From: Capitulum mitella
Lineage: Eukaryota; Arthropoda; Thecostraca; Pollicipedomorpha; Pollicipedidae
Length of the DNA: 64,000 bases
Assembly: GCA_030062745.1 (NCBI GenBank)
Contig: CP099840.1
Span: 2,232,001 to 2,296,000, forward strand
Reading direction: 5' to 3'
Positions 1-64,000 of this stretch are shown one piece after another (position 1 is the stretch's first letter; every line of letters starts with the position of its first letter). Below the pieces are notes generated by a model. The model was given only the letters and a program-made list of their open reading frames with translations. It did no database searches and was not told the DNA's origin. The position numbers were made by a program, and so were the translations under genes.

Positions 1-2280
1 AAGAGACTCAAAAAGCATTTTGCTAAGGCCAAGGGGCAAAACTGATGGTATCCAAACAGCTTTGAAGGCTATAATAATTTATGCATACACACTCAAAACA
101 GAACAAATACTATGTCTTACAAAAATGAAGAAACATCACCAATTTTAACACAGAACACTCAAGTTTCCATTCATGCAACAGCTAGAACCTTGTCCTGCTT
201 GTTTCATGGCCCAGGATCTGGCCTCAGGGGGCATTTGTTGGGCTGACTGCATCATGGCTGCAAAAAGGGATGTTCACAGCACTAAAAATAGGCTTAACAC
301 AAATATCAAATGATCATGCAAATGTTTTTGCACACTGTGCTTTTTGTGCCTTTTACACTGATCCATTCATGATCTTGCATTATCACGCTTCAGTTCAACT
401 CATGATACACATATTAATGGAAATTCATGGAATTACAGCTGCAGGTAATGTGACAAGACTGACAAGTATGTCTCTGATGCACTGACATTAATTATCCATG
501 AACAGCAGAGGTGGGTTTAAATCAGTCAACTCAACCTCAAGTCTACATTCACAAACTTTTCATGTTTGGACTCAGATACACACTAAGACATGTTTCACAC
601 AGCCATACTCAGACTCAGGACCATGCCCCATTAAAATGAGACCTGGGTTAGAGATAAGCTCATCCTAAACTACCCTGATATTCAGGCCCAACAAATTTCA
701 AAAAGGGGCAGGAAGGCACACAATATGGTATGAAGAAACTTGATATCTGACTCTATTTCAAATCTCATCACATAACCTTATGGTCAAATCAGATTTCAAA
801 CAGTTTTATGTTCAATGAAGAAAATGAGCTATGTTGTTGAAAAAAGGCAAGCAGGTAGACAACATGGTTTGAACTACATTGATGCAAAAATGATTTTACA
901 TTCTGCCAAGGGATTTCTGAGAATGGTATGCTTTCCAGTTGATAACCATCTCAGGCTGAAATCAGATTTGGAAACTGAATCTTTGTTCTTCATGTCAGAG
1001 TACATTTTTTGTTTTGCAGTGTAAAATTTTGCAAAGAATAATACTGGTTTAAGCTGGTGTTCTTGGTTTAAGCAGGTTATGACATCATAACTGCTTCTTA
1101 CTGAATAGAGACAGAGTTATTCACTTACAGTTAGAAATTCATCAACATGATGATAATGTGGCTTTAGATGGATGTGCAAGATCAAACTTTTAAAATAAAA
1201 CATGTTTTTGGAGCACATATTTTCTGATGTTCTTCAGCACAAAAAAACAGTATCTTTTCCAACCTTGGCTGAAAGTGTAGTTTTCATTTGCATCCCATAA
1301 ATAAAAAGGTAAAAAAATTCCCAGAACCTAAAAATAAAGTGGCCAAAACATGAGTGAATCACTTCTGAGAAAAATTAGGTTTGTCCTGAGCTCCTCTTTG
1401 GCAAAATTCTAGACACATTCCAATCACTGCAGTTATAAAGACTGTGTGCTCATTATTATGTCTTACAGTGTCTCATTCCTTAAATAACAATAATAAAATT
1501 ATGATTACACCTCAAGCTGCCTTGTCACTACTCTTATCAAATGACACGCAACAGCAATATTCCATTTTGGAAATGGTGCTGCAAAAGCATATTATTATTT
1601 GCACTGCTTTTCCTACTTTTTACTTATCTCTTAAATAACCAGCTTTTTAGCTGCTTTGTACTTCATCTCTCACATGACCAATCATTTTACATTGCTTTTA
1701 GTTTTTTGACCTCAATTTCAACTATAAGTAGTTCTGACCTGTTTAAGTTATTATGTTTACCATATTCTTAAGAAATGCACTATTTTTCTTCATTGTCCTT
1801 ACATTTATGTTATAGCCTCATTTCATTATCCTTTTTGTCTGCCTAATTAGAATCAACACATGATATCAGCAGGCATTTACCACAGAAGTATGACTGGTTT
1901 ATAAAAAGGATATTTTAATGAAGGCATGACAGTGACAAAATACTTCTGGAGAAAAATTAATCCATTTACATTCTTTCAGTTGAAACTGCACATGACATAT
2001 GCTGTGCACTGCATTTTAACAAATGAAGACCTGTTGTTTTTACCATAATAAATTTACCATAATAAATGCCACATATACCAATACTGTACATGATCTTCCA
2101 TCCACTGACCACATAGCACATAGAGATATCAATTACAAGCTGAGCAGCTGAGCTCACGATGCTTTTCCTTTTTGCATTCACAAGATAGAGTGCTGAAACT
2201 GTCAACACAGTGACAATCTTTGCTTGCCACTGGGCTTGCAATGGCCAGAAGGATTAACAGAAAGCGGCAGTGTGCAATGG
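1..2280. other. CpG-poor, AT-rich segment without a recognised gene
   Basis: I see no convincing exon or RNA gene here; the short ORFs lack conserved-looking content. CG dinucleotides are almost absent: by eye only a handful in over 2 kb, while TG and CA are common. Just after about 2,280 CG becomes frequent. The segment resembles the desert at 44.8-47.9 kb that runs into MRPS15, so it could be the body or intron of a methylated gene extending left of the window. That last point is inference. Confidence 0.6.
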
Positions 2281-2867
2281 AGCCAATAATCCTACCGAAT
2301 GGAAGATAAATTACACAACGCCCTGTAAATGCAATACCTGCAAATCAGCCATCGCTGGCAAGTTACCTACTGCTCCGAACTTACCTCAACTTTCGCCGAA
2401 TAACAACCCAACCAAAACTGGGACACTACGGGCTGTCCCACGCTCCCAGTCCCCCACTCCTCTTAACTTGGCCCAATATGGCTCTGACGGCTTTGCTTTG
2501 GAGTGCTTTGTCACAGGCGACCCTTGTCTCCGAACAGCGCAACTCCGATGATGCTGGGATATGACTCCCAAGAGAAGAATGTTATTGAAACACGTCGACC
2601 ACAGTCTGCCTCAAATGAAATGACGTCACATGTTGATTATAAGGAGCGAAAATCTTTTTATTGATGAACCGTTTGATGGATAAAGAAAAGGGGAACAATA
2701 AGCTATATAATTTACAGAAATGGACGATATATCAAGACCAAACCTTGAGAGCGAGAAACATATCCCAAGGGGAATTGTTACATGTGTTTCTAGGTGATCG
2801 AAACTTGACCAACAAATAAACCGTGATATTTGCATTAGTATAAATCAGTGAATGGAATGAGCTGCAT

Positions 2868-3300
2868 AAGTTGAAAGCCCTCTACAGTTTCATTGGTCGA
2901 GACCGAGTAAAATACTAATAGGTCTAAAACTACAGCACGTGTCTTTTAGAAGAGCGATACATTATAGTGGGAATGAGTAGCAATATAGTGGGAAATGAGG
3001 AAAAATCTAGAGAGTCACAACACCGAAAATATTGGCAATGAAATTCATGATTCTGTGATTTAAAAAAAATTGGAATCAATTATACACTTGATATGGGACT
3101 TTTGAAGCGCCCTTTTCGGCGCTAAATTAAGACACGAAGGAGATTTTCCCCGGAATGAGCGCAGAAATTGATTTATGCACAAACGATAGGCCTTAAAAGG
3201 CGTATCATATCGCTCTTCTGAAAGACACGTGCTGTAGTTTTAGACTTAGTAGTATTTTACTCAGTCTCGACCAATGGAAATGTAGAGGGCTCATTTCATA
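2868..3300. repeat. Inverted repeat (about 95-bp arms, ~235-bp loop)
   Basis: The segment at about 2,868-2,962 returns in reverse complement at about 3,198-3,300. Both arms carry the CATTGGTCGAGAC-like, AAAACTACAGCACGTGTCTT and AGAGCGAT blocks. The RNA or single strand could fold into a long hairpin. It sits directly left of the TTAA element at 3,339 and may be a separate small foldback element. No coding capacity is seen. Confidence 0.7.
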
Positions 3301-3338
3301 GAAACAAACTGCAGCTTTAACGAGCAGATTTTTGTATA

Positions 3339-4566
3339 TTAACCCGCGCACGACCGTCGGTCCGTTACGATCATGCGCGACTGGGGGAGCTGTTGCCCGC
3401 GCCCGCCCCTTTAATTCGCGAACGGTTGGTCGCACAATAAAAATAAGCACACCGTTGGAAAGCTTGTGACGAGTAGAGATCGAATCTGGTCTCATTTTTA
3501 GTTTTAGATAATATGGAAGCAATTTACGCCCTATATGTGTTTTCTCATTGCCAACTGCATGAGACCGAGAAATGGCCTGAATCTCAAGGGCTGTGACTAA
3601 TAACGCATAAATAAAGGCACCAGCGCACAAGTAAACGTCCGCAAATGCCGATACACATCTTATTTCTCAGATTTCTTCAATATACACTCCGAAACGTCGA
3701 GTTAAAGACACGGTAAATCTCGCGCCGGCTGTCGGCGTGCGCCGCAGCCATATGCAGTAATAAATTGACGGGAACTAATTTTAGCGTTCCTTTATTTTCT
3801 CGAAAAAAGCCTATCCATGTAAATTTTATTGATCTTACTGGTTCTTGTAATGGTTTTCCATGGTTAAATTTTGGAAAAATTTATTAGTCACCAATCTACG
3901 AAATTGGCGGAGCTTTATTCCTGAGAGCCTATTTATTTCCAAAATATGCTATTTTTCAAAACTTTTTGAAGTTCCTGGTATTACCTTCGTCTGTGCAAGC
4001 TAGTGCTACCATTTTCTACCCATTCTGAGTAATTCATCGCCGATTTTGACGGTGGTACATTTTGGCTCACTACAGTTATTCGTGACCTGACCTCAGTTCA
4101 ATGGCTGGAAGTCATTGATACTTTGCCCAATGACGGTAACTAGATGTCCGCTTCACTCCACACTAAAAATGTTATAAAATATTCCGTCAATTTCCGAAAA
4201 AAAAACTACGACATGTCTTAAAAATGGGCTTGGCGTTGGGCCAATGACCTGGAAAATTCCGCAGAAATCTGAGATAGCAGATTTGTTGCATCTATCACGA
4301 TCACTAATCCCTGAAAGTGTTACTGAGATATCTTGTTTTGCGAAAAAGTTAGAGGGCGCTAAGCTTTTTTGGACATAGGTCTGTTTGACCTGATGTAGGT
4401 CAGGCACCTGACCTGACCTGAGGTCAAAATTTTGAAAAGAGATGTAAAATTGATGAAGCAAAAGGTATACAAAGTTTCGTGGCCCTGTGTTTGTTGGTTC
4501 TCTCGCCATCCCAGAAAAACCTCAGGGGGGCGGTCAACTGCCCCCCCCCAGTCGGGAACGGGTTAA
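3339..4566. mobile_element. piggyBac-like non-autonomous element, copy A (TTAA-flanked)
   Basis: An element of about 1.22 kb is bounded on both sides by TTAA (3,339-3,342 and 4,563-4,566). Its ends are imperfect inverted repeats starting CCCG. A TTAA target duplication with ends beginning CCC is typical of the piggyBac superfamily; the assignment rests on the ends only. No transposase is present, so it would depend on a helper. The interior contains several AGGTCA/TGACCT half-sites. Copy B at 5,475-6,682 is the same family in the opposite orientation. Confidence 0.65.
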
Positions 4567-4596
4567 ACAGAGAATGTCTCCCTAGGTTCAAAACCA

Positions 4597-4756
4597 CAGG
4601 CGCAGCCGGGGGGAGGTGAGGGGCGGGCCCCCTTAGGCTCCCATTTTTGTGAAAACCATATTGCACATCTTCTTCCCGGCATGCGATTTTTGTATGATTT
4701 CAGCTCACACTGAGCTCCGGGCCCTCCCCTTAAGAAAATCCTGGCTGCGCCCCTGG
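4597..4756. mobile_element. Short hAT-like MITE (CAG…GCGCAGCC ends)
   Basis: An element of about 160 bp runs from CAGGCGCAGCC to the inverted end GGCTGCGCCCCTGG. The flanks carry a shared TCAAAAC block at 4,588-4,595 and 4,757-4,764, consistent with the 8-bp target duplication hAT elements make. The left copy is offset by one base. Relatives are at 28,684-28,824 and 53,502-53,653. No coding capacity. Confidence 0.6.
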
Positions 4757-4834
4757 TCAAAACGGCTACGTCCCTTACTGCATGAAGAAGAACTTGCAGC
4801 AGATGCAACCATGCCGGGCCACCAGCCAGCAATC

Positions 4835-5150
4835 CCAAATGGGGCCCATCTGGGTCCTATATGGGCACCCACATGGAACCCATCTGGGCTACTCAGATGG
4901 GGCCCATCTGGGTCTGTCCCATGAAACAAATTCGGTCCCTGATGGGATGTGCGTGGACTTCATCTGGACCGTATGTGAGACCCATTTGGGCTCACCTGGG
5001 ATTTGTGTAGGTTTCATGTGGGCTGTATGTGGGGTTAGCGTGGGCTTCATTTAGGGGTTGTGTGGGCTTCATCTGGGCTGCATGTGGGCTTCACCTGGGC
5101 TGCATGTAGGCTTCATCTGGACTACATGTGGGCTCCATCGGATATGGATG
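4835..5150 (+). repeat. Degenerate 11-bp tandem repeat (TGGGCTKCATS)
   Basis: The clearest part, 5,060-5,140, is a run of 11-mers alternating TGGGCTTCATC and TGGGCTGCATG. Upstream, from about 4,835, the same unit is decayed (TGGGCCCATC/TGGGTC variants). The reading frames that cross it are a by-product of the repeat and are not treated as genes. Confidence 0.7.
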
Positions 5151-5474
5151 GAGTACCTCCTGACCAGGGCTGCAAAAGGTGCAAAAGGTTTCTGGTGTTG
5201 TAGAACACCAAAAAGATTTATGCCCCCAAAAGCATTTTGTACTCCAAAACTTTGATCCTGTGCATCCATCAAAAAGTTGCTCTATAATCATGTTGACAAA
5301 TTTCTTTTCTGCATGCAGATGACCCTGTCTCCATTCAGTTAAAAGCATGCATGATGTCATAACTGAATTACTGAATTACCAAGAATGCCAACTTGAACCG
5401 GCATAACCCTTAACAAAATTTGGTAATCCAAAACAAAAATTGTACTCTGACGCCAAGAACAAAAACCAGATTTA

Positions 5475-6682
5475 ACCCTCCCCGACTGGAGGGGCGATTG
5501 ACCGCCCTCCTAAGGTTTTCCCGGGATTGCGAGAGAACGAAAGGACGCAGCGCCACGAAACTTTATGTACCTTTTGCTTTTTACCATTTTTACATCTCAT
5601 ACCAAATTTTCGACCTGAGGTCAAACAAGGTATCTGACCTAGATCAGGTCAAGCTGACCTATGTCTAAAAAAGTTTAGCGCTCAGTAACGTTTTCCGCAA
5701 AACATGATATCACGATTAAACTTTCAAGGATGAGAGATGTTGATAAATGCAACAAATCCGCTACTTTGGATTTTTCGGGAATGTCTGGGTCATTGACCGA
5801 AGGTTAAACCCGTTTTCAACACGTCACCGCTTTTTTCGAAAACTGAAAGAACCTTTGTAACAACAATTTCATTGTTGGAAGGTCCAGACACCCATTCACC
5901 GTCGACGGGCAAAGTTTCAATGACCTCCGACCATTGACCTGAGGTCAGATAATAACTGTTACGAGTCAAAATGCATTGGCATCAAAATCGGCGATGAATG
6001 ACTCAGATCGGGTAGAAAATGGCAGAACTGGCTCGCACAGTTGCAAATAACACCAAGATGTTCAAAAAGAGTCAAAAATTGTAAATTTTGGGAATAAAGA
6101 GGCTTTCGCGAATAAAGCTCCACCAGTTGTGTAGGTTAATAATTACTGATTTTTTCCAACATTTTCACACGAGAAACCATCACAAGAACCACTAGGATCA
6201 GGAAACAACACTTGGAATGTCATATTTTGAGAAAGTAAAAGAATGTCAAAATAAGTTCCCGTTAATTTTCTGCCGCCCTCGTCGACGGCGCCCGCCGTGC
6301 ATCGTTATGAAAATCACCGTGTCTTTAACTCAACGTTGCTGCGTATGTATGAAACAAATCAGAGAAATTAGACCTGTGTCGCCACATGCGGACTTCTACC
6401 TGTCCGCTGATGACTTAATCTAGACGTTATTAGTCGCAGCCCTTGAGATCCAGACCGTTTCTCGGTCTCATCCAGGCGGCTGTGGAAAAAAATATATAGA
6501 GCGTAAATGAATCAAATATTATCCAAAACTAAAAATGAAGTCAGTTTCGAGCTCTGCTTGTCACGAGCATCCCAACAGTGTGCTTATTTTTATCGTGCGA
6601 TCTGCCGTTCGTGAGCTAGAGGGGGCGGTCAACCGTCCCCCCAGTCGGGCGTGCATGACGCCGACCGACAGTCGGGCTCGGG
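5475..6682. mobile_element. piggyBac-like non-autonomous element, copy B
   Basis: A 1.2-kb relative of copy A in inverted orientation. The left side is TTAA followed by CCCTCCCCGACTGG. The right side ends CGGGCTCGGG followed by CTAA, a one-base variant of TTAA. Shared interior blocks include GCCACGAAACTTT, GACCTGAGGTCA and a near-terminal GACCGCC(C/T)CCC segment. No ORF resembles a transposase. Copies A and B lie about 0.9 kb apart as a large inverted pair. Confidence 0.6.
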
Positions 6683-7486
6683 CTAACTTTGTTCCAGATG
6701 TTCGGCGAGTACCCCCTAAACCCTGCATTACTCTGTTCTCTGTTAATAGACCAAAAGAACAACTCATATCGGGGGTAAATATTGTCGCAATGATCCATAT
6801 CAAATCCGAATACCAAATATTAACCAATCATCTGGTCAGAAAATCTGACGTAAAACGCGGAAGCAATTTATTCTTTGTTGCAATGTCAGGCGAGGGCATA
6901 CTCATGCGCTGGTGTTAAGATAGACGTTTTCCATTCAGCGTTTTTTTTGTGCTGATTGGACGACTAGTTTAACAGCATAGCAAATTAATAATGTCGCTGC
7001 TACTTTCCTTTCTTCACTCCCGGTTGCAGGTATGCAGCATATGTAAAAGAAACAATTCCACAGAGTGAGTTTGCGGGGAGATGATCTCAACTCGTCCTCG
7101 CGCACAGATTCCGAGAAAAGATCCTGGGATCGGACCCCTAAGTCTTTGATCTCGGATAGGCTGAGATGCTGAAGCTATGGAAAAATTCTGTCAAAAAACC
7201 TTCTGGGATATGCATACAGTGAAATTTTCCGAAGGACCATGCAAAATGCGGAGTTCACTTTTTCGTGGTGGTAATATCAATAATCATTTTTAGAAGTGCT
7301 GTCGAAGGATTTTCCGAGACCTTAGGTACAGTATAGCATCCAGGTAAACGTCTGCCAAGTTGTTTTCGTTGGCGAAGTCAGTAGCGGTATCGGCATAGTC
7401 TTATTCTGTTCGCAAATAATTCTTGTCCGTCCACGAAAAGAAACTATTGAATACACTTCTCTTCCAGGGCTGATAAAATAAAAAAC
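6683..7486. other. Gap without recognised features
   Basis: Nothing beyond short chance ORFs. The right part may include the 5' terminal region of the hAT element whose coding remnant starts near 7,487, but I could not find a matching CAG-type terminal repeat. Confidence 0.4.
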
Positions 7487-9592
7487 ATGCAGACACACCG
7501 CAATGCTATTGACGACCTCCCTGACAGTCAAATGCTGAAGGCATGGAACTGTCATAACCAGGATAGTTCCCGTCTCTCAATGACTGGTGAGAAACTTGGG
7601 TGTGAGGCTTGCTGTAAAATAAAGAGGCTTGGTCCGGACTCAGGAGCCCGAATGCATTTGTCGCAAGACTGGGTAACTAGCGCTATTGTCCCATACGGGG
7701 TAAGTCGTGATCGGCAGAGAATGCAAGGTAAAAAATTGCCCGCCACATATTTTCGAAGGGCCATCTTATAAGCGTAGAAATTTCCTGTGGCGCCCAGGCA
7801 GGAAGGATAGAAAATGCTGTTGGTCCATCAGATCAGCAGGAAAAAGCCAAACCGAGGGCGTCTTTCGGGTCGTCTGTTGTCTCATGAAAACGAATCGTCC
7901 GTGTCTAGATATGCCTAGTTCGGTGGACTTACAAGAGGCGAATGGTGTCAATATGGGGAGACATTGTGGTCTCGAAAGTCAGCGGCCGCCATCTCGGACG
8001 TCATCGGTAATGAGACGAAAACAAAATTGTTCTCAAAAATCATCCGGAGGGGCCGGAAAGTCAGTATCACACTCAATAAATCCGCAACGACTTCTTAGTC
8101 TTTTGTACTAGTTACGCACCTTCGATTCGCCTGGGCAATCCTGACGTCAGCCTAATCCTTCCAAAGCGTCCGGCCGGCCGGCGCCGGCGCCGACGACAGA
8201 GTAATGAATCCACGGAGGGGCGCCAACATGGAGCTGACGTCGGTTACCGCCGCCGGCGGAGCGGTCGCGTCCAGGCAGACTCTGGGGCTATTCATGGTGA
8301 TCTTAACCAGTGACTGGAGAGGAACGAGTTCACTAGACAGAACCTGATGGGAAACTTCATTAACGTATGCATTGATGGTGTTAGCGTGATGTTGGGACGC
8401 CACAGTGGTGTGCAAGAGAGGATGTTGAAAAAGTGCCCCGAATCGTCCAGCGGCATTGCTTGTGCCACCGCATAGAACTGAGCATGTGTGATGCTGTAGG
8501 AGTCATCTAGGCAGTTAACACGTAAAAGTGTTTCTAGGCAAACTCTTCTCATTGCAATGCTTTCACAAAAAAGTCAGAAAGAACTGCAGGAATGCGCCGC
8601 TGGTCTCGAGGTGGATATTTGCAAAGTTGGACGAATCTTGAACACACGATGGGTCACGATGGGTAGTTTTTGAGCTTCCGCGCCGTGTTTGCCGTATGGA
8701 AATCGTTCGCTACACTGCATTTGCGCAATGGCTCTTCTGACGGGCTTAAGAACGACGCTCGAGTCGGAGGCGTTCAAAAACTTGGCGCTGTTCTGTGACG
8801 CGCTCAGCGAGGTAAGAATCCTATCAGAGTGCTTGCAACGTGATAACTTCTCAAGCCTCTCAAGTTGCCCGTCAGTACCTAAGCGGCCTAGAGGCCATGA
8901 AGACAGGCGGCAGGTACACGGTGGAAGCTGAACGGTCTGTGGAAGGCGGTGTGTTCAATGCCGTGCAGATAGACCAGCGGCACCGGCAGCTATCGATAAA
9001 CCAGAGCCAGTTACTGCAGGTTTTGGTGGACAACCTGCGGAGCCGCCTGTACGCAAGCGTGACAGCCCACCGGTCTTCGTGTGCGGGGACGACCGGCACC
9101 AAAGGGAGCTCAACGAACTCATCGCTACGTTGGACACCCCGGACCCTGTCAAATGGCGCTCATACGTCTTTGAGGCCCCTTGGATGGAGGGGAAAGAAGA
9201 ACCGAAGAGCTGGTCAATCGACCGAACGTTTCCTTCCCCGACGCAGGCCAAGGATTTAGGGACCTCGTTGGTTGTGGTTGGCAGAGGGTGCCAAACCAGC
9301 ATCAGGAACTCGCGTCGGCCACCAAAATTATTCTGTAACATCGGCTGACGCGGGGAGAGGCTTCAGCGTGATGGACGCCATGTGCAGGCGCCTGCGAAGC
9401 TCCCTGGACATCAGTCGTGTGTCCGGTGTTACGTTTGTTAGTTTGGTTGGGCCACCGACCACGATATTGCAATCAGATTCTTCCGTGCGTAAGTGGCTCA
9501 AACGTGACGGATCACTGGGGGACACAAAATCTCGCACAAGCGCCGCGTCAGATACTTCCGACAGATACGGCCATATGCGGTTTATTTTCTGA
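7487..9592 (+). pseudogene. Decayed hAT-superfamily transposase (DUF4371/KIAA1586-like)
   Basis: The full length of a hAT-type transposase can be followed in successive frames. The N-terminal block has a KLGCEACCKIKRLG-like motif (about 7,590-7,640). Then come FRVVCCLMKTNRP and VDLQEANGVNMG (7,860-7,960), AAAISDVIGNETKTKL (about 7,987-8,035), VMLGRHSGVQERML (8,389-8,430), HCLCHRIELS (about 8,453-8,482), ILNTRWV (8,637-8,657), FKNLALFCDAL (8,776-8,808), LDTPDPVKW (9,130-9,156) and the C-terminal dimerisation block RGFSVMDAMCRRLRSSL (9,357-9,407). This order matches the DUF4371 plus hAT C-terminal dimerisation architecture of KIAA1586/ZNF862-type proteins. It is broken by several frameshifts and stops, for example near 7,970, 8,450, 8,680 and 9,060. 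The element is therefore a dead autonomous copy, not a domesticated gene. Terminal repeats were not identified. Confidence 0.85.
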
Positions 9593-11081
9593 TGCATGCG
9601 TACGCGAAATGAGGTTGCCACCATATGAAAACTCGGGGTGCCATCACTGGAATCTTCGGTGTGTAAATGCCATCGGACTCAGACATCTAACTGATGAAAA
9701 TGCGGAATAGCGCTGAGAAGAACTCGTTGCCCATGAATAAATATATTTATTTACGTGGCATATACGTAGTGTACGCAGTTACGCTGGCTTTTCATAAAGG
9801 TGGACATTTCCAGCCTTTCATGCGAACAATCACAGAAGCTTAGGTGGACTGTGGATAGATGGATAAGTGGACTCCAGCCTGGCAAACACTTGATATATAC
9901 GCGTGTTGCCAAATGCATAGGAGAGGAACGCTATGGGAGGAAAGTTTGAATTGTTTTTATTGCTCACAATTGCAATACGTGATACGTGGTCTCTGTTAAT
10001 AATTCAGTCTATCCCGTACGACTCCCCATCTAGGTGTACGCCGAGACGAATCTCGAAAACGGCTGCGCACAGCACGTTTTCATTCGGCATGCAGACATAC
10101 TGAATCCCCATGAGCGTTTTTATACTATCCCTGTCGCACTATCGCTATAACGTACTATCGCAGTAAGAAGGATTTCGATCTCAAGGGGGGGGGGGGGAGC
10201 ACGTTAGCCAATACGAAGATGGTATCTGTGGCTTAGGGGTTTCTTTCTGTGCCAGGAAGTCGTGAACACGAGGATGTTGGTAGCTCAGAACTTGCGCCTT
10301 GACCGACGGCCCTACATTTTAAAGAACTCAGTCGTTTGCGAAGGGCCCGCTTATTAGCTTTCATTCCGACGTCTTCGGCGGTGCAGGATGCTGAAAGGAG
10401 AAAACAATAAATTATCGTCTGACTGCGGAACGGATGGCAAGCCCCAAACGAGAGGTGCCTATGTCGTGCTTCAAGCACGCGAAGACAAATCCTGGGTCGC
10501 ATGTTCGCGCACGGCTCCGCTTCACTGGTAAAAACGTTTGAAATCGATGGAGGCGTTTTCATTTCGCCCTTACGTCTACTACACCATGCATAGATCCGCT
10601 GCGGCCGGTATCTAAATCCGCCGTTGGAACCCGCAGTCTTTGTCCAAAATTTTCGGAACCACTTCTCCGGTCCATTTTTTGCAATTATACCCCTGGTTCT
10701 CAATGTTCAATGCACACAGCATGATCGTATACCATCGCAGCATGACTAGGTTACATGTAGGCTGTATCATCAGCCACGAAGAGGCAGCCTCACTGTTCTC
10801 AGGGAAATCATTGAATTCAATGTGTTTTAAATGTAAATTGCCAACCACGGTAGCTTTACTGGTGGTCTCTGAGCATTTTTTAGCAGAAGTCTGGACAGTT
10901 TCAAGCAGTGGTGCTGTGGTGAAGTTCTAACGGACCTAACATCTGCGTTTGTTGCTTCTGTAGAATTACTTCCCGTTCCGGTTCCAGCATGCTATACATT
11001 TGCCATAGCGTCTGATAATATCCCACGAAGTTGAACCTTGCCTGGTAGCAGCTCAGAACCCCGTCCTCCCTCGCGCCGCAG
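9593..11081. other. Intergenic, upstream of flower
   Basis: I see no convincing gene. There is an 11-base G run near 10,187-10,197. The expected first exon of flower, encoding the short cytosolic N-terminus, should lie in or before this stretch, but I could not pick it out. Confidence 0.4.
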
Positions 11082-11218
11082 CCAGCAGGCCGAGAACTCG
11101 GCCCAGCCGCCGCCGCCGACACCGCCACAGCAGCCGGTGCCGGAGAATGCGCCGGTCCAGCAGGCGCCCTGGTGGATGAAGTGGGCCGCCAAGGGGGTGG
11201 GCGCCATCGGTGGACTCG
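11082..11218 (+). CDS. flower exon a (cytosolic lead and start of TM1)
   Basis: The acceptor CGCCGCAG ends at 11,081 and the donor GTGAGC starts at 11,219. The exon encodes a glutamine/proline-rich stretch (QPPPPTPPQQPVPE) followed by APWWMKWAAKGVGAIGGL, the conserved pre-membrane motif of Flower. It ends in phase 1; G plus TC of the next piece gives Val. The proline-rich lead is longer than in fly Flower. Confidence 0.8.
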
Positions 11219-11921
11219 GTGAGCCCTCCTGTCGGTGTACGATGGAGCGTATGCAGTGGGGACGGCAGTGATTTTCCTACGTGCAGCGCTGTGTGCGTTC
11301 GTTTCTGACGGAGGAAATTCCGTCTGTCTGTCATTTTCGTGACGTGCGGATCCCGTCCAGTTTACTCTGTGCATGTCGATGGCTACAATGCAGTCGGTTT
11401 CCGAGCCTGATCTAGATTTTAAGTTCGGTCTTAGCCGAGACAGCAGGCTGAGCAGTGATGAGCGGTAACAGACAGAGCAGTGGTACTCTTGCAACGATGA
11501 ATGATTTTATCGTGAATAGTCGCGCCTGTGTTAGGCGGCGCTGCGTCTTCGTGAAAACGCTCCGTTTCGGATGCTGTTTCTCTGCACAGCGTGAAACAGC
11601 AGTCTGTCTGACGTGTGTGGTCATCCTTTTCAGTCGCCATCGGCCTGGGGGCGTTCAACTACTTGACGCTGGCAGACTTGTGCTCAGCATCTTTTGGGCC
11701 CAGTGACTTGCTCCAGATCAGCATTTGGATCACGGCTATTCTTTTAACTTTGATCCGAATCAGATGTGATTTACAAAAGCTTTTTCTGAACTGATCCGAA
11801 ACATGTGTGATCCATGCCAATTTTTGACAACTTAATCCGGGTTAAACATTGATTTACGAGCTCTTTGTTGAATCAGATCAGCCAATGATTCAAAATGTAA
11901 ATTATATATTAGCTCAATTAC

Positions 11922-11964
<43 letters not shown>

Positions 11965-12249
11965 TCAGTATACGACGTATAACAAAGACCATTAAACACC
12001 ACAGCGTTTTCGGACTGCATCTTTTTTGTAGACATTTTCAAGTTTTCTTGTGACGCTTCGCTCTTCAGCAGTGACATTATGAAGTAAGCTGCCAAAAGAA
12101 TTAATCATGAAGACGAGAAAAAATCGCATTAAGGTAATGGTAGGCATAATAAAAAGTCAAATGCTACATATCTATTTTTTGCATATATCATCGTTTCCTA
12201 ACTCCATGGTTCATCTTCAGCAATCGAAATATACCGAATTCATAGGGCT

Positions 12250-12288
<39 letters not shown>

Positions 12289-12995
12289 CGGACAGATGGA
12301 CAGGCAGACAGACAGACAGACAGAAAAACATCAAGACATCTTGTGCAACGATCAGTCAGGCACTTTGCACCAAACGACATACATACACACGCATAGTTAC
12401 ATAGCCAATGTTCTGTCGTACAGAGGCAGGCGTGTATACGTTTTGTTCTGTGCCTTCAAAACTGGTGAGATGTTTTTTTATGTATGTTATACATTACATT
12501 GCATTTTATTACATTAGCTGTGTAGCTTTGCGTGTGTACACGTATGTCGTTTGGTGTAAAGTGCCTGACTAATCGTTGTGCGAAATGGCTCGATATTTTT
12601 CTGTCTGTCTGCTGCTCTCTCTCACTGTGTAGCCGTATGAATTCGCCATAACACGATTTCCGAAAATGACACATGGAGGGTGAAACGTTGATATGAATAA
12701 AGAAATAGATATATAAAAACAGATGAAATAGTGAAATAAATAAAAATAGTAAAAAGATAGATAAAAACAAAAAAATAAAAACATACGGCTTTTTATTATA
12801 GGTGCTGTTACCTTAACGCGATTTTTCTTGTCTTCATGATTAATTCTTTTGGCAGTTTGCTTCATAATGTCCCTGCCGAAGAGCAAAAAGTCGTAAGAAA
12901 AGTTGAATATGTCTACAAAAAAGAATACAACCCGAAAGCGTTGTGTTTAACGATCTCTGCATACCCGAAAACCTGCTTCCGAAGTAACAATAATA

Positions 12996-13026
<31 letters not shown>

Positions 13027-14296
13027 GTAACCTGGAGGTGTTGTTCATGAGCATATTGTCCATTTATTTTGGCACCCTGCTTTACATATATGATTTGGTC
13101 GCACTGAATCGGATTGACGGTGTGGTTGATCCGAATCAGGTGCGATTCATGTCTGGATTCTCAAAACTGATCCGGATCTTAAACGATTCATCCAAAAAAC
13201 ATGCGATTCCTTATCCGGACCAGATCCGGATCAGAATCAAGCCCGAGTCCGCACGCTGGCGTCCCTATTCTTGGTCGCCGGGATATCGCAGATGTGAGTG
13301 CGGCGGACTCTGGAAAAAGGTTTATTGTCTTGTGCTGTGCTGATGGCAGGCAGTGGTCATCAGTCGTTTTATGCTGTGTTTCATTCAAGCCAAGCCAAGT
13401 TTTATGCTGCTCCATGCTCTTGTTCATCTGGGCAAGGGCGAAAAGGCCGTCCAGTGGTCTGCCTTTGCGAACGTCGCACTAATTTGTTGTCTCAACTCAG
13501 TTTCTGAGCTTGCGTTTCTTTTCTTGTCAAGTCTGAAAAATTGTCAAGAACGCCGATGTCATTTTATCTGCTCGGAGCAATTCATGATTCCCTTGTTAGC
13601 TTTGATCTTAACTTTGGTCGCCGGGATATGGCGACCCATGAATAACATTACCTCGCGACTAAATTATACGTCATGGTGACCCATGCTGGTGGCACCCTTT
13701 TTTAGTGGCTGCTGGCTCCGAGCTAATGACCGTCTCCTGGCCTGTCGCAGGCTGGCCGGCTTTGTGGTGACTGTACTGGAGGCCTCGTTCTTCTGCATGT
13801 TCCTCGACTTTGTGCATCAGGAAGAAGACGGACTCTGTGTCTTTGTTCTTTAAGGAAGGGTTGTACATCTGGTGAGTCAGAGGAACGTTCTAAACATTTT
13901 GCATTGCAGTGATCATGGCTATTCATTGTAGCGGTCATTCCATACCTGTCCATACCATACCATACCAGTTGGCGTTGTGTTGAGGTTTCGAGGTGATACT
14001 GACGTGTGTTTCGATTTTCCCATTCTGCCGATGCTGGCGGCTCTGTGTTCACTGGTTGGCCTGAAGCAGTATTTACAACAGAGATGACGTTGATGTTGAC
14101 GGTTGGCTCCCCACCCCGGCACTGCTGGGCTCTCTGAACTCGCTGGCTCAGCGTGGCAGCGGCGCTGACGCGTGCCCGTCTGTCGCAGCCTGGCCATCCC
14201 GGCCGTACTGATGTGCGGCACGGCGAGCATCATCATCGGCTCGGGCCTCATCTTCGTGGCCGGCGTGCTGAATGGACTGATGGCGCTTGGCAGAAA
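11082..14296 (+). CDS. Calcium channel flower homolog (partial, split gene)
   Basis: Flower is a small multi-pass membrane protein of synaptic vesicles and the plasma membrane. It is linked to Ca2+ entry coupled to endocytosis and, in flies, to cell-competition fitness signalling. Five exonic pieces match the family in order: 11,082-11,218 (proline-rich lead, then APWWMKWAAKGVGAIGGL), 11,634-11,671 (VAIGLGAFNYLTL), ~13,240-13,293 (RTLASLFLVAGISQM), 13,751-13,871 (LAGFVVTVLEASFFCMFLDF … FFKEGLYI) and 14,189-14,296 (LAIPAVLMCGTASIIIGSGL then IFVAGVLNGLMALGRK). Family counterparts are PWYLKYGSR, TLSVSCLVAGILQM, VAGFVVMLLEAPCC and GSGLIF…GMMALGKK. Splice phases agree at 11,218/11,634, 13,293/13,751 and 13,871/14,189. 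The first exon and the C-terminal tail exon were not found. Oddities: the donor after 11,671 is unclear, and exon 4 changes frame. It is either a gene with sequence errors or a decaying copy. Confidence 0.85.
11634..11671 (+). CDS. flower exon b (rest of TM1)
   Basis: The piece follows the acceptor TTTTCAG (11,627-11,633) and reads VAIGLGAFNYLTL, matching the AILFGLWNVFSI part of the family. The end is uncertain. There is no GT at the position expected from the alignment; the nearest GT is at 11,680, in a phase that does not fit the next piece, so the donor is atypical or lost. Confidence 0.6.
11920..13025. mobile_element. Long foldback (palindromic) element in a flower intron
   Basis: Two arms of roughly 0.5 kb are reverse complements over their whole length and meet near 12,480. 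Matching blocks include CATGAAGACGAGAAAAAATC (12,106) against 12,814-12,840, TCAGGCACTTTGCACCAAAC (12,355) against 12,550-12,575, and (AT)n tracts at both outer ends (about 11,926-11,962 and 12,997-13,021). The arms differ at perhaps one base in ten. No ORF with meaning is present. A transcript through the intron would form a long, imperfect dsRNA stem. Confidence 0.75.
12250..12323 (+). repeat. Microsatellite cluster (CA)n-(GA)n-(CAGA)n
   Basis: A (CA) run at about 12,250-12,260 is followed by (GA)n to about 12,288 and a CAGA/CAGG run to about 12,323. It lies in the left arm of the foldback. The opposite arm holds only short CTGT and CTCT remnants at the matching place. Confidence 0.9.
13240..13293 (+). 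CDS. flower exon c (TM2)
   Basis: It encodes RTLASLFLVAGISQ plus the first two bases of Met, matching TLSVSCLVAGILQM of Flower. The donor GTGAGTG starts at 13,294. The start is approximate: AG dinucleotides at about 13,233, 13,240 and 13,246 are all possible acceptors. A partial duplicate of this exon lies at about 13,597-13,627. Confidence 0.65.
13595..13630 (+). other. Partial duplicate of flower exon c
   Basis: After an acceptor-like CCCTTGTTAG the frame reads LILTLVAGIW. The core TTGGTCGCCGGGATAT is identical over 16 bases to the TM2 exon at about 13,270. There is no GT donor where the real exon has one. It looks like a tandemly copied exon fragment, or the relic of an alternative exon. 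Confidence 0.5.
13751..13871 (+). CDS. flower exon d (loop and TM3), with a frame change
   Basis: The acceptor CTGTCGCAG ends at 13,750 and the donor GTGAGT starts at 13,872. The first 70 bases read LAGFVVTVLEASFFCMFLDF; the last ~45 read KKTDSVSLFFKEGLYI in the next frame. Both halves match Flower. The exon length (121) carries one extra, or two missing, bases relative to a continuous frame, near 13,815-13,823. This is either a sequence error or a real lesion. Confidence 0.75.
14189..14296 (+). CDS. flower exon e (TM4 and ALGRK)
   Basis: It follows the acceptor TCTGTCGCAG and is followed by donor GTGAGT (14,297). It encodes the most conserved Flower segment: LAIPAVLMCGTASIIIGSGL, IFVAGVLNGLMALGRK. 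The sequence AIP…GSGLIF…GMMALGKK is diagnostic for the family. The next exon, a variable C-terminal tail that distinguishes isoforms in flies, was not found downstream. Confidence 0.88.
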
Positions 14297-14736
14297 GTGA
14301 GTACAGTCGTGCGGCATAGTTTCTGGTGCTATGGTCATAGGTCTGGTGCAACCTTGGGGCATGCCTTGGTCTCTCTCGTTTGTTCCGACCACTGACAGTG
14401 GAACACAGGGAAGTCTCATGCGTTAGGAATTCGGAAATGCGAAGTGAGGTGTACTAAGCTTAAATCTCCATACGTAACAATTTTACGCATTTTTTGCGAT
14501 GCTTAGAGCAAAAATCGGGCTGGGCAAAAACCATTTCGACTTTAAAATACTACGTACGAATAATTGGGAAAGGTGGCATACGATGAGACCACTGCGGAAC
14601 GACAACGCCCTCCACGGACTTGGAAACACAGTCAACCGACCACTCATCCGGCCCCGCGGGAGGGTCGCGCGGGGACTCACTCCATCCCGGCGGCCGACCG
14701 TTCTCCGGCGCTCTCGTCTCGGGAACCCGGCCGCCT
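14297..14736. other. Intron or 3' flank of flower without recognised exon
   Basis: The last Flower tail exon should be here or beyond, but no segment resembles it. Short ORFs on both strands are not supported. Confidence 0.35.
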
Positions 14737-14985
14737 GGCGGCGCGTCAGGTTCCGGAGAACACCGGCCGCCTGGCGGCGCGTCAGGTCCCGGAGCACACC
14801 GGCCGCCAGACGACGCGTCAGGTCCCGGAGAACGTCGGCCGCCTGGCGGCGCGTCAGGTCCCGGAGAACACCGGCCGCCTGGCGGCGCGTAAGGTCCCGG
14901 AGGACACCGGCCGCCTGGCGGCGCGTCAGGTCCCGGAGGACACCGGCCGCCTGGCGGCGCGTCAGGCCCGGGAGAGGACGCCAGC
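14737..14985 (+). repeat. 36-bp GC-rich minisatellite (about 7 copies)
   Basis: The unit begins GGCGGCGCGTCAGGTCCCGG and continues AGAACACCGGCCGCCT. Copies differ at a few bases. Because 36 is a multiple of three, several frames stay open on both strands and create artificial repetitive ORFs of 90-232 residues. Confidence 0.9.
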
Positions 14986-17273
14986 TCGGTGACTCACCGG
15001 GCCACGTGGGGTGACTGGCCGTCCGGCGACGCGGCCGGTCCGGGAGACCGCTCGCCCGGTGACAGACGGGCGTAAACAGGGGAACTTTTCCGGGACCCTC
15101 GACATCAGCAACGACACCGTCTGGTCGACTGGTACAGACCAGGCCTGGTACAGACCAGGCTGTCAGAGCCACCGGACACATGGGAAAACACGCCGAAAAT
15201 TGGCAGCGAGCGGGCGTAAACAGGGAAAACCTTCATGGAATCCTCAGTGTTGTCAACAACCTCAGTGTTGAACAGACAGTGATGTCAATGACAACACTGT
15301 CTCGATGACGGGAGCAGGACAGGTTATTAGAAGTACAAGACACAGGGACACGCCCGAAAACCTCTGACAGACTCACAAGTGCAGAAACTGCACCGTTCGC
15401 GCCACCTGCAGCCTGAACGTCCTCTCTCCCAACTTCAACACGACCTCGCGGCAGAAGCCCACCACCAGCGCCATCTCTGGGATCATGAACGTGGCTTGGT
15501 TTCAGTCGGTTAGGGCGCACGATCTCAGCTTTATTGATGCCTTCCAAAACACCCTGCAATTAAGTTCATCGATGCTCGCCACAGTCGCTGTGCGTTTCCG
15601 TGGCCTCAGAACTTGCACTATTGTCTCTTCGGAACAGCATTTCGGTAAAGAAAGACGAGATCACCTGGAACGTAAAAAAGTCGTCCAGCTTCTGCCGAAA
15701 GAACCTCTCATTCTGCCGGTGTCGGGCGTCGGAAACCTGCAGGGCAAGCCTATGTGCCAGTCTCAAACCCTTATACATATAATCCGGCACCGAGCGGCTC
15801 CGGCACACACGTGAGGGTGCCGGTTCACATCAACGGATAATCACGATTCGCGGGCAAACAAGAGAATGCGGCGGACCAATAATCCATAATCAGCAACGAA
15901 AGGTGCGAGTGCCACTCATCATGATTTTCATCTGCGTATTTTGCCAGCATGTTCAGCATAGTACGCACCATAAGCTCGGATTTTACAGTTTCCCACAGGA
16001 TGATAAGCATGGGCGTGTTTTTTGGAAACTAACTGTGGGTGCCCAAGACGCAAATGGGGACATCCAGACATTGCGTATCGGGGGAGGTCGTGACAGACCT
16101 TTTGTTAAGGTCAGAGAAGTGAATTTAAACAAGTATTACAGGGGTAAATTACAGAACGATGTGTTACGTAGATCATGGATGGCTTTACGGCGGCGACAAC
16201 CTTAAAGGGATTATAGCTGTTTTCCGGTATCCCAAAAACGCATTCCGGGGGACATTTAAGATTGGTTATGAATTATCATGCGAATGGAACGTGCATTTTG
16301 GCCATTTTAGACCATGAGTTCAAGCATTTTAGGTTCTGTCTTTATCGACAGTGCTATCGGTACGCGAAATACAATAACACAAAAGTAGGGAAAGGAACCA
16401 ATCAGCGGGCGGAAAATACGTAGGTAAACCCTGGACGCACCCGATGTTTGCCCAACACTGTCTTGGTTTACCAGACGCCGCTATAAACGGCAGCGACGAT
16501 TGTTTTGACAAACAGGAATAACGTGTTTCGACCTATTTACGTTATGCATACCTGCGGAGGAAATTTGTTGAACTGCAGCGGCACTTGCCTGATTCCATGA
16601 TGGCCGCCTTCATAATTTCGGCGTTCGCCAACTGTTGTCAGCTTCGACATCGCTGAGGCTAACGACACGTTACCAATTTTTATCGGTGATTTTAGTACTG
16701 AAAGGAAAGAAAATAGATTGAACTTGGGCTGGCAGCCAGCTTACTTTCCCCAGAAAAATATGAGCGAACGAGAGCGAGTTGGTAAGAATGAATGGTAGCC
16801 TATGACTCGATGCATAAAAATGTCCTATTCAGTCGTAGGAGTACAAGCTAAAAATCACGAAACCATGATGTGAATAAATACACTCCATTTAATGGAGGAC
16901 CTTACTCCAGGATCCGCATGACACAGTTTTACTTAGAGGTCGGTGGGGAAAAGCAGTTGGTGGGTGACAATGGAGTAAATAGTCTCTGATTGTTCCTGGT
17001 AAAGCTAATTTTAGGTGGTTAACGTCATGGGCCTAAGAACATAACTATATTTTAATATTTAAAAATACTCTGAGTTGTCGGCGTCCATAGGAATGTCGAT
17101 TTCTGTCAATGATCGGGGGGGGGGGGGCGAACCGAGGGCCCGGCAGCCTAACATTCCCCAAATGTGGGTTTCTGAACGGATTTAGCCCACTTTATTTTGA
17201 CCGACGGAAATTTACGTTTTTTTCTTACTATTTGTCAACTAAAAACGCATTTATTTCCATGCATACAGGCACA

Positions 17274-17312
<39 letters not shown>

Positions 17313-17449
17313 AGATAGATGAAAGATAGAAAGATAGATGGATATTTCGCTTTAGGTTTTATTCTTTACCTTCTGTCTATCTCTTATCTATTACGGCTGT
17401 TCTTTTTCTTATTATTCCCCATTTCTCTTAAAAAAACCGGCAGAAAATA
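14986..17449. other. Intergenic, no recognised gene
   Basis: A - strand frame at 15,808-15,566 has a protein-like composition (RHRQNERFFRQKLDDFFTFQ) but no family I recognise. The rest shows no exon signals I trust. A G run at 17,117-17,127 and an (AT)n tract at 17,280-17,308 are present. Confidence 0.4.
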
Positions 17450-18664
17450 TTAACCCTATTCCCGGCAGGGGGGAGCGGAATCCGCCCCCCTCAAGTTTTT
17501 TGCTTGCCAATTCCAGACTTTTTAACGCAGCTTCACGAAACTTGGTGACTTTTCCTAGCCATTCTTTCTACGTGCTGTGACAAAATTTCAAAATTCTATT
17601 TTGCTCCGGAGCGGAGCCAGGCAACGTTTTTGGGAGGCACCTCATGCCATTTTTGGCCATGTTAAAGGTAAAAGGAAAATGTCTGCCGGAAACAGAGTTT
17701 TTAAGATGGAACTTAAAACTTTGTATGGATGTATAGCTAAATAATTGGACAATGTGCGGATATAATTTTGTTTATCTGAGGTCATTTTACAAGGTCAGGT
17801 TAAGGTCAAAAGTCAAAATTTGTTTTTTTCGCTATAATTTCGGTGCCATTTTTCAAATGCCAAATCCGGAATACATATGACGTACAAGGGTGCCCTCTAC
17901 TTGTGTACCAAGTTTCAGCTTGATATCGGGTCGGGTCACGGAGATATGATCTAAAATGTCAGTGCGTGTACACTCTATCGCAATAGCCAAAAAATGAAAT
18001 TTTTGAAATAGAGTGAATTCAAATGATTGAAAACGTTTACAGATAATATCAAATGCACACGAGATCATTCCAAGTAAACCCAAGGTCACTGGAGGTCATT
18101 TAAGGTCAAAGGTCACAAGTTGATCCGAGAAACGTGTGACCGTGACAGTTCCCCCTTTTTCATATCCCTGGCACCCCCTATGCTAACATTATACAAACAT
18201 TGTAATGCGATTTGTACTTCTTTAGTATAACATGACTAGCAGAAGCCAAAAAAGGGTGTTTGCCTCTTTTATTCATTCAGTTGTTAGAAAACTAATCTTC
18301 CTATTTTTGAAACCCTGTGAACGACCATGAATTTTCTCAAAATTTCACATCTGCGGAGCCATGGTAAAAGCCCTATCCATAATCTCTCGATTGATGCCAG
18401 TTTCATCGAAGTCGGTGGATAAACGACGGATTTATAAGAAGTCCAGAAGTACCCCATTTTGACATTTTTGTCCCCTGTCTCCACAAATTTCAAAATTTTG
18501 GAAATTTCGTTTTATAAAAATGTAGTTCACGTGACGGCGAATCGATTGCCGTTTGTTGCGATGAAATCGGACAAGTAGTTCTCGAGATTTCAGGGGGGGG
18601 GGGCCGAATCCGCCCCCCTTCCGGGAATCGACCATACCGTCTAGCCCTCCGGGAATAGGGTTAA
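17450..18664. mobile_element. piggyBac-like non-autonomous element, copy C
   Basis: An exact frame: TTAA at 17,450-17,453 and 18,661-18,664 flanks a 1,207-bp element. Its ends are inverted copies: CCCTATTCCCGG at the left, CCGGGAATAGGG at the right. A second GGGGG…AATCCGCCCCCC pair lies just inside. No transposase ORF. It carries a perfect AGGTCAAAGGTCA (about 18,101-18,113) and more AGGTCA half-sites. It shares end design and an interior block (CACGAAACTT) with copies A and B, but is a distinct subfamily. Confidence 0.75.
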
Positions 18665-18865
18665 GGGGGGGATCAAACCAGCATTGGGTAGCCCAAAATC
18701 AACATAAGGTGGGCCAGGGCCCTCTCAAAAAAATACAAATCGACACCCCTGGGTGCCCAAGCCATATTGTGGGTACCCATCTCCATTTTGCGGGTGCCGG
18801 GGCAACCACAAAGGGATAGGAATCCACACTCCTGATGATAGGCGGAAATCCAAGATTTCTCGATG
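18665..18865. repeat. Fragment of another dispersed repeat between copies C and D
   Basis: The segment around 18,680-18,755 (GGGCCAGGGCCCTCTC, then AAATCGACACCCCTGG) is the reverse complement of 44,278-44,360. It is a shared repeat fragment of unknown class. Confidence 0.5.
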
Positions 18866-20050
18866 TTAACCCTATTCCCGGCAGGGGCGGGCTGAATCTG
18901 CCCCCCTTCGGGTTTTTTGCTTGCCAATTCCAGGCTTTTTAACGCAGCTTCACGAAACTTGGTGACTTTTCCTAGCTATTCTTTCTACGTGCCGTGACAA
19001 AATTTCAAAATTCTACTTTGCTCAGGGGCGGAGTCAGGCAACGTTTTTGGGAGGCACCTCATGCCATTTTTGGCCATATTAAGGGTAAAAGGAAAATGTC
19101 TGCCAAAAACAGAGTTTTTAAGATAGAACTTAAAACATTATATGGATTTATAGCTAAATAGTAGGGGCATGTGCAGATAAAATTTTGTTGACTTGAGGTC
19201 ATTTTACAAGGTCAGGTCAAGGTCAAAAGTCAAAATTTGTTTTTTTGGCAATAATTTCGGCGCCGTTTTTTTCAAATGCCAAACCCGGAACATATATGAC
19301 GTAGAAGGGTGCCTTCTACTTGTGTACCAAGTTTAAGCTTGATATCAGGTCGGGTCATGGAGCTATGACCTAAAATGTCAGTGCGCGTACCCTATATCGT
19401 AATAGTCATAAAATGACATTTTTGAAAGAGTGAATTCAAACAACTGAAAACGTTTGCAGATAATATTAAATGCATACGAGATCATTCCAAGTAACCCCAA
19501 GGTCACTGGAGGTCATTTAAGGTCAAAGGTCACAAGTTGATCTGAAGAACGTGTGACCGTGACAATTTCCCCTTTTTCATGTCCCTGGCACCGCCTATGC
19601 TAATACTATACAAATATTGTGATGTGATTTGTACTTCTTTAACATGAAATGACTAGCAGAAGCCAAAAAAGGGCGTTTGCCTCTTTTGTTCATTCAGTTG
19701 TTAGAAAAGTAATCCTCCTATTTTTAAAAACCTGTGAACGCCCATGAATTTTCTCAAAATTTCATATTTGTGTACCCATAGTAAAAGCCCTACTCATAAT
19801 CTCTCGATTCATTTCAGTTTCATTGAAATCAGTCGACAAACAACGGAGTTATAAGAAGTCCAAAAGTACCTCCCATTTTGACATTTTCGTCCCCCTGTAT
19901 CGACACATTTCAAAATTTTGAAAATGTTTTTTTTGTAAAAATGTAGCTCACGTCAAGGCAAATCGATCGCCGTTTGATGCGATGAAATCGACAACCAGAT
20001 GTGAACCCGCCTCCCGGGAAGACCATACCGCGACTCCGGGAATAAGTTAA
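18866..20050. mobile_element. piggyBac-like non-autonomous element, copy D
   Basis: TTAA at 18,866-18,869 and 20,047-20,050 flanks a 1,177-bp element that follows copy C closely along its length in the same orientation. It begins CCCTATTCCCGG; the right end is slightly decayed. It keeps the AGGTCAAAGGTCA site (about 19,520-19,532). C and D are clearly one subfamily. D directly abuts the integrase end of the gypsy fossil. Confidence 0.72.
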
Positions 20051-23000
20051 GGAGTGAGCGACCCTAATAGCCCACACCCAGTACCCATGGGGGGGAACAA
20101 CACTCCACCCGGCGAATAAAATGGTCAGTGGCCACAAACAAATGTTCGTTTCTGTGCCCTGTCTCCGGCAGCCTGCATTCAAGAAATCAATTGAGATGGT
20201 GCCAAACGGCTCCTCAGACCGTAACTCACCCATCCGAGCCTTTGGCTTGGGAGTCAGAGTAGCAGGAGAATCACAAAGGTCACGCATTTGGCAAAACTCC
20301 CGAGCACAGGACTCGACATGTGGTCACCAACAGAATCGCACGCGAACCTGCTCAGTCAGTTTTTCTCCTCCAGAATGACCATCCGTCGGTGCTGCGTGGA
20401 GTGAAGTCACCACACCTGCGACCGAGCCGTGAGGGATCATCGGGTGAAGGCCGTCCTCACCCGGCCGCCGTCGGTAATATCGGTCTGACAGCCGTCCGTC
20501 ACCCGAAGCTGAAGCCGGCTCCACTGGCGCAACAGTGCTCGTGCTCCGGAATACAAGTCAAGCCTTTTTGGGCGCTTCCCGGGGGACACATACCTGGTCA
20601 TTTCCGCTGTCGCTGGGTTTCTGCTTTGCTCACCACGGATGAAGCTCGAAGACCACGAGTTCCCGGACACGTGCCTACAATGATCTGGATCCTCCGGACC
20701 GCGGTCCACATTTGAACGGCCCAGACATCGTGCGGTCTGTGTCCCGAGGTCGGCGCGGCCAGCCGGCGGACGACTCAGGGTGTCCGCAACCGTGCTTCTG
20801 TGAGCCAGGCTGACACTTCCAACCGCAAATCGCACTCAGAGAGCCACTCAGGCCGGCGGGATAGCATATCCGACGGATCGCAAAAGTTAACCAGCAAATG
20901 AAGACTCACGTGGTCAGTCTTGAGAGGGAAATGGCTCCCCCCAAAACAAATAGTGTCGAAAATAAGTAACAAATGTGGCACAAGCCAACGGCTCCTGTTT
21001 GGTGGTTAAATAATTGCGCTGCGACTCTGAAAACCGGTGACTGACGTAAGAAGTAACTCTGTCAACCCCACCTTGAGAGTGTAACAGAACAGCGCCGAGC
21101 CACTCACCACTGGTGTCACAACACAACGTAAACTCGCCAGCTTCCGGTCCAAACTGCGGACAGGCAATCACGGGCGCATCACACAAAGCTCGCTGCAACG
21201 AGCCAAAGCTCTGTTGAGCATCCTCCTTCCAAACGACGCGAGCATCCTCGACGGCCCTTTGAAACAAAGGTTCAGCAATGACGGAAAAATCACGGACATT
21301 CTTCCTGAAGGAGCTGGCTAGATCCACAAACGACACCAACTCTTTCTGCGTGCGTGGCACGGCCGCTCCCTCACCTTCGACAGCTTCGGAGGGTCCACGG
21401 CGAAACCTTGCTTAGACACGACATGACCCGAACACGTCGCGCTCTGCTAGAAAAGGTTACGCTTCTCAAGGTCAACTGCTGGGCCTACGTGACCCAGCCT
21501 TTCCTCAACTCCCTCTCCAGTCTTTCCAGAATCTGTGAAAAGTCTGTGCAATGCACCATCATCAAAATAGTGCACGCCCTCAGTCGACAGTGCATCACCC
21601 AGCACCACCTTGAGCAGGCGGGCACACACCATCGGGTCCGAGCGACACTGAATGGCAAGCGAACAAGTGAATGACTGCCAGACGAGGTCTCAGCCAGAGC
21701 CTTGTGTCTGTCTCGGGGTCCTCAGAGATCTGATGATAACACATGCTCAGGTGCAGGGTACAGAGGAACCGACCAAAGCGTCCAGCCGATGATATGTCCT
21801 CGGAATGAGGCGGGACGGGGCCTTTGTGACAGCATTTAGGCGTCTCGGATCAGCATACATACGGTAAGAACCATTCTTTTTCCTGTCAAGGCACACTGTG
21901 GCAGACCAGATCCCGTCGGACTCCACAAGGGCTCCCTGGCTGACCTGCTGGCCCATGCTTTTTGAACTCCTCCCGCAAATGTGGTGGCATTCGGCGAGGC
22001 GCCTGCCACACCGGACCAATCGAGTGGGTTGCAACAGATGTAGGGCCGATGAAGCCGTCGAAAATGGGTCCACATTTTTTCAGCAATGACGCAGCAATGA
22101 CGCAGCCGTCTGTTTTTGTTCCGCTGTCAGAGACCGGCGCTGACGATCCACGGAAGTCGAGGCACGGGGAACCGTCTGCTAAACCCGGCCGGGTTCAGCG
22201 CGCTTTGGGATCGCAGCAGGTTCTGAACTCACGTTTCGAACGCCACGTGGCACCGTCGTGTCAGTCAGCTCCACAATCGCCTTTACGAATTCGAGACCCT
22301 CAGTAGTGGAGTGGGTCCGACCAGAGGCGGACCTCTGCCATTCGGTGCTCTACCGGACAGTCACCTACTGATCCGGCGGTACGCCCACATCCCGGCCAGC
22401 ACCTATCGTGCCTTCAGACACCGCTTCGGCCGAAACGGACCGAACAGACCCAACCGGCGTCAGAACCAAACAGCGATTGGTCAGATCAATGACGCAAGGA
22501 CACACCCGTAAGAAATCCAGTCCGAGGAGGCAGAGCACATCAGTGAGATCGGACACCGCGCGACCCAGCAACGACAAAAAATCCATCCTGAGGTACCGTC
22601 TTGGCCTCAGCGACCGTCTTGGATACTTTTGGCTGATTTGGAGGGACATCAGCCTTGCTGATGACACCGGCTGAGCTGCCCGTGCACACAAACATGAACA
22701 GTCCACAGCTGCAATCCGAGCGGAAAAAGTCGTGTTAGGGAACTGAATCGAGTTGGCTCCATCGGTATCCGCTCGGCCTGCCCGGTCACGAGACAGGATT
22801 ACGTTCATCCTGAACCGAAACTATTTTTCCGAGCGACGACTTTGGCGCACCTTAGCAGGGTGGCCTCGCCTCTGGTACGTGTGGCACGCTGCCGGCGCGC
22901 GGATCTAAAATGACCCGGCTGCCCAAGGGCATGACACAGCCCGGGTCGCTCGGCAGCCGCCGCCTGCTCAGATCGTGGACCGCCCTGCGCAGCCGCACCC

Positions 23001-23650
23001 CCAGCGGCGCGGCAGCTCTCGGCCGCTTCCAGCCTGCGCTCCAGCTGCCGGACCCCACGCTGCAACTGGGCAACAACTTCCGTCTCTGCAACCATCTGAC
23101 GCACCTTACCCTCCCTTAGCCGGAGGGTACTGCTAAGGTCGAGAAGTTTCACAACAGCCTCATACGAGGTGATACCGTCAGCAATCACCCGATCTCGGCA
23201 GTCCTCAGGTAACGACATCGGAAAATGGTGCAAAAGGCGGCCATCCAGTACCTGGGCGGGAAAAGCAGAAGACACCAGCTTCCTCAGTTGGATGACAGAC
23301 GCACCAATAGGCTGACGGGGGTCTTTTCAGGATGGTGAGAGCCATATGAAGGCCAATCGCAGTGCACCCCGAGAACGACGACTGGATGCCGACCGCAGAA
23401 AGATCAAATGAGGCCTTCTGGTCAGCAGGTAGGCCATCACAGGCATCACGCGCAATACCCCAAAGGCACAGGGGAACACGTCTCTCTATCTGCCGGCTTC
23501 CCATCCCTGAAGTTGGGAAAATGTTTCGAAATCCTCCGCAAATCTTTGAACTGAATAGTCACCCATGAAACTCGGGAGAACCCACAGTTAAACCTAGCCA
23601 AAGCCACCTGGCTGCAAAGCCATAGCTGCTTTATCACCTCCAGCCGATGG
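20051..23650 (-). mobile_element. Fossil Ty3/gypsy LTR retrotransposon (internal region)
   Basis: Parts lie in the usual order, reading right to left: gag-like region with a zinc-knuckle-like end (about 23,275-22,805), a middle region, reverse transcriptase (about 22,080-21,750), RNase H (about 21,360-20,920) and integrase (about 20,500-20,050). The RT-to-RNase H-to-integrase order marks it as Ty3/gypsy. It is broken in many places. I did not find convincing LTRs, primer-binding site or polypurine tract. The integrase end meets TTAA element D, suggesting the element was already incomplete or was cut by that neighbour. Age: old, given the number of disruptions. Confidence 0.85.
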
Positions 23651-24130
23651 CGTCGCCAACTGGCCACTTCCGGATTTCACAGACATTGACAAATTCCTCA
23701 TACCAATACATGATTAAGTTCATTAACATTCCACATGATTTGTCGCCTCCGTCAGTATCACACAAGCAAACATCAGTATACAAACCCAGGCCATGTCCCC
23801 GTCCACCCCTCACCCTTGCAACTGAAAACAGCGTCGATCCGGCGACCCGGCCGCGAGGAAGTCCAGGCTCAGGGCAGCGGCTGGACCGCCGCTCAGGCAG
23901 CAGCCGGCAGGAAACAGGCAACAGGAGGCAGGCGCCAGGTGACAGGCAGCAGACTGCAGCCGTTGGACCACAGGCAGCAGCTGCATCGAGCAGCAGGCGG
24001 CAGCCACAGCGGGCGGCAGGCGGCAGCCGTAGCGGGCATCAGGCGGTAGTTGCAGTAGGCAGTAGGCAGCAGCCGCGGCGGGCGGCTGGCGGCAGATGCA
24101 TCGGGCATCAGGCGGCAGGTCACGCGGGCA
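23650..24130. repeat. Degenerate GGCAGGCGGCAGC-type tandem repeat
   Basis: From about 23,890 to 24,130 the sequence is made of short units such as GGCAGGCGGCAGCCG, CAGGCAGCAG and GCGGGCATCAGGCGG without a fixed period. It explains the alanine/glutamine-rich ORFs in several frames. Its relation to the adjacent gypsy fossil is unclear. Confidence 0.5.
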
Positions 24131-24199
24131 GCCCTCGGCTGTCGCATTGTCGGCAGTGCGACAGCCGTGTCATGTGTCCGCTTGGTATGACGTGACACG

Positions 24200-27100
24200 G
24201 TGCCCCGGCGCGCGTCTCTTCGGGCCCACGCCCCGGTCGGGTCTGCCCGCTGCGACCCGGCGGGCGTGCCGGCACAACCCACGCCGGCCACGTGGCCACG
24301 GTCGAGCGCATGACCGCAGCAACCAACCAGCCAGCCGGTGCGCACCGCGCCCCGCCACGAATGCACCCACGGAACACCACATTACAGATACGTCTTGTAC
24401 CTACGAGACAATTTACCATGTTGACAGTATGAAGTTGACAGAAGTCCGCGAGAAGTTGCTGTGGACGGATTGGCACAAACGACCCAGTTAACCTACTTCT
24501 GTACCCATTACATTAAGACGCCTACCCGTGTGGAAGGGGTGTGCGTTTGGCTTATTGTCTCACTCCATATGACATCCTTTTTCAACGTCTACATTGACCT
24601 TACTCTCTAACCCATAACGCATGAACGCATGCTCATATGGGGGGAGGGGCTTATTCTGAGATCTTGAGAACTATCCGTCCCGTTTGATCGCAAAAAAACG
24701 GCAATGGGCTCGCCATAACGCGAACTTCTTTTGATACAAATAAATGTTGAGAATACTGTAAAGGGTGGATACACGGGAAAATATCAAAAAGGGTTTTTAC
24801 TCCTTTTACGCCGTTTTAGTTTTTACTCCTTTTACGCCGATGTTTATGGACCGATTTTAGTGCAACTGGCATGAATCGGAAGCTATTCGATACCGCTTTT
24901 CCCTTAGGTCCATTCGTGTGAGAAAACGCATAAACGTTCATAGAGCCTGAATATGGGATGTTATGTTTTTGCAAAACTGAATTTAGACAAAAGTTTAAAA
25001 TCCCCTTTTACCAGTTATTTTATACAAAGTTCAAACTGTACGACATTGCTAGAATGTTAGCACAGGGGCTCCAGAGACATGGAAAAGGGAAACTGTCACG
25101 GTTGCATTTTCACCATGTCAGCTAACTCAGATAACCTCAGATGCAGTAGCGGCGGAACATGTCGCGGCAGGGGGGCCGGGCACCGGCTGCTTTTCTAGCC
25201 ATTTCTTCCCGAGCAACACCTTAGCGTTGATGCCCAGTTTCGCCAGTTAAGGGGCACGGTGCCCTCGTGACCTCTTCCCCGTTCTGCCGCCTACGCTCAG
25301 ATGATCCCAGTCATCTGAAATGACCCTGTGTTCATTCCGCAGTGTATGAAAACATTCTAATCGTTTTAGCTGACTATTTTTCGCAATCCTGTTCATGACT
25401 GCAGTGCTATAGAATACGCGCTCGGGTATTTTAGGTAATGGCTCCGTGCCCCGACCTGGTATGGACGTGAAACTTGAAATACAAGTAGAGGACCAATGTT
25501 GAGTTTTACGTGTCCCGGGCGTTTTGTTTTAAAGATAAGCACAGCAAATATTTACACAAAGTTGACGTCAGGTCAACAAAAATATTTTGTTTTTATTGTT
25601 GTCGGGTATATAACTACGCAGTATGCACTCCTATCAAGTTTAAGTTCCATCTTAAAAACGTTTATGGCAGCCATTGTTCTTTCAACTTCAGCAAAAAATG
25701 GTCTGAGGTGCCTTTGAAGAAAACATGTTTTCGCTCCACCCCTGGCAAAACTAAATTGTAAAAATCTGACGTAATACAAGAAACGAATGAGTAAGAAAAG
25801 TTACCAAGTTTGCGAAGCTGCTTTAAAGTCCCTGGAAAAAGGAAGCAAAAACCGGGGGTAGGGCTTCTTACGCCACCTCTCACACGAGAAAATGTTTAAA
25901 ATACCAACGGAAGCAATTTAAACAAAGGATATTGAAAGGATGAGGTAAAAGAATATGGCACCATTTGAGGTGATAGATGTAATCTTTTCAGTTTGCTCCT
26001 ACTTATCCATTTTCAGGTGCCCCTCGCCGTCCCGGAACTGTTATATCTCGTATGCATCGTCTCGACGCTTCAGAACAGAGTACGAAACGGAAAAACCCAG
26101 CTCGATCCGATACAATTCGTAAACCGCCAGGCGAAGTCCGGATCCAATCCAAATTCATAAATTTCCTCCAAGGCTGATCCAATCCGGATCCAATTCGCTA
26201 CAAAAACTAGGCCTAGAAAAGCCGGACTGGGGAACCGCTATGTCTAATCTAATGCAAATTTGTATCCTAAAAATGGTTAAAAAAATGTCTAGTTTTACCA
26301 CAAAAAAACTATAAAAAATGATGCGTATGAATGTGCGGTTTGTCACGGTCATTTGCCCACGCAGTTTTTTCACGACATATCATTTCTGTTTCAATTTTTT
26401 ACCAATCAACATGTAGATTCGTCCCCATTCATTATCACGCGATGAAAGAACACAAACACTCCATCGAATTAAATGGTCTAAATTATGTGGTCTGGTTAAA
26501 TGGTCCGGTTTAAGGCATTTTTTGTCAGTTACTTGAATACCACAACTTTATGAAACTTCAAATCCAAATCCGATCCAGATCCCTGTTTTGCATAGATTTG
26601 CCAATACATTCCAGATCCCACACAGCGGACTGGATCGCATTGTAAGACCTGCCAGCGTGATCCAGTCCGTTTTGGACTCTGCTTCAGAACATGCAACTAC
26701 AAAAAAAAAGAACAAAACAGTGTGCGAATTCCGTGGCCGCTGTGTCTTCCGGTGCGGCTTACCGTGACTCATGGCCTGCATGTGACGACCGAGCCTCGCC
26801 TTAGCCGCCGGTTATCTGCGGGAACTTCCCCGCCCGCCGCCGCCGCCGCCTCGTGCCGGGCTGAGATCACTCTGGCAGTCCCCGCCGCCGTCCCGTTACC
26901 CCCTCCCTCCGGCCTCAGATGGCACTTGCCGGGCTGATTGGCAGGCGGGGGAGGGGGAACAGGGCGACAGACTACCCCTGAGGGGCTAGAGCACGGCCGG
27001 ACCCAGGGAGACACATTCAGTTTGACCCGTGGCGCCTCACGTCGTCCACTGACTGGCTGACATGGATCGATCATAAGCGGTCTCTTTACTACTGTTTGCA

Positions 27101-28683
27101 GTTCTGGACTTTGAACTACACTTTTTTGGTTTTTATACTACACTTCAGACCATGGGTGGGAGGGAGACGGGGAGAGGGGGGAGGGCAGGGGAGACATATC
27201 CCCCTCCAATTTTGGCAAATGGCCCTCCCCCTCAATTTTGGTTGTCAAGATAACGTTTTTCGCAATTTCCCGTTGAAAAGTAAGATCTTGGATAAGACTG
27301 ATCTGTCAGATTCCGATTTGCCCCCCCCCCCTCAATTTCTGAGGCGTCGCTACACCCATGCTCCAGACACATATGAGCTGGATTAATGCAACGTATAGTT
27401 GATGCACTCCGGACACATACGAACCTGTTTAAAATAATACGTACACCGAACAGCCATATGCCAGTTTAATACAAAATTTACTCAAACCTCATGTGACGTC
27501 ATGGCGGAGGTGTGTGGAAAAACAAAAATCTCCATGCATTTCTGTTTTAGTAAAGTACATATTTGCTCGTATGTGAGCAAATATGACCTGGAAGTGCTAA
27601 TGGTGAATCCAACGTCTAAAACTTTGTTATGTGTCGCCACGAAAATGTTCAGAACCTTCACATAAATGTTTTGGGTCGTTCAAAATTTTTACTGACTACC
27701 AAAGGCAATCGGTTGAGTTTTGTTTGCGTTGACTTCCAAGACATGTGCTCAAAACCAAGCAGAAAATGAGGACGGTTATATTTCCATGTTTCTACAACGT
27801 GGGAGACCTCGTTCTTTTTTCATGACATTAAGAACTTGTGTATCGTCCGTGTATTGTACGATTTCAGCACCTGCCTACAAAATACAAAATTCGGAAAGAT
27901 AATAAACACGAAAGGCCCGAGGGCCGATTCCTGCAAAACCCCTTGCTGATCGGTAGCTGCCGAGTAGACGGTAGCCGACGCCGGAACCGATTCTGTTCCG
28001 ATCACATTCAGGGCTTTGATCGATTCCAGTGATTAGTGCGGTAATCACAATCAGAACTGAATCACGCAGTTGTCTACATCATCAGAGTAAGAATCGATTC
28101 CAATGGCAAAGTGTGACTTCAAAGTTGCAATCTATTGAGCATGAAAATGGCTTGAGTGCATCAAGACCTTCTACAGCCCCATAGGCCTAGGACATTTAGG
28201 TGCACCAGTCTTTTACATGGGGATGAATCCAGTAGAAATTCACATAATGTGCTGTGACACCGTGTTTAATGTTTTTTTCTGCTTTCTGTTAATGCTGATG
28301 GCGTGGGCGTCAGAGTAAAACAGCGAAATGCTTTCTGCGCATGGAACATTCATGGATTTTTTCTCATAAATATACTAATTATTACATTTAGATTGGGAGG
28401 TCATTCGAGCCAGTTTCCTGTGTCCTGAACGGTACAGCATATGAATTCGAACGCGTCTCGTCGTGGTTCATATTTCCATGGCCACGGCTAATAACGACAA
28501 GTTGAAGCCATACAGATGTAGACCATACATGTTAGCCATGGACTTTGTTTTATAATTTATACTGTACATAAAAATTAGTTAAAAGGTGAAAAGGAGTTTC
28601 CCACCACCTCCGGTGAGAATATGACAACACTGTGCGCACCTTTTCGCCATACGCAACTCTGTTCGTGATGCGAACGGGACGCC
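24200..28683. other. Intergenic, no recognised gene
   Basis: No exon with family similarity is seen. Degenerate GATCCGGATCCAAT-type runs occur at about 26,100-26,230 and 26,560-26,660, similar to those at 11,720-11,830, 13,110-13,240 and 55,490-55,700. A poly-C tract lies at 27,320-27,330. Confidence 0.45.
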
Positions 28684-28824
28684 GGTGTAGCCAGAGGGGG
28701 GGAGGGGGTCTTTGGCCAGCATTTTTTAGTGAAACCCATTGTTTTCCCAGCAGGCGGTTTTCGTATCTCAGTTCTCACTGAGCTCCCCCCCCCCGGTGAA
28801 AATCCTGGCTGCGCCGCTGGCGCG
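28684..28824. mobile_element. Short hAT-like MITE relative
   Basis: It begins GGTGTAGCCAGAGGGG and ends AAAATCCTGGCTGCGCCGCTGG. The interior (CTCACTGAGCTCC, GTGAAACCCATTGTTTTCCC) matches the element at 4,597-4,756. The target duplication is not clear. Confidence 0.55.
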
Positions 28825-29335
28825 GGATATCCGTTCGAACTTTAAAAACATGCTTTTATGCCATTGGTAATATGTTACTTCAAATAGAAAATTATTGCCT
28901 ACGTTTTCTGATCTTCCAGCCTATTAGAAACATTCCCTCATCCACCCCATCCAAAAACCGGCGATCTGTCACACTTCCAAACCCAGGCCTGGTTCTGTTG
29001 TGTCAGTTATCACGAAGCTAATTGACTGAATTGTACGGAAGCTCTGACAGAATTGCCATGCCAGTCACATTTTCTCGACATCGCAGCACGGTTTTAGACC
29101 CCGACGTTCGACAGAAACTACCTTGTTGATTACCATAGACCGCATCCTAACCTTCAGCGATGATTGAAACCTAACCCTTGCATGTCCCATCGACTAATCA
29201 GGTAAGTGTTTTTTGACCTTAATCATGACATTTTTCCATTAAAACGATCCCTTTACCAGACTTGGTCTTGATTTCAAATAGGGCGAACGATTTCAGATGC
29301 GACCAGTGGCTAACTGAATCGATTCTGATGCTGGC

Positions 29336-29635
29336 TTAGCACGGGTTTTCGAAAAATGAATGAATTCCAATTTGGACGGTAACAAAATTGTTTCCGTAAC
29401 CCAAAAAGTCCTCAGTTCTAAAGCGGTTTCGAATAAAATTATAAAGAGTTTCTATAGATTTCTCTCTCATTAAAACTGTCCAACGATTCGGCTCTTCAAC
29501 GTCGAGCTCACCTTCCCAGACAGAGACTCCTGTGACGTCCATGGTCGTCTCATTTTTAACATTAGGACTGCTGAGATTCTTTACCACTAGTGTGATTCGA
29601 TACTTCTCGTGAAAGTCAGTGTAAACGACGGACAA
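29336..29635 (-). CDS. Unrecognised possible small protein or exon
   Basis: A - strand open frame with protein-like composition, low in simple sequence: it includes YRITLVVKNLSSPNV, GVSVWEGELDVEEPNRWTVL and ETLYNFIRNRFRTEDFLGYG, ending HSFFENPC. An in-frame stop lies just upstream of 29,635 and there is no ATG at the 5' end. It would be either a last exon or a 66-residue ORF starting at the internal MDVTGV. I recognise no family. It lies 1 kb upstream of, and divergent from, the SID-1-like gene. It could equally be a piece of an unknown transposon. Confidence 0.3.
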   Translation of the reverse strand: MSVVYTDFHEKYRITLVVKNLSSPNVKNETTMDVTGVSVWEGELDVEEPNRWTVLMREKSIETLYNFIRNRFRTEDFLGYGNNFVTVQIGIHSFFENPC

Positions 29636-30610
29636 TACAGATCAACATACAGTGTTTCTTGGGATCGCGAGGCGACACCATTAACTCTGATTGGTCCAGC
29701 CGACGGTTTACGCCCCTTGCGTCATCGGTTTATGCCTCTCGTCCGACTACGCAGCCGTCTCGTATTGGCCGACATGACGTCATTTTTTGTACTTTCTGGC
29801 CTAGACCATTTCCGTTTGTAGGTGGTTTTTAAAGTGCGTCAGTTGAAGTCATGAAAGCTCACTCTGTTTTAGAACTTGTAACTGAAAGGTCTGCGTATAG
29901 TGTGGGTGATCGTGTAGGTGTTTGGTTTGCTGATTTACGTCAATAATAGAGGTTTGTACTTAGAAAATTTCCTGAATAGCTGATTTTGGAACTCACGAGG
30001 CCTCGCTTGAACGAGGTCGTCATTAGTACAACTATCACATACGCAGTCAGAAATCTGCTACACGGACTCAGAATGAAATAAGTCGATACCGGCATCAGTT
30101 GACATGATCGTTCCACAAAACTGTATGTGCCTGCACTAAAAAAACGAGGAGTAACAACAAACTAATATTTTATCCGCAGGTAAAATATCATTCACAAACA
30201 AAAGCTGCAAAAGATAACGGTCTATTAGATGAGACGCTGTCATTAAATAAGTAACGTAGTAAAGGTCTGTCGTAACCTGACGAAGACTACGTGGCAACAA
30301 ATGAGATCCTGTGCAGTGGCCGGAAGGATATGTATGATGTGTGTATGACGGAGCAGATGCGTCTTATGCTGATGTCCGAAAGCCAATTTAGTGAGCGCAT
30401 GTTTCGTTTTTTTCGGAGGCCCGTGGCGACACGCTCAGTTGTGCCTGGCTGTGCCGGTTCGTTTCGATGACGTATGAGCAACGCTCCCGGTGGCGCCTCT
30501 GATGACGAGTTTTGATGCTTCTCGGCGACGACACTGGATCCTTCCTCCCGAGCCCACGCCTTCCCCCCTCGACAGCAAGCCGGTGCACGTCGGCCCGGCT
30601 ATCGCGCGAC

Positions 30611-30645
30611 GATAAAGGCGTACTCGGGCCATGAGGCTCTCAGTC
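30611..30645 (+). promoter_or_regulatory. TATA box plus arthropod-type initiator
   Basis: GATAAAGG at 30,611-30,618 lies 31-24 bases before the A of TCAGTC (30,640-30,645, A at 30,642). This spacing and the TCAGT initiator fit an arthropod core promoter. It predicts a 256-base 5' leader before the ATG at 30,898. The leader is GC- and CpG-rich. Confidence 0.55.
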
Positions 30646-30897
30646 TCGACCGACGAGCAGCACCGTCACGTCACGGACCACAGAGCAGCGAGACAGCGGG
30701 AGCACGGCAGCGCTGCCTCGTACCGGATCGGAGAGAAGGGGGGCAGCGGGACCACGTGAGTCGAATCCGAGCCGACAGGTTCAGAGCTAGCGTCTCGGAG
30801 AACAGCGCGAGGAGTTCAGAAGAGAACGGGAGAACTCTGAGTCGCGCTCTCTCCGATTGAATACTAGCGAATCGTCCATCCAGGCAGCGACCCGACC

Positions 30898-31851
30898 ATG
30901 AGGCTGCTGCTGGCGCTGCTGGCGACGATGGCGGCCACCGCCACCGCCAGGCAAAAGATGGCTGAGAACGTCCTATTCGACCTCAAAGGCTCGATAATGG
31001 AGACGTTCGAGACCGACCGCGAGCTCAAGGAGCACGAGGTCCTCAAGGTCCAGTTGCACCCCATGGGCGAGAAGGACGCGCGTCCGACGACGGCGACCCC
31101 CGTCTGGCTCTGGGTGTCCACCCGGAACGCCGACCACTCGTGGAAGCTGCCGTGGCGGCCCGCCGGCGGCGCTCCCATGCAGTGGCTGGAGGTGCTGCTG
31201 TGCCAGAACCACCCGACCCTGCGCCTGCTGGCCGAGACCAACGCGACCATCGCGCTGCCGATGCGCTGGCGAGTTTCCACCGAGAACGTGGCGCTGGGCA
31301 GCGTGGCCACGATGAAGTCCTCGCCGGCCGACGTGTCGTACCGCGTGTTCCGCTGGCCGGACGACGGCACGCTCGAGGTCGAACTCAAGGTGGTCACGAT
31401 CCGGAGTGAGGCCGTGTGCGCCATGCTGGCGGTGACGCGCCGCTGCGTGACGCACCCGTACGAGCTGGCCGACGAACACCGGCTGCAGATGACGCGCTTC
31501 AGTTGGCGCGCACAGCTGACTGTGCGCCGCTCCGACGCGCCCGACGGCTTCTGGCTCTACCTGATCCCGGAGGTGGACAACACGCTCTGCCCGATGACGG
31601 CCGGCCGCGGCCGCGACCACCTGCCGCCGCCAGCCAAGACGGTGAAAGTGTATGTCGAGAAGCGCGCGTTCGAGGTCGGCGAACGGCAGCCGCCGCTGGC
31701 TGACTGGGGCGAACTGCCGTTCGGCCGCGCCGCCCCGGTCATCGGCGCCGACGGCGAGTGGGCCGACCCGATGCCGGCCGGCACCTGCAGCGAGAGGGTG
31801 GACCACCTGAAGCGGCAGCTGCAGCTGGAGCAGCAGCAGTGCGGCGTCTGA
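30898..31851 (+). CDS. SID-1/SIDT-like ectodomain protein, probably secreted (317 aa)
   Basis: SID-1 proteins bind and move dsRNA; their extracellular half is two beta-rich domains, followed by eleven membrane helices. This ORF matches the ectodomain. After a signal peptide (residues 1-17, LLLALLATMAATATA) come PVWLWVSTRNADHSWKLPW and VLLCQNHP (68-106; SIDT: PLLFVVRQ…VSFQVPL…RTLCQ). Next are VSYRVFRWPDDGTLEVELKV (146-165), CAMLAVTRRC (174-183; SIDT CSVISIQDVLC), LTVRRSDAPDGFWLYLIPEV (208-227; SIDT [20 protein letters not shown]), C231 and KTVKVYVEK (247-255). At the point where SID-1 enters the membrane, this protein has a ~60-residue hydrophilic tail ending in a short charged helix. There is one N-glycosylation sequon (N115). 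It is intronless, with very high GC at third positions. No SID-1 membrane exons lie downstream within 15 kb. It may be a duplicated, secreted derivative; the match is by eye only. Confidence 0.72.
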   Translation: MRLLLALLATMAATATARQKMAENVLFDLKGSIMETFETDRELKEHEVLKVQLHPMGEKDARPTTATPVWLWVSTRNADHSWKLPWRPAGGAPMQWLEVLLCQNHPTLRLLAETNATIALPMRWRVSTENVALGSVATMKSSPADVSYRVFRWPDDGTLEVELKVVTIRSEAVCAMLAVTRRCVTHPYELADEHRLQMTRFSWRAQLTVRRSDAPDGFWLYLIPEVDNTLCPMTAGRGRDHLPPPAKTVKVYVEKRAFEVGERQPPLADWGELPFGRAAPVIGADGEWADPMPAGTCSERVDHLKRQLQLEQQQCGV

Positions 31852-32676
31852 ACGCGCCGCGCGACGAGGTGGTGGCCTGCTTCGGATCCGCCGGCCGGAG
31901 AGGATGGAGCGACGGGGCGCCTTCTGAAGCGCAGCGCGCGCCGCCGCCACGAATAGGACAGGCTGGCGCGGCCTGTGCTTGAGCTAAGGACGGGGATATT
32001 AACATAGAGAACGGTAGCAAACCGAGGCTCAAAATGATTAGGTACGGTCATGAAAAGCCGCAAATACAGGACGTGGGCGCAGTGGTGGCGTCTCAACAGT
32101 TGCACGACAAGCTGTGGGTTGTTGTGCGCGGCGCGAACTTTTTACGTTAAGGTGCTTCGGTAGTTCAAAGGAATCTTCCCCGTTGTCTTTGAAACGTTTT
32201 ACGCTTCGCTTGTGTATGTGTGCCAATATAAGGGTCTGCTGTGATGTATTAATAATAACAATACAGTTGTAAGCCCAGTCTTACTCCTGCAAATCGCATT
32301 TATGCATACCTCTGGTAGTCCAACCAAAGAGGGCACTACGAGCTGGCTTAGTGGCAACTTGACCAGCCAGAGGGCGCCTTAATCTGCCTGAGAGCATCTT
32401 GAGTTTCCAGAGGTCACCAAAGTCAAGTCACCGAGCGGGTACCCTGCAATGTGAGAGGGGCATTTCAGTCTTCTATAGGGCGCTCAAAGCTGTCATTCTG
32501 AGCTGCCCAATGTCGGCCCTAAGCCGTCTATGTCGCGGTGGTATTTTTTATTTTTCGACACACATTTGAAGCATAGGCAAAGTAAGCATTGTCAACCCAC
32601 TGAAAAGTCATGGATTTTATAAAAAAGTGTTAGTTAAAAAAACAAAACAGTGATGTGTAGTTTTCAAACCAATTTC
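31852..32676. other. 3' flank of the SID-1-like gene
   Basis: No further exon is recognised and no canonical AATAAA close to the stop; ATTAATAATAAC near 32,250 is the best weak poly(A)-signal candidate. The GC-rich composition drops back to about 50% within 150 bases of the stop. Confidence 0.4.
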
Positions 32677-33880
32677 CTTATTTATCTATTTATTTATTTA
32701 CGTCATGGGATCATCCTCCAAAACATGACCGAGGCCACAGGGGCTGTTCTCGATCATGGGTCATCATACGTGAAGGGTACAAGGGGTAAGAGACACACAC
32801 ACGCAGTACACTCGTTTCACATGTCAAGGTAACTTTGTAAAAAAAAATGTTAAAAGAGAAAACTGCCACGTACGTTTATAAGTTGTCACAATAAGGTGCT
32901 GCTTCATCTTGCGTCTGAACAGTTGAAAAGACATGTCAGCGACGTCCGGTGGCAAGGTGTTGAACAATGAGGCGGCGCGGTGCACGAACTGCCTCTTTCC
33001 AGCCGTCTGACCACGGATGCGAGGCAGGCTGAGCAGGCGGTCCTGCCTGGTATGTCTTACGTGATTCACCTGTTCCCTGTTCAAACAAAACGATGCAGCA
33101 AGGTGCTCTGGTCCGCCTGTACAATGGATCCCATGAAATAACGTCAGCGTCTGGTGCTCAGACATGCTTTGGGAAGGGGGCCAGCCCAGGTTTTACCGCA
33201 CGGCCGAAATGTGCGCATGTTTTCTTTTGTCGGATATCATGCATGCAGCGAAACTGAAAATTTTCTGCACGGCAGCCACGTTTTTGGCCGAACCGTTTCC
33301 ATAAACTGTGAAACAAAACGGAACGTGAGAGAAAACCAGGGCAAAGACAACGACAGGAAGAGTACCGGGAGGGAGACAGCGACGCAGGTGGGAGATGCCA
33401 GTAAGAATTCCGAAACACTTCCGTGAAAGTTTGGAGATATGTGGTTCCTAAAAAAGAAAACGATCAAAAATGGCTCCAAAATTTTGAATTCAGTACCGGA
33501 ATTGATACGAGTATTCCGGAATTTTACAAAAAATGAAGGAAAGTTTCACTCATTCTGACGAGTTCCAAGGAGGATAAGCTCAAATCTTGATTCGTTGACC
33601 TTGAGACCATTTGAGCCAAAATACTCATCCAACGGAGCCAACACGGTCTCAAGGTCAGAAACAAGAGAAGAAAGCGCAGATTCTGAGCCAGTGACCAGAA
33701 CCTGAGTGTCGTCGGCGTATTGTACCGGAAGAGCACCGGCAGCATGCAAGCTGAGGTCTTTAGCAAAAACAGTAAAGAGCAGGGGTCCCTGGGGCGAAAC
33801 CTGGGAGACACCCTGGTTAATGGGTCGCAGAGGCGAAATCTGCCTGATATTGGAAGTGTTTGTAAAGCTCACACGTTCTG
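32677..33880 (-). mobile_element. 5'-truncated, decayed non-LTR retrotransposon (LINE)
   Basis: The - strand frame at 33,872-33,546 has reverse-transcriptase motifs: PQGPLLFTVFAKDLSLHAAG, the catalytic-type VQYADDTQVLV, and LDEYFGSNGLKVNESRFELI. The frame at 33,165-32,824 is the typical LINE C-terminal end: RQDRLLSLPRIRGQTAGKRQ, FVHRAASLFNTLPPDV, FRRKMKQHL. The element ends in a TAAATAAATAAATAGATAAA tail (32,677-32,701), as LINEs with microsatellite tails do. The stretch between the two coding parts is too short and unrelated, so material is missing or replaced. It looks Jockey/CR1-like, but the clade is uncertain. Confidence 0.85.
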
Positions 33881-33949
33881 AGTATGACCCGTGAGGTAAT
33901 TTTTAAACTATTCGGTTTAGCTGACAAGCTGTATACTGCAGCTTTTGCA

Positions 33950-34800
33950 TCATGTGCATTATTCCCGACCAATCATCTGACGTTGTCATGATGTCGTGGC
34001 GACGTCATCTTTTCATGTACACAAAGTTGTGTATCTACGTCGTCACAGCGGATTAGTGCAGACTTCTACACGCGTGCTCACCACGTATTCTACGACGCTG
34101 TGACATCGTCGTGAGGACGTCGCTGCAACTTTGTGTGCACATTGTGATGGCGTCATGGGGACGTTCCTGCAACGTTTTACGAACGTTGCGACGTCGTGGG
34201 ACGCTGCAGTTTTTTTATGAATTTGTTCTGTGGCGATGTCATGGCAGTGTTCCCAAATTCCTACTTTTAGGCGCTAAATAATACCTAACGATGACCATAT
34301 TTTCGTCATGGAAAAATCTCATCACCTGGTCTCCATGAGACCTCCAAATAACCGTCATTTTAAACGGCCAAACGTAATTGCAAATCTAGCCCAGCTAACA
34401 CAAAATGTCGTTATAACGTTGCGACAAGGTTGTATCTTGGTAATCGAAAATTTTACGTTGCCAAAACGTCTAAACAACGTTGTGGACGTTGCTAGGTAAC
34501 AAAGCTGTCCTGATGTTGTGATTAAACGTCCTATTAACGTTGTGAAGGTACGTTATTGGGACGTTACTCTCATGGCTTCTGTGCCAAACGCAATTTTTAG
34601 GACAAAGCCTTTGATTTTCGCTCACAAAATGATGACTTTCGTTCCACATCAGTATGAGACATATCTTTGCCAAATGAGAAAAGATGTCCTCACCAATTTA
34701 TTCCCTCGGTATTATGTAACGTTGTACTAACGTTGTCGCCATACGTTTTGACAACGTCCATTCCACAACGTGCAGAGGACGTGTGTTGGCGTTAGACGCT
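33950..34800. repeat. ACGTTG-rich dispersed repeat (MITE-like)
   Basis: Dense AACGTT/ACGTTG/GACGTTGT motifs fill this stretch. A CCCAGCTAACA end at about 34,390 mirrors GTTAGCTGGGA at about 41,018-41,028 in a related segment, which suggests a MITE family with AGCTGGG ends. No coding capacity. Confidence 0.55.
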
Positions 34801-37560
34801 ATGATAACATAATGAGGAAAAATGCTAGCATAAACGAAACAAAGAAACAACGCAATCTAAAGGAAAAATCTAAAGACAAACTTTAAAATTAGGGATTTTG
34901 AAGGGAAACCTGAAGCTAGAAATTTGACAAGAAGATATACAAGAAATATGAATAAACGTCAGTGAGCGCAAAAAGCGCGACATTTCAGTTTCCTCCCCTG
35001 TGGCGTATTCGACACGAAACGACAGAAATCGACTGCCACGCATGTTTTGCTGCCGTAAACATGAGTATTGATGTATTAGTTATTAAAACTAAATGCGGTA
35101 ACAAAACATTACAGGCTTTTCGTTTTCAGTAGTTTGAGAACAACTGGAAACACTGTATTTTTTCCCAAAACTGATGTGCTGAAGCTTCTTTACGGAAGCC
35201 AAAATAGGTATCAAGGTGAGCGGGAACCAACAGGTCATACCCCAGCTTAAATATCCCTTTCCTGTCATTAAGTAGACTGTGGAACTGTCTGTGAAGCACG
35301 TAGGTGCTTCACAAATGGCCCACCATACACAGAATAGCTGACATTGACTATCTTGTATTTGAGTGAATAAGGGAGTCCATAGTTAAGTGCATCTATTATC
35401 AAATCCCTGAATGTCATGGATATTTCTGCATTTTAGGTACTTTCTGGTTGTTTTGCCTTCAAAAGACATGAATTGATCTCAGGTGAAGAAAAGTTATTGG
35501 TGTTGGTTTTACCCACAAAGGGTGATGTTACATGATGTTGACTTTTATTTTGCGAGAGTAAGGTATTAGCTGAGGGAGGATTAAAATGCCGATTCGGAAT
35601 GACACTGCATGCCAAACTTGTGCCATATGCCAAAAGGCTTGCCGGGTGACTGTATTGTGCACTTGCAATCCAGTGGGGTGTATGGGGCCGAGTGATTAAG
35701 GCGATGGACTTTCGAGAGACTGGGTTTGATTCCCTTCACGGGGAACTTTCGCAGACCCGGTTCTACCAGGTTGAGGAAATTCTTATGACCTTAGCAGTTA
35801 CAACTGTGCAACAACTTGGGAAGCAGAGAGCTTTGGAAGAAGACGGCAAGGTTTGTTTATGGGAGGTAATGGAACTCAGGGTGATTCAGTGTCTAAGAAA
35901 TGCTGGTGGCACAAGGTTGAGACTTGCTGGTCATGCAGTGTGTTGCGTCTGTTTAGTGAGTTGACTCAGTATTCTAGGAAATTTAAAATGCGGCTGTAGT
36001 AGTTCACATGTTACAGAATTCAGTTAACGCGAACGCGAAACTGCTCTTACATAATCTTTTGGCCCAGGCTGCTGTTCTGAACATGTTGGGTGGTACTGTC
36101 CTTGGGAACACAGAGCACAGAATATGTAAAAAAAAGTTGGCGCCAGTGGACCCTGGTCAACTTTCATCCTCCACAGTTGGCAGATATCGGAGACCTTCAG
36201 CCGCCTGCCATGTTGCGTGGCTGTAATAAGTAAGTAAAGTTTGCCTGTTACGGTTGAATAGCATGCAGTGATTGAACTTCACTCTGCTTTCGGTGTTGGT
36301 GATTTTCATTTCAGAATGCAGTCGCACTAAAAGCCACCTTTCATGCAAGTCAGATCACACTCCAGTTGGTGAGTCTTTTCCCCATCCTTTGAGGATGTTG
36401 CCTTGTGACAAGGCTTCTTGGTAAACTTGTCATTCGTTTCCCTTCCCAGACAAAACCACAAATTTCGTCAACGCCTGTATTGCTGAAACATGCCGTTCTT
36501 TATGCTTCCAGCGTTATTCATGCTTCGCTGCTTTCATGCCATTTTTGATATCATAGATCTTTTAAGCGAAATTACCTTTCATTGATGCCAGTGTTTTTTT
36601 CATGAGCATGCCTTCTTGTCCACAAGTTGGCCGCAATACGGAAGGTGGAGGAAGCCATTAGCGAGACCCTCAAGCATGCTCCCCATCAGCCTGGAGGTCT
36701 GAGGTCCAGGATGCAGGTGACACGTTTTTATAATGTAACTAGTTCACTATAAATAATGGAATTAACATGAAACCTGCTAGTCGTGGTTTTTTCCAGAAAG
36801 TTGTAAGTTATGACTAAGCACGTGCTATTAACACACATATATTGCAGTTTGGCCCTTATTCCAGCGACTTTTTGTTACATTCAATTCCAGAAACCAGAAA
36901 TGCACCCAGAGAAGCTTCTGAAACTTCTGTCATCCACATTGTGGTACATGGAAGGTCGATCACACTTGAAACAGACACAATAGGTGGCAGGGAAGACTGA
37001 TAGACATGTAACTCTACAAAACCAGTTTCCCACCTTTGCCACTATTTTGTGGCATTGTGGTGCTGAGATAATTATGTGCATTGCAGATAACGGGTGTAGA
37101 GTTTGTGTACCATAGGAGACGAATTTCGTTTAAATTTTAGTTTCTTTGTGTACTAATCCGTTTTTTTTCCAGAACAAGCTGCAAATTGGCAGATTTTCGA
37201 GAAGCAGCCGGTCAACTTCTCTGAATACAAACACTGAATAAGTGTAGTAAGTTATTCATTACCTTGAGCATCAGTGAAATGTTATTTTATGAGAACTTAG
37301 TTTGACGTAGGATGGAGATTCGTTTACCTACAAACGCTTTATTGTCTTCGCTGCGCATTGAACTTTCCCATATGAACAGACTGAGGAGGAGGAGAATAGG
37401 GTGGGGGTTGCGTGACTGTCTTGGACCGCCATAGGCCTGCCACGCACGCTGTTGGAGACCCTGCGTTCCTCGTGGGTGACGAAGAGCTCCGTCGCGGTTG
37501 GCCCGCTGATACCGGAGTAGCTGGTGTGGGCTGCGGCAGCGGCAGCTGGGACATTCCACG
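34800..37560. other. Intergenic, no recognised gene
   Basis: Apart from the tRNA-derived head at 35,678 I find no supported gene. The composition is TG/CA-rich in parts but CG is not absent. Small ORFs show no family similarity. Confidence 0.4.
35678..35745 (+). repeat. tRNA(Ser)-derived SINE head or tRNA pseudogene
   Basis: GGCCGAGTGATTAAGGCGAT followed by GGACT is the D-arm/box A region of tRNA-Ser. GGGTTTGATTCCC (35,722-35,734) resembles box B. The anticodon stem does not close and the variable arm is missing, so it is not a functional tRNA gene. A SINE promoter head or a processed tRNA relic fits better. Confidence 0.6.
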
Positions 37561-37599
37561 ACAAATCGACACAGCAAATGGGTGATTGTCCACCCTCAT

Positions 37600-39665
37600 G
37601 TCCTAGATTTTGACCAAACTTAATGTATAGGGTGTTCGTATGCCCCAAAACCATCTGCGCAAATTTTAGTTCCATCTGGTCGACGGTTCAGGAGTCTGGC
37701 CTCCGGCATTTCGGCGAGGTCACGCTCCAGGGTTTGCTCGGTTGCCGACAGCTATGTAAAAAGGTTTTCGGAATCTAAATATTCGGACATTTTTGAACTT
37801 GTAACTGTTCAAGAAAACGGTTACTGGCCAGACTTTTTAGGTATAATAAATAATAAGAAAGTTAAGATATGACCTCAGGTTACATGACTTTCCATGACCT
37901 TGATGCCCATAAGAATGCTAAGTTTTGCTTAGTCAGAATTGAACGCTCATATGTTGGCTTGATTTATAGCACATGAAAGAAGTGGCGTTTTAGTCATAAA
38001 TGCTCATTTTGAGAGCGCAAATTTTATCATGTTTGAAGGTTATCAAGGCCCGCCCATGGATCTCGAGAACTAAGAGAATTAAGGAGATGAGAGTTACAAC
38101 AATAAAAAGGCGGTCTTATCTGATAAACAATGAACGCATATTTAATGACTCTGAGTTGATATCGTAGGGTCAGGAGCTCAAACAATACCATGTCATGATG
38201 TCCAAGATCTGTGGGCAACTCAAGCAGCTATGACGATCCTCTGAATTCAGCTTGAATACCGAGCAGTCTAAAAAGGGCCAGAAACGATTTTCTGTTGTCA
38301 AAAAGATACTTTCTATTTCTCAGGTCATGTCAGGTCACGTCAACAGTCATTAGAACACCACTCTAATTTGCGTCAAAACTGACACTCAAGTAAAGTTTCT
38401 TCAGGCATACATTTTGGAGTCATTATTGCGAAGGTTTGGCCACGAATGAAAAACTACCAGGAGAATGATTATAGGTCATTTAAGGGCATATCAGGTCAGT
38501 TAAAGCTGGATATTACAACATTCGTACCTCGAGACTGGATAAAGGTGCAAATGGAAAAAAACGTCATTTGATGTCTGTTGTCATACTGATATGTTTTTCA
38601 ATGGCATGGAAGTCGTCAAGGGTACGTCAGGTTAGTTCAGATCAAGGACGATAACATGAAAAATGTCTGTCTCGTTCGGAATTGAACATCGCGGCATCGT
38701 GATTTTTCGAACCAGACAGCCACATTTTGCCTGTCATCGTCCTTGACCAGACCTGACTTGGCCTGCCCCAGACTCCCACGCCATCCAAGAACATATTAGC
38801 ATGATTCTAGCGATCAAATGACGTCCGTCCTGCTGTCATATTCGACTTTGGTTGGCCTGATATGACCTAAGATGACCTGCATTGATATTTTTCCGAGTTT
38901 TCCATTTGTGACCAAACATACGCAGTGGTGATTTCGAAACGTATGCTTGTAGTAGATTTACTTGCGTGCCAGTTTCGACATCAATCAGTGTCGTGTTCCA
39001 ATAGCTGTTAACCTGCCTTGGCATGATCTAAGGAAAAGCAAATTTCTTTTTGACAGTGAAAAAACGTTTTTAGTCCTTTTTGGATTGCTCAGTACTCGAA
39101 ATGAATTTAGAGAGCCGTCATATTTGCTTTAATTGCCCAGATTTTGGACGGCATAACATGATCTTGTTTGACCTTCTTACCCCTCAATATTAATTCAGAG
39201 TCAATACGTATGTATTCATTTTTTTCACGAAATTTAACGACGTTTCGACTGGTTTCACTTTGATCCTCGTAGCTCTCTTAGTTCTCGAGATCCTGGTGCG
39301 GATTCTCGAAAACCTTTAAATGTGGTAAAATTTGTGCTCTGGAAATGAGCTTTTGTAACAAAAACGTCATTTATTTTATTTGCAATATATGAAACCGAAA
39401 TATGGGCCTTCCATTCTGGCTGAACAAAATGTAACATTTTTACAGGCATCAAGGCCACCGAAGACCACGTGGCCTGAGGTCATGCCGTGACTGTTATATT
39501 ATTTGTCATATGCAAAAAGTCTGACCAGTAACGGTTTCCTTGAACCTTAACAAGTTGAAAAATACGTGGACATTTAGATTTGGAATAATGTTTCACATAG
39601 TTATTGGCCACCAAACAAATCCTTGTAGCGTGTTCTCACCGAAGTGCCGGAGGCTATAACTCCTA
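37600..39665. repeat. AGGTCA-rich ~2-kb repeat with inverted flanking blocks
   Basis: GCCTCCGGCATTTCGGCGAG near 37,700 recurs inverted as CTCACCGAAGTGCCGGAGGC near 39,637, marking the ends of one element. In between there are about a dozen AGGTCA/TGACCT half-sites (for example CAGGTCATGTCAGGTCACGT near 38,322). No TTAA with CCC ends is seen, so it may be another family or a decayed relative of elements A-D. Confidence 0.45.
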
Positions 39666-40444
39666 AATCAATGACCTGATCGAATTACAATGTGCACAGG
39701 TGGAATCAGGGCACACGAAGACTCGACGCACCAATTTTGATCTTCATCTGAGACGTGGGAATGCCACCCTCTTGTCGATCGATTTGTCGTGGAAGGTCGA
39801 GTCGAGACACAGAGCCCCAACTGGCTCTGTGCCTCGGTCCGGTTCTGGCCAACCTGCCGCGTAGTCTTCCGTTCCTGATCCACTCGCTGTGTCTCAGCCT
39901 CCTCTCGGCGGCCTGGTAGCGCCGCGTGTTCCGGTGGGGTGTTGGAGCTGGGTCACTGGCAACTACGGCGCTGGGTCCACTCTCGGGAGCTGACTGGCAA
40001 TACGTCATCCCGTTCTGCCGCCAGGTGTTGCTCCAGCTCAGCTGCCCGCTGCTGATCCCAGCCAGCGCGCCTCCCAGTTTGCGCACCTGGCGCTCGCGGT
40101 TGGCTTAGCGCCAGCCAGGCCTCGATGGCGCGCGCCACCTTCGCCTCAGGCAGGAGCCGGGGCGTTCCGCCGTCCCGCCTGCGTCGGCCGGCGCCGCCTC
40201 GCCGCCGCGTGCAGCCTTCTCGGCTGTTTTTGAATAAAAACACTAAAATCAATATCAGTCTTTTTTCTTCATAAGCTGTGCTGCTCTGCCAGGAGCACTA
40301 CATGAAACTGGAACGCGTAGATGACGTGCAGTAGTTCTGTGGAGAGCCACGGTAATGTTGAAGTGCGTCCTAGGTGCCTTGTGCCCTCGTAGTTAGAACG
40401 TCATTACAACGCCGTTTTATCGTTACATCGTAACAAGAACCTAC
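39666..40444. other. Gap without recognised gene
   Basis: A moderately GC-rich stretch at 39,760-40,210 carries overlapping ORFs on both strands that look like chance. Nothing else is supported. Confidence 0.35.
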
Positions 40445-40452
40445 ATTCAAAG

Positions 40453-40716
40453 CAGGGACGTAGCCAAGGGGTGCCATGGAGGCCATGGTTCCCCCTCCCC
40501 CTCTGAGCCAAGCGGTCTACACTAGATGTATGGCGATTTCGCGGGAATACGTAATAGTAATGGTATATATGTTGCGAAAGCAAATACTATATGTTTTCCT
40601 CTGCGTCAGGTATGATGTAAATTACATAAAATTGCAGCCTTTTCTTATAGATTTCGTCATATGGCCCATGGCCCGTCATATGGCCCACCCTGAAGAAAAT
40701 CCTGGCTACGTGCCTG
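40453..40716. mobile_element. hAT MITE with perfect 8-bp target duplication (copy 1)
   Basis: A 264-bp element with inverted ends CAGGGACGTAGCCA and TGGCTACGTGCCTG. It is flanked by identical ATTCAAAG at 40,445-40,452 and 40,717-40,724. The 8-bp duplication and CAG…CTG ends mark it as hAT. Copies at 41,189-41,420 and 56,009-56,276 share the interior (GGCGATTTCGC, GGAAT, CATATGGCC or similar). It has no ORF of its own. Confidence 0.88.
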
Positions 40717-40749
40717 ATTCAAAGTCGAGGAAACGTTACACAGACTTCG

Positions 40750-41035
40750 GAGAAATATTAGGACAACTTTGAAGACACGTTATATAAACATCAAAGAAAT
40801 GTCTTAACAACGTTGATTTCACCGACGTTTTGGGGAACATTGCGTGAACGTCAAAAAAACGTCTCAGCAACGTTGTGGGAAAGTTCTGCAGAAGTCGTGG
40901 TGGAGCGTTGTGACGACGTTTCCGGTCGTCTACAAAATTACGTTATGAGGGCGGTGTTGCACAACGTTTTGAGAGCCAAAGCGTGACCTTGGGATGACGT
41001 TGTAACGACGTAAAAATGTTAGCTGGGATGGCTGA
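40750..41035. repeat. ACGTT-rich repeat, second segment
   Basis: It has the same motif style as 33,950-34,800 (AACGTTG, GACGTTTTGG, GTGACGACGTT). It ends with GTTAGCTGGGATGGC, the inverted form of the CCCAGCTAAC end seen at 34,390. Confidence 0.55.
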
Positions 41036-41188
41036 CGAAGCCTGTCACTGCAAGGACGGCTATTTATTCCCTGAAATTGCGCTTCTTATTCCATGTCCAC
41101 TCATCACGCATCTCATGCATCATGTAGCAGGCAACGTTTAACAGCACACAAAGCAGGTACGGATCGGGGGGATGAGGTCGAGCGCCCC

Positions 41189-41420
41189 CAGGGACGTAGG
41201 GGGCCACGCGGTCTACACTAGATAAATAGCGATTTCGCACGAATGAGGAATAGTGGCCATATATTTTGCAAAAGCAAACAATATATGTATTCCTGAGGGT
41301 TAAATATGAGGTCAGTTACATAAAAATTTTGCTTTTTCCTACAAATTTCGCCTTACGCCAGTGGCATATGACGAAATCTGACATTTGCTCCCCCTGATGA
41401 AAATCCTGGCTACGTTTCTG
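41189..41420. mobile_element. hAT MITE (copy 2)
   Basis: A 232-bp relative of the element at 40,453: it begins CAGGGACGTAGGGGGCC and ends AATCCTGGCTACGTTTCTG. The flanks do not show a clean 8-bp duplication, so the site is older or rearranged. It has a short deletion relative to copy 1. Confidence 0.75.
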
Positions 41421-44277
41421 GCGTCCGGGTCCCTCTAAATAATTTCGGATGAAATACTACTATTTTCTTATTTTTTCTTTCTTCTCATTTTGGTGTAAGA
41501 CCAGGACGAGACTTGGTTGTTTGGAACTCTCAATGGAGAGTTTTGGTCTCTGATGCTAACAAAACTAATTAATTAAAAATCAAAGGAGCCGAAAGTATGT
41601 CTGAAAGCGAGCCGAACGCTTTTAGCCATGGCTGGAGATTTCCGAAAATTATTGGGGGGTGGGTCCACATAGGATTTCAGAATGGTTCTTCCCAGTTCTT
41701 TTGCCCTAGACCTAATGCTAAAATTCCTGAATTTCAAGCAGTCCGGACCTCCCCCCGGATCGCTAGCCATGCTTTTAGGAAAAGCGATTTCATACATGGC
41801 GATTGCTCGGAAAGGTTCAAATCGAGGTGTTTATCGTTAAGTGGGTCAGTGTGTTCAAACTTAGGAGCGTCTAACGCCCGAACGTGCCCGCCGATCGCAA
41901 CAGAAGTGACACCATCGGGTGTGCCGACTCGGCGGACAAATTGTGGCGCCAGTTTCGAAACGATTCGTGGAGTGTGGCACGTGGCGTGGTCGGACCTCTG
42001 CGGAATTCAGTTAACCACGGGTGTAGGTCAAACGGCGGGTGCTCTTGACGCAAAACTTGGTGGCAACATGGCCCCATTTGCGGGTACTCGCTTTTGTGGT
42101 CGGCACCCATGTGCGATCCACGTGGCGATCCGCAGGCACGTGTTTTGATTTGGACTCGAGAACCTCCGAGTGCCGTCAGAAGTGACTTAGGCGGCTGAAA
42201 GTTGGTGGATAGGTAAACCAGCACTAGGGCCATCCAACGATGCCCCACATGATGGGCATGGTACAACGGCTCAAGTTCAGAGCACGTGAGCCTCTTTTAT
42301 ACCTCTGTTTTATGGGCCAGTTGCCGGGTTGCATACGGCACAGTTCGGTGTGATGATGGCTATTGGCTTGGAAAGGCGGACGGGCAGCTAAGCGACTAGT
42401 TCTAATGGATTCAAGTGGAGGGTTGGTTGGTTATTTGGGCTTAGGGGCGCAGGGTCATTCGACGCCCAGTGGATTCATGTGGAAACGGGGATGCAGCGTG
42501 CACGTGCAGCCCGAGGTACCCAAGAATAACACCCATTTTTCATTGCCGCAAAAGTACTGTCGCTGGGATGCTGGAAACTGGTGGGCTGGAGCACGTGGTA
42601 CGTGGCAGTCCATGTATTTGGCAGCTTTGCAAGTCATTGGCTTGAGCCTGGTGAGTGCGGGACGCACGTGCTGAGGTGTGCCCCTTTGTCATTTAGGCGT
42701 TTGGTTTGGGAACCGCTGGTGCTGGAGGCCCTAAATTTTTGGTGGGCTTCAAAGCCACAAACGCCATCCAGGACAAGCAAGATTTAAAGCATCAGTGGCC
42801 AGATGTCATCTACATGAGCGTGCAACCGGTTGGACTTGGGATCCTCTGTTTGCGAGAAGTCTGTGACTGAAGGGGAGTAGTCAGAATTCCTCGGGGGGGG
42901 GGATGATCGGATGAAGGAGGCCCTTATAACCAACGGGGTCCTCGCCAGCGGCGGATCCAGGATTTCGCCAAGGCCGGGGGGAGGCGAATGGTTAGCGCGG
43001 CCGCACCCCTATTTTTTGTTCTTTAGGTATGAAAAACTTGATCCGCGTGTAAAATATAGAAAGCCACGGTGCGGAGTATATCGATCGACGTCATGTCGGA
43101 GAGGGGTGCAGGACCGGCGGCGACCGCGTGAGCGAGAGGCGAGGGCGCCGAGACCGCCTGCAACAGGTGTTCGCGCCTGCGCGGCCGGCTCCCGCGCCTG
43201 CGTGCCCTGAGATGGGCGTATGTCGATGGGGCCAGCCCAAAAATCGGGGCACTCCGTACCGTGGCTTTTCCCGGGTAGGACTAAAGAGGGTTCGACCGAT
43301 TACGATGTGATACCCTTGTGTCAGTGCCTGTGATTCTTCGTGCGTGCCGTCGTGCTGAGTCTTCGTTTCGACATTTTGTACTTTACGCATTTGATTGGTT
43401 CATTTATACTCGGATCGTATAGTCTTTTTTCAAATCCCCACACGATTTGTGTGACCAGTAACGTGAGTGACCAGTAAGGTGATTTTAATAAATGACTGTG
43501 AGAGTAAATGATCTTTCACACCTCCGTGCAGGGTGCTGAGATTACTCTATGGTGAACGCGTATCCATATCCAAACCGGGATGCAACTACCGTGTGGCAGG
43601 CGGAGCAATAGTTGCACGGCCAAATCCTCACTGGTGGCCCGACTGATCACCGAGTCGCTGATGGGGAGAGAAAGCGTCCAAGGCGTATTTCACAGGGACC
43701 TTTTTCCAGACCGAAAGGAGGTCCCTCCGGAGACTGGCGGGGGCCCTTTATGGGCCCCCGCCAGTATACAAAGCCTTCTTGTGTAGTCGGAGTAATTTTT
43801 TTTTAGATTCGTGAGATTTTTTTGGACGTTTAACATATTCTTATTTTGCTTTGCCCGTTTCCGACAGTGAAAAGGGCCCTGCGGGCGTCTCGCACTTTCC
43901 AAAAAACTGAAGCCTTTGCTCGCTCGACCGCTAGGAGACCTCGCTTGGCCTCCAGGAGGGCCATGACCCCTTTATCGCCCCCCTCCCTCCCCTTGGCTGC
44001 GCCATTGGTCTGTGATACCTACCTTTGTAATTTTACTGCGATAAAGGCACCGAGCGCATGCACTCGTCTGTCTGCGATACAGGGCTCGGATTTCGACCCA
44101 AACCAACCGTCACGTTGGTTTGCCTTTAGTCTGGTTGAAGTTCGTCCTTGTTTGTTGGAACTGTAAGGGTTCGAAAGAAATGTCATAGAAAACGCTACAC
44201 GATTTCCAACACGGAAGAAAAATGTACTAGCTTTTGCAATAGTGTAGATTAGAGCATTACAGTAACTGTTCATAGCA
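41421..44277. other. Intergenic, with hAT-type terminal fragments
   Basis: No gene is recognised. A CAGCGGCGGATCCAGGATTT end at 42,946 is a hAT-type terminus like that at 48,830; its partner end was not found. TTGGCTGCGCCATTGG at 43,995-44,010 is another loose terminus. The 183-residue frame at 41,597-42,148 has no family similarity. Confidence 0.4.
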
Positions 44278-44385
44278 GGGGTGTCAATTTGTATTCTTTT
44301 GAGAGGGCCCTGGCACACCCAATGTTGATTTCGGCCCCTCCAATGTTGGTTTGGGCTCCTCCAATATTTTCTGCCGGTTTTAAAA
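44278..44385. repeat. Dispersed repeat fragment shared with 18,670-18,760
   Basis: GGGTGTCAATTTGTATTCTT and GAGAGGGCCCTGGC are the reverse complement of the segment between the TTAA elements C and D. The family is unknown. Confidence 0.5.
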
Positions 44386-44769
44386 GGAAATGGGCATATA
44401 TATAGGGCCGTGGGTATCAATCCAATGGTTGTGAATGCATATCAACATGGCGCAGGAGAGACAAATGCACAAAAACCTTGGCGTTGAGGAAATGCTGTGG
44501 ACTTGTGGATCACGGACCGTGTTCGTCCTTGGACCACCCGTTGCCGGGTTGCTTACGAAGTGTTGCTCACGTTTGGATAGTGAAATGCTTGTACTTATCC
44601 TCTAGTCTTTTGGCTGTTTCCTTAATGAATTTTCTGGGGAGATTTTTCAAGCCAAGGGCAGGTTAGTACGCACGCAATATGTGTTATCACTGACATATCT
44701 TGACACTTCAGATGGTTTGGGGAAAGGGTGGTCGTCCAACATCACGCCTTTTGGCGAAAAATCTAAAAT

Positions 44770-47700
44770 ATTGTCCAGAGGAAATGAAGAATGAATGAAA
44801 TGGAGCCTGATTATTGATACAAGGCATATGATTCTAAAATCAGTAAAAAGTGATTTTTCATTGCCTAAAAAGAACCCAGTCTCTAAAACATGACAGGTCT
44901 CAAGGAAATCCCATTTGGGGAAGAATTGAGACAAGGAGCTGGGTTTGAGAAGCTTTAAAAGCTGCTGGAAACTGAACTTCTACAACTGGAGAAGTACAGT
45001 CCATCTTAAGACAGCAGGTTGGATCAGGGCCTGTGTTACCATAATAATGTTCATAAGGAAACATTGTTAAGCAAGCAACACTAGTACCACTGGGTCATAT
45101 TTGTCTGTTTGTCATAGGTGCAGATGCCCCATTTTTGTGACAAAAATGTAAGGTAAAAATTTCTAATTGACTGCAGGCTATGAAATGAAATGTCCTGAAT
45201 CTGACAAGGAACCATATTTTATGGATAGTTAAAGCTCATAAATCTTGTCCCAAGTGGGGAGTTTGCTGTTTCATTTCAGGCAGAATTGAGACTGCCAAAG
45301 TATTGTATTCACCCCAGTGACATGGCTGCAGACATCAGAGGTCACAGTGGCTGCTGGGCACTCATTTTCTGAACCTTTTGTGTCATTCTGTAGATAACAT
45401 CAAGGTTAAAGCTCATACTCATGCTTATGCCTAATGGTCATCCATTCTTGCCTTAACCTAGCACCACCTGGGGTATTGCACCACCTGTGACCACTAGGGG
45501 CTCAAATTGACCCCCCATTATTTCCATAACCTAGACTGCAGAGCACAGCATGTGCACACCTGATGCCATAATTATTAAGATTGCATGCCTGGTGTGTGTC
45601 TGGACTAAAATATTGCACTCATTGTGCACATGCAAATCAAGCATTGCACACCCAGGGAATTTGGTGGATTTGGTTCAGTTGCTGAAGGACAGCCCTGTAT
45701 AGTACCACTTTTGCTTGTTAGGCTCTATTTTAGTGGCAAAAAAGGTTTCCTATGACTAATCAAATTTATATAGCCAACTGAAACAGAGAATTGCAATGAT
45801 GCAATGATATGTAATTGTTAAGAAACACACACTGCAATTTCAAAGCCATCTAAGGCCTACAGGGTTCTAAAATGTGTTCATAAATTAGCAAAAAAGTGCC
45901 TTGGAATATATACACAGATGTGCTTTACCAGCAACATGCCATCAAAGCAACTTGCTTTGAAAACAAATTTTGTGATTTATGCTATGTATTGGAACATAAA
46001 AGCAACCACAGGAAGAAACTATAACATTAAAAGTTTATTTTTCTGAGCAGAAAACATCTCTTAAGATCACTGAATCAACATCAGTTTTGTAACTGTGTAA
46101 GTCAACCTAGCTTTCTGGTGCCTTTTTCTCCAGATTTGGTGGTATTTGGAATCTTGAATGTGACAGTTCTGGAAGTCATTGCTTTTTGTTATGGCTGCTG
46201 GGTACTGTGTGCATTGTTTTTTCCCCCTTTGGTGAATCTGCTGTTTTGTTTTGCAAACCAGTTTTTTATGGCACCATGGTGGATGCCTCAATACCTGGGT
46301 GCATGCCAGAACCACTCAGCACACACCTGGGAATAGTAAAGAGTGTGCAAGTGAGATCTTGTCAAAACCTGCAGTTTGTGGCCTGGCCAATAACTAATAC
46401 TGGAGTCTAAACAGTTCTAGACAGTGTCAGGTGGCATCTGACCTAGCTTCGTGAACCTGTTCACCATTAGATGCAGAAGTGTTTAATTATCCTTTGGCCA
46501 CAAAAAATTGTGATCAGATTCCTTGTTTTGGTTTCAGTTGTGAATAATCTAAATTGTGCTAAATCTGATCACAGAAGTGACAAAGTATTTGCACCATTTG
46601 ATTGCCTGTTCAGCTCTACACAAGATGATATACATATTGTCATGTTTCTCTAAGAGGCATGCCTACACCACTGAATAAAATCCTATTGCCATTAGCTGAC
46701 AGACCACTAAAGAACATAATGCTGCTTGCCTTTGGCTTTGGAAAAACTGAAATATTTTTTTGCCCAGTGGGCCAAATCAGTCAATAAAAAGACACTTAAA
46801 GGTTGGCTGGTGGTTCCCTCCCATACAGTTGGGATGCCAGCCATTAAAAAAAAAAATGGTGTACTAGTCCCCAGGGGGCAATGAGCATTGACCACAACTT
46901 GTATCATCCAGAAATGTCTAGCAGTTTACTGCTGAGACTGTAAAAGTCTTCTGTGGCTAGTGGCCCTATTGTTGGCTGCTGCAGTTCAGGCTGGTTTTAG
47001 AGCATGTTAAAGGATGAGAGGAGTGGGATGTTGTCATCAGCTATTCCTGATCCCTTCATGTATAGTTGGGGCACCAGTCAGTAAGAAACAGGATGCACCA
47101 AGTCCCCTAGATGGTCACAGGTTAAAAAAGGAGAAGGCCTGGGCATTGTTCACAGTTTGTAGCAAACTCCCAGGAATACATTACTCACAGCATAAAGAAG
47201 TTCTTCCTGACTGGTGTTTCATTTGGGGGATTGCTGCAGTTCCAAATTGTCTCCTTTTGTGGCATTGTGGGATCTCACTGGGAAAACATCTTCCTGCTCT
47301 AGAGACACATTGGGATTGGTGATCTGGTAGACTTACCATATCACACAGTGTGTGTCTGTGATGCATGGTCAGGATGTAGAGCTTCCAGTGCCCTGTCATG
47401 CTGAGAAATTGGCATAATGTCTAAATATGTTATTTGGAGACATGTTCATCATGGCATGGGTTTAAATGTGGCATGTGTATATTTTGTGCCACCATTTAAA
47501 ACATTTAAATGGATTGGTCTGGAGGGTCATATGCCATTGACCTAGGTTTCTTGGGTAATGTGTTGAATAATGTGTTGGATAATGCTCTGGACAATATTTG
47601 CACCTCTGAATCATTGCATTCATAGTCAGGATGCAGAGATATAGTGGTAGTGGGCATGGTTTAGGATAAGCAGTTCAGTAATTATGCATTTTAACAAATT

Positions 47701-47940
47701 GCTGTTCATGAAGATGGCTATTAATATGTATTAGTTGTGCTCAATGTGATGCTACTCAATAGCATCATGCTATTGTCATTCCTGCATTATGCTACTCAAT
47801 AGCATCATGTGTTGTCATTCTTGCATTATCATATTATATTGTAAACATTTGTTTTATAATTTGTAATCTGTGTCTTATGTCAGGTATGTCACCAAGGTGT
47901 CTCAGCTGTATATATTAACATTGTGCTTATGTCGCCAGTT
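44770..47940. other. CpG desert upstream of MRPS15 exons
   Basis: About 3.2 kb in which I can find only one or two CG dinucleotides, with abundant TG and CA. It runs straight into the first recognised MRPS15 exon. It contains no exon I can support, although MRPS15's first exon (mitochondrial presequence) should lie here or further left. Internal repeats: a segment near 46,800-46,900 partly recurs near 47,040-47,130. Confidence 0.6.
46920..47090. repeat. Inverted copy of the segment at 49,615-49,800
   Basis: TAGCAGTTTACTGCTGAGAC, GAGCATGTTAAAGGATGAGA and CCTGATCCCTTCATG recur in reverse complement at 49,615-49,800 inside the hAT element of the MRPS15 intron. The copy here lacks CG; the other has several. 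Confidence 0.6.
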
Positions 47941-47954
47941 TTACCCTTCATCAG

Positions 47955-48131
47955 CACATCACAGCCAAACAGATGGAAGGTAGTTGATGTCAAGGATGTC
48001 GTCAAGTGGAAGTTTGTTGAGAGGCCATCACAGCTAACTCCTTCCTACACTGGAGATCTGGCTTTCAGTGAACCGGTGGACTTGAAACAACCACAGTTGT
48101 CTGTCCAGGTTGCCAGTGATGTCCTTAAAAG
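47955..48131 (+). CDS. MRPS15 exon (N-terminal domain)
   Basis: The likely acceptor is TTTTACCCTTCATCAG, ending at 47,954; the frame is also open further upstream with an ATG at 47,929, so the start is not certain. The donor GTAAAA begins at 48,132. It encodes QPNRWKVVDVKDVVKWKFVE and ends in LSVQVASDVLK, phase 2. Confidence 0.75.
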
Positions 48132-51100
48132 GTAAAATCAAAGTTGTCGTTGTTATGATTTTTGGTAGCAGTTCTTTCTACTAATGCAGAAGCATTTGCC
48201 ATCATTTCAGTTGTCCTTGCTTCTTAGGAGCTCAAAGTCATTGTTATCCTATGGCCAAATGTGTCCAGATACTAATAATGGTGTATACCTTTTTTGTGGT
48301 CACCCGGACTGTCGGAGACACCGACTTGTCTGTAATTTGTGCATTGATGATTTGAGATGATTTATTCTTGCATCTGCTTTCCACAGTTCTGATGAGATAA
48401 CCCAAAGAGTGCTGTCGCTGGAGTTTGCCAGGAGTTCCGAGCACACCAAGGTTCTGGAAGAAAAGGCCGTGTCATTCATACAGAGGCACCGTTTTGACAC
48501 AGAGTCGCCAGAGGCGAAAAGTGAGTTTGGAGATTACTGACCCAATGCCAGTACCTTAAATTACCGATGTCGTTTTTCAGAGGCTGCTGATTAAAAACAT
48601 TTGATAGCCGTGTATGTAAAGGGACGCAGCGCATCTCTATTGAATTGGCTCCTAGTCGTCCTGAGCGACAGGTCCCGTCCTTGACGTCGTTACGTCCGTC
48701 TGTGTACCTGTCAGTAACATTGCCATGCTTGCTAGTCCGTAGCCCCATCTCGTCTGCTGTTTCCGGCTGTGGATGAGATCAGACGTCTGCCTGTATCGCG
48801 TGACGCGCTGGTCCGCCTGTGCTCTGCATCAGAGGGCGGGTCCAGGATTTCGCGCCGGGGGGGGGGGGAACTGTCAGCGCAGGGCCCCCCTCCCGGCCGG
48901 CCCCTCCCCATTTTTTGGCTCTTGAGACAGGAACAAAAAAGGTTGATCTGCTCGGGCCCATGGGGGAATTTTGACGTAATTTTGCGTTTCTTAACATACA
49001 AAGTAACCGGAAAAATTCAAGCCTCTCACCTTGTTTGAGAAAACTTACCGTTTTGTTTCTCTACAAAGTGGCCGAAATATTACAACAACGGCGGGATTTT
49101 AGGCGGCTGCGTCCCTCCCTCTGTTTGAATAGTCGTGTCTGTACCTGGTCCACGAGCCCCTCTGCGCCTCGTTGTGTATGGAGACTTTTTTCCTAGCTTA
49201 AGTTAGGTTCCCTCTTGCGCTTGGAGGGGCACTTTTGGTGGTCTCGGACCGTCTACCGTGTCAAGGCCTTCTAGTGATCTCAGGCTCCTTTTACAGTTTC
49301 ACGTGTCCCTCGGGACGTCTCAGAAGCCCCTCTCTAGCAGTCTCAGTGGACCACTCCCTGTCGTCCTAGGCGCCCCTTTTGTCGTCTCTGGGGAACATTT
49401 TTGCCGTGCTTGCGGCCCTCTGGCAGTAACAAAAGACCTCTTGGCAATTTCAGGGCTCCTTTGCAGTGTCATGGGCCCTCTGCGCGTCCCCGGTGTTCTA
49501 TGGCTGTATCAGGAGTCTTCCTCTGGCACATGGGGTATATCTGGCAGCCTTAGGGCCCGTCAAGTCGTACCATGGGTCTTTGTTAATGCTTCAGGTGTCC
49601 AGCAGTGTGCTGCCGGACACTACCTGTTGGACAGTTTACTGATTGGTGACCCAACCATCCATGAAGGGATCAGGGATAGCTGAGGACAACACCCCATTTG
49701 TCTCATCCTTTAACATGCTCTAAAACCAGCCTGAATGCAGCGGCCAACAACAGGGCCACTACCTACAGTAAACTCTTTTATGGTCTCAGCAGTAAACTGC
49801 CGGACCTTTTTGGCAGTTTCAGTGGCTACCTGCCGTGGGGCCCATCTTGCCGTCTCAGAACCCACGTGAGCTTCCCAGGGCCCTGTGACTGCATCAAGGT
49901 TCTGAAAAAGACCATTGTAGCCCATTAGGATCCCGTCTCGAGGTTGAGAAGGTGTTGGACATGATGAATCCATGTCCAGGGTGCCCCTCTGGCTGGCCAA
50001 GGCCTCTGTATGCCGTGCAAGGCACCCTCTTAAGTTCATGTCGTCTCAGGGGCCTCTCTTGCGCTCTTGCGGTCCCAAGGACCTTCAGAACGTTTCAGAG
50101 GCTCTTATATCCATCTAAGGGGCCGTCCTGCCGTCTTAGGATCTAATTAACCCTCTTGGAGGCCCGCTGACTGTATCAGGAACCTCCATTTTTTCACACA
50201 GGTCCGTAAAACCCATTCTGGGCCTTAATGACATTCCAGGGGCCCTTACGTTCTAGGGACTCATTCCTCATCTTGGTCGTCTCAGGGGTCCTGTGATCTT
50301 TCCAGCGGTCTCAGGGGCAACCTGCCGTGTTTTGGCTTTGTTGTGGTCCCAGGGGCGCTTTAGGAGCTTCAGGGGCTCTTCCGTCTACCGGATCATCTAA
50401 CTCTCACAGAGGCCCCCCTGAATGCATCAAGAACCCGTCACGTTTTCACAGAGACCTCGTGAAGCTCATGCGAGGTCCCTTCGGGAACCTTTTTCGGGTC
50501 TGAAGAGGGGCCCTTTCTCAGGCCTGCGGGGGGGGGGCGATCGCCCCATCGCCCCCCTGAATCCGCGCCTGCTCTGCGTTACGCCTTCTTGCCCACCGGA
50601 CAGCTTAAGAGGACATTCAATCGAGTGCGTTTTCGTGGCATGCTTCATCGCATACTAAAGTCCGACAGTTACAGCAAGTGCGCAGGTTGCATCTTAATTA
50701 TCGGACTCATTGCGTAGCCACCACCCGTTTCCGATATGTCGTTCAATTTGCTGCGCCCTTACAGGCTGCAGTTTGTTTGCTACCCACACACCCACGAGTC
50801 CACAGGCTCGCATGTCCGAGTGCTCCCCGGCCGGCCTGTCCGTTGATTTGTCGCCAGATTGGCGTACCTCTTAGCCTCCGTGCCCGCCGGTGGTGTTCGT
50901 GACGTCGTGTCTGTCAGTCCGCTGGTCGGCCTGTCCGTACGGTTGTCGTGTCCGCATGTCTGCCGGTCAGCGTTTCCGTGGCGCCGCCTTATTCTCCTGT
51001 CCGCTGGTCAGTGCGTCAGTAACGCATTACTCCGTGTGACTGCTGCTCAGTGCGTCAGTAATGCATCACTCCGATTGACTACTGCTCAGTGCGTCAGTAA

Positions 51101-54100
51101 TGCATCACTCCGATTGACTGCTGCTCAGTGCGTCAGTAAAGCATCACTCCGTATGACTGCTGCTCAGTGCGTCAGTAACGCATCACTCTGATTGACTGCT
51201 GCTCAGTGCGTCAGTAATGCATCACTCCGTATGACTGCTGCTCAGTGCGTCAGTAACGCATCACTCCGATTGGCTGCTGCTCAGTGCGCCAGTAATGCAT
51301 CACTCCAATTGGCTGCTGCTCAGTGCGTCAGTAATGCATCACTCCAATTGACTGCTGCTCAGTGCGTCAGTAACGCATCACTCCGATTGGCTGCTGCTCA
51401 GTGCGCCAGTAATGCATCACTCCGTATGACTGCTGCTCAGTGCGTCAGTAACGCATCACTCTGATTGACTGCTGCTCAGTGCGTCAGTAACGCATCACTC
51501 CGATTGGCTGCTGCTCAGTGCGCCAGTAACGCATCACTCCGATTGACTGCTGCTCAGTGCGTCAGTAACGCATCATTCCGATTGGCTGCTGCTCAGTGCG
51601 CCAGTAATGCATCACTCCGTATGACTGCTGGTCAGCGCATCAGTAATGCATCACGTCCGCACGGCCGCCGGTCGGCGCTTCAGTAGTGCATCACGTCGGC
51701 ATGACCGCCGGTCAGCGCTTCAGTAGCGCATCACGTCGGCATGACCGCCGGTCAGCGCTTCAGTAGCGCATCACGTCGGCATGACCGCCGGTCAGCGCTT
51801 CAGTAGCGCATCACGTCCGCATGACCGCCGGTCAGCGCTTCAGTAGCGCATCACGTCGGCATGACCGCCGGTCAGCGCTTCAGTAGCGCATCACGTCCGC
51901 ATGACCGCCGGTCGGCGCGCCCGTAACTCCGCCGTGTCGTCCCGCCGGCAGTCGGCCGGCTGACGGCGAAGATCCGCCGCTTCCAGCACCGGCTGCTCGT
52001 CTCGGACGGTCGCCACAACCGCCGGCTGCGGCACAACATCGTCACGATGACGTCACGGCGGGGCGGCCAGCTGCGCCGGCTGCGTGCCACCGACTACCGC
52101 CGCTTCGAGTGGGTGCTGGAGCAGATGAGCCTCGTCTACCGGCCGCCACTGCCCTACAAGTGAGTGGTGCTGCCGCCATGCTGGGATGCGGCGTCGTCCT
52201 GGGTCGGTGGCAGGGGCGGGCTGGCGGTGTGGCGGGAACTGGGCCTCCTCTTGAAAAGATGCGAGTCTCCCGGCCGGGCAGTTGCGCTGCTATTGGGGAC
52301 GAGATCCGGTCTCTGTGTGTCTCTGGTGCCGCGGCGTTGCTCGCAGGCCACCTGGCGGCATCTGGTCCTCGCTATTGCCGCCAGGTGGCGACTATTGGCA
52401 CACATTCGATGGCGGTAGTTTTACCGCAGGTCGGAGAACGGAATGATTGGGAATTGCCGCAGCCGACCGTGATAGGTGCACATCTGGCGGTGATGGTGCA
52501 CCATTCAGCGCAAAACTGTTGTTTTTATTTTGAAAGATAGAAGGCCTGTGAAGTTACGGTACCACTGCACCCAGGCTCAAAGGCTGGAGGAAGCGTTTTG
52601 GTGTCACGGAAAAATAACACCCCCGTTGTACAGATGCGTTGTTTACCCTCCTGTTTAAACGGAAATTGAATGTCCCACGATGGAGTGGACGATGCTCACT
52701 GTATCTGAAACTGTATATGTACCTGTTTGATGTGATGATGAGTTGTGTAGTGCAAGTGCAAAACCATGCAGTCTTCTAGCAAATGGATTATCTGGTGTTG
52801 CTGATTATTGCTTTTTCAAAGATTATTGTCTGTGTGTTTCCTTACCTGTTTTTAGAAAAAACAATCGGCCGTGGGAACATGTCGTTGGATGAGAGCGTTG
52901 CACAGGTTCCAAAACATAAGTCGACGGAAACCGACCGAGTGCGATTTTGCCTCCTAGCTTGCAAAGATACCTTGCGGTTGCTAGCCTTAGGTGGCCGTGC
53001 TTTGTGCGGTCCGAAACGTGCAACCATCAGGATGAAATCCTCTGCAGCGCTCCGCTCGGCCGGTGCTGACGGACAATCTGCGATCACCGCGCCGGCGCAG
53101 CGTCCCGACTGGCGTCTTTGGCACAATCGATTGGACCTGTCTTTTCTTACGGGCGCTTGTTTTGTCATTCCTTGCGGTCTGATGTTCGGCAGCCAGACGA
53201 AGATCAGCGTTCTGATTGTGTGCGACTTTGACGACAAGGCCAGCCAAATCTGCCGTTTTATCCAGCGTTGGCCGATGTTCATTGTTGCAGGACATGTGAA
53301 GGCGCTCGCTGTTTTTTTTTTCGTATATCGTGAAATCTCAGGTGGGCTTGCCGACGTTGCCTGCAAGTTTGTGTCGTGAGGTGTTCGGGAAATCGCACCG
53401 AGGTAATCCATTCAGAGAAATGACGTGCGCCACGCCGAACAGCTACTGGTTTTTCGCGTGCAGATCTTTCTCTGGAATTCTTCAGTATCGTGTTAATTGC
53501 CCAGGGGCGCAGCCAGGATTTTCTTAAGGGAGGAGCTCATTGTGAACTGAAATCATACGAAAACCGCCTGCTGGGATGACGATGTGCGATGGTTTTCACA
53601 AAAATTCGGGCCTAAGGGGGTTGGCCCCCGGGCCCCCTTTGGTTGCGCCGTTGTAATCGTCTGTACATAGCCGGCAACCAGTTTCTTTAGGGCTTTCAGT
53701 TTAATGTCTAGATTCCTTCCCATGCAGTGTTCCACTCTTCCTTATATCCGTTGCACCATTGCAGCTTCTTATCAGTCGTATTTTGCAGAGTCCGGATAAC
53801 AGTCTACACCAGCGGAGTAACGCAGCAAGTGTAACCCATTTTCCGGCCACCTTGTGATCGAGAACAGTTTCCCACGCCGTCCATCCGTAACCGGCACCCG
53901 CCCTTCCGCAGAACGGACACCACGCTGTCGCGCAAGTCGGGCATCCGGCGCATGGTGCAGATCTTCTGCGACAACGTCCGCCAGGAGAAGCTGGACGCGC
54001 TGCGGCGGCAGTTCGACGCCGAGAAGCCGGCCTTCGAGCGGGAGCGGCGCCAGGCGGTCGAGTGGATCGCCGCCGAGGAGCGCGCGCTCGGCCTGCCATC

Positions 54101-54212
54101 TAGCGTCGACCTGGAGGAAGGGTTGCCTGCTGGAGCCGCGCCTGCCCAAGCGGGTCATAGTACCGCCCAGGAGGGAGGACCCGGCTGCCGCGTGAGGGGG
54201 CGTTTGCGCTGA
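47955..54212 (+). CDS. Mitochondrial ribosomal protein uS15m (MRPS15), four exons
   Basis: MRPS15 is a component of the mitochondrial small ribosomal subunit and binds the 12S rRNA. Four exons have matching phases and GT-AG borders: 47,955-48,131, 48,387-48,520, 51,952-52,159 and 53,912-54,212. In order they encode VKWKFVERPSQLTPSYTGDL (compare fly IKWTRPEYVPPYNP…GDL), ITQRVLSLEFARSSE (helix 1; human LLSLEMANKKE), IGRLTAKIRRFQHRLL (human IIALSVKIRSYEEHL), HNRRLRHNIVTMTSRRGGQL, RRLRATDYRRFEWVLEQMSL and VYRPPLPYK (human [20 protein letters not shown]), then the charged C-terminal extension (RQEKLDALRRQFDAEKPAFE) seen in fly. The spliced part is about 272 residues, close to the family length (human 257). 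The first exon with the mitochondrial presequence is missing. Introns of 3.4 and 1.75 kb are loaded with repeats. Confidence 0.92.
48387..48520 (+). CDS. MRPS15 exon (helix 1 of S15 core)
   Basis: The acceptor TGCTTTCCACAG ends at 48,386; the donor GTGAGT starts at 48,521. It encodes SDEITQRVLSLEFARSSEHT through VSFIQRHRFDTESPEAK and ends in phase 1. Confidence 0.88.
48830..50571. mobile_element. 1.74-kb non-autonomous hAT element in MRPS15 intron
   Basis: Ends CAGAGGGCGGGTCCAGG and (inverted) CCTGAATCCGCGCCTG are flanked by CTCTGCAT (48,822-48,829) and CTCTGCGT (50,572-50,579), an 8-bp target duplication with one mismatch. There is no transposase. Much of the interior (49,200-50,560) is a decayed tandem array. 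The insertion splits no exon. Confidence 0.82.
49200..50560. repeat. Degenerate tandem array (TCTCAGGGGCCC-type units)
   Basis: Units of roughly 30-35 bp recur with much decay. Each has a CTCAGG/TTCAGG box followed by GGCCC(T/C)T and a TGCCGT or TGGCAGT box. It fills most of the hAT element interior. A distinct segment at 49,615-49,800 is the inverted copy of 46,920-47,090. Confidence 0.65.
51003..51925 (+). repeat. Minisatellite: 39-bp units changing to 40-bp units
   Basis: From about 51,003 to 51,635 there are about 16 units of 39 bp (core TGCTGCTCAGTGCGTCAGTA then ACGCATCACTCCGATTGAC). From about 51,627 to 51,925 follow about 7 units of 40 bp (ATGACCGCCGGTCAGCGCTT then CAGTAGCGCATCACGTCGGC). 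The 39-bp part keeps one frame open for 13-residue repeats (MTAAQCVSNASLR). It lies in the intron and stops about 35 bp before an MRPS15 acceptor. Confidence 0.93.
51952..52159 (+). CDS. MRPS15 exon (rRNA-binding core)
   Basis: The acceptor CCCGCCGGCAG ends at 51,951, only about 35 bp after the last minisatellite unit; the donor GTGAGT starts at 52,160. It encodes the S15 helix bundle with many arginines (RHNIVTMTSRRGGQLRRLRA) and the signature RRFEWVLEQMSLVYRPP. Confidence 0.92.
52783..53379 (+). CDS. Unexplained 198-residue ORF in an MRPS15 intron
   Basis: It is open on both strands over about 570 bp, without repeats. The + frame starts with a hydrophobic stretch (LVLLIIAFSKIIVCVFPYLF) and contains CGPKRATIRMK, LSFLTGACFVIPCGLMFG and ISVLIVCDFDDK. 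I recognise no family and no splice context. It could be a fragment of an unknown mobile element or chance. Confidence 0.2.
   Translation: MDYLVLLIIAFSKIIVCVFPYLFLEKTIGRGNMSLDESVAQVPKHKSTETDRVRFCLLACKDTLRLLALGGRALCGPKRATIRMKSSAALRSAGADGQSAITAPAQRPDWRLWHNRLDLSFLTGACFVIPCGLMFGSQTKISVLIVCDFDDKASQICRFIQRWPMFIVAGHVKALAVFFFVYREISGGLADVACKFVS
53502..53653. mobile_element. Short hAT-like MITE in last MRPS15 intron
   Basis: A 152-bp element runs from CAGGGGCGCAGCCAGGATTT to GGTTGCGCCGTTG. The flanks TAATTGCC (53,494-53,501) and TAATCGTC (53,654-53,661) agree at six of eight bases. It is the same family as 4,597-4,756. It ends about 260 bp before the MRPS15 acceptor. Confidence 0.7.
53912..54212 (+). 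CDS. MRPS15 last coding exon
   Basis: The acceptor CGCCCTTCCGCAG ends at 53,911; the stop is at 54,210-54,212. It encodes TDTTLSRKSGIRRMVQIFCD, then a charged helix and a low-complexity tail. Insect MRPS15 has a comparable extension. No AATAAA is seen close downstream. Confidence 0.85.
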
Positions 54213-56008
54213 GTTGGAGGTGTTGCACGTGTCAGTAATACAGGTGGAGTTTGCGACGGCATGCTGGTGTTTGCTGGGTTTGTCGTGGGGTAAGAATTTT
54301 TCCAGCGATGACCACTTGCTCTTGGTGACAGCAGGCTTGACAGCATCGGCTCCTGTAGTGCCTGACTGCAAGAATGTCGTCTGGAAAAAGGTCTACGTTT
54401 ATTGCCACGGCAACCATGTCAAGAAAAAGCTGCCTGACGCTAGTTTTTGCGCGGATTTAATGATAGATTTCAGAAACCCGTCGCGCTTTTCTAAAAAAAG
54501 AAAACAGTTACGGGCAAGTTTAAATCCTTCGTTTATGCTGAAACTGGTTCTGAATACGAACTAACGACTTCGGCGTTCCTGAAAATCGCCCAGCATGACG
54601 TCGTCGGGTCCGAGGGGCACGCAATGTCCGCGGCACGTGTGAAGTATAATCATTCTCGGAGACAGCAGCGCGGCAAACGCTCTCAGCACCCCATCCAACG
54701 GAGCCGCCGGAACCACGAGTCGGCGCCTGCACTCGCTGCAAAGCAAACGCCGGCCCGTGTTTCACAGTGCGCGAAAATGGCCGTATCGTGCCGTGCAAAC
54801 AGAGTGCGCCAGCGCGCGGCCTGAGGTGAACGAACAGCGGCGCGCGGCCGCTGCATGCCCGGTCGTGATTCCCATGCGCTGGACTGCAGCGTGGCCGGCT
54901 GCGGTAATGACGGCCGCGGAAGTGGTGCGGCCATTGGTCGGTAATGCGCCGGTAACTGATGGCGCGCCGCCGGCGCCGGGAACGTCTCGCGCCAGGACGG
55001 CGCGGCGTGTCGACACCGCCTGGGAGGCGCGGCGGCGGGGTCACGCGCCGCCGGCGCTCCTGCAGGCCATGCATCACGGCCGGAGCGGTCAGGTGACGGC
55101 CGAGCGCGCTGGCTCGGGAACGGAGGAGGGTTGCGTAGCCGAGCCCGCCCACGCAATGGTTTGCGCTTGCGTAGGCCCTGTTTGGTTGAATCGGGAATCG
55201 TCAGCCTTTTTAATCGGCCGAATTTCGAAACTTAGTTCCCGGACATCTCCACTCCAGCACACATTCCCGGCACGCACTCCAGCGAAACGGTCGGCAAATT
55301 GCCGTACCCGATCTTTTAAGCGTTCCGAACAAAAACAGCAGTTCTTATCATTCGGATGCTTTCTTTCTAGCTCTCTGGTACGCCGGTTGTGACTGAGGTA
55401 ATATGTTTGCAAATTTCAACCGAAAGTCGAACTTGATGGCCTCATTTGGTTGCTTACCAGCACACTTGCACTTGATTCCATCTCGAGGATAATCAATTTC
55501 GAATCCCGTACATGACTTGCCAAATCGATTCCGATTCTGACTCAAAGCGGTTCCAAATCTGAATCGACTCCGATTCCGACTCGACATAAAATAATTCGAT
55601 TCCTTAATAGATTTCGTTAAGATCTATTGGATTTAATTAAGCAATGACATTGTTTCCAATTCTGATTCCATAGGTAAGTGATTCAGCTCTGACTCTGATT
55701 CCGGTGCGTATCAGTGAAATCGAGTACAAGTCTACATACCAGTCACTCACCTCCATGTTTGTCGCGAAACCCAAGCGCTCCCGTGAGAGTGCAGCGTGCC
55801 TATGACGTGTGTCATGCCCACTATCGCTAACGGACTTAGCCGTTTAGTCAGAAATCATCGTCTTTATATGGAGATTAACACATGTTCACGGTATCCCGAA
55901 CTTTCCCTTTCTTTGTGACGACGTCAGCCTCGTAATTCGCATACCATGATGAACCAGATATCACACACCTGGCACCGAACCGTTGCGATCACGCCAGCGG
56001 CATGAGGT
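54213..56008. other. 3' flank of MRPS15, GC-rich patch, no gene recognised
   Basis: The stretch 54,560-55,150 is CpG-rich with long overlapping ORFs on both strands that look like composition artefacts. At 55,490-55,700 there are GATTCCGATTCCGACTC-type runs. No exon is supported. Confidence 0.4.
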
Positions 56009-56276
56009 GAGGGACGTAGCCAAGGGGGGGGCGATGGGGGCCATGGTCCCCCCTCCTGAGCCGAGCGTTCCTCACTAGATATATGGCGATTTCGCACGAA
56101 TACGGAATAGTGGTCATATATATGTTGAAAAGCAAACATATGTTTTCCTATGCGTTAATCATGAGGTAAATCGCATAAAATTGCCGCTTTTCCCTATGAA
56201 TTTCGTCGTATGCCCGTGGCATATGAGAAAATTTGACACTTGGCGCCCCCTGGGGAAAATGCTGGCTACGTGCCTG
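56009..56276. mobile_element. hAT MITE (copy 3)
   Basis: A 268-bp relative of 40,453-40,716. It begins GAGGGACGTAGCCAAGG and ends TGGCTACGTGCCTG. The flanks CATGAGGT (56,001-56,008) and CATGAGAT (56,277-56,284) agree at seven of eight bases. Confidence 0.85.
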
Positions 56277-56821
56277 CATGAGATCGACGCAGACGAAGCG
56301 ACAAGCGAAACGACGAAACGACAAACGGAAAAAAATCATGCACTTGTTCCGACGTCCGGCCGTGGCCGAGCTGTGTTCTGCCCGGCTGGTCGTTCTTTCA
56401 GTCCGTCTTCCTCAGAGTTCACCGCGAGGGGCCTCCGGGGATCGTGTGTCGTCCCATTCGTCCGTCTCCGAGCCGGGAGACACGGTGCTTCTTTGTTCCC
56501 AGTCCCCGGGCACAGACGCACACCGGCCGGCCAGATGCGTGGGAACGGTCCCGTGCAGGGGATGACCGGATGCCTCAGTCGTGATCTGTTCTCCGTACAG
56601 GTCCCCCATGTTTCCGACTTAGTCCGCCTGCGGCTGCAAGCTCCGTTCAGTCGGCTCGTTCCCGCATGACTCAATAGGAACTTCGGGGGGTAAAATGCAG
56701 ATAGTTCCGCTTTCAAGTGACGCGCTATATTTGCTGATCAAGGCAGGGACCAACAAGGAACGCAGTCGCTCCGTTTCAGCCCAGCACGCGCATGGGCAAT
56801 TTCCACAATCCGTTTTAGCAC

Positions 56822-57220
56822 GTGGAAGTCGCTATCCGGCGGGTTTTTCTTTGTGTTCCGAGGGGAAACCTCGGCGGCGCCCATCCCTCACTCGGTGGCC
56901 GCGGGCGACGGCCGGACACGTGGTCCGTCGCCGGAGACCCCGGCGGCCGGTCCCCCAGGGAAGCCGCGCCGGGCGGCCAGCTGGCGGCGGATGTGCGCCG
57001 CCGTCAGCTGGCGCGGCCGCCGCAGCTGCCGGCGGCGCGCACGTCCGGCGCGGCCGCCAGTCGCGGGGCGTGCGTCGGCGCGGGAGGACGCGCGGCGGGG
57101 CGGCGAGCCCGGACCACCGTGCGCCGCAGGAGCGGAGCGCAGGAGCTGGAGTGGACGCGGACCGGCACGGAGGACTGTGGGGATACGGAGAGAGCCCCGC
57201 GGGACGCGGCACGCTGCAGC
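56822..57220 (+). other. Possible GC-rich exon with a good donor
   Basis: A GC-rich stretch ends at GCACGCTGCAGCTG followed by GTGAGTATCC (57,221), a strong donor. Frames upstream are open but arginine/alanine/proline-rich, and none is recognised (one ends ELEWTRTGTEDCGDTERAP). It could be a non-coding first exon at a CpG island or chance. Confidence 0.22.
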
Positions 57221-57249
57221 TGGTGAGTATCCACGAGGCGTGCGTGTGA

Positions 57250-60200
57250 TGAAGTCCCGCGTCGTGCTCGAATCGGCTATGGAACCCTGCACGGAAGCAG
57301 CGAGCTTGTAAGGGGAACCAACGCAGTGTGTCTTGAGTGTGCGTTGGGGAGACTACATGTCGGGAACGCACGAACTTCCAGAAAGGGGGGGGGAGAGACG
57401 TTTTGCCCATAGGGATAATGTTAAATTTCCCGAAAGTGGGGGCCATGACCCCCCGCCCCCTCCTGTTGCCACGCTCATGCTATATAGTGGCAGGCTGCTC
57501 GTCAAACGCGTTGGCAATGCAGATCGCACCGCGATGATGTATGCTGTTTTCGAGGCGAATGGCATGGGCAAACGTTTTCTTCTATTCGGGAGTCGCTTTT
57601 CTGACACCTTGTGGAGGCATTTGGTCCAGTACTACGTGAATTTTGATCGATCTGATTGCCCTTTCGGAGACCGTTTGATTACTCCTTCAACCGAAACAGC
57701 CCAGATTGCCCGATGAAGCCAATTATGTTTCGGTAATAAATGAAGGCTCAGTTTCATTGGCACTGAACCTAAACAATAAGCAATCTATGCCTGACACAGC
57801 AGTGCATTGGCTAGGCAGTCCATCGCAGATTGCAACTTGTGCTTGCTTTAATTATCTGTGTTTAAATCAAGTTTAAGAGAACGAACACTAAATATGCTCG
57901 GAGTTTGTTGCGACTGCAGTATGGTATCTGTCAGCCTCGTAAAACCCCTAAATAAAAGAGACCGAAACATTTGCAAAAACAGTGTTACTGAAAAATAGCT
58001 TTGAGACTCAGAAAGTAATCAAATCCGAGTAGTAACAAGATGGACATCGATATAGGAACGTTATACAAGCTGGTATGGCAACAACCATTTTAAGGCTTTC
58101 TTCCCATGTAGTACCATAGGGCTAATGTTAAAAACTATGCAGAGTTGGTGTGGCAGCTGCCGTACCTGCTGTGTGGGCTGTTACACCTTTGGAGGTGGAC
58201 TTTTAATGATGATGTTACCAAATGTTGAGAGCGATAGACTGGAGATCCCTGGGGATAAGCATGTACTTCATGAACGCAGACACCAGCTTAGCCAGTGCAC
58301 ATTTCCGAGAGACTATGAAAAATCAGTTGCGCCAGTAAACGTCGGGGCCCGCAGGTAGATACCTAAGCTCGATGGTTGTGATAAATTGAGCTAGGTTTCG
58401 AAAAGAGGACAAAGGACGCTTGGAGCGACGTACGGTGGTAGGTACTGGCTCCCCCTCTCCCTCCTGCGGCCCGTCATGCTCCAGCCTTTCCCGTCCGGCC
58501 CAGTGTGAGGTCCGTCACGGTCTCGCCGCCAGCAGCCGGCGGCAGATCCGCACAATCGCCCAATCACCGCCTGACCGGCCCGGCCGCCGCCGCGTCACCG
58601 GCCGAGAGCGACGCCGGACGGGCAGCGAAAACACCCCTCCTCGCTCCGCCGGCCGCGGCTCGCACGGCAGCACGTCCCGGGAGCGCGGCGTGCTGTCGGA
58701 GCCGACGGGTACCGCCGGCACCGGACAGGAGCGCCCTGCTCCTGCCGATCAGTCGGCCGCGGCGGCGGCCGGCCGGGCTCTGACGCCGTGTCCGTCGTGT
58801 CGGCGCGTCGGCCGGTGAAGACCGGCCGTCCGCCGTCCGTCCGTCTCCGCCTGTCTTTGTGGGCCTCCCGGCAGCGGCGCGGACGGCACGTCGTCCGTTT
58901 TTGCCGCCGCCGGGGTGGACGGACGGGCTGCGGGCGGGCGGGGCGGCCGGCCGCCGCCGTCTCGCCGGGCCCACGCTGTCGGGGGCCTGTCACCGCGTGC
59001 CCGACACGTAGCACGGTAGCCGCCGGCTGTCCCGCTGCACGTGACGTCGGGGCTGGCGGCTGGCGGTCACGTGACGCGAGACTCGGCGTTTGGATGCGGT
59101 CACGTGTAGCCGGAGGCGACAAGGCACGTTGTGCGGGGATCGTGAGTGGGAGGAGATTGTCGCCTGGGAGAGAAAAAGGTGCTGCTCTCATGGAACCGAC
59201 AAAAATTCCTGTTATGACTGAACTTTCTGTTAGAAGATATTCGGGCTTCTCTGAGAACAGCTAGTATATGGTTTCGAAGCAAACTGTCCACTCCTCGGCG
59301 GAAAGACGGAGAATTCATGGGGTGTTGACACTGAGTCACATTCCTTTTGTTTACAAAGTCCAGTACATTGCAAACTACCTTGATTTCCAGTACATGCAGC
59401 TTTGCAGTACCAGGACGTTCAACATGGAATGCTCCTTTTAAACTTTAAATGCGCTTTGAGATTCCATCAGCCACTGATGACTGTCCCTTCACAATGTCTT
59501 CCCGGAACCTGAGGCAATTACACAACGACAGAGGCACTTTAACCGTGACGTTAAAGCCTCTGAGGATGCCGGCGACTCAGCAGAGTTCGCGCTCTCTCAG
59601 GGAGCGGGCGACGGCCGCAGAGCCGACCCTGAACCGCCAGTCGCGTCCATTGTGCGTCCTGCCGCCGGCGCTGCCACCGCCGCCGCCCCCGGGGCCCGCC
59701 GTCCCCTCGCGGACCATCCTGAATGGCGCGCTGGGGCGGCCGTTTAAACCCCGCGGCCGGCTTCGCGCGCGCCGACCGTCCGTCCCCTGTCCGTCCGTCC
59801 GTCCGGCGTCGCTCCACCTGGCCGAGCGGCGGCACTTTCACGGCTGGCGGCCGGCGCGGCGCCGCTCGGCCGTCGATGCCATGCGGCTGGAATGCGCCGC
59901 GACGGTCGGCCGCCGGCGGGAGGAGTTCGCGGAACGGACGCGACCTCGAGGCCGCCGAGCGTCGTCGGTTTCCAGAGGTGTGCCCGCCGGCCGGTGTCCG
60001 CTGCCGGCGGCTCCCGGGCCCGCGAGCAGTTTCCTGTCGTGTTCTGCACCTCGTGCTGTTTCCTGTAGCCTGTGGCCGCTCGTCGTGGCCTACCTGATCC
60101 CTGCGGCTCGCGGTTACCATGTGTTTAATCTCTCCTCGTCTCTCTTGTCACTCCCTGAGACCACCCGCTGTGTTTCCCGGGAGCTCGGTTCGGCTTCTCC

Positions 60201-63200
60201 TGCACTCATTGGTCGGCTGCAGATGACCTTACCGATTGGATGCCTGTCAATGGGCGATGCAGCCCCTGAGCACGTGCTCGTAAAGGGGTTCTCCGTTCCC
60301 CACCCGGACGTTTAGAACACGCTGGCATTGAGTGCGGAGAGCGTAAAACCTTGAAGGGTTTCAGTGCGTCTGACGGCACCTCCAATTGGTGGGTGCCCTC
60401 CGCGTGGCCGCGGTGGCTGTCGGCGGGATTCGGCGCCGTGCTGACCCCGCCTGACCCCCGCCGCTGTTAGCCGCACGGGGAATGCGGCGCGATGGGTGCG
60501 GCCTTCTGCGCGTCTCGGCTCGCCGCCGCCCGACAGCAAGGCACGATCGGCTTTTTGCCCGCGCTTCTTGCGGGCGCGCACGGCCTGTTTACATGTCAGG
60601 ACCATGCGGCCCCTCACATCGTGATGAGGATGAAGCCACCTCAGCGGCGCAGTAGCGGCGTGGCCGGCGGCGAGGAGCCGGACTGCCGGAGCCATGGCGG
60701 ACGTCATCGCCGCCGTGCTGGCAGGCCGCCGGCGGGCGCGACTTTGTGCAACGTCGACGGCGCGTCCGCTCTCACAATTAAGGCCGCCGCCCGGCCGGGT
60801 CAGACTGGGTCGGAGCTAATGACGGCCCATTAGGGCACCGTCCGCCGGCGGCCGCCCGGAGAGCGTCAACCTCGGCCGGCGTCCCGCGGCGGCCGGGCCG
60901 CGGGCGGCGCTCATGTAGGACGGCCTGAGCGATGGTGAGACCGGAGTCCGGCGCCGACCCGGAGCCTGCCGGGGCCGCTCGGGAACTGGCGTACCGGGCC
61001 TGCCTGGATGCCTGTTGCCCCGTTACGGCGATCGACAGGAAGACAAGTTTTGGTCTTCCAGCAACGCCGCAAAACGGTTTCGCTGTGAACTGACGTTTTT
61101 GTTTAGGAGGAAGAGGAAACCGAGTAAGTCGGGTGAGCCGGTTTAAGTAAGCGGCCCTGGGGTGCCAGGTAGCAAGGCCAGGTTAGAACTGGAAGGAGCC
61201 GGAACACAAGCTCCACGGCAACTAAAGCGGTACACTCTAGTCATTGGTCCGGCCAGTCTGTGCCATTGATTATTAGCTGCAGCATGGCGTAGAAACGTGC
61301 CCAGATGGCGTGCAATTCTGTCCTAAAGATTACTCTAATCGAAGGATGTCGGTCAGGCCGTAGATGATGTATGACTATTGCCTCAGTTTGAATGGATGGT
61401 GCGGCTTAAACGGTTATAGTTCATCCGGGTAGCCTCTGCGTCAACATGTGGGACGCCTCCATATGTGGGATCTAGTTAACACGAATTAATCAGTGTGCTA
61501 GGCTCAGGCTGGCATGCCTATATCGGAAGCACGCTTGTGGAGGAAAAGGGGTTAAGAAAGCCATCTAGCACTTCCCTTGCGGATCGCATGTTTTCAATTA
61601 ACGGACGAAGGTGGACTTTGCTTGATGTAAAATGAGAAGTCTCTGTGGAACGAATAGGTAGCAGTCCTAACCCGGAAGGCCAGAGAGCAAATTCCGCCGT
61701 TGAACAAAGGATTAGTAGTACGTCGAGAGCTGAAAAGGTCACACCTGGTGTATACACGGCATCAGCTGTCTCTGCTGTACATGTTGGAGCCCATCACCTG
61801 GTGCACCAGCTGGCTTGCGAGCACGTGGCTTTCCGAGCCGTGCCAGGTGACGCGGTGATCCAACCGGTCGTCCAGCTCGCGGAAACTCGCGGCTACCCGC
61901 GGGCGCCCGGCGGCGAACGGCGCGGTCACCGCGCTCGCAGAACCGTCCCTGAATCACCTGGTTCTCGCAAGGGTCGGGGAGCTTCCGGCGCGCGGCTGCC
62001 TGGCCGGCCCGGGCCGCGGCTGAATCACGGCCTCGTTAGCCGGCCGCGCGGCGGCGGAATGCGGCCTTCTGCCGTCCGCGCGCCGGCGTTCCCGGCGGGA
62101 ACCGGTCCTGGTCTGCAGGGAACCGGCGCCCGGTTCCCGGAGGTCGCGGCGCGGCCGCGCCCCGGCCGGCCGGCGGGGACGTCGCGGGGGCGGCGCCGGG
62201 GCGGCGGGGCCGGACCGATCGGCCTGTCCGGCCCGACGGCCGCGAGAGCGCTGATGAAGGCGACCGCCTTCCGAGCGGGCAGGCGATTTGTTTTGCAGAT
62301 CGTTCGACTTGGAGGAGACGCGCCAGTCCGCACGGGTCGGCTCTGTCTTTGTTTCTCAAGCTGATGGTGCGGTGTTTGTGAAGGCGCGACGTTTCTTCGA
62401 CGGGCGTGATGCTTGCGTCATAATGAAGATGCTGAGCTGCTATTGCGACACAACTCCCCAGATGCTTGCGATGGTTATGGAGCTTTCGATTGGGGGGGAA
62501 TTCGCGCGTCGTGAGGCGCTGCTAACCAGGCACAACTGCTTATAAAGTACAATGAGACTTGTGCTAATTGGGAAGTCGTGTTGGTAGCTTCGGCTTTCAG
62601 CCAGTGTTTTTCGCCCATGCGAGATAAGATCGGTCAACAACCTTAACCGCTGATGACATCAATTTGGACCTGTTCGTTTCCCGCCAGGCCTAATTACAGC
62701 CGTTGGAAAGCTGGAAATATTAGATACAATTCATTTGGACATCCTCTTTAACCGGACAAGCAGGCAGGCTTGCCTGGATGATTGCGACCATTTAACCTCT
62801 AGAGGCCGCGCATCACAGCGTCGTTAGACTACAAAGAATGTCTGGCAGCAAATGAGTGCCCCTGAAGCGCACCCGGCATCCGCCGGCGCTGGCCTCGAAA
62901 CCGCAAGCGGTTCTGGAGCCGCCGTCTGTGACCCGGCGATGTGGAGCACACATGGCGAGCGGCCGATACGATCGCGTGATCCTTTGATCCGTGTCCCGGA
63001 TCGCCGCCGCCCAGTCACGGCTCTGATCGGCCGTCGGCGGCGGCGGCGGCGGCGGACGTGGGGCTGATGAGGAAGGGGAGCGTGCTCGCTCCCAGCCCGA
63101 GGTCCGGCCCGTGCCGCTCGTCGGTCCCTCCCACGCTGCAGGCGGATACGTTACAATGTTCCCCTCCGCTGAAGGCGACCGGCGGCCCCGCCCAGGAAGA

Positions 63201-64000
63201 CAGCGGTGTGCCATTAGCGGCCGGCGTCGAACCACGCCAAGCGCTGACCACTGAACGTGTTTCGTGGCGTAACGGACAGGCAGACGTCTGAACTGTGCCT
63301 GTTTTGCCTTCCGTAGCCCCCACTCGGTATTCCCACGCTAAAGAAGCATTGTCCATTTCGGAAATGTAGGCGCCGCATTGTGTTTGCGCCGTTCCAGCCC
63401 GAGACGGCGGATTCACGCGTCCCTTCCGCACGGACCCGAAGGCGGACAAAGCAGCCGACTGGCCGGCAGGGGCGGACACTTCCGCCACCCGGGTCCAGCC
63501 GCGCCGCCGCGAAGGTCACGGGTGACCGGCCGCGGCCACTGCGTTCCGTCACGGTTCCAGTCACGTGGCACCGGTGGAACCTGTTGACTGGCGGCTGGGC
63601 GGCGCGGGCCGGATGATATCCTCTGGAGTCGACCAGTGGCGTCGTCAGCGACTGTGGTGAGAATGGTGGTATCTGGCGAAGACTCATTTGTGTCGAGAAG
63701 ATCGACGACGTCTCGTAGAACTGCAGGTGTCGCTTGGATCCTTTTCTGTCGTCGAAGACACTAGTGATGACATCACAAGTCATTGGATGACGTGGTCGCC
63801 ACCCGTATCCAGGGCACATCGCCAGGTACCACCTCGGGTCTGGCGGCCCCGTCCCAGTTTTCTTCTCGTCGACAGTGACCAACCTCCGCGGGATGCAGGG
63901 TTCTGTGAACGCGTGCCAGTGATCGGTATCTGCGCCCTGTGTACGTCATCAGTGGCCACCGCCGATCTGTCATGCCTAAGTGTCCCGTGCGGGTCGCCAA
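57250..64000. other. GC/CpG-rich region with many chance ORFs
   Basis: From about 58,420 to 63,650, CCGGC/CGGCCG-rich DNA gives long overlapping frames on both strands (up to 288 residues). They are rich in R, A, P and G, with no motif I recognise. The pattern suits CpG islands or an upstream region of a gene lying right of the window. The stretch 57,720-58,400 is AT-richer and empty. A (CGG)n run lies at about 63,034-63,055. Confidence 0.45.

Follow-up and report, generated by a model that had tools for sequence, protein, structure and literature searches.

The reading frame P0001 probably encodes a secreted paralog of SID-1 that consists of the ectodomain only, and its gene is present in two inverted copies; from the sequence evidence we give this reading a probability of about 0.6. 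That estimate covers anatomy and secretion together. Secretion, expression and mechanism are what we infer, and a reading in which the protein has a role unrelated to dsRNA shares the same anatomy, so the two probabilities overlap. The frame lies in the window (C2:2232001-2296000, the whole 64,000-nucleotide stretch of DNA that was analyzed) and is terminated by a stop; when the sequence was re-read, its extent, start, stop and length of 317 residues all matched what had been claimed in an earlier note on this DNA. The genome that was searched comprises 477,042,490 bases in 16 contigs, including C2, C3, C5 and C7. Features placed in the window are listed below.

30563..32090, + strand: block common to both copies, similar in size to a transcription unit; ends read off the alignment
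30611..30645, + strand: core-promoter-like element, GATAAA ... TCAGTC, with A+1 at 30642; kept in both copies
30756..30761, + strand: donor-like GTGAGT in the 5' leader, a possible 5'UTR intron; the sole + strand GTRAGT in 30561-31900, the second copy being alike
30898..31851, + strand: P0001 coding sequence, SID-1-ectodomain-like, 317 aa; from the frame, the second copy, profiles and codon score
30898..30948, + strand: apparent signal peptide, residues 1-17; judged by eye
30949..31287, + strand: BRD1-like region, residues 18-130; the part after C102 is 16-20 residues shorter than in relatives
31288..31671, + strand: BRD2-like region, residues 131-258
31672..31848, + strand: acidic hydrophilic tail, residues 259-317, in place of a membrane helix, with extra cysteines at 297 and 315; pI 4.5, no hydropathic segment

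Several searches agree with the proposed membership of the SID-1 family, namely a Pfam match, a reciprocal relation with a gene on C5, and profile tests. PF13965 (SID-1_RNA_chan) was the sole Pfam match of P0001 up to E 10, covering residues 162-255 with 10.1 bits (E 0.28), which is below the gathering cut-off of 28.7; the profile search suggested in the earlier note as a check thus brought up no competing family, at a score short of the cut-off. When P0001 was compared with its own genome by tblastn, seven candidates were scored and three had E ≤ 0.001: itself, the second copy, and a stretch of C5 (C5:12562169-12562546; 30% identity over residues 132-257, E 3.3e-5). Reciprocally, the C5 ectodomain found both C2 copies (E 1.4e-5 and 3.4e-5) among seven matches at E ≤ 10, and with the second copy as query, two additional matches at E ≤ 10 were insignificant (0.93 and 7.3). 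When the profile of both copies was aligned with that of the C5 and C3 ectodomains using hhalign, the probability was 86.8 (E 4.2e-6, query 142-258). A hidden Markov model of the C5 and C3 ectodomains was applied to 2000 shuffles together with 1058 local ORFs, among them the copies, which it ranked first and second (23.5 and 22.0 bits, E 4.1e-6 and 1.1e-5), with 5.5 bits for the next best. After human SIDT1/2 stretches were added, the family model scored the copies at 36.2 and 42.3 bits, and the best of the P0001 shuffles (1928 of 3000 were reported) reached 7.6 bits.

The homology had been described as extending across both beta domains, which is well founded for one of them. Domain 2 (BRD2) scored 37.3 bits, a value reached by none of 3000 shuffles, and by sequence it is clearly SID-1; domain 1 (BRD1) is marginal, as two of 3000 shuffles reach its score, and is shortened. 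Residues C102, C174 and C231 fall in invariant columns, and C183 is offset by one. The CxxxxxxxxC pair pointed out previously is present, with eight residues between C174 and C183 vs. nine in the C5 and C3 paralogs and human SIDT1/2, its second cysteine being shifted relative to those relatives. A segment like the K-T-x-x-V-x-V reported before the first membrane helix of SIDT was also found, as KTVKV at residues 247-251; in the C5 paralog, KTVKV shortly precedes the first membrane helix.

Comparisons with known structures were less informative. A phmmer search of the PDB with P0001 alone returned two chains at E ≤ 10, neither of them SID-1 (2nuh, E 0.032; 6gvw, E 0.53); both were taken as chance matches, and neither recurs among the 16 that a profile search (A2 profile) gave at E ≤ 10. 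Because the C5 and C3 ectodomains were also used to build that profile, the SIDT matches it yields carry no independent weight for P0001. Single-sequence AlphaFold2 models had a pLDDT of 33 for whole P0001 and 44 for domain 2 alone, the latter with eight strands. Of 517 matches at E ≤ 10 in a fold search of the PDB with domain 2, not one reached E ≤ 0.001, and SID-1 was absent from the best 50; we consider this search uninformative, as the domain 2 model is poor, and such models neither support nor refute a SID-1 ectodomain fold.

The genome also encodes full-length SID-1 proteins. The C5 gene (L003:115-2634, - strand) is intronless and full-length, with an 839-codon frame and a PF13965 match at 2e-73; in its protein, PF13965 matches best over model positions 243-592 of 594, which correspond to the channel part. 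C3 carries another intronless full-length SID-1 (909-codon frame), and the SID-1 gene on C7, at about 3788-3799 kb, is spread over many stretches, as by introns. Together, the loci L019:1700-4102 (+), L003:115-2634 (-), L020 and L021 form a small expansion of two intronless SID-1 genes and a split SIDT-like gene on C7. Compared by eye, the SACYHVCP of human SIDT1 reads SGLYAACP in the C5 protein and SGLYHFCP in the C3 protein. One histidine of the proposed zinc core, placed by eye with the published description (PMC11194109), seems to be lost from C5 and kept in C3. The C5 protein resembles P0001 in domain 2 (30%, 132-257), in KTVKV, in three aligned cysteines and one shifted, and in its intronless frame; unlike P0001, which stops after a 59-residue tail, it goes on into the hydrophobic PF13965 channel.

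There are no 19-residue windows of hydropathy 1.6 in either copy of P0001, N-terminal stretch included, in contrast to ten such segments in the C5 protein and nine in the C3 protein by the same greedy count, the first of each being in the ectodomain. What follows KTVKV is the first helix in C5, and in P0001 the 59 residues of acidic hydrophilic tail. PF13965 has no match on C2, as all 14 of its genome matches, from 14 candidates scored, are on C3, C5 and C7. Hydropathy and the PF13965 search of C2 both indicate that the multipass part with its H3-S-D core is absent from P0001, and from these two results we take P0001 to be only an ectodomain paralog, not a SID-1 channel. The earlier description of a hydrophilic tail followed by a stop, with no channel, has held up in both copies, each of which keeps the stop.

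The second copy is located at C2:2341678-2342628 on the opposite strand and has 92% identity over 317 residues (tblastn against the own genome), so that two inverted copies lie approximately 78 kb apart on one contig. A DNA search with 30560-32100 gave two candidates, which are the two copies; this region aligns with C2:2341427-2342963 (-) at 94% over 1539/1541 bases. Identity between the copies is about 95% in the coding part, and equally so in the leader and over the 200 bases of 3' flank that come first. Beyond the 30563-32090 block the alignment is full of gaps and identity drops to approximately 40-83% per 100 bases, a good part of which is noise of the alignment. We considered whether the second copy could be an assembly haplotig and ruled this out by reasoning, as it is inverted, about 78 kb off on the same contig, and has diverged flanks. 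Since the flanks are conserved like the coding part, the identity between the copies owes much to recent exchange or duplication and not to selection. Our own reading is that the duplication may be old and may have been followed by gene conversion across the 30563-32090 unit. The sharp block edges and the equal preservation of leader, coding sequence and near 3' flank suggest that conversion was confined to the transcription unit.

Coding differences between the copies amount to 45 of 954 bases, without gaps, and are distributed 12/10/23 over the codon positions; start, length and stop are all kept. Copy-vs-copy dN/dS was 0.51 (NG86), 0.42 (LWL85) or 0.19 (YN00), and when the observed substitutions were placed at random, 32.6 amino-acid changes (sd 2.7) were expected, vs. 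24 seen (P 0.0018). Selection on the whole protein is thus supported, if not strong. In the tail (259-317), three of four nucleotide changes alter an amino acid (dN 0.0229, dS 0.0230), and nothing indicates that this part is under selection by itself.

Codon usage was scored after training on the C5 and C3 SID-1 genes. Over the whole coding sequence the P0001 frame scores best (0.275 vs. 0.064 for the next frame); its score is positive in all four parts, including the tail, and the leader and the 3' flank score below zero in each of their six frames. For residues 1-18 an antisense frame scores higher (0.558 vs. 0.443 for the P0001 frame) and for the tail it is nearly equal (0.195 vs. 0.252); in these two parts codon usage fails to single out the P0001 frame. 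ORF length was dismissed as weak evidence for coding because 9.35% of 2000 composition-matched Markov sequences were open for 327 codons or more in one of the six frames. The region is GC-rich (0.667), and the antisense strand at the locus is also open, with a 336-codon frame. The N-terminus of P0001 is hydrophobic with a cleavage-like A-T-A at its end, which agrees with the signal peptide claimed before, on a judgment made by eye.

These results bear on two readings in which P0001 is not a complete gene of its own. It is unlikely that the ORF belongs to a longer gene as one of its coding exons, spliced to a membrane-spanning or other exon. The PF13965 search would miss exons of other families, the tail is without selection of its own, and the codon contrast to the antisense frame there is weak, all of which would fit such a gene; yet the stop is common to both copies, PF13965 is not matched on C2, and there is no GTRAGT donor inside the coding sequence, where other GT donors are possible. 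The description of the gene as intronless applies to the coding part only, as the leader of both copies has the donor-like GTGAGT (30756 in the window). When the 27.7 kb after copy A were compared with the 26.6 kb after copy B, blastn found six shared pieces, three of them on one B stretch, and tblastn of 306 plus-strand frames gave nine matches, four on that same stretch; the shared pieces look like repeats, which also speaks against a longer gene, and splicing of the P0001 frame to a later exon seems unlikely from the sequence. It is more improbable still that P0001 is a decaying SID-1 pseudogene fragment, open by chance in GC-rich DNA. Random sequences open as long at the rate given above, 32% of simulated divergences are without an internal stop, and the flanks are conserved like the coding sequence, as decay would allow; the deficit of amino-acid changes (P 0.0018), the codon usage of the whole coding sequence, and the retention of start, length and stop argue against it.

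For a secreted ectodomain-only paralog, the most likely origin would be an intronless SID-1 gene that lost its channel part. P0001 may act outside cells to modulate dsRNA uptake of the SID-1 type, either by binding dsRNA in body fluid or through its ectodomain pairing with the full-length SID-1 proteins of its own genome. We take this as the most likely mechanism, tentatively and at slightly less than an even chance, and derive it from the literature. That a SID-1 ectodomain can exist free is physically plausible, since insect cells secrete the human SIDT1 ectodomain as a protein that is stable and tetrameric alone (PMC3324469). The purified worm SID-1 ectodomain binds dsRNA, those of mouse more weakly, as described in PMC11194109. 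In crustaceans, SID-1 proteins have a part in taking up dsRNA, and across phyla RNAi ability goes along with serum proteins that cause a gel shift (PMC7554946); RNAi ability itself varies among crustaceans (PMC7554946). A bolder version, in which P0001 would be a natural soluble dsRNA receptor, with the RNA-gripping half of SID-1 cut out, duplicated, and secreted to serve as carrier or decoy and so to set the reach of environmental or systemic dsRNA, is doubtful.

Alternatively, the secreted SID-1-derived protein could have a role unrelated to dsRNA, such as lipid or sterol handling or the binding of another ligand, which we regard as possible, at roughly one chance in three. In worm SID-1, domain 1 does most of the dsRNA anchoring (PMC11194109), and this domain is the poorly kept part of P0001. 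The SID-1 paralog CHUP-1 does not transport dsRNA, so members of the family need not do so (PMC5714486). For P0001, dsRNA binding and the carrier, decoy or sensor function proposed in the earlier note are hypothetical. Nothing direct speaks against a role unrelated to dsRNA; an indirect point against it is that, by residue counts, the two P0001 domains combined have a slightly positive net charge, whereas the C5 and C3 ectodomains are negative. The mature protein as a whole is slightly negative, which counts against the main reading.

Known systems resemble P0001 in part. The ectodomains of human SIDT1 and SIDT2 (chains such as 8k11 and 8k1b) share with it the domain order and several proline, aromatic and cysteine landmarks in profile alignments; they differ in belonging to multipass proteins, and P0001 is 16-20 residues shorter after the domain 1 cysteine and has two extra tail cysteines. 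In C. elegans SID-1, too, a pair of beta-rich domains lies outside the membrane (PMC11194109); its chains are absent from the 16 A2-profile matches at E ≤ 10. The recombinant SIDT1 ectodomain is free and secreted, as P0001 is predicted to be, but is man-made (PMC3324469), whereas P0001 is seemingly genome-encoded. Serum dsRNA-binding lipoproteins carry dsRNA in body fluid, a role that P0001 might share, but are a different kind of protein (PMC7554946). We found no natural secreted or ectodomain-only SID-1 among the open-access SID-1 papers listed, and other genomes or journals may contain one; as judged from its sequence, P0001 is a putative new architecture within a known family. How extracellular dsRNA travels in animals with open circulation is poorly understood. 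If the reading is correct, a free, genome-encoded SID-1 ectodomain would add a testable extracellular component to the way dsRNA travels, would offer a natural tool protein with which to capture dsRNA, and would demonstrate that the ectodomain of SID-1 is able to evolve separately from the channel.

Upstream of the gene, the clear TATA/Inr promoter claimed in the earlier note was not upheld: the element reads GATAAA, not TATAAA, and the combination of GATAAA and TCAGTC, which has one match in the window vs. 0.13 expected, occurs at least once in 12 of 100 shuffles. The consensus of the downstream promoter element (DPE) is RGWYV, and no match to it was found at the P0001 promoter-like element.

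Elsewhere in the window, ten ORFs were scanned against Pfam, eight of which were without a match. A reverse-transcriptase fragment is present at 33549-33902 (-), with an RVT_1 match of E 9.6e-6 and 25.9 bits vs. a cut-off of 29.6. The ORF at 14486-15181 (-) matches MgtE_N (31.4 bits, cut-off 25.9) and FliG_M (29.1 bits, cut-off 25), which is odd in an animal genome and perhaps reflects low complexity.
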